This document shows, one piece after another, positions 1 to 42,557 of a stretch of 42,557 bases of DNA. Position 1 is the first letter of the stretch; each line of letters begins with the position of its first letter. The notes beneath the pieces were generated by a model, which saw nothing but the letters and a program-made list of their open reading frames with translations, ran no database searches and was not told the origin of the DNA. Where the stretch lies: contig CACIGI010000010.1 of assembly GCA_902586125.1 (NCBI GenBank), positions 1 to 42,557 on the forward strand, in the 5' to 3' direction. The position numbers and the translations under genes were made by a program. The DNA comes from an uncultured Pelagibacteraceae bacterium. GTDB lineage: Bacteria; Pseudomonadota; Alphaproteobacteria; Pelagibacterales; Pelagibacteraceae.

Positions 1-2255
1 CTTCCAGCGGTTGCTCCGATCAAAAACCCTCTGGACTGGCTATCAGCACCCGCCCAAGCAAAATCACCAATTCTCTGAAAGCCAAACATTGAGTAAAAAA
101 GATAAATTGGGATCATTTCTATATCATGGTTTGTATATGAAGTTCCTGCAGCAATCCAAGATGACATCGCTCCAGCCTCGTTAATTCCTTCCTCTAAAAC
201 TTGACCACTCTTTTCCTCTTTATACGAGCTCAATTGAGCAGAATCTTCTGGCTCATATTTTTGACCTTCATGAGCATAAATTCCTATTTTTTGGAAAAAA
301 CCCTCCATTCCGAATGTTCTAGCCTCATCAGGTATGATTGGAACCAGTCTTGGTGCAACATTTTTATCTCTCAAAAGGTTTGTTAACATTCTGACCAATG
401 CCATTGTGGTCGACATTTCTTTTTCACCTGTAGAAACTTTCATATTATCGAAAATATCTTTTGGTGGTGCTTTAACAGGTTTTGCGTAAGTTGTTCTTTC
501 AGGAATAAAACCACCCAATTGAATTCGTCTTTCATTTATGTATTTAATCTCTGGAGAATTTTGATCAGGCTTGTAGTATTCAATGTTCTTGACTTGTTGA
601 TCTGTTAATGGAACATCAAACCTATCTCTGTAATACATTAAGTCGTCGATATCTAACTTCTTAGTCTGGTGAGTTGTATTTACACTCTCACCACTTTTGC
701 CCATTCCATAACCCTTAATAGTTTTTGCAATTACAACTGTAGGACTTCCAACATTTTTAGATGCTTTATCATAAGCTGCAAAAACTTTATGAGGGTCGTG
801 ACCACCCCTGTTTAATCGCCAAATATCTTTGTCTGAAAGACTAGAAACCAACTCTTTGGTCTCTAAATATTTTCCAAAAAATTTTTCTCTCACATACGCA
901 CCGTCCCTTGCTTTCATTGCTTGATACTCGCCATCGACAGTCTCATTCATTGTTTTAACTAAATGACCTGTTTTATCATTGGCAAGCAATGGATCCCAAT
1001 AAGAGCCCCAAATAACTTTTATAACATTCCATCCTGCACCTCTAAAAATTCCCTCTAATTCCTGAATTATTTTTCCGTTTCCACGAACTGGTCCGTCTAA
1101 TCTTTGAAGATTACAATTTACAACAAATATTAAGTTATCTAATTTTTCTCTTGCGGCTAAACCAATCGCGCCTAAAGATTCAGGTTCATCCATTTCTCCA
1201 TCACCTAAAAATGCCCAAACTTTTCTACCTTCATCTTTGATGAGACCTCTATTGATTAAGTACTTCATGAATCTTGCTTGATAAATTGCAAGCATTGGAC
1301 CTAATCCCATGGACACTGTTGGAAATTGCCAAAAATTCGGCATTAGCCAAGGATGAGGATATGAGGAAAGACCACCAGGGTTTACTTCTTGTCTAAAACT
1401 ATCTAATTGTTTTTCGTTAAGTCTACCTTCCAAATAAGCTCTAGCGTACATACCTGGAGCGCTATGACCTTGAAAATAAATTAAATCTCCACCAAATCTA
1501 TTATTTTTAGCTCTCCAAAAATGATTCATACCAACATCGTAAAGAGTTGCAGCAGATGCAAAAGTTCCAATATGCCCTCCAAGTTCTGGGAATTTTTTAT
1601 TTGCTCTAACTACCATTGCGGCAGCATTCCATCTAATTAAAGATCTAATTCTTCTCTCTATGTTTTGATCTCCATTAGATTTTTTTTCCTCGTTAACTGG
1701 TATAGTGTTTATATAAGGAGTATTTTGCGTATAGGGTATATTGGCACCCTCCATATAAGCTTTATTAATAAGTTCTTTAATTAAATAATGTGCCCTCTGA
1801 TTTCCGTCTTTTTCTATTACTGCTGACAAAGACTCTAGCCATTCACTTGTTTCTAGTGGATCGATATCCCCTTCTTTAACTACTTGGATTATTTTTGGTT
1901 TTTCGGTCTCAATTATTTTTTGTGGAATATTTTGGTCCTGATGTTTTCTTAAAGTACTCTCAGCTTCTTGAATTAAATTTTCAGTTTCTTTTGGAACACT
2001 TTCTTTTTGAGATAATGATTGATTTGAAGAAATATTTATTAATAGATCTCCCTTTGAAACCTTATCTCCAACTTTAACATTTACAGACTCGACTTTGCCA
2101 GAAAATATTGATGGTATTTCAACACTCGATTTATCACTTTCAATAGTAACAACAGGATCATTTTTTTTAATATCTTGACCCTCTTTTACTAAAAGTTCTA
2201 TAACTTCCACGTTCTCAAAATCACCTATGTCAGGAACTAACAATTTTTCAGTCAT
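1..2255 (-). CDS. aceE: Pyruvate dehydrogenase E1 (homodimeric type) with N-terminal lipoyl domain, 3' end outside window
   Basis: Reading from 2255 downwards the frame is open to base 1, giving about 751 residues without the C-terminus. Residues about 1-75 form a lipoyl/biotinyl domain (starts MTEKLLVPDIGD, with the lipoyl-lysine motif ESDKSS, Lys near residue 42). A polar, glutamate-rich linker follows. The rest is a homodimeric E1: QGHSAPGMYARAYLEGR, the thiamine-diphosphate motif GDGEMDEPES near residue 350, and NLQRLDGPVRGNGKI. E1 decarboxylates pyruvate and passes the acetyl group to lipoyl-lysine in the pyruvate dehydrogenase complex. Lipoyl domains normally sit on E2, so this fusion is unusual. 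The ATG at 2253-2255 fits the domain start and no better start is visible. The AceE identity is confident. That the lipoyl domain is working is inferred from the intact motif. E2 and E3 would be expected beyond the left edge of the window. Confidence 0.95.
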   Translation of the reverse strand, partial: MTEKLLVPDIGDFENVEVIELLVKEGQDIKKNDPVVTIESDKSSVEIPSIFSGKVESVNVKVGDKVSKGDLLINISSNQSLSQKESVPKETENLIQEAESTLRKHQDQNIPQKIIETEKPKIIQVVKEGDIDPLETSEWLESLSAVIEKDGNQRAHYLIKELINKAYMEGANIPYTQNTPYINTIPVNEEKKSNGDQNIERRIRSLIRWNAAAMVVRANKKFPELGGHIGTFASAATLYDVGMNHFWRAKNNRFGGDLIYFQGHSAPGMYARAYLEGRLNEKQLDSFRQEVNPGGLSSYPHPWLMPNFWQFPTVSMGLGPMLAIYQARFMKYLINRGLIKDEGRKVWAFLGDGEMDEPESLGAIGLAAREKLDNLIFVVNCNLQRLDGPVRGNGKIIQELEGIFRGAGWNVIKVIWGSYWDPLLANDKTGHLVKTMNETVDGEYQAMKARDGAYVREKFFGKYLETKELVSSLSDKDIWRLNRGGHDPHKVFAAYDKASKNVGSPTVVIAKTIKGYGMGKSGESVNTTHQTKKLDIDDLMYYRDRFDVPLTDQQVKNIEYYKPDQNSPEIKYINERRIQLGGFIPERTTYAKPVKAPPKDIFDNMKVSTGEKEMSTTMALVRMLTNLLRDKNVAPRLVPIIPDEARTFGMEGFFQKIGIYAHEGQKYEPEDSAQLSSYKEEKSGQVLEEGINEAGAMSSWIAAGTSYTNHDIEMIPIYLFYSMFGFQRIGDFAWAGADSQSRGFLIGATAG

Positions 2256-2351
2256 TTTTAAAAGTTTTATTCATAAAAAAAATTTACTTAATCTTTAATT
2301 TTAACACATTCTATCCAATTTTTTGACACTCTTTATTGAAATACTCAAATA

Positions 2352-2468
2352 ATGATTAAAAAGTTATTAAATATATTTATTCAACCAAAATTCAACACAT
2401 ATAAAGATGCTAATGTGTGGATCCAAAAAATCTTGTTAGAGGAAAAATACGGAAAAATTAATTCCTAA
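2352..2468 (+). CDS. Possible 38-residue small protein, unknown
   Basis: An ATG at 2352 opens a 38-codon frame ending TAA at 2466-2468. It has a hydrophobic, basic start (MIKKLLNIFIQPKF) and a more polar end (VWIQKILLEEKYGKINS). It is the only plus-strand frame in the gap between the divergently placed aceE start and the end of the thiolase gene, and its stop overlaps the thiolase stop by four bases. I see no Shine-Dalgarno sequence and recognise no family. The residue mix looks protein-like, but so short a frame in AT-rich DNA may be chance. Confidence 0.3.
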   Translation: MIKKLLNIFIQPKFNTYKDANVWIQKILLEEKYGKINS

Positions 2469-3640
2469 ATTTTTTCTACACATAGCGCAATTCCCATACC
2501 GCCACCTATACAAAGTGCTGCACAACCTCTTTCTTTATTCTGTTTTTTCATTTCATGTATAAGTGTCACAAGTATTCTTGCTCCAGATGCACCTATTGGG
2601 TGACCTAAAGCAATAGCCCCACCATTTACATTAACTTTGTTTTCATGAATACCTAATTCACTGATAACTGCTATAGCTTGAGCGGCAAAAGCCTCATTAA
2701 TTTCAAATAAATCGATTTCATTTAAATTCCAATTTACTTTTTTTGATGCCTGGCGGATAGCTTCTATAGGACCAAGACCCATTAAAGACGGTTCCAAACC
2801 AACAGATGCCCAGGAAATAATTTTGGCCAATGGTCTAAGTGAATTTTGTTGAGCTTCCTTAAATGTAGTTAATAATAAAGCAGCTGCTCCATCATTTATA
2901 CCAGATGAGTTTCCGGGTGTCACAGTCCCACCATCTTTAAAAGCTGTTTTTAATTTTTCTAAATCAGATAATTTTGAGTCTTTTCTAGGGTGTTCATCTT
3001 TTTCTAAAATAATACCTTTATGATTTATCTTCACTATTTCATCATCAAATTTATTATTTTCAATTGCAATTTCTGCTTTCTTTTGGGATTGAAGAGCAAA
3101 TTCATCTTGTTGTTTTCTGGAAATATTAAACTTTTTTGCAACATTTTCGGCTGTAACTCCCATGTGGTAATTTTTAAAAGCATCAGTTAAACCATCATGA
3201 ACCATAGTATTGATTAGTTGATCTTTTGAAATTTCTTTTTTCTCTGAAAAAAAATAAGAGTAAGGTGTCATCGACATATTTTCTTGACCTCCACAAATTA
3301 CATTATTTGCATCTCCTAATTTAATTTGTTGATAGCCTGAAATAATGGCTCTTAGTCCTGATCCACAAACTTGGTTTACAATATAAGCAGGTTTGGATAC
3401 GGGGATCCCAGCATTTACTGCTGCTTGTCTGGCAGGATTCTGTCCTCCACCAGCAGTTAAAACCTGGCCCATTATCACTTCATCAATTTGATTATTAGAT
3501 ATCTTGCTTCTTTTCAAAATCTCATTAATTACGATAGTACCAAGTTGATCTCCTTTCAAATCTTTTAATGATCCCTTATAAGTGCCTATAGGAGTCCTAA
3601 CTGCACTACAAATTACCACATCATCAGGTTTGTTGCTCAT
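2465..3640 (-). CDS. Acetyl-CoA acetyltransferase (thiolase)
   Basis: A 391-residue thiolase of usual family length. The nucleophile cysteine lies in VNQVCGSGLRA, NEAFAAQ and the catalytic His motif GGAIALGHPIGASG follow, and the C-terminal cysteine is in CIGGGMG. These enzymes condense two acetyl-CoA or cleave acetoacetyl-CoA in the cytoplasm. The sequence resembles the AtoB/PhaA biosynthetic type, but thiolase subtypes cannot be separated safely by eye. The frame extends upstream to 3673, but the ATG at 3638-3640 starts MSNKPDDVVICSAVRTPIG, the normal thiolase N-terminus, so that start was chosen. The gene stands alone, divergent from tRNA-Arg. No phaB or phaC neighbour is visible, so a polyhydroxybutyrate role is not supported here. 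Confidence 0.93.
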   Translation of the reverse strand: MSNKPDDVVICSAVRTPIGTYKGSLKDLKGDQLGTIVINEILKRSKISNNQIDEVIMGQVLTAGGGQNPARQAAVNAGIPVSKPAYIVNQVCGSGLRAIISGYQQIKLGDANNVICGGQENMSMTPYSYFFSEKKEISKDQLINTMVHDGLTDAFKNYHMGVTAENVAKKFNISRKQQDEFALQSQKKAEIAIENNKFDDEIVKINHKGIILEKDEHPRKDSKLSDLEKLKTAFKDGGTVTPGNSSGINDGAAALLLTTFKEAQQNSLRPLAKIISWASVGLEPSLMGLGPIEAIRQASKKVNWNLNEIDLFEINEAFAAQAIAVISELGIHENKVNVNGGAIALGHPIGASGARILVTLIHEMKKQNKERGCAALCIGGGMGIALCVEKI

Positions 3641-3711
3641 AAATTTTAATTTTATCTTATCATTAAAATACACTAAATATTGATATACTATAAAGAAATA
3701 TATTTATAAAT

Positions 3712-3788
3712 GCGCCTGTAGCTCAATTGGATAGAGCGCTTGGCTACGGACCAGGAGGTTCTGGGTTCGACTCCTAGCAGGCGCACCA
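3712..3788 (+). tRNA. tRNA-Arg (ACG)
   Basis: A full 77-base cloverleaf can be drawn. The acceptor arms GCGCCTG and CAGGCGC pair, the D arm contains GCTCAATTGGATAGAGC, the anticodon stem CTTGG/CCAGG closes the loop CTACGGA (anticodon ACG), and the T arm is CTGGG-TTCGACT-CCTAG. The terminal CCA is encoded at 3786-3788. An ACG anticodon is normally edited to ICG by TadA and reads CGU, CGC and CGA. Confidence 0.97.
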
Positions 3789-3803
3789 TAAAAAAGGAAA
3801 GTT

Positions 3804-3902
3804 ATGTTAAAATGGTTAGAAAAAATATCTCTTCAAATGTCAGTAATATATTTTTTTATCTCTATTTTTGTAATTATATTAATCTTAACTTTTGTATTAT
3901 AA
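3804..3902 (+). CDS. Possible 32-residue single-pass membrane peptide
   Basis: An ATG at 3804 opens a 32-codon frame ending TAA at 3900-3902. A purine-rich AAAGGAAA a few bases upstream is a good ribosome binding site. The peptide starts MLKWLEKISLQMSV and continues as an uninterrupted hydrophobic run of about 19 residues (Ile, Phe, Leu, Val), fitting one transmembrane helix with its positive end inside. It starts 15 bases after the tRNA-Arg CCA and ends 7 bases before the thioesterase ATG, so it may be co-transcribed with both. I recognise no family. The binding site and spacing favour a real gene. Confidence 0.5.
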   Translation: MLKWLEKISLQMSVIYFFISIFVIILILTFVL

Positions 3903-3909
3903 AAATTTT

Positions 3910-4320
3910 ATGTCTAATCAATTTGAACAAATCAGCCTCAAACCAGGTTTTATGAAACATAACGGAGGCCTTTTATTTAGAAATATCTCTGAAAATGAAT
4001 ACGAATTTAAATCAACGGTTAACAATAATCATTTAAATGCTGCAGGGATTACTCATGGAGGTTATTTGTCTGCTCTGATAGATGCCGGTGCCGGCACAGC
4101 AGCACATCGATCAGCTGATAATGCACCATGCGTGACAATTTCTTTAGATATAAAGTTTATTGGATCATCAAAAGTTAATGATGAAATCTTCGGGAAAGTT
4201 AAAATATTAAAAAAAACAAAAACTCTTGTGTTTTTATTTTGTGAGTTAAATTGTAATGGTAAGATAATTACGTCAGCATCAGGAATTTGGAAAATTTTAA
4301 AAATTAAGACAACAAATTAA
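3910..4320 (+). CDS. PaaI-type hotdog-fold thioesterase
   Basis: A 136-residue protein, typical for the PaaI/YbgC-like hotdog thioesterases. The signature ITHGGYLSALIDAGAGTAAHR spans residues about 46-66, followed by the beta strands VTISLDIKFIGSS and EIFGKVKILKKTKTLVFLFCEL. Such enzymes hydrolyse acyl-CoA or aryl-CoA thioesters in the cytoplasm. The substrate cannot be told from sequence. The frame extends upstream to 3892, but the ATG at 3910 (MSNQFEQISLKPGF) gives the usual family N-terminus and follows the small membrane ORF by seven bases. The 167 bases after it, up to 4487, contain no convincing gene or terminator. Confidence 0.85.
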   Translation: MSNQFEQISLKPGFMKHNGGLLFRNISENEYEFKSTVNNNHLNAAGITHGGYLSALIDAGAGTAAHRSADNAPCVTISLDIKFIGSSKVNDEIFGKVKILKKTKTLVFLFCELNCNGKIITSASGIWKILKIKTTN

Positions 4321-4487
4321 TCCCTTAGTACATAATCTTTATAATTAATTTAATTGTGTTAAGTTAAATTATTATTTAAAAAAATGAGAACTCTTTATCC
4401 TCCGATTCGGTCATGTTTTAGTCTATTTTTGTTCTTTAACAATAACTACATCTGGTAGATAAAAAATAAGATATACCAAAGATAGAA

Positions 4488-6965
4488 ATGATAAAAAATA
4501 AAATTACAGCTGTACTTGGCCCAACAAATACAGGTAAAACTCATCTAGCTATTGAGACTATGCTGTCGTTTGACACTGGGATGATAGGTTTTCCATTGAG
4601 ATTGTTAGCTAGAGAAGTTTACGACAAGGTAATTAAAAAGGTAAGTTTAGATAAAGTTGCATTAATTACTGGTGAAGAAAAAATAATTCCTACAAATGCA
4701 AAGTATTACCTGTGTACTGTTGAATCTATGCCTATTGATAAAGAATTAGATTTTGTAGGTGTGGACGAAATTCAAATGTGTGCGGACCATGAGCGAGGAC
4801 ATATTTTTACAGACAGATTATTGAACTTAAGAGGAATAAAATTAACAATGTTAATGGGATCAAATACTATAATGCCAATAATTTCTAATCTTGATGATGA
4901 CATCGAATTTGTAAATAGAACTAGACTTTCAAAACTCTCTTATGTTGGTCATAAAAAAATTTCAAGAATTCAAAGAAAAACTGCAATTATAGCATTTTCT
5001 GCAGAAGAAGTTTACGCCATCGCTGAACTAATAAGAAGACAAAAAGGAGGAGCTTCAATTGTTATGGGATCTCTTAGCCCAAAGACAAGAAATGCACAAG
5101 TGGAGCTGTATCAATCTGGCGATGTTGATTTTCTGGTCGCAACTGATGCTATTGGTATGGGAATTAATATGGATCTTGATCATGTTTATTTTTCCAATTT
5201 AAAAAAATTTGATGGAAAAAAATTAAGAAAGCTAAATTTAGCAGAAATCGGACAAATTGCTGGTAGAGCAGGAAGATATTTGAACAATGGAAATTTTGGT
5301 ATAACAGGAGAATGTAAAGAAATAAATGCTCATGAAGTAGATTCATTGGAAAATCATAAATTTGAAGAAATCCAATTTTTATTTTGGAGAAATTCAAATT
5401 TAAACTTTGAGAGTCCTTTAAAATTATTAAAGTCTTTAGAGGAAAAACCTAATAGAAGATGGTTAAGAAAAATACATGAATGCGAGGATGAAAAAGCCTT
5501 AAAATTTTTTTTAAGAGATAAAAATTTAGAAAATATTAAATTTGATAAAGATAAATTAAGTCTTTTATGGGAATGTTGCCAAATACCAGATTTTGTTAAA
5601 AAAACTTATGGTAATCACTATGAAGTAATTGAAAATGTTTTTAAATATTTAACAAGTGAAAAGGGTAAAATTACAGATGATTATATGCGACTTCAACTCG
5701 TAAAACTTGATAAATTAGATGGAAATGTAGATTCTTTATCAAATAGAATTGCAAATGTAAGAACTTGGTCATATGTTTCGAATAAAAATAATTGGATAGA
5801 AAATCAAAACTATTGGATAGAAAAAACAAAACACTTAGAGGATAAGTTATCAGATAGATTACATGAGGAGCTTACAAAAACTTTTATTGACAAAAGGGCA
5901 AGTGTCCTAGCTAGAGGCTTAAAGCAAGATATGGAATTTGATACTAAAATTTTAGAAAATAACGAAGTAATGATTGACGATCAATTTATTGGAAAGATAA
6001 ATGGACTTAAATTAGAACTAGATTTAAAAAAAGGTGCTTTAGAGACAGATATCAAATCGCTCAAAAAAGCAGCAAGACAGACCGTTGGTCCAGAACTTCA
6101 AAAAAGAATAGATACAATAACCGAGACAGGTTTAATAAAACTAAACGAGGATTTTAAAATTTATTGGAGAAAGTCTCCAATTGCAAAATTGCAACCAGGT
6201 AGAGATTATTTAAATCCAAATATTGTTCTTATAGTTGATGATATTCTGGAAACAGATCAATTACAAAAATTAAATAATTATTTAGTGAAATGGCTAAAAA
6301 ATAAAATACAAAATGTTTTGAGCAGTTTAATTGATTTGAGAAACCTTAAGGAAAAAAATTCATCAATTAAAGCTCTTGCATATCAATTGTATGAAAACAA
6401 TGGTGTCCTTCAAAGAAATCAAGTTACAGATTATCTAAAAATATTAGGACAAAATGAGAGGAAATTTTTGAGAGATCAAGGAGTAAAATTTGGAAGATAT
6501 CATGTATTTTTACACAAATTAATCAAACCAGAGGCCGTATCACTGAGAACTTTACTTTGGAAAAATTATCATCAAAAATATTTTAATTTAAAACCTCCTG
6601 TGTTTGGTTTAAATTTTTTAGAAAATGACAAAATTAAAAACAGAAATTTTATGTTACTTTGTGGATTTGAGAAATTTGACAATTTTTACGTAAGAATTGA
6701 TATTTTAGAGAGATTATTTATTCAAATTATTAATTCAAACACAGAAAAGAATGAAATTAAGTTAATTCCTGAAATGTTAAATTTACTTGGATGTAATAAG
6801 GACAACTTTAAAAAGCTTTTAAAAATTATGGGTTATAAAGTTTTTGAAAAAAATCATGATATATTTTTTAAATACAATCCAAAAAAAAGCTCAAAAAAAG
6901 TAAGTAAAAAATTCATTAAAGAAAGTCCCTTTAAAGTGTTAAAAAATTTGAATTTAAACCAGTAA
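4488..6965 (+). CDS. SUV3-like ATP-dependent RNA helicase
   Basis: An 825-residue superfamily 2 helicase. Walker A is GPTNTGKTHLA (residues about 9-19), motif II is DEIQM instead of DEAD (near residue 92), motif III is MGSNT, motif V is ATDAIGMGIN and motif VI is QIAGRAGRY. DEIQ with these neighbours is typical of mitochondrial SUV3 and its alphaproteobacterial relatives, which unwind structured RNA during decay. The C-terminal half (after about residue 300) is long, charged and unassigned, and the end is lysine-rich. The gene heads a tight plus-strand group: the next start is three bases after the stop. Alphaproteobacteria often have this helicase near fdxA and carD, as here. The helicase fold is confident. 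The decay role is inferred from the family. Confidence 0.9.
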   Translation: MIKNKITAVLGPTNTGKTHLAIETMLSFDTGMIGFPLRLLAREVYDKVIKKVSLDKVALITGEEKIIPTNAKYYLCTVESMPIDKELDFVGVDEIQMCADHERGHIFTDRLLNLRGIKLTMLMGSNTIMPIISNLDDDIEFVNRTRLSKLSYVGHKKISRIQRKTAIIAFSAEEVYAIAELIRRQKGGASIVMGSLSPKTRNAQVELYQSGDVDFLVATDAIGMGINMDLDHVYFSNLKKFDGKKLRKLNLAEIGQIAGRAGRYLNNGNFGITGECKEINAHEVDSLENHKFEEIQFLFWRNSNLNFESPLKLLKSLEEKPNRRWLRKIHECEDEKALKFFLRDKNLENIKFDKDKLSLLWECCQIPDFVKKTYGNHYEVIENVFKYLTSEKGKITDDYMRLQLVKLDKLDGNVDSLSNRIANVRTWSYVSNKNNWIENQNYWIEKTKHLEDKLSDRLHEELTKTFIDKRASVLARGLKQDMEFDTKILENNEVMIDDQFIGKINGLKLELDLKKGALETDIKSLKKAARQTVGPELQKRIDTITETGLIKLNEDFKIYWRKSPIAKLQPGRDYLNPNIVLIVDDILETDQLQKLNNYLVKWLKNKIQNVLSSLIDLRNLKEKNSSIKALAYQLYENNGVLQRNQVTDYLKILGQNERKFLRDQGVKFGRYHVFLHKLIKPEAVSLRTLLWKNYHQKYFNLKPPVFGLNFLENDKIKNRNFMLLCGFEKFDNFYVRIDILERLFIQIINSNTEKNEIKLIPEMLNLLGCNKDNFKKLLKIMGYKVFEKNHDIFFKYNPKKSSKKVSKKFIKESPFKVLKNLNLNQ

Positions 6966-6968
6966 GTA

Positions 6969-7382
6969 ATGTTTTTTAAAGAAAAAAAAGGAGATACTAA
7001 AACTAGTGATTTAGCAAGAGTTGCGGCATTATTGATTCATGCCGCAAAAATTGATGAGGACTTCTCAAAAGAAGAAGAGGTAATCATAAGCAAGGCACTT
7101 TTGAAAATAGGTGCAGACCAAGATAATTTAGAAAATATTTTAAAAGAGGGTAAAGAAATAGAGGAAAATTCTAACCAAATTTTGAATTTTACAAAGGAAG
7201 TTAAAAATATGGATGATAAAAAAAAAATTCAAATTATAGAAACACTTTGGAGAATAATTTACTCTAATCAAGAAGCAGATATGTTTGAAACTAATTTGAT
7301 GAGACGACTTGCAGGCTTATTATATATTGACAATAAGATCATGGGAGATATCAAAGAAAAAATTAAAAAAGAAAATCAATAA
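6969..7382 (+). CDS. TerB-like helical protein
   Basis: A 137-residue soluble, acidic, all-helical protein. The segment [33 protein letters not shown] and a later copy-like segment ([21 protein letters not shown]...[11 protein letters not shown]) are typical of the TerB/DjlA N-terminal family, with acidic positions after each helix. The family is often linked to membrane stress or metal binding, but the biochemical role is unknown. The gene sits three bases after the helicase stop, and its TAA overlaps the ferredoxin ATG by one base, so co-transcription and translational coupling are likely. In related alphaproteobacteria I recall an S4-domain RNA-binding gene at this place. Confidence 0.75.
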
Positions 7383-7708
7383 TGACATATATAGTTAATG
7401 ACAAATGTATTAAATGTAAGTTAATGGACTGTGTTGAAGTTTGCCCTGTAGATTGTTTCTATGAGGGAAAAAATATGCTTGTAATTAAACCTGATGAGTG
7501 TATAGATTGTGGCGTTTGTGAGCCTGAGTGTCCTGTTGATGCAATAAAAGCTGATACAGAGCAAGGGTCTGAAAAATGGCTTGAGATCAATAAACAATAT
7601 TCTGAAATCTGGCCAAATATAACAGTTAAAAAAGATCCTCCATCGGATCACGAAAAATATAAAGATGAGCAAAATAAGTTTGAAAAGTATTTTAAAGAAA
7701 ACCTTTAA
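7382..7708 (+). CDS. fdxA: Seven-iron ferredoxin (3Fe-4S/4Fe-4S)
   Basis: A 108-residue ferredoxin, the usual FdxA length. The first cluster motif is [18 protein letters not shown] (residues about 9-26) and the second is [16 protein letters not shown] (about 40-55). The pattern CxxxxxxC...CP in the first half suits a 3Fe-4S centre plus a 4Fe-4S centre. The C-terminal 50 residues form the polar tail (W-rich, NITVKKDPP) found in FdxA proteins. It is a cytoplasmic electron carrier. The partner is not shown by the sequence. The start overlaps the previous stop by one base (TAATG). The end overlaps carD by 44 bases in another frame. Confidence 0.93.
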
Positions 7709-8537
7709 AAAAAGTAAAGCTACAAAATCAAAAAAAAAAGTAAAAACTAAAAAGATTGTAAAATTAAAAAAAGTAAAAAAGAAAATTAATACGTTATCAA
7801 AAAAATTAATTAAAATTAAAAAAGTACCTTTAAAAAAACCTCTAAAATCTGAGTCTAAAACCACACAACAAAAAAGTGATGATTTAAGGATTACAAAAAA
7901 TAATGAAGCTAAACCAGAAATTAAAAAAGTAAAAAAACAAGACACAGAAAAACGAGAATATAAAATCAAAGATTACGTCGTATACCCAAAACATGGTGTT
8001 GGGCAAATTTCCGAATTTAAAAAAATAAATATTGGAGGAATAGACGTTGAAACGTACGTTATAAAATTTGAAAAAGACAAAGCAAATGGAATGGTGCCCG
8101 TTAACAAACAATCACATTTAAGACCATTAGCTACGATTAATCAGGTAAATAAATGTATCTCAATTTTAAAAAGTAAGCCTAAAATAAAAAGATCCATGTG
8201 GAGTAGGAGAGCTCAAGAATATGAAGCAAAAATTTCATCAGGTAAAATTTATGAACTAGCTGAGGTAGTAAGAGACCTTAATAAGGGGGATGATTTAATG
8301 GTAGATCAATCTTATAGTGAAAGACAGTTATTTGAAAAAGCATATGAAAGGATACTTTTAGAATTTCAAATAATTTTAAATCTGCGATTAGAGGATACTC
8401 AAAAAAAATTAGATAAAGCTTTAAAAAGAAACCTGAACACTCAACCTAAATCAGAAACAGCGCCAATAAAGCAAGATACGTCAGATTTACCTGAAGAAGA
8501 GGCTGTTTCAGAAAATGAAGAAGATATAGAGGAATAA
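7665..8537 (+). CDS. carD: CarD-family RNA polymerase-binding regulator with lysine-rich N-terminal tail
   Basis: A 290-residue protein. Residues about 1-70 are extremely basic with almost no acidic residues ([20 protein letters not shown] and more), resembling eukaryotic histone H1 tails. Residues about 98-160 are the CarD/TRCF RNA polymerase interaction domain ([17 protein letters not shown], then [11 protein letters not shown]). The helical DNA-binding domain runs to about 255 ([40 protein letters not shown]). The last 30 residues are acidic. CarD stabilises open promoter complexes. Typical family members are about 160-170 residues, so both tails are additions. The start at 7665 lies inside fdxA, and a TTG at 7680 in the same frame is an alternative. 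A terminator follows directly. Confidence 0.88.
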
Positions 8538-8540
8538 AAA

Positions 8541-8580
8541 AAACGCCTCTCACACGTAAATCGTTATGAGAAGCGTTTTT
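8541..8580. terminator. Bidirectional intrinsic terminator between carD and the polybasic gene
   Basis: The arms AAACGCCTCTCA (8541-8552) and TGAGAAGCGTTT (8567-8578) pair over 12 positions with one C-A mismatch, around a 14-base loop. A T run follows on the plus strand, and an A run precedes it, giving a T run on the minus strand. It can end carD transcription rightwards and the polybasic gene leftwards. Confidence 0.85.
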
Positions 8581-8599
8581 AATAAAGAATACTAAGTAA

Positions 8600-8677
8600 T
8601 TATCTTCTTCTTCTTTTCTTAGCTTTTTTCTTAGCTTTTTTCTTAGCCTTCTTTGCTTTTTTTCTTCTCTTAGGCAT
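8600..8677 (-). CDS. 25-residue polybasic, histone-H1-tail-like protein
   Basis: An ATG at 8675-8677 opens a 25-codon frame ending TAA at 8600-8602. The product starts MPKRRKKAKKAKKKAKKK and ends with a run of four arginines. Apart from Met and Pro it contains only Lys, Arg and Ala. A GGGAG about eight bases upstream is a good ribosome binding site and supports translation. The DNA has a 12-base tandem unit (TTAGCTTTTTTC on the plus strand, 8619-8648) encoding the AKKK repeat. The frame uses both GCT and GCA for Ala and both AAG and AAA for Lys, which argues against a mere simple-sequence tract. A likely role is nucleic-acid binding and charge neutralisation. This is inferred from composition only. 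It converges on carD, whose tail has similar composition, and shares its terminator. Confidence 0.65.
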   Translation of the reverse strand: MPKRRKKAKKAKKKAKKKAKKRRRR

Positions 8678-8774
8678 CTTTAGCTCCCTTTTTTAAGTTA
8701 AACGAATCAATTGATTCGATATTAGTTTATTTTTATTTTTTTATGTGCCTTATGTCAAATCTTAAATTTTAAAG

Positions 8775-8821
8775 AAAATTTTTAAAATAAAATTAAAATT
8801 AAAATTTATTTTAAAAATTTT
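8775..8821. repeat. Perfect 17-base A/T-only inverted repeat
   Basis: AAAATTTTTAAAATAAA at 8775-8791 is the exact reverse complement of 8805-8821, with a 13-base spacer. It lies in the 200-base gap between the end of the acyl-CoA ligase gene (8878) and the start of the polybasic gene (8677), both on the minus strand. It could end ligase transcription or extrude as a cruciform. It contains no G or C, so a hairpin would be weak. The rest of the 8538-8877 gap holds only the terminator and the polybasic gene described here. Confidence 0.6.
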
Positions 8822-8877
8822 GAAATGTAAAAAAGTTAGTGTTTATGCGGTTAATAACCAAGTATTTTACAAAAAAA

Positions 8878-10575
8878 TTAATAAAGTTTTTCTAAATCTT
8901 CTTTATATTTTTCTAAAATTTTTTTTCTTTTTAGTTTTAAAGTTGGTGTTAACATTCCATTTTCAATTGTAAATTCTTCATTAATTAATTTTATTTTTTT
9001 TACTCTTTCAGCAAGAGATAAATTTTTATTTAAATCATCTATATATAATTCAATTTCTTTTTTATTTTTTTCACTATCACTGACAATTAAAGCAACTAAA
9101 TAAGTTTTTTTGTCTCCATAAACAAAACTTTGATTAATTTTGTCGTCAAGACACAATAAATTTTCAATTTTTGAGGGCGAAATGTTATCACCACCAGAAT
9201 TAACAATTATTTCCTTTTTTCTATCAGTAATTTTTAAATTTCCTTCTTTTGTAATTTCACCTATATCTCCTGTGTGTAACCAACCATTTTTAAGTATATC
9301 GTCTGTTTCCTTTTTCATATTCCAGTAACCAAGCATTACATTTTCACCTTTGACCATAATCTCACCATCGTGTGCAATCTTCACCTCATTTGTTTTAAAA
9401 GGGGGTCCTACTGTGTCAATCTTGATTTTTTCAGGTATATTGCAACTAACTACTGGGGATGCTTCCGTAAGACCATATCCTTGTAAAATTGGTAATCCAA
9501 TAGAGTTCAAAAATTCACCTATTTTTTGATCTAAAGCACCCCCTCCAGAAACAAAAGCCTTTAAATTTCCGCCAAACTGATTTTTAATTTTCCTTCTTAC
9601 TAACTTTTCACATAAATAATTCAATATTTTTTCTCCAAAGGTCATATTCTCATTATTTAGTTTTTTTATTCCAAGCGAAATTGTCAGTAATATTAATTTT
9701 TTCTTGAGTCCTGTTTGTTTTGAGAAATTCATCGAAATCTTGCTATACAAATTTTGATAAAATCTAGGTACAGCAGTCATTATAGTTGGTTTAGCAACTG
9801 ACATATTAGATAATAATTTTTCTAAACTTTCAGCATAATAAATTTTTGCTCCTAATGTGATTTGAACAAATTGAACTGCATGCTCATAAGAATGAGATAG
9901 AGGTAGCCAAGTCAAAAAAACAGGTTCACTATTTTTAACTAACGAATTCAAAATTTCTTGTGCACCCTCACAATTAGATAAAATACCCCCATGACTGAGC
10001 ATTACACCTTTGGGGTTACCAGTTGTCCCGGATGTGTAGATGATACAAGCGAGATCTTTTCTTTCAATATTTTGGTTAAAACTCAAATGATTTATAGTTT
10101 TTTCTTCAGAAAATCTTTCAAGAATACTTTCTATACTATCAATTTGATCATTTATATTTTCTATTGATAAAACTTTTATTTTATCTGAAATGAACTTATC
10201 TATTTTTTTTAATTGAATATTATTTGAGACAATACAAATTTTTGGATTACAGTCATTTATGATATATTCGTAATCTTTCTCAGAATAAGTTGTAAATAGA
10301 GGAACTGTTACCCCGCCAGTATTCATAATGGCTATATCAGAAATAAGCCATTCAGGTCGATTTTCAGACAATAAAATGCATCTATCTCCTTTAGATAAAT
10401 TTTTTCTTAAATATTCAGATAAAATTTGGATATTTGTTTCAACTTGTTTCCAGGTAATATAATTTTTTTTGTCATCCTTTAACCACTTTAAAAATGGCTT
10501 ATTAGAAGTAGAGTTTAACTCCTTATACTTCGTAAAAAAAAGTTCTACTAAACTGTTAATTTTACTTAATTCCAT
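8878..10575 (-). CDS. Long-chain acyl-CoA synthetase (AMP-forming)
   Basis: A 565-residue adenylate-forming enzyme. The AMP-binding P-loop is IIYTSGTTGNPKGVMLSHGG (residues about 178-197), followed by GYGLTEASPV, GWLHTGDIGE and the C-terminal hinge LKITDRKKEIIVNSGG, ending with a catalytic-lysine region (TPTLKLKRKKI). It resembles the FAA1/FadD15-like long-chain fatty acid ligases and activates fatty acids as acyl-CoA at the inner membrane. The exact chain length is not readable. The ATG at 10573-10575 begins only four bases after the CCA end of tRNA-Leu on the same strand, so its mRNA is probably a read-through product of the tRNA transcript or nearly leaderless. No beta-oxidation genes adjoin it. 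Confidence 0.9.
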   Translation of the reverse strand: MELSKINSLVELFFTKYKELNSTSNKPFLKWLKDDKKNYITWKQVETNIQILSEYLRKNLSKGDRCILLSENRPEWLISDIAIMNTGGVTVPLFTTYSEKDYEYIINDCNPKICIVSNNIQLKKIDKFISDKIKVLSIENINDQIDSIESILERFSEEKTINHLSFNQNIERKDLACIIYTSGTTGNPKGVMLSHGGILSNCEGAQEILNSLVKNSEPVFLTWLPLSHSYEHAVQFVQITLGAKIYYAESLEKLLSNMSVAKPTIMTAVPRFYQNLYSKISMNFSKQTGLKKKLILLTISLGIKKLNNENMTFGEKILNYLCEKLVRRKIKNQFGGNLKAFVSGGGALDQKIGEFLNSIGLPILQGYGLTEASPVVSCNIPEKIKIDTVGPPFKTNEVKIAHDGEIMVKGENVMLGYWNMKKETDDILKNGWLHTGDIGEITKEGNLKITDRKKEIIVNSGGDNISPSKIENLLCLDDKINQSFVYGDKKTYLVALIVSDSEKNKKEIELYIDDLNKNLSLAERVKKIKLINEEFTIENGMLTPTLKLKRKKILEKYKEDLEKLY

Positions 10576-10579
10576 AATT

Positions 10580-10664
10580 TGGTGGGCGAAGAGAGAATCG
10601 AACTCTCACTTCTTGCGAAACACGATTTTGAGTCGTGCGCGTCTACCAGTTCCGCCATTCGCCC
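10580..10664 (-). tRNA. tRNA-Leu (CAA)
   Basis: On the minus strand an 85-base class II tRNA starts GGGCGAA at 10664 and ends TTCGCCC-A-CCA at 10580. The D arm has GGCGGAACTGGTAGACGC. The anticodon stem CACGA/TCGTG closes the loop CTCAAAA (anticodon CAA). A long variable arm and the T loop TTCGATT follow. The acceptor stem pairs fully and CCA is encoded. It decodes UUG. Confidence 0.97.
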
Positions 10665-10668
10665 TAGT

Positions 10669-10689
10669 TATTTAATAATTTATTAAATA
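10669..10689. repeat. 21-base perfect palindrome in a divergent promoter gap
   Basis: TATTTAATAA (10669-10678) and TTATTAAATA (10680-10689) are exact reverse complements around a single T. The palindrome fills the middle of the 58-base gap between tRNA-Leu (minus) and the DedA-family gene (plus), where promoters for both must lie. It may be an operator, but it is pure A/T, so chance is possible. Confidence 0.5.
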
Positions 10690-10722
10690 GTATAAGAACT
10701 AAAATTATATTAAAACCAAAAA

Positions 10723-11328
10723 ATGTTTAAAAGTCTTTACAAAAAATGTTTAGATTTAGCAGCTCACAAAAGTTCTAAATATTATTTGGCAATAGTCTCC
10801 TTTATTGAAAGTTCATTTTTTCCTATTCCACCAGATGTAATGGTTATTCCAATGGTAATATCAAAAAAAAATGATTTTATTAAAATCTTTCTTATAACTA
10901 CAATTTTTTCAGTTTTAGGTGGTATGCTTGGTTACTTAATTGGTGCATTCTTTTTTGAATTTGGAGCACACATTATGAGTTTTTATGGTTATGAGGAAAA
11001 GTTATCTAAGATTAAAGAAAACTTAGTTAATAGTAATGGTTTTTATGCTTGGTTAGGAATACTTTTTTTAGCTGGTTTTACTCCTCTTCCATATAAAGTT
11101 TTTACAATTGGAAGTGGCTTGATAGGATTTCATTTTTTAATCTTTGTTTTAATAAGTTTAATTTCCCGAGGATTAAGATTTTTCATCGTATCATACCTTT
11201 CTTATAAGTTCGGTGATTTATTTAATGAATATATGGATAAACATGGGTCAAAATGGTTTACAATAATTGGAATATTAATTGTTATTATTGGCTTAATAGT
11301 TTATCTGATTTTTAAATCTCATGTTTAA
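10723..11328 (+). CDS. DedA/VTT-family membrane protein (YqaA type)
   Basis: A 201-residue inner-membrane protein with about five hydrophobic segments. The family hallmarks are present: an early re-entrant region SFIESSFFPIPPDVMVIPM (residues about 27-45), a glycine-rich helix FSVLGGMLGYLIGAFFFEFG, and the motif LFLAGFTPLPYKVFTIGSGL (about 114-133) with a later arginine in LISRGLRFF. DedA/VTT proteins act as lipid scramblases or transporters and affect membrane homeostasis. YqaA-like members are less studied. The stop overlaps the dsbB start by eight bases, indicating an operon of membrane genes followed by coq7. Confidence 0.87.
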   Translation: MFKSLYKKCLDLAAHKSSKYYLAIVSFIESSFFPIPPDVMVIPMVISKKNDFIKIFLITTIFSVLGGMLGYLIGAFFFEFGAHIMSFYGYEEKLSKIKENLVNSNGFYAWLGILFLAGFTPLPYKVFTIGSGLIGFHFLIFVLISLISRGLRFFIVSYLSYKFGDLFNEYMDKHGSKWFTIIGILIVIIGLIVYLIFKSHV

Positions 11329-11806
11329 TCTTAAAACTGAAATTTACTTGAAAATAATTTTTCTTTTTAGTTTAATAGCTTTGATTTCTGCTTATTTTAT
11401 AGAACATGTTCTAGGCCACCAACCATGTAATTTATGTTTGATAGAGAGAATCCCTTATGGGTTAAGTATAATTTTGATATCTCTAATGTTTATTTTAAAA
11501 AAAGATGAAAATTTTTTTATTTTACTTTTAATACTAACTTTTATTTTTTCTTTTTTTATTTCTTTGTATCATTTCGGCATAGAACAAGGAATTTTTCAAG
11601 AATCAACCGTTTGTGGTGTAAAAAACTTTTCTGAAAATATAAGTAAAGGGGAATTACTAAATAAACTAAGTGAAAAGACTATAAGCTGTAAAGATGTGAC
11701 ATTTAAGATTTTAGGATTATCACTTACTACTATTAATATTGTAATAAGTATATTATTTATTATAACCCTAACAAAAATTTTTACTAAATATGAAAAAAAC
11801 AAATAG
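11321..11806 (+). CDS. dsbB: Disulfide bond formation protein B
   Basis: A 161-residue protein with four hydrophobic segments. The first periplasmic pair is in GHQPCNLCLIERIPYG (CxxC near residues 32-35, with the conserved arginine after it). The second pair is the cysteines of STVCGVK and TISCKDV, in the long loop between segments three and four. DsbB reoxidises the periplasmic thiol oxidase DsbA and passes electrons to ubiquinone. That fits the next gene, coq7, which makes ubiquinone and overlaps dsbB by 17 bases. No dsbA is visible here. A TlpA-like thiol protein is encoded about 2 kb away. Confidence 0.9.
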   Translation: MFNLKTEIYLKIIFLFSLIALISAYFIEHVLGHQPCNLCLIERIPYGLSIILISLMFILKKDENFFILLLILTFIFSFFISLYHFGIEQGIFQESTVCGVKNFSENISKGELLNKLSEKTISCKDVTFKILGLSLTTINIVISILFIITLTKIFTKYEKNK

Positions 11807-12320
11807 TAGAGTTGAAGAATTTATTAGAGTTGACCATGCAGGCGAGAGGGGTGCTGTCAAAATTTATGAAGGTCAGTTATTAGCTTTAAATACAATTGTT
11901 AAAAATGACAATTTAAAAAAAACAATTGAAGATATGAAAGAACATGAAGTTGAACATTGTCAATTTTTTGAAAATGAAATAAAAAAAAGAAATATTGAGC
12001 CAACAAAATTTTTACCATTATGGGATTTGCTAGGTGTAGGTTTAGGTTTTGGGTCTACTATTCTTGGGAAAAAAGCAGCTATGCTATGTACTGCCTCCGT
12101 TGAAGAAGTAATTGATAAACATTACCTAGATCAAATAAATCAACTTGGTCCAGAAGAAAAAAATCTAAAAAAGAAAATTATAAAATTCAGAGAAGATGAG
12201 CTTCATCATAAGGATATTGCTTATGAAAAAGGAGCTACCAAAAAAGGAATTTATTCAATTATGGATAAGATAATAAAAACAGGTTCAAAAATAGCAATTC
12301 GAATATCAGAAAAGGTATAA
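11790..12320 (+). CDS. coq7: Demethoxyubiquinone hydroxylase
   Basis: A 176-residue di-iron protein matching Coq7/CLK-1. The ligand motifs are RVDHAGERGAVKIYEGQ (residues about 10-26), EHEVEHCQFFE (about 51-61), SVEEVIDKHYLDQ (with Glu ligands near 107-111) and FREDELHHKDIAYEKGA. It hydroxylates demethoxyubiquinol in the next-to-last step of aerobic ubiquinone synthesis. The start at 11790 overlaps the dsbB coding end by 17 bases. The stop is three bases from the convergent HNH gene, with no terminator hairpin visible between them. Confidence 0.94.
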   Translation: MKKTNSRVEEFIRVDHAGERGAVKIYEGQLLALNTIVKNDNLKKTIEDMKEHEVEHCQFFENEIKKRNIEPTKFLPLWDLLGVGLGFGSTILGKKAAMLCTASVEEVIDKHYLDQINQLGPEEKNLKKKIIKFREDELHHKDIAYEKGATKKGIYSIMDKIIKTGSKIAIRISEKV

Positions 12321-12323
12321 AAC

Positions 12324-12893
12324 TTAAGCTTCTAATTCAACATCCCAATATAAATAATCCATCCAGCTTTTATGTAAATAATTTGGGGGAAAATTTTTTC
12401 CATTACGATGTAAGTCTTCTGTAGACGGTTGATAGGGGTATTGTGTCAGTTTCATGCCCGATATTTTTAATAGTTTGCCTCCTTTTTTAACATTACAAGC
12501 TGAACATGCTGTAACAACGTTATCCCAATTGGTTTCTCCACCTTTTGATCTAGGCAATAAATGATCAAAAGTTAATTCCTCGTTACTACCACAATACTGG
12601 CAGGAAAACTTATCTCTAAGAAAAACATTAAATCTTGTAAAACTTGGTTTAGATTGAGGAACAATATAATCTTTTAGAGCAATTACACTAGGCAATTGCA
12701 TGTTAAATGAAGGACTTCTCACTACACGATCATAATTACTTACTATGATTACACGATCTAAAAAAACTGATTTAACAGTATCCTGCCATGACCATAGTGA
12801 TAAAGGATAGTAGCTCAATGGTCTATAATCAGCATTTAAAACTAGTGCAGGACATTTTTCTAATGAAACATCTTGATCAATAAAATTATTCAT
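12324..12893 (-). CDS. HNH endonuclease
   Basis: A 189-residue protein. The C-terminal half carries an HNH nuclease fold with a zinc site: FSCQYCGSNEELTFDHLLPRS (CxxC, catalytic DH), then GGETNWDNVVTACSACNVKKGG (Asn of HNH, CxxC). The N-terminal part (ALVLNADYRPLSYYPLSLWSWQDTVKSVF) is the conserved extension of the widespread bacterial HNH family found in many alphaproteobacteria outside mobile elements. The cellular role is unknown. I see no restriction, intron or phage context. The upstream esterase gene is in the same direction, 37 bases away. The ATG at 12891-12893 is followed at once by the conserved region. Confidence 0.9.
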   Translation of the reverse strand: MNNFIDQDVSLEKCPALVLNADYRPLSYYPLSLWSWQDTVKSVFLDRVIIVSNYDRVVRSPSFNMQLPSVIALKDYIVPQSKPSFTRFNVFLRDKFSCQYCGSNEELTFDHLLPRSKGGETNWDNVVTACSACNVKKGGKLLKISGMKLTQYPYQPSTEDLHRNGKNFPPNYLHKSWMDYLYWDVELEA

Positions 12894-12930
12894 ATCAAAT
12901 TTTAACTTAAATAAAAATTTTTTTCAATAT

Positions 12931-13590
12931 TTAGGAATTATTAAATTTTTTTGAGATATAATTCAATGCAATACTTGAAGCATTTATAGGAATATGGTGG
13001 TCACAATTTTTTATTAGATGCGTCTCAATGTCTATATTATTTCTCATAAAAAAATCTTTTGCCTCTAACATAAAATTTGGTGAAACAACTTGATCAGAAT
13101 CACCATGAATTAGCAAAATACTTGATGAGTTTTTTTTTCTCAATTTCAAATCCTTTTCATCAATAATTTTTCCAGAAAAACCCACAACACAATTAAAAGG
13201 TTTTTCAGAGGTAAGTCCTAAGTTTATTGACATCATGCAACCTTGGCTAAAACCAGATAAACAAATTTGATTATTTTCAAAATGAAATTCTTTTTTTATT
13301 TCATCAATAAATTTTGATAATTTTTTTTCGGCCTTTGTAGATTGATCTAAAATATAACCTGGATCATCCCTGCTTAAATCAAACCACTGATATCCATTGG
13401 GATTTATACTACATGTTTCATGACCATTAGGACAAATAAAAATAGTATTAGGCAAATGTCTTTTCCAGTTCAACGCGAGCATACTAATATCCTTACCATC
13501 ACCACCATAACCATGAAGTAAAATAATAGCATTTTTGATATTATTATTAGCTTCTGGTTTAATCATTACTGGATCAAGGCAAAATGTCAT
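12931..13590 (-). CDS. Carboxylesterase/phospholipase, alpha/beta hydrolase
   Basis: A 219-residue hydrolase of the LysoPLA/carboxylesterase (abhydrolase_2) family. It shows the oxyanion segment ILLHGYGGDGKD, the nucleophile elbow LSGFSQGCMM (catalytic Ser), the Asp in LLIHGDSDQVVSP and the His in CDHHIP. The absence of a signal peptide suggests a cytoplasmic enzyme acting on short-chain acyl esters or lysophospholipids. The substrate is not predictable. Its start at 13590 faces the HIG1-like gene across 49 bases, which include TATAAT at 13595-13600 on the plus strand. Confidence 0.88.
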   Translation of the reverse strand: MTFCLDPVMIKPEANNNIKNAIILLHGYGGDGKDISMLALNWKRHLPNTIFICPNGHETCSINPNGYQWFDLSRDDPGYILDQSTKAEKKLSKFIDEIKKEFHFENNQICLSGFSQGCMMSINLGLTSEKPFNCVVGFSGKIIDEKDLKLRKKNSSSILLIHGDSDQVVSPNFMLEAKDFFMRNNIDIETHLIKNCDHHIPINASSIALNYISKKFNNS

Positions 13591-13639
13591 AGTATATAAT
13601 TTATGTTTTTTTATTTTTAAAACACCCTACAATACTTTT

Positions 13640-13843
13640 ATGTTATCAGGAATAGTAGTTAAAATATTATCTATAGTTTTGTTAATGGCAGTTGGGATTG
13701 TTTTAATTCTTGGTATCGGAACTTTATTTAAAGGTGGAGAAACTAGCAAAAAATATTCTAATAAATTAATGCAGTTAAGAGTTTTGCTTCAATTTATTGC
13801 AATAATTGTTTTGATTGGTTTTGCATATTTTTTCAAAAATTAA
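13640..13843 (+). CDS. HIG1-like twin-transmembrane protein
   Basis: A 67-residue protein with two hydrophobic helices (SGIVVKILSIVLLMAVGIVLILGIGTLF and LRVLLQFIAIIVLIGFAYFF). They flank a short polar loop, KGGETSKKYSNKLMQLR, that resembles the HIG1 domain loop. HIG1/Rcf1-type proteins are associated with respiratory supercomplexes in mitochondria and alphaproteobacteria, so a role near cytochrome oxidase is possible. The frame is open upstream to 13535, but the ATG at 13640 is chosen because the upstream part overlaps the divergent esterase coding region. The stop overlaps the convergent thioredoxin gene by four bases. Confidence 0.8.
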   Translation: MLSGIVVKILSIVLLMAVGIVLILGIGTLFKGGETSKKYSNKLMQLRVLLQFIAIIVLIGFAYFFKN

Positions 13844-14349
13844 TTGTGACTGGCTAACCATTTAACGAATTTTTTTTCTTTAAAATCGATTGATCCAACA
13901 ATTCTTGCAAACTCATATCCATCCTTATTTATCAAAATTGTGGTGGGCACTCCTCTTAGTCCAAACTTTTTCGCTAAAGTAATTTGTGAGTCGAAATATA
14001 TATTAAGATTATCTATGCCTAAATCCTCAAAAAATTTAGAAGCTTTTTCTAAATTATCCTGACCCACATTAATTGGAAATATTTTCAGATTGTTCAAATT
14101 TTTTTGAGATTGCAATTGATCAAGAGATGGCATTTCCTCTTTACATGGAGCGCACCAGGTTGCCCAAAAATTAAGTAAAACTAAATTACCTTCAAATTGA
14201 TCTAGCTCAATTTCATTATTCTGATCATCTAAAAACGTTAATCCATCATATTTTTTAAGCTCTTTATTGATAACAAGATTTTTTATGTCTCTAATTTCTG
14301 CTGCAACACAATTAGATATTAAAAAAGAAAATATTATTAAAAATCTCAT
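13840..14349 (-). CDS. TlpA-like periplasmic thioredoxin
   Basis: A 169-residue protein with a short N-terminal signal or anchor (MRFLIIFSFLISNCVAAEI) and a TlpA/ResA-type thioredoxin fold. The active site is NFWATWCAPCKEEMPSL (CxxC near residues 76-79), followed by FPINVGQDNLEKASKFFEDL and the cis-proline region LRGVPTTILINKDG. Such proteins reduce periplasmic disulfides, often in cytochrome c or oxidase maturation. The Cys near residue 14 could be a lipid attachment site, but the lipobox is weak. Its start is 24 bases from that of the divergent argH. An HIG1-like gene converges on it. Confidence 0.85.
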   Translation of the reverse strand: MRFLIIFSFLISNCVAAEIRDIKNLVINKELKKYDGLTFLDDQNNEIELDQFEGNLVLLNFWATWCAPCKEEMPSLDQLQSQKNLNNLKIFPINVGQDNLEKASKFFEDLGIDNLNIYFDSQITLAKKFGLRGVPTTILINKDGYEFARIVGSIDFKEKKFVKWLASHN

Positions 14350-14365
14350 GTTAAATAGGTATAAT
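14337..14365 (+). promoter_or_regulatory. Predicted argH promoter (near-leaderless)
   Basis: A perfect TATAAT at 14360-14365 lies eight bases before the argH ATG (14374), with a weak -35-like TTAAAA at 14337-14342 and a 17-base spacer. Transcription would start only one to three bases before the ATG. No Shine-Dalgarno sequence is present, consistent with a leaderless mRNA. Confidence 0.5.
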
Positions 14366-14373
14366 TAATTACC

Positions 14374-15765
14374 ATGTCAAAAAATAAAAACAACCAGGCA
14401 ATATGGAGCAATAGAATTAAAAAAAACACTTCATCAATTTTTCAAAAAGTGGGAAGTTCTATTGATGTTGATAAGAGACTGTATAAAGAGGATATAATTG
14501 GATCTATTGCACATGTTGAAATGTTATTTAAACAAAAAATTATTACTTTTAAAATAAAGAATAAGATTGTTTATGGTTTAAACAAAATCAAAAAAGAAAT
14601 AAGTAACAAAAAATTTGAATTTAATAAAAAGTATGAAGATATTCATATAAATATTGAAAAAAGACTATTTGAAATAATCGGTGAAGATGCGGGATTCATT
14701 CATACTGCACGATCCAGAAATGATCAAGTGATAACAGACTTGAAAATTTGGATGAAATCATCAACCAAAGAAATTAACATTTTATTAAATACCGTTATTA
14801 AAAGTGTAATAAGAGCAGCAGAAGAAAATATATATACTCTTATGCCAGGATTTACTCATTTAAAAAATGCTCAGCCAGTTTCATTTGGCCATTATTTGAT
14901 GGCTTATGTTGAAATGTTTAAAAGAGATAAAAAAAGATTCATAAATAATCTAGACAGTTTAAATGAAAATCCTTTAGGGGTTGCTGCTTTAACTGGAACC
15001 TCTTTTAATATTGATAGAAATTACACTACAAAAAAACTTGGATTTACAAAACCAACTAACAACTCAATAGATACAATCTCTGATAGGGATTTTGTGTTAG
15101 ATTTTCTTTACTCCACTTCAGTCTGTTCCATGCATATTTCTAGAATAGCCGAGGAACTTATCATATGGAACTCTGATGCTTTCAAGTTAATAAATTTATC
15201 AGATAAAGTTGTAACTGGTTCTTCGATAATGCCACAAAAAAAAAATCCAGATCTATTGGAATTTTTACGAGGCAAATCTGGAATTACTTATGGTAATTTG
15301 TTTTCTATGCTTACAGTTTTAAAAAGTTTACCTTTATCTTACTTCAAAGATCTTCAAGACGATAAAGAAATTGTTTTTAAATCCAATGATACACTACAAA
15401 ATTGTTTAAAGATACTTGATGAAATTCTTAAAAATTTTACGCCAAATAAAAAACAAATGATAGAATTAGCTAACACAGGATATTTGACTGCAACTGATCT
15501 TGCAGATTATCTCGTAAAAAATTACTCAATGCCATTCAGAAAAGCATACAAAGTGACTGCTGATATTGTGAACTTTGCTGAAAAAAAGAAAAAAAATCTT
15601 GATCAATTAACGCTTACTGAACTTAAAAAAATCGAACCAGAACTATCAAATGATGTATTAAATGTGTTTGATTTGAAGAATTCTGTAAATTCTAAGAAAT
15701 CATATGGTGGAACATCTTTTGATAATATTAAAAGAATGATATTGAAATATAAAAGAAAAAAATGA
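14374..15765 (+). CDS. argH: Argininosuccinate lyase
   Basis: A 463-residue protein, the usual ArgH length. It opens with IWSNRIKKNTSSIFQKVGSSI. The fumarase/aspartase superfamily signature GSSIMPQKKNPD is near residues 284-295. Other conserved segments are EDAGFIHTARSRNDQV, GFTHLKNAQPVSFGHYLMAY and NENPLGVAALTGTSF. It splits argininosuccinate into arginine and fumarate, the last step of arginine synthesis. The TGA overlaps the ATG of the small lipoprotein gene (ATGA), so translation is probably coupled. argH is followed by lptM-like and lysA genes, an arrangement seen in other proteobacteria. Confidence 0.96.
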   Translation: MSKNKNNQAIWSNRIKKNTSSIFQKVGSSIDVDKRLYKEDIIGSIAHVEMLFKQKIITFKIKNKIVYGLNKIKKEISNKKFEFNKKYEDIHINIEKRLFEIIGEDAGFIHTARSRNDQVITDLKIWMKSSTKEINILLNTVIKSVIRAAEENIYTLMPGFTHLKNAQPVSFGHYLMAYVEMFKRDKKRFINNLDSLNENPLGVAALTGTSFNIDRNYTTKKLGFTKPTNNSIDTISDRDFVLDFLYSTSVCSMHISRIAEELIIWNSDAFKLINLSDKVVTGSSIMPQKKNPDLLEFLRGKSGITYGNLFSMLTVLKSLPLSYFKDLQDDKEIVFKSNDTLQNCLKILDEILKNFTPNKKQMIELANTGYLTATDLADYLVKNYSMPFRKAYKVTADIVNFAEKKKKNLDQLTLTELKKIEPELSNDVLNVFDLKNSVNSKKSYGGTSFDNIKRMILKYKRKK

Positions 15766-15896
15766 AAAAAAAAATTATTTTAGCAATAATTGTACTTTCT
15801 ACATTGATCGCTTGTGGAAAAAAAGGAGACCCAGTATATAAAGAATCCCAAAGTAATAATAAAATACTAAGCTACTACCTTCTAAATAAAGCTTAA
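15762..15896 (+). CDS. lptM: LptM-like small lipoprotein
   Basis: A 44-residue lipoprotein: a lysine-rich start, a hydrophobic helix, a lipobox LIAC (Cys near residue 18), then GKKGDPVYKES. The sequence C-G-x-K-G right after the lipidated Cys, and the position between argH and lysA, match the YifL/LptM family, which helps LptD mature in the outer membrane lipopolysaccharide export complex. The start overlaps the argH stop (ATGA) and the TAA overlaps the lysA ATG by one base. Size, lipobox and context make this a secure gene despite its length. Confidence 0.85.
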   Translation: MKKKIILAIIVLSTLIACGKKGDPVYKESQSNNKILSYYLLNKA

Positions 15897-17107
15897 TGAG
15901 ATTTTTAAATAGTAAACTTAAGATTGAAAATACAATTCTACAAAATATTGCAAAAAAATATGGAACACCTGCATATTGCTATTCTTATAAACAACTTAGA
16001 GATAATATAAATGATTTTAAAAAAAATTTTAAATCCATCTCACCATTAATTTGTTTTGCTATTAAATCTAATACAAACTTAAATTTAATAAAAGAAATCA
16101 AAAAATTTGGGCTTGGAGCAGATGTTGTGTCAATGGGTGAATTAATGTTAGCTCTTAAGGCTGGAATCAGTCCAAAGAAGATTGTTTTTTCAGGAGTTGG
16201 TAAGACTCCAAAAGAAATTAATTTTGCAATTGATAAAAATATTTTATTAATTAATTCAGAGTCTAAAAGCGAAATTATAGAAATTAATAAAATAGCTAAA
16301 ATAAAAAAAAAGCAGATTAATATTGGTATTAGATTAAACCCAAATACCGATGCGAAAACTTTGAGCCAAATATCGACAGGTAAAAAAGATAATAAATTTG
16401 GAGTTAATGATAAAACATTTTTTGAACTTGTAAAATATTGCAAGAATTCTAAATATATTAATTTAAAATGTTTAAGTGTTCATATTGGAAGTCAAATTTT
16501 AGATCATAAACCATATGAAAAAATGTTAAGAGTATTAGATAAAATAATTAAAAAAACTCAATACAAATTTGATTTTATTGACCTTGGTGGAGGTATGGGT
16601 ATTCCATACAATAATGATAAAAAACTCAATTATAAAAAATATCACATAGCAATTAAAAAATTTTTAAGAAATAAAAAATCTCAAATTATTTTTGAACCAG
16701 GTAGATCAATAGTCGGAAATACAGGAGTTTTAATATCAAAAGTAATTTACATAAAAGAAACTTATAAAAAAAATTTTGTAATTATAGATGCTGCTATGAA
16801 CGATTTAATGAGACCCGCACTTTATGGTGCAGTACATCGCATCTTGCCTCTGTTAAAAAGAGGTAAAAAATCAAAAAAAATTTATGAATTCGTTGGTCCA
16901 ATTTGCGAAAGCACAGACAAGTTTATGACCATAAAAAATTTTCAAGAACTAAAAGAAAAAGAATTTATCGCAATTTGTGATGTAGGTGCTTATGGTATAT
17001 CACTCAGTTCTAATTATAATCTTAGACCTAAACCTATAGAAATATTAATTAATGGATCTAAAATAAAAATAGTAAAAAAAAGACAAAAGCATCATGAGAT
17101 AATTTAG
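15896..17107 (+). CDS. lysA: Diaminopimelate decarboxylase
   Basis: A 403-residue pyridoxal-phosphate enzyme of fold type III. The cofactor lysine is in CFAIKSNTNLNLIKEI (near residue 58). Other conserved parts are LSVHIGSQI, FIDLGGGMGIPY, IIFEPGRSIVGNTG, the second-subunit motif VGPICESTDKF and GAYGISLSSNYN. It decarboxylates meso-diaminopimelate to lysine. The N-terminus KKYGTPAYCYS matches the family. The start overlaps the LptM-like stop by one base. The base composition is very A-rich, as in its neighbours. Confidence 0.96.
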   Translation: MRFLNSKLKIENTILQNIAKKYGTPAYCYSYKQLRDNINDFKKNFKSISPLICFAIKSNTNLNLIKEIKKFGLGADVVSMGELMLALKAGISPKKIVFSGVGKTPKEINFAIDKNILLINSESKSEIIEINKIAKIKKKQINIGIRLNPNTDAKTLSQISTGKKDNKFGVNDKTFFELVKYCKNSKYINLKCLSVHIGSQILDHKPYEKMLRVLDKIIKKTQYKFDFIDLGGGMGIPYNNDKKLNYKKYHIAIKKFLRNKKSQIIFEPGRSIVGNTGVLISKVIYIKETYKKNFVIIDAAMNDLMRPALYGAVHRILPLLKRGKKSKKIYEFVGPICESTDKFMTIKNFQELKEKEFIAICDVGAYGISLSSNYNLRPKPIEILINGSKIKIVKKRQKHHEII

Positions 17108-17120
17108 CTTTCGATAATTA

Positions 17121-17822
17121 ATGATAAGAAACTTTCTATTTTCAGTTTTCTTTTTTTCAGGAATAATTATAATTTCAATTATTTTTCTGCCAGCGTTAAT
17201 TTTGCCACAAAAATTAACACTTTTTGGAGGAAAATTAATGGGATATTGGGCTGCTATTTGTTTAAAAATTTTCTTATCCACACAAATTATCGTTAAAGGT
17301 AAAGAAAATTTAATTAAAAATGAAAAATTTTTTATTGCTTCTTCTCATCAATCTATGTTTGAAACTTTTTTCCTACAAACGATTTTTAATTCTCCTGTAT
17401 TTATCTTAAAAAAAGAATTACTTATGATACCTATTTTTGGCTGGTATTTAAAAAAAATAGGATCAATTTCTATCAAAAGAAATAAGGTATCAAAAGAAAA
17501 CATAAATTTTTTTGAAGATATTTCTAAAATAATTTCAAACACAGATCGTCCAATAATAATTTTTCCTCAAGGAACTCGAGTATTACCCCACGAACAACCT
17601 CCATTTAAAAAAGGTGCATCAAGGATTTATGAAGAATTAAAAATAAAATGCCAACCAGTTGCTATCAACTCTGGATATGTTTGGCCAAAAAAAGGAAAAA
17701 AGGATATTAATAAAACAATAACAATCTCAATTTTGGAACCTATAAAACCTGATCATTCCAAGGAAGAATTTTTAGGGATTTTAGAGAAAACTATATATTC
17801 TGAACTTAAATTGCTAAATTAA
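17121..17822 (+). CDS. plsC: 1-acyl-sn-glycerol-3-phosphate acyltransferase
   Basis: A 233-residue membrane-associated acyltransferase with an N-terminal hydrophobic helix. Block I is SSHQSMFET, in which the usual HxxxxD reads HQSMFE, so Glu takes the Asp position. Block III is IIFPQGTRVLP and block IV is QPVAINSGYVWP. It makes phosphatidic acid from lysophosphatidic acid. The Glu variant is known in some PlsC homologues, as I recall, but should be confirmed. It lies 13 bases after lysA and its stop overlaps the convergent dnaN stop by four bases. Confidence 0.9.
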   Translation: MIRNFLFSVFFFSGIIIISIIFLPALILPQKLTLFGGKLMGYWAAICLKIFLSTQIIVKGKENLIKNEKFFIASSHQSMFETFFLQTIFNSPVFILKKELLMIPIFGWYLKKIGSISIKRNKVSKENINFFEDISKIISNTDRPIIIFPQGTRVLPHEQPPFKKGASRIYEELKIKCQPVAINSGYVWPKKGKKDINKTITISILEPIKPDHSKEEFLGILEKTIYSELKLLN

Positions 17823-18931
17823 CCTTTCATAGGCATAACTACAAAAATACTGTCAAAATCACCAGGGTCTTTTATTAGTGCAGGCGAACCTGAATCATTT
17901 AGAAACATCTCAATATTATTTCCATCTAATTGAGAGGCAACATCTATCAGATATTTAGAATTAAAACTAATTTCTAAATCATGATCAAATTTCACTACAA
18001 GGGATTCTTTTCCATCACCACTGTTTGTATTATTTACAGATAAATCTAGTTTATCTTTACTTAAGTTAAATTTAACACCATCTTTTTTATCAAGCGATAC
18101 TGAGGCTACTCTATCTACTGAACTTTGAAAAATTTTAAGGTCAATTTCTAATTTTTTTTGATTATTTTTTGGAATTACTTGAATGTAATTAGGAAATTTT
18201 CCGTCTATTAACTTAGAAATTAAAATACTATTATTTAGCTCAAATTTTATTTTAGATTTCATATTTGAAATTTTTACATCTCCATCATAATTTTCTAATA
18301 ATGAACTTAATTGAAAAATAGTTTTTTTAGGTAATATAATTGGTTCAAAAATTTTTTTTTCATTTAATCTGAGTTTAGAAATAGACATACGATGACTATC
18401 AGTTGACACAGCAGTTAAGTAATTTTTATCCTCAACCTCCGTTTGATGAAAATAAATTCCACTTAAATAATGTCTGGTCTCATCATTTGACACAGAAAAT
18501 TTACATTTATTGAGCAGCTTTAAAAGGTCTTTTGACTTAAGGTTAAATTCATTGTCATTAAAATTTTCATCTGTTAAAGGGAATTCTGTAGCAGGCATAC
18601 AATTTAAATTAAAAATAGATTTTTCTGACTCAAGATGAAGTTTGCTATTGTCTGTTAAAGTTAAATTTATTTTTTTTCCAGATGAGAGTTTTCGAACAAT
18701 ATCATACATAGTAGAAGATGTAGTAGTTGTTTTTCCTTCCTCTATGACTTCAACATTATTTATTTGATTAATAAATATTAAGTCTAAATCTGTCGCAGTA
18801 ATAGTAAGTTTTGAATTTTGTGCATCGAGCAATATGTTTGACAATATTGGAAGCGTACTTCGTTTTTCTATGACTCCTTGACAATAATTTAATGCTTGTT
18901 GTAGGTCTTGTTGATTTACACTAAATTTCAT
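17819..18931 (-). CDS. dnaN: DNA polymerase III beta sliding clamp
   Basis: A 370-residue protein, the normal beta-clamp length, with three similar domains. Recognisable parts are the N-terminal MKFSVNQQDLQQALNYCQGVIEKRSTLPILSNILL, KSKDLLKLLNKCKFSVSNDETRHYLSGIYFH in domain 2, and the C-terminal DSGSPALI...FVVMPMKG that forms part of the protein-binding cleft. It tethers polymerases to DNA. Its ATG lies inside the end of dnaA (11-base overlap), so the two are coupled. No recF or gyrB follows, unlike many bacteria. Confidence 0.97.
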   Translation of the reverse strand: MKFSVNQQDLQQALNYCQGVIEKRSTLPILSNILLDAQNSKLTITATDLDLIFINQINNVEVIEEGKTTTTSSTMYDIVRKLSSGKKINLTLTDNSKLHLESEKSIFNLNCMPATEFPLTDENFNDNEFNLKSKDLLKLLNKCKFSVSNDETRHYLSGIYFHQTEVEDKNYLTAVSTDSHRMSISKLRLNEKKIFEPIILPKKTIFQLSSLLENYDGDVKISNMKSKIKFELNNSILISKLIDGKFPNYIQVIPKNNQKKLEIDLKIFQSSVDRVASVSLDKKDGVKFNLSKDKLDLSVNNTNSGDGKESLVVKFDHDLEISFNSKYLIDVASQLDGNNIEMFLNDSGSPALIKDPGDFDSIFVVMPMKG

Positions 18932-20336
18932 TTTCTTTATTGCTATACATTATTTGATTTTTTAGTTTATCTATATTTGCAATCATATCTGGATCTTTTT
19001 CTTTTAACTTTTCGATAGTTTTAACTGAATGAATTATAGTTGTGTGATCCCTATTTGAAAACTCTCTACCAATTTCAGGCAGAGATTTCGAGGTCAAAAT
19101 TTTTGTTAGATAGATTGCTGTTTGCCGTGGTCTCACTAGGTATCTAGATCTTCTTGATGAAAGCATTTCATTTTTACTGATCTTAAAAAATCTACACACA
19201 ATAGTTTGAATTAGATCAATAGTGACTTTATTTTCATTTAAATTAAGTAAATCTTTTAATATGACTTTTGTTTCAGATAAGTTTGGTATTTTGTTATAAA
19301 TTCTCGAAAAAGATATAATTCTATTTATTGCACCCACCAACTCCCTTACACTTGTTGTGATTTTAATACTAATAAAATCTTTAATATCCTCTGGTATATT
19401 AAATTTTTCAGGATACAAATTATTTAAATCGCTTATTTTACTTTCAATAATTTTTTTTCTAAGTGCTAAATCAGTTTTTTGAATATCCACAACTAGACCA
19501 CCTGCAAATCTTGACTTTATTCTTTCCTGAATTCTTAACAACTTATTTGGAGATCTATCAGCAGAAATTATAATTTGAGAACCTTTATCTAATAATGCAT
19601 TAAAGGTATGGAAGAATTCTTCTTGCATTGCCTCTTTACCATTCATGAATTGTATATCATCAATTAACAAAATATCTGTGTTACGAAAATACTCTTTAAA
19701 TTTTACCATATCGTTAGATCTTATTGATTTTACAAATTGATACATAAAACGTTCTGCCGATATAAACATAACTTTATTATCTTTTTTTAAGTGATGGCCA
19801 ATTGCATTTAAAAGATGTGTCTTACCCATTCCAACACCACCATAAAGATAAAGAGGGTTATAATGTGAAATATTCTCTGAAACTTTTACAGAAGCTTCGT
19901 ATGCTAATTTATTGCTGGAACTTGTTATAAAGTTATCAAAATTTTTATTAGGATCTATACGATTATATTGTAAATAAGAGTCTTTTATGAAAGAAATATT
20001 TTCTTTGTTTTCTATGATATTATTATTTTTATCCTGAATTGAATTAAGTTTATTTTCAGTGACTCTAAATTCAATCCGAATAATTTCTTTTTTATAATTT
20101 TTTACAATTTTTAAGATTTGATCTAAATATCTAGATGTAATCCAATCGCGAATGAATCTAGTAGGTACCGATAATAAGATATAATTATTGATTTCCTCAA
20201 CAAAAGTAATTTTTTTAAGCCAACTCTCGTAAATATCTAGTCCTAATTTATTTTTCATTTCAGCTTGAACTAAATTCCAATCAAGAATGTCAGGTTTAGA
20301 ATCTTTTAAACTGTTATTATTTATAGAATTGTTCAT
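18921..20336 (-). CDS. dnaA: Chromosomal replication initiator DnaA
   Basis: A 471-residue AAA+ protein. Domain I starts WNLVQAEMKNKLGLDIYESWL. Walker A is YGGVGMGKTHLLNAIGHHL (near residues 164-182). Walker B is ILLIDDIQFM. The arginine-finger region is RIQERIKSRFAGGLVVDIQ. The C-terminal DNA-binding signature is EFSNRDHTTIIHSVKTIE. It recognises DnaA boxes and opens the origin. The ATG is at 20334-20336, with a TGTGGAGAG (7 of 9 to a DnaA box) four bases upstream, which suggests autoregulation. rpsT lies upstream in the same direction after a 289-base gap. Confidence 0.97.
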   Translation of the reverse strand: MNNSINNNSLKDSKPDILDWNLVQAEMKNKLGLDIYESWLKKITFVEEINNYILLSVPTRFIRDWITSRYLDQILKIVKNYKKEIIRIEFRVTENKLNSIQDKNNNIIENKENISFIKDSYLQYNRIDPNKNFDNFITSSSNKLAYEASVKVSENISHYNPLYLYGGVGMGKTHLLNAIGHHLKKDNKVMFISAERFMYQFVKSIRSNDMVKFKEYFRNTDILLIDDIQFMNGKEAMQEEFFHTFNALLDKGSQIIISADRSPNKLLRIQERIKSRFAGGLVVDIQKTDLALRKKIIESKISDLNNLYPEKFNIPEDIKDFISIKITTSVRELVGAINRIISFSRIYNKIPNLSETKVILKDLLNLNENKVTIDLIQTIVCRFFKISKNEMLSSRRSRYLVRPRQTAIYLTKILTSKSLPEIGREFSNRDHTTIIHSVKTIEKLKEKDPDMIANIDKLKNQIMYSNKENEI

Positions 20337-20625
20337 AAATGTGGAGAGCGCTCAGTTAGAACCATAATAAAATTATTGCAACAAATAATTTTCAAAAAAT
20401 AAAAAAAAATAAAATCTAGGATTGTGTAATTTTTTTTTTTAAAAAAAGTATTTGACAAAGAAAAAAATAAAGAAAAATAAAAAAAAAATATAAATAAAAT
20501 TTATAATTGAATTAAATAAGTTTGTTTATTTACTAAATCTAAATATTGTGTAAAGAATTTTTAAGATCACAGATTTTGTAGATTTAAAAGTTGTATTAGA
20601 ATTAACAACCTGAAGTGTAATTAAA
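20337..20625. other. Noncoding gap between rpsT and dnaA, possible dnaA control or origin-like region
   Basis: This is the longest gene-free stretch without a small ORF. It contains the palindrome GAGCGCTC (20346-20353) next to a TGTGGAGAG box (20340-20348), an A/T-only tract of over 60 bases (about 20459-20530), and two identical copies of ATTGTGTAA (20421-20429 and 20545-20553), partly like the end of a DnaA box. A 5-bp GTTGT/ACAAC hairpin at 20590-20609 followed on the minus strand by T residues could be a weak rpsT terminator. I see no convincing cluster of consensus DnaA boxes. Confidence 0.4.
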
Positions 20626-20886
20626 CTAGATTGATGCTATTTTTTTAGTAAACCTTGAAACATTTCTTGAAGCGTTTTGTTTCTTTACGTTTCCTGTTTT
20701 AGCTATTTTCATTAACTCAGAATTCAACTTAGGTAAGAATTTTAGAGCTTCAGACTTCTTTTTAGCTTCAATCAAAGAATTCATTTTCTTCAAAGCATTT
20801 TTATATCTACTTTTTCGAGCCTTATTAACAGCTGTTTGCTTTGTAATTCTTCTAATTCTTTTAATTGCTGATTTTGTGTTAGCCAT
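20626..20886 (-). CDS. rpsT: Ribosomal protein S20
   Basis: An 86-residue, strongly basic, helical protein: MANTKSAIKRIRRITKQTAVNKARKSRYKNALKK at the start and SRNVSRFTKKIASI at the end, the standard S20 pattern and length. It binds 16S rRNA early in assembly of the small subunit. It lies between mutM and dnaA on the same strand, and this mutM-rpsT-dnaA order occurs in several alphaproteobacteria. Confidence 0.97.
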   Translation of the reverse strand: MANTKSAIKRIRRITKQTAVNKARKSRYKNALKKMNSLIEAKKKSEALKFLPKLNSELMKIAKTGNVKKQNASRNVSRFTKKIASI

Positions 20887-20935
20887 ATGCGCAGGGGTAT
20901 AACTTGAGAATTAATTTTGGTCAATTAAATAATCA

Positions 20936-21799
20936 TTATATTTGGCAGATATTACAAAAGAAAGAAGATCTATTTGAGATCATTTTTTTTTTAATTATTC
21001 CGTTGCATCCAGACCTCTTACAATTAAGTCCTTTTCTTTCATAAACGTTAAAATTCTTTTGGAAATTTCCTGATTTACCCGCTGTGTTTTTAAAATCTCT
21101 TATACTTGATCCTCCCTTTTTGACAGCATTAATCAAAACTCTTCTAGAATTTAATATTATTTTTTTACAATCTTCTTTATTTAATAAGGATACTTTTTTA
21201 TCAGGTTTAATTTTACATAAGAACAAAATTTCACTTGCATAAATGTTTCCTATTCCTGATACAAAATTTTGATCTAATAGAAAGTTTTTTATATTTTTTG
21301 TTTTTCCTTTTAAAAAAGGATAAATATAATTTAAATTAAATTCTGATTGAAATGGTTCTGGTCCAAGTTTAGAGAATCTTTTATCTAAAAAATGTTTATT
21401 AACAACTATTTCAAAAAAACCAAATCTTCTTGGATCGTTATATACAATTTTTAGATCATCAAAAACTATTTCTACGTGATTGTGTTTTTTGGGTAATGTA
21501 GGTGAACTATAAAAACTAGTATTAGTTACCAAATTTTTTTTTTGATTATAAATTAGATGAATAGTTCCTGACATACCAAGATGTAAAAGACAATAACTTT
21601 GATTTGACAGACAAATAATCAGATATTTTGAAAATCTTTTTACTTTGACTATTTTTTTGCCTTTAAGGAATCTTGAAAAATTACGTGGGATTTTAGTTCT
21701 TAAATTTCTATTTCTAACTAATACTTTTTTAACCTCTTTTTGTTTAATCTTTTTGTCTAAAGATTGACGTACAATTTCTACTTCTGGTAATTCTGGCAT
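20936..21799 (-). CDS. mutM: Formamidopyrimidine-DNA glycosylase
   Basis: A 287-residue protein starting MPELPEVEIVRQSL, whose proline after Met is the catalytic nucleophile and Glu3 its partner. The middle contains LLHLGMSGTIHL, NDPRRFGFFEI, KLGPEPF and QNFVSGIGNIYASEILF. The C-terminal zinc finger ends with CNICQI, and its first cysteine pair is spaced by four residues. The gene product removes 8-oxoguanine and other oxidised purines and cuts the strand. It is divergent from ubiE, with 32 bases between the starts. Confidence 0.96.
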   Translation of the reverse strand: MPELPEVEIVRQSLDKKIKQKEVKKVLVRNRNLRTKIPRNFSRFLKGKKIVKVKRFSKYLIICLSNQSYCLLHLGMSGTIHLIYNQKKNLVTNTSFYSSPTLPKKHNHVEIVFDDLKIVYNDPRRFGFFEIVVNKHFLDKRFSKLGPEPFQSEFNLNYIYPFLKGKTKNIKNFLLDQNFVSGIGNIYASEILFLCKIKPDKKVSLLNKEDCKKIILNSRRVLINAVKKGGSSIRDFKNTAGKSGNFQKNFNVYERKGLNCKRSGCNGIIKKKMISNRSSFFCNICQI

Positions 21800-21831
21800 T
21801 TGATACTATATTGATTATATATTTTCAAATT

Positions 21832-22536
21832 ATGCAACAATATCTACAAAATAAAAAAGGATTAGTCCAAAATGTATTTAATCAAGTGTTCGATCGTTAT
21901 GATCTGATGAATGATTTTATGTCATTGGGTATACATCGATTATGGAAAAAAAGTCTATTAAATATGATGAATCCATCCAGTAACCAAAATTTAATTGATG
22001 TTGCTTGTGGTACTGGAGACATAGCTAAATTATTTGTTAAACATGTAAATAAATTATCTCACATAACATGTGTCGATCCAAATAAAGGGATGATAAGTAA
22101 AGGAAAAGAAAAGTTGTCTAATTTTAAAAATATAAATTGGATTATATCTTCAGCCGAAAAAATTCCTTTATCTGATAATTTATTCGACTTTTATACTATA
22201 AGCTTTGGTTTAAGAAACACTGCCAATATAGATAAGGCTCTTTCTGAAGCTTATAGAGTTTTAAAACCAGGGGGTCGTTTTTTATGCTTAGAGTTTTCAA
22301 AAATTCAGAATACAAACTTAGAAACCCTTTATAAAAATTACTCTAAGCTAATACCTTCTATTGGCAAGTTTGTTGTTGGTGAAAAAAAGCCGTATGAATA
22401 TCTAATTAAAAGTATTGAAGATTTTTTAAACCAGGAGGAATTAATTGATGCAATGGTTAAAAACAATTTTAAAAAATGTACTTATAGAAATTTATCAGGT
22501 GGAATAGTTTCTATTCATAGTGGATGGAAATTTTGA
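21832..22536 (+). CDS. ubiE: Ubiquinone/menaquinone C-methyltransferase
   Basis: A 234-residue SAM-dependent methyltransferase. UbiE hallmarks are VFNQVFDRYDLMNDFMSLGIHRLWKK (residues about 12-37), the SAM motif LIDVACGTGDIAKLF (about 58-72), and FYTISFGLRNTANIDKALSEAYRVLKPGG. It methylates the ring carbon in ubiquinone synthesis. The frame also offers a TTG at 21811, but the ATG at 21832 (MQQYLQNKK) fits family N-termini. The TGA overlaps the ubiB ATG (TGATG), making an ubiE-ubiB pair as in many proteobacteria. Confidence 0.95.
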   Translation: MQQYLQNKKGLVQNVFNQVFDRYDLMNDFMSLGIHRLWKKSLLNMMNPSSNQNLIDVACGTGDIAKLFVKHVNKLSHITCVDPNKGMISKGKEKLSNFKNINWIISSAEKIPLSDNLFDFYTISFGLRNTANIDKALSEAYRVLKPGGRFLCLEFSKIQNTNLETLYKNYSKLIPSIGKFVVGEKKPYEYLIKSIEDFLNQEELIDAMVKNNFKKCTYRNLSGGIVSIHSGWKF

Positions 22537-24104
22537 TGGTAAAAAAATTAATTATTCTCTTTAAACTTGGAAGAAAAGTAGCTTGTTCTGATATTTTAAA
22601 TATTGTATCAAAATTTAAGGAACCACCTTTAGCTATAAAGATTTTATTTAAGATATTATCATTTTCCTTTTCAAAAAAAAAACAAATAGATACAATTAAA
22701 GATGAGGGAGAGAGATTGTCTGACTCTTTAGAGTCAATGGGAACAACTTTTATTAAACTTGGTCAATTTTTAGCAACCAGACCTGATATAATTGGTGAAG
22801 AACTTTCCAAAAAACTTGAAAACCTTCAAGATAAATTGCCACCATTTTCTCTGTTACAGGCTAAAGAAATAATTAAAAATGATCTAGGTAATGAAAGTTA
22901 TGACTCTATAATAAATTTAAGTGAACCAGTTGCTGCTGCTTCAATTGCTCAAGTCCACAAAGCTCAAATAAATGACAATGGAGTTCTTAAAGACGTTGCA
23001 ATTAAAATTCTAAGACCAAACATAAAAAAAATATTTAATGAGGAGATTGATGCAATAATGCTTTTTGCTTTCTTAATAGAATCATTTATTAAAAAAACAA
23101 AAAGACTCAAGCTGGTAGAAGTAGTATTTCTATTAAAAGAAATCACAAATCTAGAGATGGATTTAAGATTTGAAGCAGCTGCTGCAAATGAATATGCTGA
23201 GAATACAAAGAATGATGTTGGATTTAGAGTTCCTAAAATTTATTGGAATTATACAAGTGAAAATGTAATGACCCTAGATTGGGTGGATGGAATATCTATT
23301 AGAGAAACGGAAGAACTAAAAAATAAAGAATTTAATACTGAAAAAATTGCAGAGGATATTATTCAAAATTTTTTAAGACATGCTGTAAGAGACGGTTTTT
23401 TTCATGCAGATATGCACCAAGGCAATATTTTCATAGATAATGATGGTCAAATTGTTCCGATTGATTTTGGAATTATGGGTAGATTAGATAAAATGAGTAA
23501 AAGATTTTTAGCTGAAATTTTATTTGGTTTTATTCAAAGAGATTATCGTAAAGTTGCTGAAGTACATTTGATTGCTGGTCTTGTGCCAAAAGAAGTTCCA
23601 ATAGATGATTTAGCTCAAGCTCTAAGATCCATCGGTGAACCAATTTTTGGTCAAGCAGTTAAAGATATTTCTGGAGGAAAATTATTAAAGCAATTATTTG
23701 ATGTCACAGAAAAATTTAACATGCAAACTCAACCTCAACTTCTAATGTTACAGAAAACAATGGTTGTTGTTGAAGGTGTAGCTAGAAAATTAAATCCAAA
23801 CACAAATATTTGGACCACTTCAAAACCAGTTCTTGAAAGTTGGCTTAAAGAAACAAAAGATCCAATGACAAAACTAAATGAGACACTTCAAAATACATCT
23901 GAAGTAATAAAAAGATTACCAGAATTTCCTGAAATTATGGATAAAGCTAATCAAGCTCTTACTTATCTTGCTAGTGGACAAATCCCACAAAACTCAAATT
24001 CCTATACGGCCTTAAACACTCAAAAATCAGAAATGACTGCTTTTAGAAACCAATCTATTATTGGTTTATTAATCCTTGTAATTTTTGGTCTTTTAATATT
24101 TTAA
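22536..24104 (+). CDS. ubiB: UbiB atypical protein kinase-like ubiquinone biosynthesis protein
   Basis: A 522-residue UbiB/ABC1/COQ8 family protein. The invariant KxGQ motif is in TTFIKLGQFLATRPDI, the alanine-rich loop is PVAAASIAQVHKAQI, the lysine is in VAIKILRPN, and the catalytic and metal motifs are DGFFHADMHQGNIFI and PIDFGIMGRLD. The C-terminus has a hydrophobic helix (SIIGLLILVIFGLLIF) for membrane anchoring. It is an ATPase needed for aerobic ubiquinone synthesis. The ATG at 22536 overlaps the ubiE stop. An in-frame ATG at 22524 is an alternative start. Confidence 0.94.
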   Translation: MVKKLIILFKLGRKVACSDILNIVSKFKEPPLAIKILFKILSFSFSKKKQIDTIKDEGERLSDSLESMGTTFIKLGQFLATRPDIIGEELSKKLENLQDKLPPFSLLQAKEIIKNDLGNESYDSIINLSEPVAAASIAQVHKAQINDNGVLKDVAIKILRPNIKKIFNEEIDAIMLFAFLIESFIKKTKRLKLVEVVFLLKEITNLEMDLRFEAAAANEYAENTKNDVGFRVPKIYWNYTSENVMTLDWVDGISIRETEELKNKEFNTEKIAEDIIQNFLRHAVRDGFFHADMHQGNIFIDNDGQIVPIDFGIMGRLDKMSKRFLAEILFGFIQRDYRKVAEVHLIAGLVPKEVPIDDLAQALRSIGEPIFGQAVKDISGGKLLKQLFDVTEKFNMQTQPQLLMLQKTMVVVEGVARKLNPNTNIWTTSKPVLESWLKETKDPMTKLNETLQNTSEVIKRLPEFPEIMDKANQALTYLASGQIPQNSNSYTALNTQKSEMTAFRNQSIIGLLILVIFGLLIF

Positions 24105-24112
24105 TTCAGTCG

Positions 24113-25318
24113 ATGAAAGATTTATCAAACAAAAAAGTTCTTTTTATAATATGTGGTGGAATTTCTGCTTACAAAAGTCTTGAAACGATAAGAATGTTTA
24201 GAAAGAATAATGTTGAGATAAAAACAATACTAACTAAAAGTGCAAAGGAGTTTGTAACCCCATTATCTGTAGCCTCTTTATCTCAAGGTAAAGTTTATGA
24301 TGATTTATTTAGCCTAGAAAATGAGACAGAAATGGACCATATTTCTTTATCAAGATGGGCCGATGTAATCATCGTCGCTCCAGCAACTGCCAACACCATT
24401 TCCAAATTAAGCCAGGGTAACTCAGACGACTTAGCATCCACAGTTATATTAGCTTCAAATAAACAAGTTTTTTTAGCTCCAGCAATGAATGTTAGAATGT
24501 GGGAACATCAGTCTACACAAAATAATCTAAAAACATTGAAAGGTTTTGGCTACAAAATTATTGGGCCTGAAATAGGTGATATGGCTTGCGGTGAATATGG
24601 TGAGGGTAAAATGTCTGAACCTTTAGTTATTTATGAAGAAATTCAAAATTTTTTATTTAGTAAAATTAAAAATAATAAACTCAAAGCCCTAGTAACCGCA
24701 GGTCCTACTAATGAATATATAGATCCTGTAAGATTTATTACAAATAAATCTAGCGGTAAACAGGGTTACGAGATAGCAAAATCGCTCTATAAGAGAGGTT
24801 TTGACACCACTTTAATATCTGGGCCTACAAACCTAAAAATAGATGAAAATATTAGATTAATCAAAGTTGAGACTGCTGAAGAAATGTTTAAGGCTACTCA
24901 AAAAAATCTTCCAACTGATATAGCTGTATTTGCTGCTGCTGTTGCTGATTTCAAAGCTAGTTATGAACATGAAGAAAAGATTAAAAAAGTTGATAATTTA
25001 ACATTAAATTTAGAAAGGAATATCGATATTTTGAACTATGTTTCTAATCATAACTCTATGAGACCAAAAATGGTTATAGGTTTTGCTGCTGAAACAACAA
25101 GTTTAGAGAAAAATGCTGTGCAAAAATTAAAAGATAAAAATTGCGACTGGATAATAGCTAACGACGTCTCAAAAGATGAAGGTGGTTTTGATAATGAAAA
25201 TAATGAAGTTACAATTTTCTATAAAAATAAAAAAATGAAAAAGGAGAAACTTTCATTAAAAAAGAAGTCAGAGATTTCAGAGGAAATTGTAGATAGAATA
25301 GTTGCTCAAATAAATTAA
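24113..25318 (+). CDS. coaBC: Bifunctional phosphopantothenoylcysteine decarboxylase / phosphopantothenate-cysteine ligase
   Basis: A 401-residue fusion. The N-terminal CoaC flavoprotein domain has ICGGISAYKSLE, the active-site His in MDHISLSRWADVIIVAPATANTI, and the PAMNVRMW motif with MACGEYGEGKM. The C-terminal CoaB domain has ALVTAGPTNEYIDPVRFITNKSSGKQG and AAVADF, with the conserved VIGFAAETTSLE. The two steps turn phosphopantothenate and cysteine into 4'-phosphopantetheine on the way to coenzyme A. It lies eight bases after ubiB and overlaps dut by one base. The coaBC-dut pairing is common in bacteria. Confidence 0.96.
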   Translation: MKDLSNKKVLFIICGGISAYKSLETIRMFRKNNVEIKTILTKSAKEFVTPLSVASLSQGKVYDDLFSLENETEMDHISLSRWADVIIVAPATANTISKLSQGNSDDLASTVILASNKQVFLAPAMNVRMWEHQSTQNNLKTLKGFGYKIIGPEIGDMACGEYGEGKMSEPLVIYEEIQNFLFSKIKNNKLKALVTAGPTNEYIDPVRFITNKSSGKQGYEIAKSLYKRGFDTTLISGPTNLKIDENIRLIKVETAEEMFKATQKNLPTDIAVFAAAVADFKASYEHEEKIKKVDNLTLNLERNIDILNYVSNHNSMRPKMVIGFAAETTSLEKNAVQKLKDKNCDWIIANDVSKDEGGFDNENNEVTIFYKNKKMKKEKLSLKKKSEISEEIVDRIVAQIN

Positions 25319-25755
25319 TGGTTAAAGTTCTAATCAAAAAACTTGACCCAGATGTACAATTACCCGAATATAAAACCAGTGGCGCATCAGGTGTAGATTT
25401 AATCGCATTTATAAAAGAACCCATTAATCTAGAACCTAAAACATCTGTTTTAATTCCCACAGGATTATCTGTTGCTTTCCCAGAAGATTACGAGATTCAA
25501 ATAAGACCAAGATCAGGTTTAGCAGCCAAAAATAATATTAGTGTGTTAAACACTCCAGGAACAATTGATAGTGATTACAGAGGAGAAATAAAGGTTATCA
25601 TCTATAATCATGGTAATGAAAATTTTTCAATTAATAATGGTGATAGAATTGCTCAAATGATATTAGCACCTGTGGTCAAGATGGAATTAGAAGAAAAAAA
25701 TGATTTACCTAAGTCTATCAGAGGTAAAGGTGGATTTGGTTCAACAGGTAAATGA
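25318..25755 (+). CDS. dut: dUTP diphosphatase
   Basis: A 145-residue trimeric dUTPase with the five motifs visible: GASGVDLIA, RPRSGLAAKN, LNTPGTIDSDYRGEI, NNGDRIAQMILAPV and the C-terminal RGKGGFGSTGK. It hydrolyses dUTP to dUMP, keeping uracil out of DNA and feeding thymidylate synthesis. It overlaps coaBC by one base, and its end overlaps the MoeB-like start by four bases (ATGA). Confidence 0.97.
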   Translation: MVKVLIKKLDPDVQLPEYKTSGASGVDLIAFIKEPINLEPKTSVLIPTGLSVAFPEDYEIQIRPRSGLAAKNNISVLNTPGTIDSDYRGEIKVIIYNHGNENFSINNGDRIAQMILAPVVKMELEEKNDLPKSIRGKGGFGSTGK

Positions 25756-26510
25756 ATATCAATTTAGATAAAAATCAAATAGAGAGATTTTCAAGACAAA
25801 TAGTTTTAAAAAATATTGGAAGCTTAGGCCAAAAAAAAATTATTGGAGCAAAAGTTTTAATTATTGGAATGGGAGGCTTAGGTTGTCCTGCGGCTGAGTT
25901 TTTAGCAAGAGCAGGCGTAGGTGTTTTGGGCATTGTTGACCCTGATATTGTTAATTTATCAAATATTCACAGACAAAGTCTTTACAGTATCGAAGATTTA
26001 AAAAAATTCAAAGTAAAGTCTGCTCAAAAAAAATTAAAAAAGATAAACTCAAAAATAAAAGTAAACGCGTATAAAATAAGATTAAATGTTAACAATTATC
26101 AAAAAATTTTAAAAAATTATGACTACATAATTGATGGATCAGATAATTTTGAAACAAAGTTTTTAATTAATGATGCTTCAAGAAAATATAAAAAATTTCT
26201 TGTAACCGGAGCAATAAGTAAATTTGATGGTCATATTTTTAGTTTTGATTTTAAAAATAAAAAAACACCTTGTATAAGATCTTTTTATCAAGAATATGAG
26301 GTATCAGAAGATATATTAAATTGTGAATATGATGGCATCTTGGGGACAGTAGCTGGTATAATAGGAATTATGCAAGCGAATGAAATTTTAAAAAAAATTT
26401 TATCTATCGGTAAAAGTTTGAATGGTCAAGTTTTGGTTATAGATCTATTAAATCTGAATTTTAGAAAAATTAAATTTAAAAAGTTAAAAGATGTTAAAAA
26501 AAAAATTTAA
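25752..26510 (+). CDS. MoeB/ThiF/HesA-type E1-like adenylyltransferase lacking the zinc tetrad
   Basis: A 252-residue member of the ubiquitin E1-like family. It has RFSRQIVLKNIGSLGQKKI, the nucleotide-binding VLIIGMGGLGCPAAEFLARAGVG, DPDIVNLSNIHRQSLY and DGSDNFETKFLINDA. The family adenylates the C-terminal Gly-Gly of small sulfur carriers such as MoaD or ThiS. In MoeB two CxxC pairs bind zinc. Here the first reads CIRS (second Cys is Ser) and the C-terminal pair is missing, while the likely catalytic Cys in LNCEYDGILG is kept. No carrier gene is nearby, so the substrate is unknown. It overlaps the following SH3 gene by 20 bases. Confidence 0.87.
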   Translation: MNINLDKNQIERFSRQIVLKNIGSLGQKKIIGAKVLIIGMGGLGCPAAEFLARAGVGVLGIVDPDIVNLSNIHRQSLYSIEDLKKFKVKSAQKKLKKINSKIKVNAYKIRLNVNNYQKILKNYDYIIDGSDNFETKFLINDASRKYKKFLVTGAISKFDGHIFSFDFKNKKTPCIRSFYQEYEVSEDILNCEYDGILGTVAGIIGIMQANEILKKILSIGKSLNGQVLVIDLLNLNFRKIKFKKLKDVKKKI

Positions 26511-26946
26511 ACTTTTTCTTATAACTTTATTTTTATTATCTTTTACCTCATTAAGTTATGCTCAAGAAACTTTCTTGTCTTTAAAGAAAAGTAAGGTGAA
26601 TGTAAGGTATGGACCGAGTTTTGAATCTCCTATAAAGTTTATTTATAAAAAAGTGAATTTGCCTCTAAAGCAAATTGATAAAAAAGAGAACTGGCGAAGA
26701 GTAATTGATTTTAAAAACAACAGCGGATGGATACATTGGTCTCAATTAAAAAAAATAAATTCAATCATTCCCACAAAAGATAAAATTTTATTTGAAAATC
26801 CAACAAATTTTTCAAAACCATTGGCTAAAATTAAAAGTGGAAGAGTTCTAATAGTTCAAAAATGCAATGGAATTTGGTGCAAAATAAATACGGATGATTT
26901 TGAAGGTTGGATAAAGACAGACAATATTTGGGGTGTATTAGATTAA
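26491..26946 (+). CDS. Exported SH3-domain protein
   Basis: A 151-residue protein with a clear signal peptide (lysine-rich start, hydrophobic core LFLITLFLLSFTSLSYAQ, cleavage after YAQ near residue 25). Two bacterial SH3-like repeats follow: KSKVNVRYGPSFESPIKFIY...WRRVIDFKNNSGWIHWSQL and ILFENPTNFSKPLAKIKSGR...GIWCKINTDDFEGWIKTDNIWG. This architecture fits the SH3_4/DUF1058 family, which probably binds peptidoglycan or another envelope partner. The function is not established. It overlaps the MoeB-like gene by 20 bases, and its stop overlaps the convergent DUF2061 gene by four. Confidence 0.85.
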   Translation: MLKKKFKLFLITLFLLSFTSLSYAQETFLSLKKSKVNVRYGPSFESPIKFIYKKVNLPLKQIDKKENWRRVIDFKNNSGWIHWSQLKKINSIIPTKDKILFENPTNFSKPLAKIKSGRVLIVQKCNGIWCKINTDDFEGWIKTDNIWGVLD

Positions 26947-27185
26947 GAGTTTTTTGATTTACTTGCCCACCACTTATCTAAAATAAAATACCATATAGAA
27001 TTAGCTATTGGTTCTACTATTGCATCTGTTAGTGCTATCATAAAGCTGACATCAGCAACAAACATTAAAACAGTTATAGCTATAGCAAAATGACCAATTG
27101 TATAAATGATGGTTCTTAAAATTGAACCTCTATTATTTGTGTAAATCTGTCCAGCAGCTTTGAATATGCCAGTTGTTAATTCCAT
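26943..27185 (-). CDS. DUF2061 small membrane protein
   Basis: An 80-residue protein with two hydrophobic helices around residues 24-48 and 50-68 (SILRTIIYTIGHFAIAITVL, ALTDAIVEPIANSIWYFILD), ending in a charged WWASKSKNS tail. The R-S/T-x3 start of helix one and the ending W-Y-x-L-D-x-x-W match the DUF2061 family of unknown function. It overlaps the end of the oxygenase gene by one base and is probably the last gene of the katG operon. Confidence 0.75.
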   Translation of the reverse strand: MELTTGIFKAAGQIYTNNRGSILRTIIYTIGHFAIAITVLMFVADVSFMIALTDAIVEPIANSIWYFILDKWWASKSKNS

Positions 27186-27781
27186 TATTTTTTAAACGGA
27201 CTATCAAGCACACAAGCAACTAGGTGCACTCTAGCCTGTTCCCCACCATTAAAAAAATTATGATATTTCGTATTATTTGTTATCCATACCTTACCATCAG
27301 CTGGAAGATGTTTTGCTACATTTTCAATTACCATTGAACAGCCCTTATTAGTTATGATGGGTACATGCAGTCTACATTCAGGATCTTTGTGCCAGCTTAA
27401 TGTCGATCTTGGCTCTTTTAATAATAATCTAACTCTACCAAGTTTAAACCTTTTGCTTAAAGTGTCGTAAACTTCTTTAAAATAAGTATTTTCAAATTCA
27501 GGAACCAATTGAGTATATTTTGACTCATCTATATCAACATCTCGAGAAACTTCTTTTCCAGTTTCATCGGCAATTGTCCAATATTTTCCTCTTATATTAT
27601 TTCCCTCAATAGAACTTCTATCGTTTGGAATTTGGTTTAATGGTATTGCGCCAAAGTGAGTAACCCCAGGAGAATTGAATTTTTTAGCTTTTAAAACTTT
27701 ATTCAAATCATTTCTTAACTTTGATATATCAAAATTAAGATTAGGAACTTCGTAGAAGTCCTCAAAATTTGCTGTTCCCAT
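27185..27781 (-). CDS. Aspartyl/asparaginyl beta-hydroxylase-like 2-oxoglutarate/Fe(II) oxygenase
   Basis: A 198-residue protein with a double-stranded beta-helix signature. LSWHKDPECRLHVPI gives the HxD iron ligands, and a later histidine pair (TKYHNFFNGGEQARVHLVACV) gives the distal His and an Arg for 2-oxoglutarate. This resembles the Asp/Asn hydroxylase family. The substrate is unknown and could be a protein or small molecule. It sits 24 bases after katG and overlaps the DUF2061 gene by one base, so the three are probably transcribed together from the katG promoter. A peroxide-linked role is inferred from that context only. Confidence 0.78.
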   Translation of the reverse strand: MGTANFEDFYEVPNLNFDISKLRNDLNKVLKAKKFNSPGVTHFGAIPLNQIPNDRSSIEGNNIRGKYWTIADETGKEVSRDVDIDESKYTQLVPEFENTYFKEVYDTLSKRFKLGRVRLLLKEPRSTLSWHKDPECRLHVPIITNKGCSMVIENVAKHLPADGKVWITNNTKYHNFFNGGEQARVHLVACVLDSPFKK

Positions 27782-27805
27782 ATCTTTTTGTCCTGTTTTA
27801 TAAAA

Positions 27806-30043
27806 TTAGTTTAATTTCAAATCAAATCGATCAGAATTCATAACTTTTGCCCATGCTGTGATAAAATCTTTAATAAATTTATCACCCGAATCTTCACATG
27901 CATAAACTTCTGCTAGTGCTCTTAGTTGAGAATTTGAACCAAAAATTAAATCAACTCTTGTCGCCTTCCATTTAGTTTTTTGAGTTTTTCTATCTTTACC
28001 AACAAATGTTTGTTCAGATTTATCCTCTTCTTTCCAAGTAGTATTCATATCTAAAAGATTTATGAAATAATCGTTAGTAAGAGAACCAGGTCTATTAGTA
28101 AAAACACCATGTTTTGAGCCATCAAAATTTGTGTTTAACACTCTCATACCACCCACAAGTGCAGTCATTTCTGGAGCCGTTAAACCCATCAATTGAGCCT
28201 TATCAACCAGTTTTTCCTCTGGAGAAACATTTGAAGCTGCACCATTTAAGTAGTTTCTAAAACCATCTGCTTGTGGTTCTAAAAGACCAAATGAGTTAAT
28301 ATCAGTCTGATCTTGCCTTGCGTCTCCTCTTCCCGCTGAAAATGGAACTTGAACATTGTAGCCAGCTTTTTTTGCAGCCATTTCGATACCAACACCACCA
28401 GCCAGCACAATTAAATCTGCCATTGAAACACTTTTCTTTTTACCATCGAATTTGCTTTTAATTTTTTCTAAAGCTTTAATTACAGTCGATAATTTTTTTG
28501 GATTGTTCACTTTCCAATTTTTTTGTGGTTCCAACATTATTCTTGCACCATTAGCACCACCTCTTTTATCAGAGCCTCTGAACGTAGATGCTGAAGCCCA
28601 TGCAGTAGAAACTAAATCTGTAATTGATATTTTTGATTTAGAGATTTTACTTTTTAAATCTTTAATATCCTTTGATTTAAGTTTATATTTAGGCTTATCA
28701 ATTGGATCCTGCCAAATTAGTTGTTCTTTTGGAACCTCGCTACCAAGATAACAAACTCTTGGCCCCATATCTCTGTGAGTTAATTTAAACCATGCTCTCG
28801 CAAAAGCATCATGAAATTCTTTTGGATTTTGATGAAAATGTTTTGTGATAGGTCCATAGCTAGGGTCAACTTTCATCGATATGTCGGTTGTTTGCATCAT
28901 TGGTGGATGAAACACACCTTTTTGGTGTGCATCGGGAACCATTTTAATCTCTTGCCCATTTTTCTTCGGAGTCCATTGATGAGCACCTGCTGGGCTTTTT
29001 GTAAGTTCCCACTCATGTCCATATAAACAATCCAAATAACCCATATCCCATTGAATTGGATTTTGAGTCCAAGCGCCCTCAATACCACTACTTATTGTAT
29101 CAACACCTTTTCCAGATTTATATCCACTATTCCACCCAGTTGACTGTTCTTGAAGTCTTGAAGCCTCAGGGTCTGGTCCTTTAAATGACTCTGATGCTGC
29201 ACCATGAGATTTTCCAAACGTATGTCCTCCAGCAACTAATGCTGCTGTCTCATAGTCATTCATAGCCATTCTACCAAATGTTTCTCTTATATCGTGTGCT
29301 GCTAGTTTTGGATCTGGATTAGCGTCAGGACCTTGCGGATTTACATAGATTAAACCCATATGTGAAGCTCCTAATGGCTGTTCTAAATCTCTTTTTCCAC
29401 TATATCTTTCTACACCTAACATTTCTTTTTCTGAACCCCAATAAATATCATCTTCTGGTTCCCAAATATCAGTTCTACCAGCTCCGAAACCAAAAGTTTT
29501 AAAACCCATTGAGTCTAAAGCCACGTTTCCAACAAGTATGAATAAATCTGCCCATGAAATTTTTCTTCCATATTTCTTTTTAATAGGCCATAAAAGTAAT
29601 CTGGCTTTATCTAGGTTTACATTATCTGGCCAAGAATTAAGTGGCGCAAATCTCTGGTTACCTGTTCCTGCTCCACCTCGACCATCACCAGTTCTGTAAG
29701 TTCCTGCAGCATGCCAAGCTAATCTAATAAATAATGGACCATAATGACCATAATCTGCTGGCCACCACTCCTGAGAGTCTGTCATTAATTTTTTTAAATC
29801 TTTTTTTAATGCTTTGTAATTTAATTTTTTAAATTCTTTTGCATAATTAAATTTTTTATCCATAGGATTAGATAAATTTGAGTGCTGACTAAGAATTTTA
29901 AGATTTAAACTATTTGGCCAAAAGTCTCTTACTGTTTGACCTCTCCCTGCAGAAAACTTTGCAGGTGTTCCTGCTCCTGTAAAAGGACATTTGCTCATTT
30001 GATTAGCTTCAAAAGACTTGTTTTTGAAATTTTCAGTGCTCAT
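27806..30043 (-). CDS. katG: Catalase-peroxidase
   Basis: A 745-residue bifunctional haem enzyme of usual KatG length with two peroxidase-like domains. The distal pocket is [14 protein letters not shown] (Arg, Trp, His, near residues 94-107). The Tyr of the Met-Tyr-Trp crosslink lies in [17 protein letters not shown]. The proximal His is in [13 protein letters not shown]. The second domain (from about residue 430) has [20 protein letters not shown] and lacks haem ligands, as usual. It destroys hydrogen peroxide. No signal peptide is seen, so it is cytoplasmic. A sigma70-type promoter and two Fur-family boxes lie just upstream, next to the regulator gene. Confidence 0.97.
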
Positions 30044-30081
30044 AATTTTAATATTTCCCCCATGGTTAATTGAATTGTTAA

Positions 30082-30109
30082 TTTATAATAGTTCTAAACT
30101 AAAAGTCAA
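30082..30109 (-). promoter_or_regulatory. Predicted katG promoter
   Basis: On the minus strand TTGACT (30104-30109) is followed after 16 bases by TATAAA (30082-30087), about 38 bases before the katG ATG. Operator-like box A covers the spacer and -10, and box B ends two bases from the -35. Binding there should block RNA polymerase. Confidence 0.6.
30083..30099 (+). promoter_or_regulatory. Fur-family operator-like box A (katG)
   Basis: TTATAATAGTTCTAAAC. It shares 15 of 17 bases with the other two boxes and 12 of the 14 defined positions with the Bacillus PerR box TTATAATNATTATAA. It overlaps the katG -10 and spacer. Confidence 0.6.
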
Positions 30110-30111
30110 CA

Positions 30112-30128
30112 GTTTAGAATGATTATAA
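30112..30128 (-). promoter_or_regulatory. Fur-family operator-like box B (katG)
   Basis: On the minus strand TTATAATCATTCTAAAC, matching 13 of 14 defined PerR-box positions. It lies in inverted orientation to box A with centres 29 bases apart, directly upstream of the katG -35. Confidence 0.6.
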
Positions 30129-30153
30129 TATAAATTTAGAAAGAAAGATTTTT

Positions 30154-30582
30154 TTAATTCTGATTTTGAGTATCACTCGCAACTCTTACTAAAACTTCAA
30201 CAGAACTAATTTTTTTTCCTGTAATATTATTTTTAATGTTAACTTTACCAATTTCGTTATCATTACAATCTATAAGTAAGTTTGTATCCTCATCATAAAA
30301 ATGGTGATGTTTTGTAATATTTGTGTCAAAATAACTTTTATCGCTACTGATCGTAATTTCTTTTAAATATCCTTTGTCTTTAAAAGCATGAACTGTGTTG
30401 TAAATTGTAGCTAAAGATATTTTTTCATTAAAGTTTTTTGAAATATTTTTTGCTAAATCGTTAATTGTAAAGTGAAATGTTTTGTCTCTATTAAATAAGA
30501 CTTCACAAATTTTAAGTCTTTGTTTAGTGGGTCTAAGACCAGAATTTCTTAATTTGCTAACAAATTCGCTATTTTTTAACAT
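30154..30582 (-). CDS. irr: Fur-family regulator, Irr/PerR-like
   Basis: A 142-residue protein. The N-terminal winged helix has [20 protein letters not shown] and the recognition region [24 protein letters not shown]. The metal-sensing part has [15 protein letters not shown] (His 92-94). The two CxxC zinc pairs of Fur and classic PerR are absent, as in alphaproteobacterial Irr. Irr senses iron through haem, and some Irr or PerR-like members also sense peroxide. Its place beside fabA-fabB-fabI matches Irr in other alphaproteobacteria, as I recall. Copies of one operator-like motif lie in front of this gene and of the next minus-strand gene, katG. A TATAAT at 30588-30593 (minus) is so close to the ATG that the mRNA may be leaderless. 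Irr versus PerR cannot be settled from sequence alone. Confidence 0.82.
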
Positions 30583-30588
30583 TGTTAA

Positions 30589-30605
30589 TTATAATAATTC
30601 TAAAC
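30589..30605 (+). promoter_or_regulatory. Fur-family operator-like box C (irr/fabA)
   Basis: TTATAATAATTCTAAAC, matching 13 of 14 defined PerR-box positions. It lies 7-23 bases upstream of the irr ATG, overlaps the minus-strand TATAAT at 30588-30593, and covers the expected -35 zone of the fabA promoter. It could therefore control both directions. Confidence 0.6.
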
Positions 30606-30616
30606 TTTATGTATAT

Positions 30617-30622
30617 TATAAT
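30617..30622 (+). promoter_or_regulatory. Predicted fabA -10 element
   Basis: A perfect TATAAT 33 bases before the fabA ATG. The expected -35 position (about 30594-30599, ATAATT) is poor and lies within box C. The fabA ribosome binding site AAGGTGA is at 30641-30647. Confidence 0.5.
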
Positions 30623-30655
30623 GGTTTAAAATCAAGTATTAAGGTGATCTATTTT

Positions 30656-31156
30656 ATGAAAAAAAACTCCTATTCTTATGAAGAACTTATAAGTTGCGGA
30701 AACGGAGGTCTTTTTGGTCCTGGAAATGCAAAATTACCACTTCCACCAATGTTAATGTTTGATAGAATTACAGAAATTAATGACAAGGATGGTGCTTTTA
30801 AAAAAGGGTTTTTAAAGGCTGAATTAGATATAAAGAAAGACCTTTGGTTTTTTGATTGTCATTTCAAAGAAGATCCTGTGATGCCAGGATGCCTTGGACT
30901 TGATGCAATGTGGCAACTCGTAGGATTTTATTTAGGCTGGATTGGAAATCCTGGAAAAGGCAGAGCCTTAGGCGTTGGTACAGTAAAATTTACAGGAGAA
31001 GTTTTACAGAATGTTAAACTAGTCAAATATAAAATTGATATGAAAAAAATTATGTCTCCTGGTGGTACAACAGTTGGATTAGCTAATGGAATATTATTAG
31101 CAGACGAAAAAAAAATTTATTCAGCAGACAATTTAAAGGTGGGGTTATTCAAATAA
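30656..31156 (+). CDS. fabA: 3-hydroxydecanoyl-ACP dehydratase/isomerase
   Basis: A 166-residue hotdog-fold enzyme with the active-site segment [25 protein letters not shown] (catalytic His and the downstream Asp), preceded by [13 protein letters not shown] and followed by [15 protein letters not shown]. It dehydrates 3-hydroxyacyl-ACP and isomerises the C10 intermediate, the branch point to unsaturated fatty acids. The frame is open upstream to 30482, but the ATG at 30656 has a good AAGGTGA site nine bases away and gives the family N-terminus ([16 protein letters not shown]). The last base overlaps the fabB start. Confidence 0.95.
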
Positions 31157-32367
31157 TGAGAAGAGTTGTAATAACCGGTTTAGGTGTTGTTTCTTGTTTA
31201 GGTAATAATCAAGAAGAAGTTCATCAATCATTATTAAATTCAAAATCAGGAATCTCATTTGCTGAAGAATATAAAGAACATAATTTAAAAAGTCATGTGC
31301 ATGGTAAACCAAACATTAAACTTGAAGATCATATAGATAGAAAAACAATTCGATTTATGGGTTCAGGCTCAGCTTATAATTATATTGCAATGAAAGAGGC
31401 TATCAAGGATTCTGGTCTTGAGGAAAAAGAAGTAAGCAACTTTAGCACTGGTATTGTCATGGGATCAGGAGGGCCTTCAATTGAGAACGTGATTTTAGCA
31501 GCGGATAAAACAAGAGCAAAAACCCCAAAATTAATGGGTCCTTTTATAGTTCCAAGAACCATGGCAAGTACTGCGTCTGCTACTTTGGCAGTTCCATTCA
31601 AAATCAAAGGAACTAATTATACAATGAGTTCAGCATGTGCAACTAGTGGTCACTGCATTGGAAATTCAATGGAATTAATTCAAATGGGTAAACAGGATAT
31701 TGTTTTTGCTGGTGGAAGTGAAGAAATACATTGGGCAATGACAGCTATGTTTGATGCCATGACCGCTCTATCGTCCAAATATAATGATACACCTCAATCA
31801 GCATCAAGAGCATATGACAAAACAAGAGATGGGTTTGTAATCGCTGGTGGAGCAGGTGTGTTAGTTTTGGAGGAATATGAGCATGCAAAAGCTAGGGGTG
31901 CCAAAATTTATGCAGAATTGACAGGTTATGGTGCCACCTCAGACGGATATGACATGGTAGCTCCATCTGGAGAGGGAGCTGTCAGATGTATGAAAATGGC
32001 AATGGCAACAACTAAAAACAAAATTGACTATATTAATACTCATGGAACTTCTACACCAGTAGGTGACATAACTGAACTAAAAGCTATCAAGGAAACCTTT
32101 GGGGAAGAGATTCCAAAAATAAGTTCGACAAAGTCTTTATCCGGTCACCCTTTAGGTGCTGCATCAGTTCATGAGGCCATATATTGCTTAATTATGATGA
32201 AAAATAATTTTATTGCTGGATCAGCGAACATCAATGAAATGGATGAAGAAGCTAAAAAATTTCCAATAGTTGCTAAAACTGAAACTGGAGCAACTTTAAA
32301 TACTGTAATGTCTAATAGTTTTGGTTTTGGTGGAACCAATGCTGCTTTAATTTTTGAAAAGGTTTAA
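31156..32367 (+). CDS. fabB: 3-oxoacyl-ACP synthase I
   Basis: A 403-residue condensing enzyme of normal length. The nucleophile Cys is in [15 protein letters not shown] (near residue 161), and the two catalytic His are in [10 protein letters not shown] and [13 protein letters not shown]. The N-terminus is [17 protein letters not shown] and the end is [13 protein letters not shown]. Its position straight after fabA, overlapping by one base, identifies it as FabB, which elongates cis-unsaturated acyl-ACPs. The fabI gene starts three bases further on. Confidence 0.95.
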
Positions 32368-32369
32368 TT

Positions 32370-33155
32370 ATGAGTTTAATGAAAGGCAAAAAGGGATTAA
32401 TCATGGGAGTTGCTAATGAGAGATCTATTGCCTGGGGTATATCTCAAAAACTTGCGGAGGCTGGAGCGGAGTTAGCATTTACTTATTTAGGTGATGCTTT
32501 AAAAAAAAGAGTTATTCCTTTAGCAGAAAAATTAAATTCAAAAGTTACATTCAGTTGTGATGTTGAAAAAAAAGAAGAGGTAGTAAAATTGTTTGAAGAT
32601 ATTAAATCTCAATGGGGAGAAATTGATTTTGTTGTCCACGCTGTAGCATTTTCAGATAAATCAGAATTATCAGGCGAATATTTAAATACAACCAGAGAAA
32701 ACTTTTTAAGAAGTATGTTAATATCATGTTTCTCTTTTACTGAAGTTGCAAAAGAAGCATCAAAAATAATAAAACAAGGTGGTAGTTTGTTGACTTTAAC
32801 TTATGAGTCCACCAAAGCAATCCCAAATTATAATGTAATGGGTGTTTGCAAATCAGCTTTAGAGGCTAGTGTTAAATACTTGGCTAGAGATTTGGGTACT
32901 AAAGGCATGAGAGTAAATGCAATAAGTGCAGGCCCTATCAAAACATTAGCGGCATCTGCAATCGGTGATGCAAAATTCTTATATAAATGGAATGAGGACC
33001 ACTCTTTTTTAAGAAGAAATGTTGATATTCATGATGTTGGAAATTCAGCATTGTATCTTCTAAGCGACCTTGCAAATGGTGTTACTGGAGAAATCCACTA
33101 CGTAGATGCCGGATATAATAAAGTTGGAATGCCGGATCCTAAAAACATCACTTGA
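32370..33155 (+). CDS. fabI: Enoyl-ACP reductase (NADH)
   Basis: A 261-residue short-chain dehydrogenase-like protein of FabI type. The cofactor region is GLIMGVANERSIAWGISQKLAEAGAELAFTY. The catalytic pair Tyr-x6-Lys is in PNYNVMGVCKSALEASVKYLARDLG, and SAGPIKTLAASAI follows. It reduces the enoyl-ACP double bond at the end of each elongation round and is the target of triclosan in other bacteria. It completes a fabA-fabB-fabI operon and is followed by a hairpin before the convergent pnp gene. Confidence 0.95.
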   Translation: MSLMKGKKGLIMGVANERSIAWGISQKLAEAGAELAFTYLGDALKKRVIPLAEKLNSKVTFSCDVEKKEEVVKLFEDIKSQWGEIDFVVHAVAFSDKSELSGEYLNTTRENFLRSMLISCFSFTEVAKEASKIIKQGGSLLTLTYESTKAIPNYNVMGVCKSALEASVKYLARDLGTKGMRVNAISAGPIKTLAASAIGDAKFLYKWNEDHSFLRRNVDIHDVGNSALYLLSDLANGVTGEIHYVDAGYNKVGMPDPKNIT

Positions 33156-33160
33156 TAAGC

Positions 33161-33187
33161 AGGGGCGTTCTGTTAATAGGTGCCCCT
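33161..33187. terminator. GC-rich hairpin between fabI and pnp
   Basis: AGGGGC (33161-33166) and GCCCCT (33182-33187) pair, extended by one G-T pair, around a loop of about 13 bases. No T run follows on either strand, so it is a weaker intrinsic terminator or an RNA-stabilising structure at the ends of two convergent operons. It stands out in this AT-rich DNA. Confidence 0.55.
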
Positions 33188-33191
33188 AAAT

Positions 33192-35264
33192 TTATTCAGC
33201 AGCTTGCTTCATAGAGAGTTTTACTTTTCCTCTATCGAAACCAATAACTTTAACTTTTACTTCGTCACCTTCTTTCACTACATCAGTAACTTTAGCTACT
33301 CTTTTATCCGCAAGTTCTGAAATATGGACAAGACCATCTTGTTTTCCTAAAAAATTAACAAATGCACCAAACTCCATAATTTTCATAACTTTACCTGAAT
33401 AAATTTTATTTAGTTCAGCTTTAGCGGTGATGTCTTTAATCATTTGCATTGCAACATTTCTAGACTCTTCATCTGGAGCAGCAACTGTTACAACTCCTTC
33501 ATCATTTACATCTACTTTGGCACCTGATTTTTCAACAATCTCCCTAATTGTTGCACCACCTTTTCCAATAACGGCAGCGATGTCTTTCTTATCAACATTA
33601 ATTTTTTCCATTTTTGGAGTATGTTTTCCAACATCAGATCTTGATGCTGATAATGCTTTATTCATTTCTCCTAAAATATGAACTCTCCCATCTTTAGCTT
33701 GACTTAATGCTTGCTCCATAATTTCAAAAGTAATACCGGTAATTTTGATATCCATTTGTAGTGAAGTAATTCCATCTTTAGTTCCAGCAACTTTAAAGTC
33801 CATATCCCCTAAATGATCCTCATCACCCAAAATATCTGATAACACACTAAAATCATCACCCTCTTTAATTAAACCCATTGCTATACCTGCAACAGGTTCT
33901 TTTATTGGTACTCCCGCATCCATTAATGCAAGTGATGTTCCACAAACAGTAGCCATTGATGAAGAACCATTGGATTCTGTAATTTCTGAAACTACTCTAA
34001 AAGTATAAGGAAATGACTCTTTTGAGGGTAATGAAGAATGAATAGCTCTCCATGCTAATTTACCATGACCTATCTCTCTTCTACCAGTTCCTATTCTTCC
34101 TGTCTCACCAACGGAAAAAGGTGGAAAATTATAATGGAGCATAAACCTTTCTCTTTGTAATCCATCTAAGCTTTCAATTCTTTGCTCATCATCAGATGTA
34201 CCTAATGTGGCAGTTACAATTGCTTGCGTTTCGCCTCTAGTAAACAAAGCAGAGCCATGTGTCCTTGGCAATACACCGACCTCACATGAGATTGGCCTTA
34301 CATCAGACAAACCCCTACCATCAATTCTATTTTTATTTTTTAAAATATCTGTTCTGACTATTGTTTTTTCAAGATTTTTTAGTTCAGAATTTACATCAAG
34401 ATCTGTATAGTTTTCGTTTTCCTCATAAAGTTTTTTTGCTTTATCAGTAATTTCTGAAATTTGATTTGATCTGTCTTGTTTGTCTCTTGTTGCGAATGCT
34501 TTTTTAAGATCTGCGGTAAAAGTTTCCTCGAGTTTTTTCTTTACGTCAGATAAATCTTTCTTTTCAACATTCCACTCAGGTTTTCTACATTCTTTGGCTA
34601 ATTCCTCTATCATTTTAATCACTGGAATAAATCCTTCATGACCGAATTTTACTGCATTTAGCATCTCTTCCTCTGTCAACCTGCTTGCTTCAGACTCAAC
34701 CATAAGCACAGCATCTTTTGTTCCAGCAACAACTAAATCTAATTTTGATTTTTCAAGTTCAGTTTTTGATGGATTTAAAGCGTATTTACCATCAATATAT
34801 CCAACTCTAGAAGCACCGATGGGGCCCATAAATGGCATTCCTGATATAGCTAAGGCTGCAGATGATGCAATGATTGATAAAATGTCTGCCTCATTTTCTT
34901 TATCATAAGAAATTACAGTTGGTAACAACTGGACTTCATTTTTAAATTCATCAGGAAACAATGGTCTGATCGGTCTATCAATTAATCTTGAGATTAATGT
35001 TTCACTTTCAGTTGGTCTTGCTTCTCTTTTAAAATATCCACCAGGAATTTTTCCTGCTGCATAGTATTTTTCCTGATAATTTACAGATAATGGAAAGTAA
35101 TCCATGTCTGGATTCACTTTTTTTGCTCCAACGACTGTTGCTAAAACTACCGTCTCCCCGCATGTTGCGATAACTGCTCCGTCTGCCTGTCTTGCTACTT
35201 TACCTGTTTCTAAACTTATCTTCTTCCCTGCTACTTCAACTTCCTTCTTGTATACTTTAAACAT
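33192..35264 (-). CDS. pnp: Polynucleotide phosphorylase
   Basis: A 690-residue exoribonuclease of usual length. Two RNase PH domains are visible ([21 protein letters not shown] and the second with [28 protein letters not shown] and [15 protein letters not shown]-like segments). A KH domain ([21 protein letters not shown], from about residue 560) and a C-terminal S1 domain ([28 protein letters not shown]) follow. It degrades RNA from the 3' end using phosphate. The upstream SUV3-like helicase at 4488 is a possible functional partner by analogy with mitochondrial RNA decay (inference). The rpsO-pnp order is the classical one. The leader has an unusual repeat. Confidence 0.97.
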
Positions 35265-35274
35265 TTCATTTCCA

Positions 35275-35305
35275 TTTCGTTTCGTTCGTTTCGTTCCATT
35301 CCGTT
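35275..35305 (-). repeat. GAACGAAAC-type repeat in the pnp leader with an overlapping upstream ORF
   Basis: Read on the minus strand, the 57-base rpsO-pnp gap contains GGAATGGAACGAAACGAACG followed by AAACGAAATGGAAATG. These are overlapping copies of GAACGAAAC and GGAA. An ATG at 35299 opens a 22-codon frame ([12 protein letters not shown]...) that passes the pnp start out of frame and stops at 35231. The usual pnp leader hairpin is not apparent. Confidence 0.5.
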
Positions 35306-35321
35306 CTATCTATCTTGACTC

Positions 35322-35570
35322 TTATTTTCTCAAATTCAATTTCGACAGGACATTCTTGTAAGAATCTACCTTATTTCTTTTAAGATAATCTAACAATTTT
35401 TTTCTTCTATTGACCGCTCTCAATAATCCAACAGATGAATGTTTATCTTTTTTGAATTGTTTTATATGTTTTGAAAGCGTTTCAATTTTTTCCGTTAACA
35501 AAGCAATTTGGATTTCTGACGATCCAGTGTCTTTTTCATGCATTGCCAACTCTTGAGCTTTTTTGTTCAT
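35322..35570 (-). CDS. rpsO: Ribosomal protein S15
   Basis: An 82-residue protein, slightly shorter than the usual 89 at the N-terminus. The S15 core is clear: KDTGSSEIQIALLTEKIETLSKHIKQFKKDKHSSVGLLRAVNRRKKLLDYLKR. It binds 16S rRNA and bridges the subunits. It lies between rbfA (11-base gap) and pnp (57-base gap) on the same strand. In most bacteria truB lies just upstream of rpsO. Here it does not. Confidence 0.96.
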   Translation of the reverse strand: MNKKAQELAMHEKDTGSSEIQIALLTEKIETLSKHIKQFKKDKHSSVGLLRAVNRRKKLLDYLKRNKVDSYKNVLSKLNLRK

Positions 35571-35581
35571 ACTTCTTTTTC

Positions 35582-35950
35582 CTATTTATTTGTTTGTTTA
35601 ATTAAATTCTCTATTTTTTCAGCATACTCAAAAGACTCATCTTTTCTAAAAAGTAGTTTTGGTAAAAATTTCATTACTACTTTTTGAGATAAAATTTTTC
35701 TAATTAGAAATGAGTATTCTTTCAAAATATTAACAGTTTCTTCTGCATTTTTTCCTCCGAGAGGAAGTACATACGCTTTAGCTATTTTCAAGTCTTGGCT
35801 CATTCTCACTTCAGTAACTGTAATAGTATTTGTTTCTAAATTCGGAACTTTAGCCTCATTTCTTAAAAAAATCATGCCTAAAGATTGTTTAATCATTTCA
35901 CCCACTCTTAATTGTCTCTGTGAAATTGGTTTACCTATTCTATCTGCCAT
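35582..35950 (-). CDS. rbfA: Ribosome-binding factor A
   Basis: A 122-residue protein with the RbfA KH-like fold: GKPISQRQLRVGEMIKQSLGMIFLRNE, ITVTEVRMSQDLKIAKAYVLPLGG, and the end LRKILSQKVVMKFLPKLLFRKDESFEYAEKIE. It helps 16S rRNA 5'-end maturation in the small subunit. Its start overlaps the infB stop by one base, so translation is coupled. Confidence 0.95.
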   Translation of the reverse strand: MADRIGKPISQRQLRVGEMIKQSLGMIFLRNEAKVPNLETNTITVTEVRMSQDLKIAKAYVLPLGGKNAEETVNILKEYSFLIRKILSQKVVMKFLPKLLFRKDESFEYAEKIENLIKQTNK

Positions 35951-38172
35951 TATATTGTTCTCTCTTTAGATGTAATACTAAAAGCCTCTATTGTGTCATT
36001 TTTTTTAAAATCCATGTAATCTTTGAGTGCAATTCCGCATTCTTGACCATTGTTCACCTGTTTTACTTGATTTTTTTCTCTAAATAAACTTCCAACTTTT
36101 CCTGTAAAAACTATTGATCCATCTCTAATTACTCTTACATCTGAATTACTGTTAATTTCTCCCTCAGTTACTTTTGAGCCAGCAACTTTACCAGCTCCTG
36201 AAACTTTAAAAATTTCTAAAATTTTTGCAGTTCCAATTACTTTTTCCTCCACATCAGGAGTTAATAATCCAGACATCCTTTTTTTTACGAAATCTAAAAC
36301 TTCATAAATAATATTGTATGATGAAATATCTATTTTTTCATTTTCAGCCAATTTTTTAGCTTCCTTGCTTGGCTTTACATTAAACGCTATCAAAACTGCA
36401 TTTGAGGCTTTTGCCAAAGTCACATCTGTCTCGGTTACCATTCCAATATCTGCTAAAATTATCTTTGGTTTTACCTCATCATGCTCAATTTGACTGATGG
36501 CATTTTTTATCGCCTCTGAGGATCCGTGAACATCTGACTTAATTATAAGATTTAATTCTTCAGTGGACTTATTAGAAAAAGCAGACTCTTGAGTGGCAAA
36601 TGTCAACGGATTTTTACCATCTTCAGTCTCTTGAGCTCTATTTTCGCTCAAAATCTTAGCCTCTTTCTCATTATCTAAAACTATAAAGTCATCCCCAGCT
36701 TTTGCAGCACCATTTATACCAAGTATTTCTACCGGGGTAGATGGTGGGGCTTCATCAATACTTTTCCCTTTATCGTTAATAATAGCTCGGATTTTTCCCC
36801 ATTTAAGACCACTTACAAAAAAATCTCCTTTTTTTAAAGTTCCAGCAGTTACAATTATTGTTGCAACTGGTCCTCTTCCAATATCAATTTTCGATTCTAA
36901 AACAACCCCTGTGGCTTTTGATTCAAAATCAGTTTTAAGATCTAGAATTTCAGCTTGAAGAATGATTGCATCAATTAGTTTATCTAAGTTTAATCTTGTT
37001 TTTGCTGATATCTCTACCATTAAAGTGTCCCCTGATAAATCTTCAGCTATTAATTCATGCTCAAGTAATTGATTTTTAATTTTTTGTGGATCAGCCTCGG
37101 GTAAATCACATTTATTAATTGCTACAACTATTGGTACATTTGCAGCCTTTGCATGTTTTATTGACTCAATAGTTTGTGGTTTAACACCATCATCAGCCGC
37201 AACAACTAGAACAACAATATCTGTAAGCTTTGATCCTCTTGCTCTCATTTCAGTAAAAGCTGCATGTCCTGGTGTATCAATAAATGTTAATTTATTTAAT
37301 TGACTATCTATTTGATAAGCACCAATATGTTGAGTTATTCCACCAAACTCTCCTGATACCACATTTGTACTTCTTAAAACGTCTAGAACTGAAGTTTTAC
37401 CATGATCCACATGACCCATAACTGTTATAATTGGTGGTCTATTTTTTAAGTTTTCCGTTCTTGAAGCTTTTATTTTTTGAATTATCTCCTCTGCCTTTTC
37501 CTCTCGAATTGGATTATGACCGAATTCTTTAACTAAATACTCTGCGGTATCAGCTGCTAAATTTTGATTAATCGTTACAGTAACCCCCATTCCAAACATA
37601 TGTTTAATGATATTACTAGATTGTTCTGCCATTCTGTTTGCAAGTTCTCTTACTGTGATAACTTCTGGAATATTTACGTCTCTTTTAACAGGCTTTAAGC
37701 TTTCTTGGGCTTCTTCTTTAGTTAAATTTCTATTTTCTTTTTGTCGCGCTCTTTTTACTGATGCTAAACTTCTTTCTCTTGCTTCAATTTGATCGCTTAA
37801 AGCTCGAGAAACAGTTAATTTTAATTCTCTTTTTTTAGTCCCAGACTTTGAGGACTTTTTATTTTTACTTTCATTTTCCTCTTTAAGTCTTTTTGTAGCT
37901 CTTTGCTCAGCCAGTTTACGTCTTTCAAAATCACTTGTTAGAGGAGGTGATTTAGGAATGTAATTTGGCTTACCAAAAGTTACTTTGTTGCTTGTAAAAT
38001 TATTTTTGATTTTTGAGGAGTTTAACTTAAATGAACCGCCCCTACTAGTAAATTTGCCAGTTTGTTTTTCGATTATTACAGAATTTTTTCCGAGATTTTT
38101 TGCTTTATCAATATTTTTAATAGATTTTTTGGCTATGCCACCTGATATTGTTAATTTTGTTTTTTTTTCCAT
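35950..38172 (-). CDS. infB: Translation initiation factor IF-2
   Basis: A 740-residue GTPase. The first 170 residues are a charged, lysine-rich N-terminal region with a helical KRARQKENRNLTKEEA stretch. IF2_N is near residue 172 (VITVRELANRMAEQSSNIIKHMFGMGV). The G domain has GHVDHGKTSVLD, DTPGHAAFTEMR and NKCDLP. Domains II-IV follow, ending GQECGIALKDYMDFKKND. It places initiator tRNA on the small subunit. The N-terminus is shorter than in E. coli (890 residues). infB lies ten bases after nusA. Confidence 0.97.
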   Translation of the reverse strand: MEKKTKLTISGGIAKKSIKNIDKAKNLGKNSVIIEKQTGKFTSRGGSFKLNSSKIKNNFTSNKVTFGKPNYIPKSPPLTSDFERRKLAEQRATKRLKEENESKNKKSSKSGTKKRELKLTVSRALSDQIEARERSLASVKRARQKENRNLTKEEAQESLKPVKRDVNIPEVITVRELANRMAEQSSNIIKHMFGMGVTVTINQNLAADTAEYLVKEFGHNPIREEKAEEIIQKIKASRTENLKNRPPIITVMGHVDHGKTSVLDVLRSTNVVSGEFGGITQHIGAYQIDSQLNKLTFIDTPGHAAFTEMRARGSKLTDIVVLVVAADDGVKPQTIESIKHAKAANVPIVVAINKCDLPEADPQKIKNQLLEHELIAEDLSGDTLMVEISAKTRLNLDKLIDAIILQAEILDLKTDFESKATGVVLESKIDIGRGPVATIIVTAGTLKKGDFFVSGLKWGKIRAIINDKGKSIDEAPPSTPVEILGINGAAKAGDDFIVLDNEKEAKILSENRAQETEDGKNPLTFATQESAFSNKSTEELNLIIKSDVHGSSEAIKNAISQIEHDEVKPKIILADIGMVTETDVTLAKASNAVLIAFNVKPSKEAKKLAENEKIDISSYNIIYEVLDFVKKRMSGLLTPDVEEKVIGTAKILEIFKVSGAGKVAGSKVTEGEINSNSDVRVIRDGSIVFTGKVGSLFREKNQVKQVNNGQECGIALKDYMDFKKNDTIEAFSITSKERTI

Positions 38173-38182
38173 AGCTCATCTC

Positions 38183-39736
38183 TCAATCTTCATAAATAAT
38201 TTTTCTTGCAGACATAATAAGTTCATCTGCTTCTTCTTTTGATAAAGCAAAATCTTCCAGGTAGCCTTGAATTTTTACTCTCTCACCTTTCACTATATCA
38301 AATCCACCGGTTAGCTCATCTGATGCTAGATCAGCAAAATCTTGTAGTGTAAGGATTTTTTGATCACCAAGAGTGACCAACATTCCAGGAGTTAACCCTT
38401 TCAAATTAATTAGTCCATCATCCAAACCTAATTCTTTAATCCTTTCAGAAATATCTTCTTGATCTTTTTGATGAAATTCTTTTGCTCTCTCTATAAGAGC
38501 TTTTGCGGTTTCTTCCTCTATACCTTCAATTTTTAACAAATTTTCTGAAGAACTATCTTTTATATCGTCTATAGTGGAATAACCCTCAGCCACAAGAAGT
38601 TGTCCAAGTGTTTCATCTAACTCTAAATTCTTGACAAAATTTTCTGTTTTCTCTTTAAACTCTAATTGTCTTCTTTCTGAGTCCTCTGCATCTGTCATAA
38701 TATTTATTTCAAAATTCAATAATTTTGTAGCAAGCCTTACATTTTGTCCTCTTCTTCCGATGGCCTTACTTAAATTTTCTTCAGTAAGTATCACATCTAA
38801 CTTTTTTCTTTCTAAATCTACATTTACTCTTTGTACTTCAGCTGGAGATAAAGCATTAGATACTAATATTGCAGGATCCTCAGACCAATTTACAATATCA
38901 ATTTTTTCACCTTGTAATTCATTAACAACTGCTTGAACTCTCGATCCTCTCATCCCCACACATGCTCCAACTGGATCTAATGAAGTATCAACTGCTTTAA
39001 CACAAATTTTTGCTCTACTTCCTGGATCTCTTGAAGATGATTTAATTTCAATCAGACCATCATAAATTTCAGGAACTTCTTGAACAAAAAGTTTTTCCAT
39101 AAACTTTGGGTGAGCTCTTGATAAAAAAATTTGTTGACCACGAGGCTCTCGCCTTACATCAAAACAGTAAGCTTTAATTCTATCTCCAGCTTTTATATTC
39201 TCTCGTGGTATAATTTCATTTTTTTGAATTATTGCTTCTGCTCTTCCAAGATCTACGATTACATTTCCAAACTCTAATCTTTTTACTATTCCACTTAAAA
39301 TCGAGCCTTTTTTATCAATAAAATCATTAAATTGTCTTTCTCGCTCTGCCTCTCTAACATTAAAATTAATTACTTGTTTAGCTGTTTGGGCAGCTATTCT
39401 TCCAAAATCAAATGAGGGAAGTGGTTGTAAAACTTCATCTCCGATCACTTTGTCTTTATTAGTCTCGTTCAATGTAATGGCATCCTCTAATTTGATCTCA
39501 GTGTTCGTATTTTCTGGATTTTCTGTAACTATCAATTTTCTAAAAATTTCAATATCACCGTTATCTCTATTAATCAGTACCTTAATCTCATTATCCTGAC
39601 CAAATTTAGATTTTGCCGCTTTAGCAATTCCAGTTTCCATTGAACTAATAATAAGTTCTTTATCAATCGATTTTTCCAAAGCTACTGCCTCTGCGATTCT
39701 TAATAGTTCAAGTTTATCTGCTCTTTTATTCAACAT
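38183..39736 (-). CDS. nusA: Transcription elongation/termination factor NusA
   Basis: A 517-residue protein: N-terminal RNA polymerase-binding domain (LNKRADKLELLRIAEAVALEKSIDKELII), S1 domain (GSILSGIVKRLEFGNVIVDLG), two KH domains (with DPVGACVGMRGSRVQAVVNELQGEKIDI and SKAIGRRGQNVRLATKL), and C-terminal acidic repeats (DETLGQLLVAEGYSTIDDI, LTPGMLVTLGDQKILTLQDFADL). The frame opens at 39775, but that part lies in a terminator hairpin. The ATG at 39734-39736 is chosen because it gives the family start. rimP is missing upstream and ylxR is missing between nusA and infB. Confidence 0.96.
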   Translation of the reverse strand: MLNKRADKLELLRIAEAVALEKSIDKELIISSMETGIAKAAKSKFGQDNEIKVLINRDNGDIEIFRKLIVTENPENTNTEIKLEDAITLNETNKDKVIGDEVLQPLPSFDFGRIAAQTAKQVINFNVREAERERQFNDFIDKKGSILSGIVKRLEFGNVIVDLGRAEAIIQKNEIIPRENIKAGDRIKAYCFDVRREPRGQQIFLSRAHPKFMEKLFVQEVPEIYDGLIEIKSSSRDPGSRAKICVKAVDTSLDPVGACVGMRGSRVQAVVNELQGEKIDIVNWSEDPAILVSNALSPAEVQRVNVDLERKKLDVILTEENLSKAIGRRGQNVRLATKLLNFEINIMTDAEDSERRQLEFKEKTENFVKNLELDETLGQLLVAEGYSTIDDIKDSSSENLLKIEGIEEETAKALIERAKEFHQKDQEDISERIKELGLDDGLINLKGLTPGMLVTLGDQKILTLQDFADLASDELTGGFDIVKGERVKIQGYLEDFALSKEEADELIMSARKIIYED

Positions 39737-39756
39737 AATTTTGTTTGTTCCAAAAA

Positions 39757-39778
39757 AAAATGGGCCAGAGCCCATTTT
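39757..39778 (-). terminator. Strong intrinsic terminator between metK and nusA, possible nusA attenuator
   Basis: On the minus strand AAAATGGGC and GCCCATTTT form a nine-pair stem with a 4-base loop, followed by more T residues (nine in a row counting the stem end). It ends metK transcription. It is also downstream of the predicted nusA promoter and 20 bases before the nusA ATG, so it may attenuate nusA as well. Confidence 0.85.
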
Positions 39779-39799
39779 GATAATTCAACAATGTAAGAG

Positions 39800-39829
39800 A
39801 ATATATAAAAGTTTTTTTTTATTTTTCAA
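39800..39829 (-). promoter_or_regulatory. Predicted nusA promoter
   Basis: On the minus strand TTGAAA (39824-39829) and TATATT (39800-39805) are separated by 18 bases. Transcription would start near 39793 and pass the hairpin at 39757-39778 before the nusA ATG at 39736. The composition is AT-rich, so the promoter call is moderate. Confidence 0.45.
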
Positions 39830-39835
39830 TAAAAA

Positions 39836-41005
39836 CTATTTTAAGAAAATGTCAGATTTATTGATATTTTCCCAAGAAAAAGCACCTTCTTTATCTGGCT
39901 CCCTTCCAAAATGCCCGTATGCAGATGTTTTTTCATATATAGGTTTATTAAGCCCCAACATCTCTCTTATCCCTCTTGGGCTAAGGTCAAAACTTTCTTT
40001 AATCTTATCTTCAACAAATTTATTTTTATCTAAATCGTTATCAAAAAGATTTACATAGATAGATAAAGGTTTTGAAACACCAATTGCATAAGCTAATTGT
40101 ATCAAACATTTATCAGCAATTTTCGATGCAACAACATTTTTGGCAATATATCTGGCTGCATAAGCTGCAGACCTATCTACTTTAGTTGGATCTTTTCCCG
40201 AGAAAGCACCTCCACCATGTGGGGCAGCACCACCATAAGTATCTACAATAATTTTTCTACCTGTTAGGCCACAATCACCATCAGGACCACCTATTACAAA
40301 ATTTCCAGTTGGATTTACATAAAATTCATTTTCATTAAAACCATCCAAAAAATTTTTTGGTATAGAATTAATTAAATATGGTCTCAATAATTCCCTTACC
40401 TGTTCTTGATTAACATTTGCGGTATGCTGAGAAGATATTACAACTGATTTAACTTTTGATGGTTTACCATTTTCATATTCAAAAGTTACTTGACTTTTAG
40501 AATCTGGTTCTATGTTTTTTAATTTACCTGATTTTCTATCTTCCGCCATTAACCTTAAAATCTTATGGGAAAAATGAATTGGTGCTGGCATTAAAACATC
40601 GGTTTCATTGCAGGCATAACCAAACATGATACCTTGATCTCCTGCGCCCTCATCTTTATTTCCCGAAGAGTCTACACCCATAGCAATGTCGCTTGATTGT
40701 GAGTGAAGATGACTTTCTATTTTTGTAGCCTCTTTCCAGGTAAAACCATCTTGATCATATCCAATATCTTTAATGCATTCTCTTACATTATTGATTAAAT
40801 CATCTTTTTTAATTTCTGGTCCTCTGACCTCACCGGCTAATACAACTTTATTGGTAGTTGTGAGAGTTTCACATGCAACTCTCGAATATGGATCATTAGA
40901 TAAATAAGTGTCTACCACCATGTCAGATATTCTATCAGACACTTTATCTGGGTGTCCCTCTGAAACAGACTCACTTGTAAAAAGAAAATTTTTTAAATTA
41001 CTCAT
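39836..41005 (-). CDS. metK: S-adenosylmethionine synthetase
   Basis: A 389-residue enzyme of normal length. It has [20 protein letters not shown] near the start (His and Asp of the ATP site), [16 protein letters not shown] (residues about 117-132), [21 protein letters not shown] and [19 protein letters not shown]. It makes S-adenosylmethionine from methionine and ATP, the donor for ubiE and other methyltransferases. Its start overlaps the lnt stop by eight bases, so no SAM riboswitch leader is present. A strong terminator follows. Confidence 0.97.
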
Positions 41006-42536
41006 TTTTGATCCTATTAAATGAAAAAGTTAAAACAATATACAACAAAATTAATATGAAAAATATGTTATTTCCATATTTAGAAAACAATGTTGGTTTT
41101 AAATCTCTTATGCCCTCTAAATCAATGTAACCTGAAACTCCATAATCTATTTTATTCTCAATATAACCTAATGGATTTATAATTGCTGCCATTCCATTAT
41201 TAGATGATCTAATTATGTACTTTCCATTTTCGATTGCTCTAAATTTACTATGGATAAAATGTTGTTTGGGCCCAACGGATTTACCAAACCATCCATCCTC
41301 TGAAATATTCAATATAAAATCGAAATCAAAATCTTTAGTCAAATTTCCACTATATATAATTTCATAACAAATTAATGGCAAAAAACTTATTTGTTTTAGA
41401 TCATCTTGGATTTTAATTATTTTTCTGTTTTTACCTTTATCAAATGATCCAATATTATTTGTAATTGTTTTTAAACCGAATTTGTTTAGGATATTTTCAA
41501 TAGGAACAAATTCACCGAACGGTACAAGATTAATCTTTTTATAATTGTCAATTAAATTTACTTTACTATCGAATATTGAAAATGAATTGTAATAATTGTA
41601 ATCATTGTTCATAGTCTTTCTGCTTGTTATTCCTAAACCGATTAAGTGATTTTCACTAAAATATTTTTCAAATATGTCATTGTATAAATCTAATTGATCT
41701 TCATAAGTGTTGGGTATTATTCCCTCTGGCCATACAAAAAATGTTTTTTTTTCTTCAATGGGTGAACTAATTGAAATTAGCTCATTAATCACACTCTCTG
41801 TATTAATGTTTTTATAGTATCTATCTAAACTTATATTTGCTCCAATTACCCTAATTGCAAAAGGAAGTTTTTTCTCTTTACTATTATAAAAATTTTTATT
41901 TAAAAATTCTCCGTATGTATAAAAAGAGATAGGTAATAGCAATAAAAAGATACACACAATCACTTCTTTTTTAGATTTACTAAATATGAAAAGAGCGGGA
42001 GCTGTAAAAAAACTTACTACTATAAGATTTAATGAATAAGTTCCTATTATTGACAAAATGCTTAGGAAACTATTAATTTCAGAAAAACTGTAAATTACCA
42101 AGTTCCAAGGGAACCCGGTTAAAATTGTTCCTCTAATAAACTCTATTAAACCAAACAAAAGAGAAAATAGGAAAAAAGCACTTAATATATTTTTCGGTTT
42201 GTATAGATAAAAAATAGCAATACACAATGCATAAAATAAACCTAAAAATGCTGGGATGACAATTAAAGATATAGGAATTAAAAAATTAAAACTTTGATCA
42301 AAACTTAAGGATATAGTTATCCAATACAAACTGGATAAAAAATAACTAAAACCAAACAACCATCCATAATAAAAAGATTTTTTTATTCCTTGTTTTAGTC
42401 TCTGAAATAAAAAAATAAAGAAAACACTAAATGTAAAAAAATTTAAAAAAAAAAAATTATAAGGAGGTAAACTTAAGGAAGTTAAGCTTCCTAATAAAAT
42501 TATCAATAAGGTCTCAAATATAAAATTTTTTTTCAA
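40998..42536 (-). CDS. lnt: Apolipoprotein N-acyltransferase
   Basis: A 512-residue inner-membrane protein. About six hydrophobic helices occupy the first 210 residues, followed by a periplasmic nitrilase-like domain with the catalytic triad: Glu in [11 protein letters not shown], Lys in [13 protein letters not shown] and Cys in [13 protein letters not shown] final helix ([17 protein letters not shown]) closes it. It adds the third acyl chain to lipoproteins, such as the LptM-like product at 15762. The given start is a TTG at 42534-42536. The frame stays open, without ATG, to the window edge at 42557, so the true start may be just outside. The lnt-metK order is common in alphaproteobacteria. 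Confidence 0.94.
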
Positions 42537-42557
42537 TTTAAAATGGAAGTTTTTTCT

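Follow-up and report, generated by a model that had tools for sequence, protein, structure and literature searches.

In one genus of SAR11 bacteria (Pelagibacteraceae), the gene that follows the regulator gene irr is exchangeable between unrelated peroxide scavengers, and putative operators are kept before each of them. The gene in this slot encodes KatG, a rubrerythrin or a peroxiredoxin, all three peroxide-removing enzymes. The reading we favour, with a probability of about 70%, is that Irr binds its own promoter and that of the slot gene and represses both, such that the slot gene varies and the operators stay. The locus was met in a 42,557-nucleotide contig of an uncultured member of the genus (CACIGI010000010.1; the window), where the slot gene is katG.

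Three boxes around irr in the window

An earlier sequence-only reading had reported three copies of one motif beside the regulator and none elsewhere in the window. This is borne out: TTATAATNNTTCTAAAC matches exactly at boxes A, B and C (Table 1), with no further exact copy in the window or in its own assembly (977,245 bases, 82% complete). The next best match in the window carries one mismatch (position 9811) and lies within an ORF (8878–10575). Across 150 dinucleotide shuffles of the window, 149 contain no exact copy and one contains a single copy, compared with three in the window itself. The katG promoter is also as first described; on the minus strand, TTGACT (30109–30104) and TATAAA (30087–30082) are separated by 16 bases, the second hexamer overlapped by box A and the first abutted by box B.

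Table 1 Features of the irr–katG locus in the window
Feature	Position	Strand	Basis or placement
SH3-domain gene, right flank of slot	26491..26946	+	Domain match and neighbourhoods
DUF2061 small membrane protein, end of katG cassette	26943..27185	-	Domain match and neighbourhoods
Aspartyl/asparaginyl hydroxylase-like gene (AspH), after katG	27185..27781	-	PF05118
katG, catalase-peroxidase, slot gene of the window lineage	27806..30043	-	TIGR00198, 1120.7 bits, cut-off 770
Predicted katG core promoter, TTGACT-16-TATAAA	30082..30109	-	Sequence reading
Box A	30083..30099	+	Overlaps katG -10 and much of the spacer
Box B	30112..30128	-	Ends 2 bases upstream of katG -35
irr, divergent Irr-type Fur-family regulator, 142 aa	30154..30582	-	Profile scores, motifs
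Box C	30589..30605	+	Ends 6 bases upstream of irr start codon
fabA, divergent left flank	30656..31156	+	Domain/family matches

The motif had been likened to the PerR box. Measured against the 15-mer TTATAATNATTATAA, the Bacillus PerR consensus, boxes A, B and C have two, one and one mismatches; the counts against the Irr palindrome core TTAGAATNATTCTAA are identical, and 'PerR-box-like' therefore fits the letters no better than 'Irr-box-like'.

Between irr and fabA (30610–30632) lies a TATAATATA-type string, which explains a three-mismatch motif match at 30616. TATAATATA is found in the irr upstream regions of 134 of 149 species and could act as a -10 element for irr or fabA. A -35/-10 pattern for irr matched only 39 of the 149 upstream regions, and no such pair is claimed.

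The regulator is a divergent Irr-type protein

The window regulator has a Fur-family fold (PF01475, 75.8 bits, cut-off 23.1). Its best-scoring families are NCBIfam IrrA (130.7 bits, under the cut-off of 150) and Irr (122.5 bits, under the cut-off of 170), with PerR models reaching at most 59.5 bits against cut-offs of 180–250. Applied to relatives, the IrrA model scores 147.2 on the sister-family copy and 210.8 and 204.8 on two rubrerythrin-adjacent proteins of other orders. By these profiles the window regulator counts as divergent Irr-type, a little short of the curated thresholds, and not as a certified IrrA.

Both CxxC pairs are lacking, as the sequence-only reading had remarked: there are two cysteines and no CxxC, hence no structural Cys4 zinc site of the PerR kind, and the alignment rows of the regulator have D/N opposite PerR C96 and non-cysteine residues opposite C99. 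The five PerR regulatory ligands (H37, D85, H91, H93 and D104 in PerR numbering) have counterparts at H37, D86, H92, H94 and D105 in 124/124 genus rows scored (149 rows, minus 24 dropped and one gapped there) and in 14/14 Irr-type rows from outside the genus. In the same 124 genus rows the HxH haem motif, as described for Irr (PMC7762939), is kept as H92-H93-H94. Because the ligands and HxH are common to the outside Irr-type rows too, they do not tell haem sensing from peroxide sensing. Family scores, the HxH motif and the gene neighbourhood point to Irr, not PerR. The original 'Irr/PerR-like' label therefore keeps its Irr half, to which the Irr-type palindrome of the sister family (below) adds, and loses its PerR half to the low PerR scores.

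Box placement is conserved across the genus

In 149 species of the genus, we scanned both intergenic regions bordering irr, towards fabA and towards the slot gene, allowing two mismatches. The boxes recur at both sites, in the fabA–irr gap of 132/149 species and in the irr–slot gene gap of 146/148. The coding sequences of irr, fabA and the slot genes, 166,328 bases in total, contain no box, and shuffled intergenic sets yield boxes in 0–2 genomes. Seventeen of the 149 species have no box at this threshold upstream of irr, and under a slightly stricter, near-identical pattern the 18 worst irr upstream regions (3–7 mismatches) are all katG-type. A replicate collection of Pelagibacteraceae and kin (SAR11), partly the same genomes, has boxes upstream in 79/80 and downstream in 80/80, its slot genes being 12 katG, 67 rubrerythrin and one cut by a contig end. 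Control of katG by the neighbouring regulator, as proposed from the window, passes this comparison across the genus, which supports it well as a predicted link; the PerR name given to the regulator is unsupported.

Exact copies of TTATAATNATTCTAAAC number 90 in 201 genomes, 85 of them within 150 bases of irr, against seven for the reversed pattern. By placement, the irr upstream region holds 42 and the slot promoter 43, one precedes katG at a contig start and four lie elsewhere. Exact copies outside the locus come to these four, and one-mismatch matches to TTATAATNATTCTAAA in six genomes (46) barely differ from those to the reversed pattern (43); no wider regulon emerges from either search, each of which could miss divergent sites.

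The boxes hold their positions relative to the promoters. The TTCTAAA half is the most conserved part (98–100% per base over 134 upstream boxes). Of the 134 species (out of 149) in which box C was scored, 129 have it 4–7 bases from the start position of irr. Where box B could be scored, it sits 2 or 3 bases before TTGAC in 66/67 species; where both slot boxes could, box A follows box B by 28–31 bases in 23/23 katG-type, 20/33 rubrerythrin-type and 3/3 peroxiredoxin-type promoters. TTGAC itself is present in 83/87 katG-type and 58/58 rubrerythrin-type slot promoters. A TTCTAA half-site just upstream of the -35 (the box B position) is found in 58/58 rubrerythrin-type promoters and in 32/87 of the katG type, being absent from the other 55, whereas a facing TTAGAA half-site in the -35/-10 spacer (the box A position) is found in 71/87 katG-type and 18/58 rubrerythrin-type promoters. 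Operator preference therefore differs with slot type, and the window slot promoter carries both operators.

Control of fabA by box C was considered and rejected as the main reading, box C keeping a near-fixed distance to irr and no fabA-specific promoter pair being established.

The slot gene is exchangeable

The gene immediately following irr, in the same orientation, is katG in 89 species, that of a 138-residue rubrerythrin in 59 and that of a peroxiredoxin in three; two more irr copies (G074 and G019) are unclassifiable fragments. Counted by genome, katG is present in 97/201 and rubrerythrin in 61 others, nearly always in the same boxed slot. They occur together in 0/201 genomes, where 29.4 would be expected under independence, a descriptive figure only, as relatedness is ignored; the corresponding hypergeometric figure shares this property and should not be read as a p-value. 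Genome incompleteness was judged an unlikely cause of the exclusion, as 151/153 irr-bearing genomes show exactly one slot gene beside irr. Eight katG genomes have no visible irr, their katG standing at a contig end (contig ends checked for three). Among two rubrerythrin genomes without irr, one has rubrerythrin at a contig start (G217) and the other is a real exception, with ~1.4 kb upstream of rubrerythrin free of irr (G057). Outside the order, katG and rubrerythrin coexist in two genomes, so the exclusion is no rule of the class.

The flanks are constant. Divergent fabA lies upstream of irr in 149/149 species, and in the 17 neighbourhoods of ~10 kb read in the genus besides the window, the left flank is fabI-fabB-fabA-irr in 16, the remaining contig starting at irr. 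On the right, an SH3-domain gene and then a ThiF-family gene follow in 17/17, with an extra peroxiredoxin-like ORF interposed in one. The slot between these flanks holds katG-AspH-DUF2061, rubrerythrin-FeS-DUF3501 or the peroxiredoxin gene. The hydroxylase-like gene (PF05118) comes after katG in 9/10 katG neighbourhoods read and the DUF2061 gene in 7/10 (including L270–L275, L281 and L284; the DUF2061 ORF is absent in G231), and both seem to travel with katG. The Fe-S protein encoded after rubrerythrin occurs in 60/61 rubrerythrin genomes, in two more genomes as a partial and in one as a weak match, and in no katG genome.

Individual loci add detail. In G012 (L265, 4391–6892), the rubrerythrin is short, its 138 residues matching 145/194 positions in the NCBIfam model; next come genes for a cysteine-rich CCG Fe-S-type protein and DUF3501. 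In G015 (L280/L055), katG stands alone in the slot; it is divergent (58% identity), with one in-frame TAA reported in the match, which suggests that this katG came from a separate source. In G122 (L284), which belongs to another family of the order, irr-katG-AspH lacks the fab and SH3 flanks and the genome has no rubrerythrin, suggesting that an irr-katG unit can move as one piece.

We recognized no description of the slot-gene swap in those parts of the literature consulted; Rodionov 2006 may already give the ICE consensus and name irr-rubrerythrin among Irr targets.

The box resembles an Irr operator with one altered half

In the sister SAR11 family rubrerythrin follows irr, and TTTAGAATNATTCTAAA or a close variant stands at the same place as in the genus, before the -35, in 8/9 loci read (L251–L259). 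L256 has no palindrome. In L255 (G160), the irr slot holds a 61-residue ORF, not rubrerythrin, behind an Irr-type palindrome and TTGACT; katG is on another contig, and rubrerythrin was not found in this genome. The element at the corresponding place in other orders is more divergent. Rubrerythrin adjoins irr in 26/26 sister-family genomes that have it and in 6/7 of other orders; among the eight outside genomes with katG, the latter adjoins irr only in G122.

Relative to TTTAGAATNATTCTAAA, the genus box has one half altered (TTAGAAT to TTATAAT) and the other nearly invariant. The best reading of the window motif is as a putative Irr operator with one half-site changed. No comparable box was seen upstream of irr in the sister-family loci read by eye (L251–L259), and for this reason autoregulation may be specific to the genus.

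History and direction of the swap

The slot label has to change seven times on the irr tree, seven times on a concatenated one and 21 times on that of fabA; well-supported branches force only two, three and three of these changes, respectively. A single katG clade is rejected on the irr tree (AU p = 0.0014), built from a short protein with few well-supported branches. The window shares 97% identity with G033 in katG and 64% in irr; the window irr is 80% identical to those of three rubrerythrin-type species and 58–75% to three others. Either irr or katG may have moved in this lineage. By eye, the leader of the window katG, GGGGGAAATATT, is similar to the L125 and L146 leaders (GGGGAA) and unlike that of L115 (GGAG), and box B with its -35 resembles the rubrerythrin type, as if a recombination junction lay inside the window operator.

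A broader account, which we offer tentatively and would narrowly bet against, makes the irr locus a regulated socket. Whole, unrelated cassettes for peroxide defence would pass from one SAR11 lineage to another by recombination between the constant flanks (fabA-irr and SH3-thiF), and the resident Irr would control each arrival through the operator pair, leaving one regulated main scavenger per species, fitted to its peroxide and iron regime.

Proposed mechanism and alternatives

From its fixed place divergent from fabA-fabB-fabI, Irr is predicted to bind the asymmetric boxes in two promoters. In its own it would occupy box C, next to the start codon of irr, and in that of the slot gene boxes B and A, which together lie around the -35 and cover the -10. 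Bound Irr would block RNA polymerase, with irr and the slot gene repressed until Irr lets go. Irr would then be an autoregulated local repressor whose slot target is katG in the window and, across the genus, katG with the hydroxylase-like gene, rubrerythrin with the Fe-S protein and DUF3501, or a peroxiredoxin. Here we infer binding, repression and the signal (haem or iron status and/or peroxide), the blocking of both genes being deduced from box placement together with Irr biology. A Rhodobacter irr mutant is reported to be peroxide-resistant with more katE mRNA; the same report finds no binding of Irr to the katE catalase promoter, which we count against our preferred explanation (PMC3413700).

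The locus could instead follow classical Irr practice, in which the apo form represses at low iron and haem releases it (PMC7762939, PMC3413700); haem or di-iron peroxidases would accordingly be made only at plentiful iron, with no direct part for peroxide. The Irr family placement, the HxH motif and the reported binding of apo-Irr to ICE boxes in studied species (PMC7762939) speak for this account, which we consider possible if somewhat doubtful. In iron-limited HTCC1062, however, rubrerythrin mRNA is reported to rise 1.57-fold, opposite to classical Irr repression and a better fit to an iron-dependent repressor, and irr mRNA and protein change little with iron (PMC2864753). Transcript alone is a weak guide, since under sulfur limitation rubrerythrin mRNA is reported to fall to 0.17 while the protein rises to 2.24 (PMC5069961). 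The same iron response would suit a functional PerR of Irr ancestry, in which Fe(II) in the His/Asp site makes the repressor and its oxidation by peroxide releases the scavenger gene. All five regulatory ligands are present, one half of each box is a PerR half-site and the three slot genes all encode peroxide-removing enzymes; yet the ligands are equally present in the outside Irr-type rows and so do not discriminate, the CxxC zinc site typical of PerR is missing and PerR models stay far below their cut-offs. We regard a functional PerR as unlikely.

Still less probable is action on the boxes by a Fur-family protein other than Irr. There are three Fur-family genes in each of four near-complete genus genomes (G012, G082, G234 and G004), and Fur-family operators resemble one another, but the boxes are confined to the irr locus (85/90 exact copies) and occupy the position of the sister-family Irr-type palindrome. 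That the motifs are mere AT-rich promoter pieces, their repetition reflecting promoters, we think very improbable: the -10 consensus is indeed part of TTATAAT, and the katG -10 is overlapped by box A, yet the most conserved half, TTCTAAA, is no promoter element, box B lies outside both hexamers and exact copies elsewhere are at the level of the control. Repression of irr and the slot gene by Irr remains our preferred reading.

Relation to known systems

The genus locus shares with the alphaproteobacterial Irr/ICE system (Rhodobacter mbfA and ccpA, a Bradyrhizobium rubrerythrin-like gene; reported in PMC3413700) an HxH Fur-family protein, an irr-rubrerythrin neighbourhood and boxes at the core promoter, and the sister-family box is the full palindrome TTTAGAATNATTCTAAA. 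It differs in having an asymmetric box (a TTATAAT half and a TTCTAAA half), an extra box beside irr, two slot operator positions and an exchangeable slot gene, with exact copies confined to the irr locus. The Bacillus PerR box, through which PerR controls katA and other peroxide genes, offers a second parallel in a Fur-family gene beside a catalase-type gene, boxes over the promoter and five conserved ligand residues. Unlike PerR, the genus regulator has no CxxC zinc site and scores low on PerR models, and its right half-site is Irr-type.

Published descriptions of individual strains, on which this comparison is based, agree with the slot pattern: HTCC1062 is reported to have rubrerythrin (PMC2864753, PMC5069961) and HTCC7211 a catalase gene (PMC6775983), and in a South Pacific study KatG is reported from SAR11 and rubrerythrin from 4/28 SAR11 members (PMC11366302). 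The Black Queen account, in which Prochlorococcus is without catalase and Pelagibacter ubique is cited as lacking it (PMC3033426), likewise concerns which plankton carry peroxide defence. In contrast to that account, katG is carried by 97/201 genomes of the genus and rubrerythrin by 61 others, nearly always in the boxed slot.

SAR11 bacteria are among the most abundant cell groups in the ocean. If the slot is real, their peroxide defence would be mostly exchanged under one regulator, not simply lost, and the choice between a haem enzyme, KatG, and a small di-iron rubrerythrin could be read at one locus. Slot type could then be mapped against light, iron and peroxide in metagenomes, and the irr locus gives a compact Irr circuit that can be tested in a streamlined genome.
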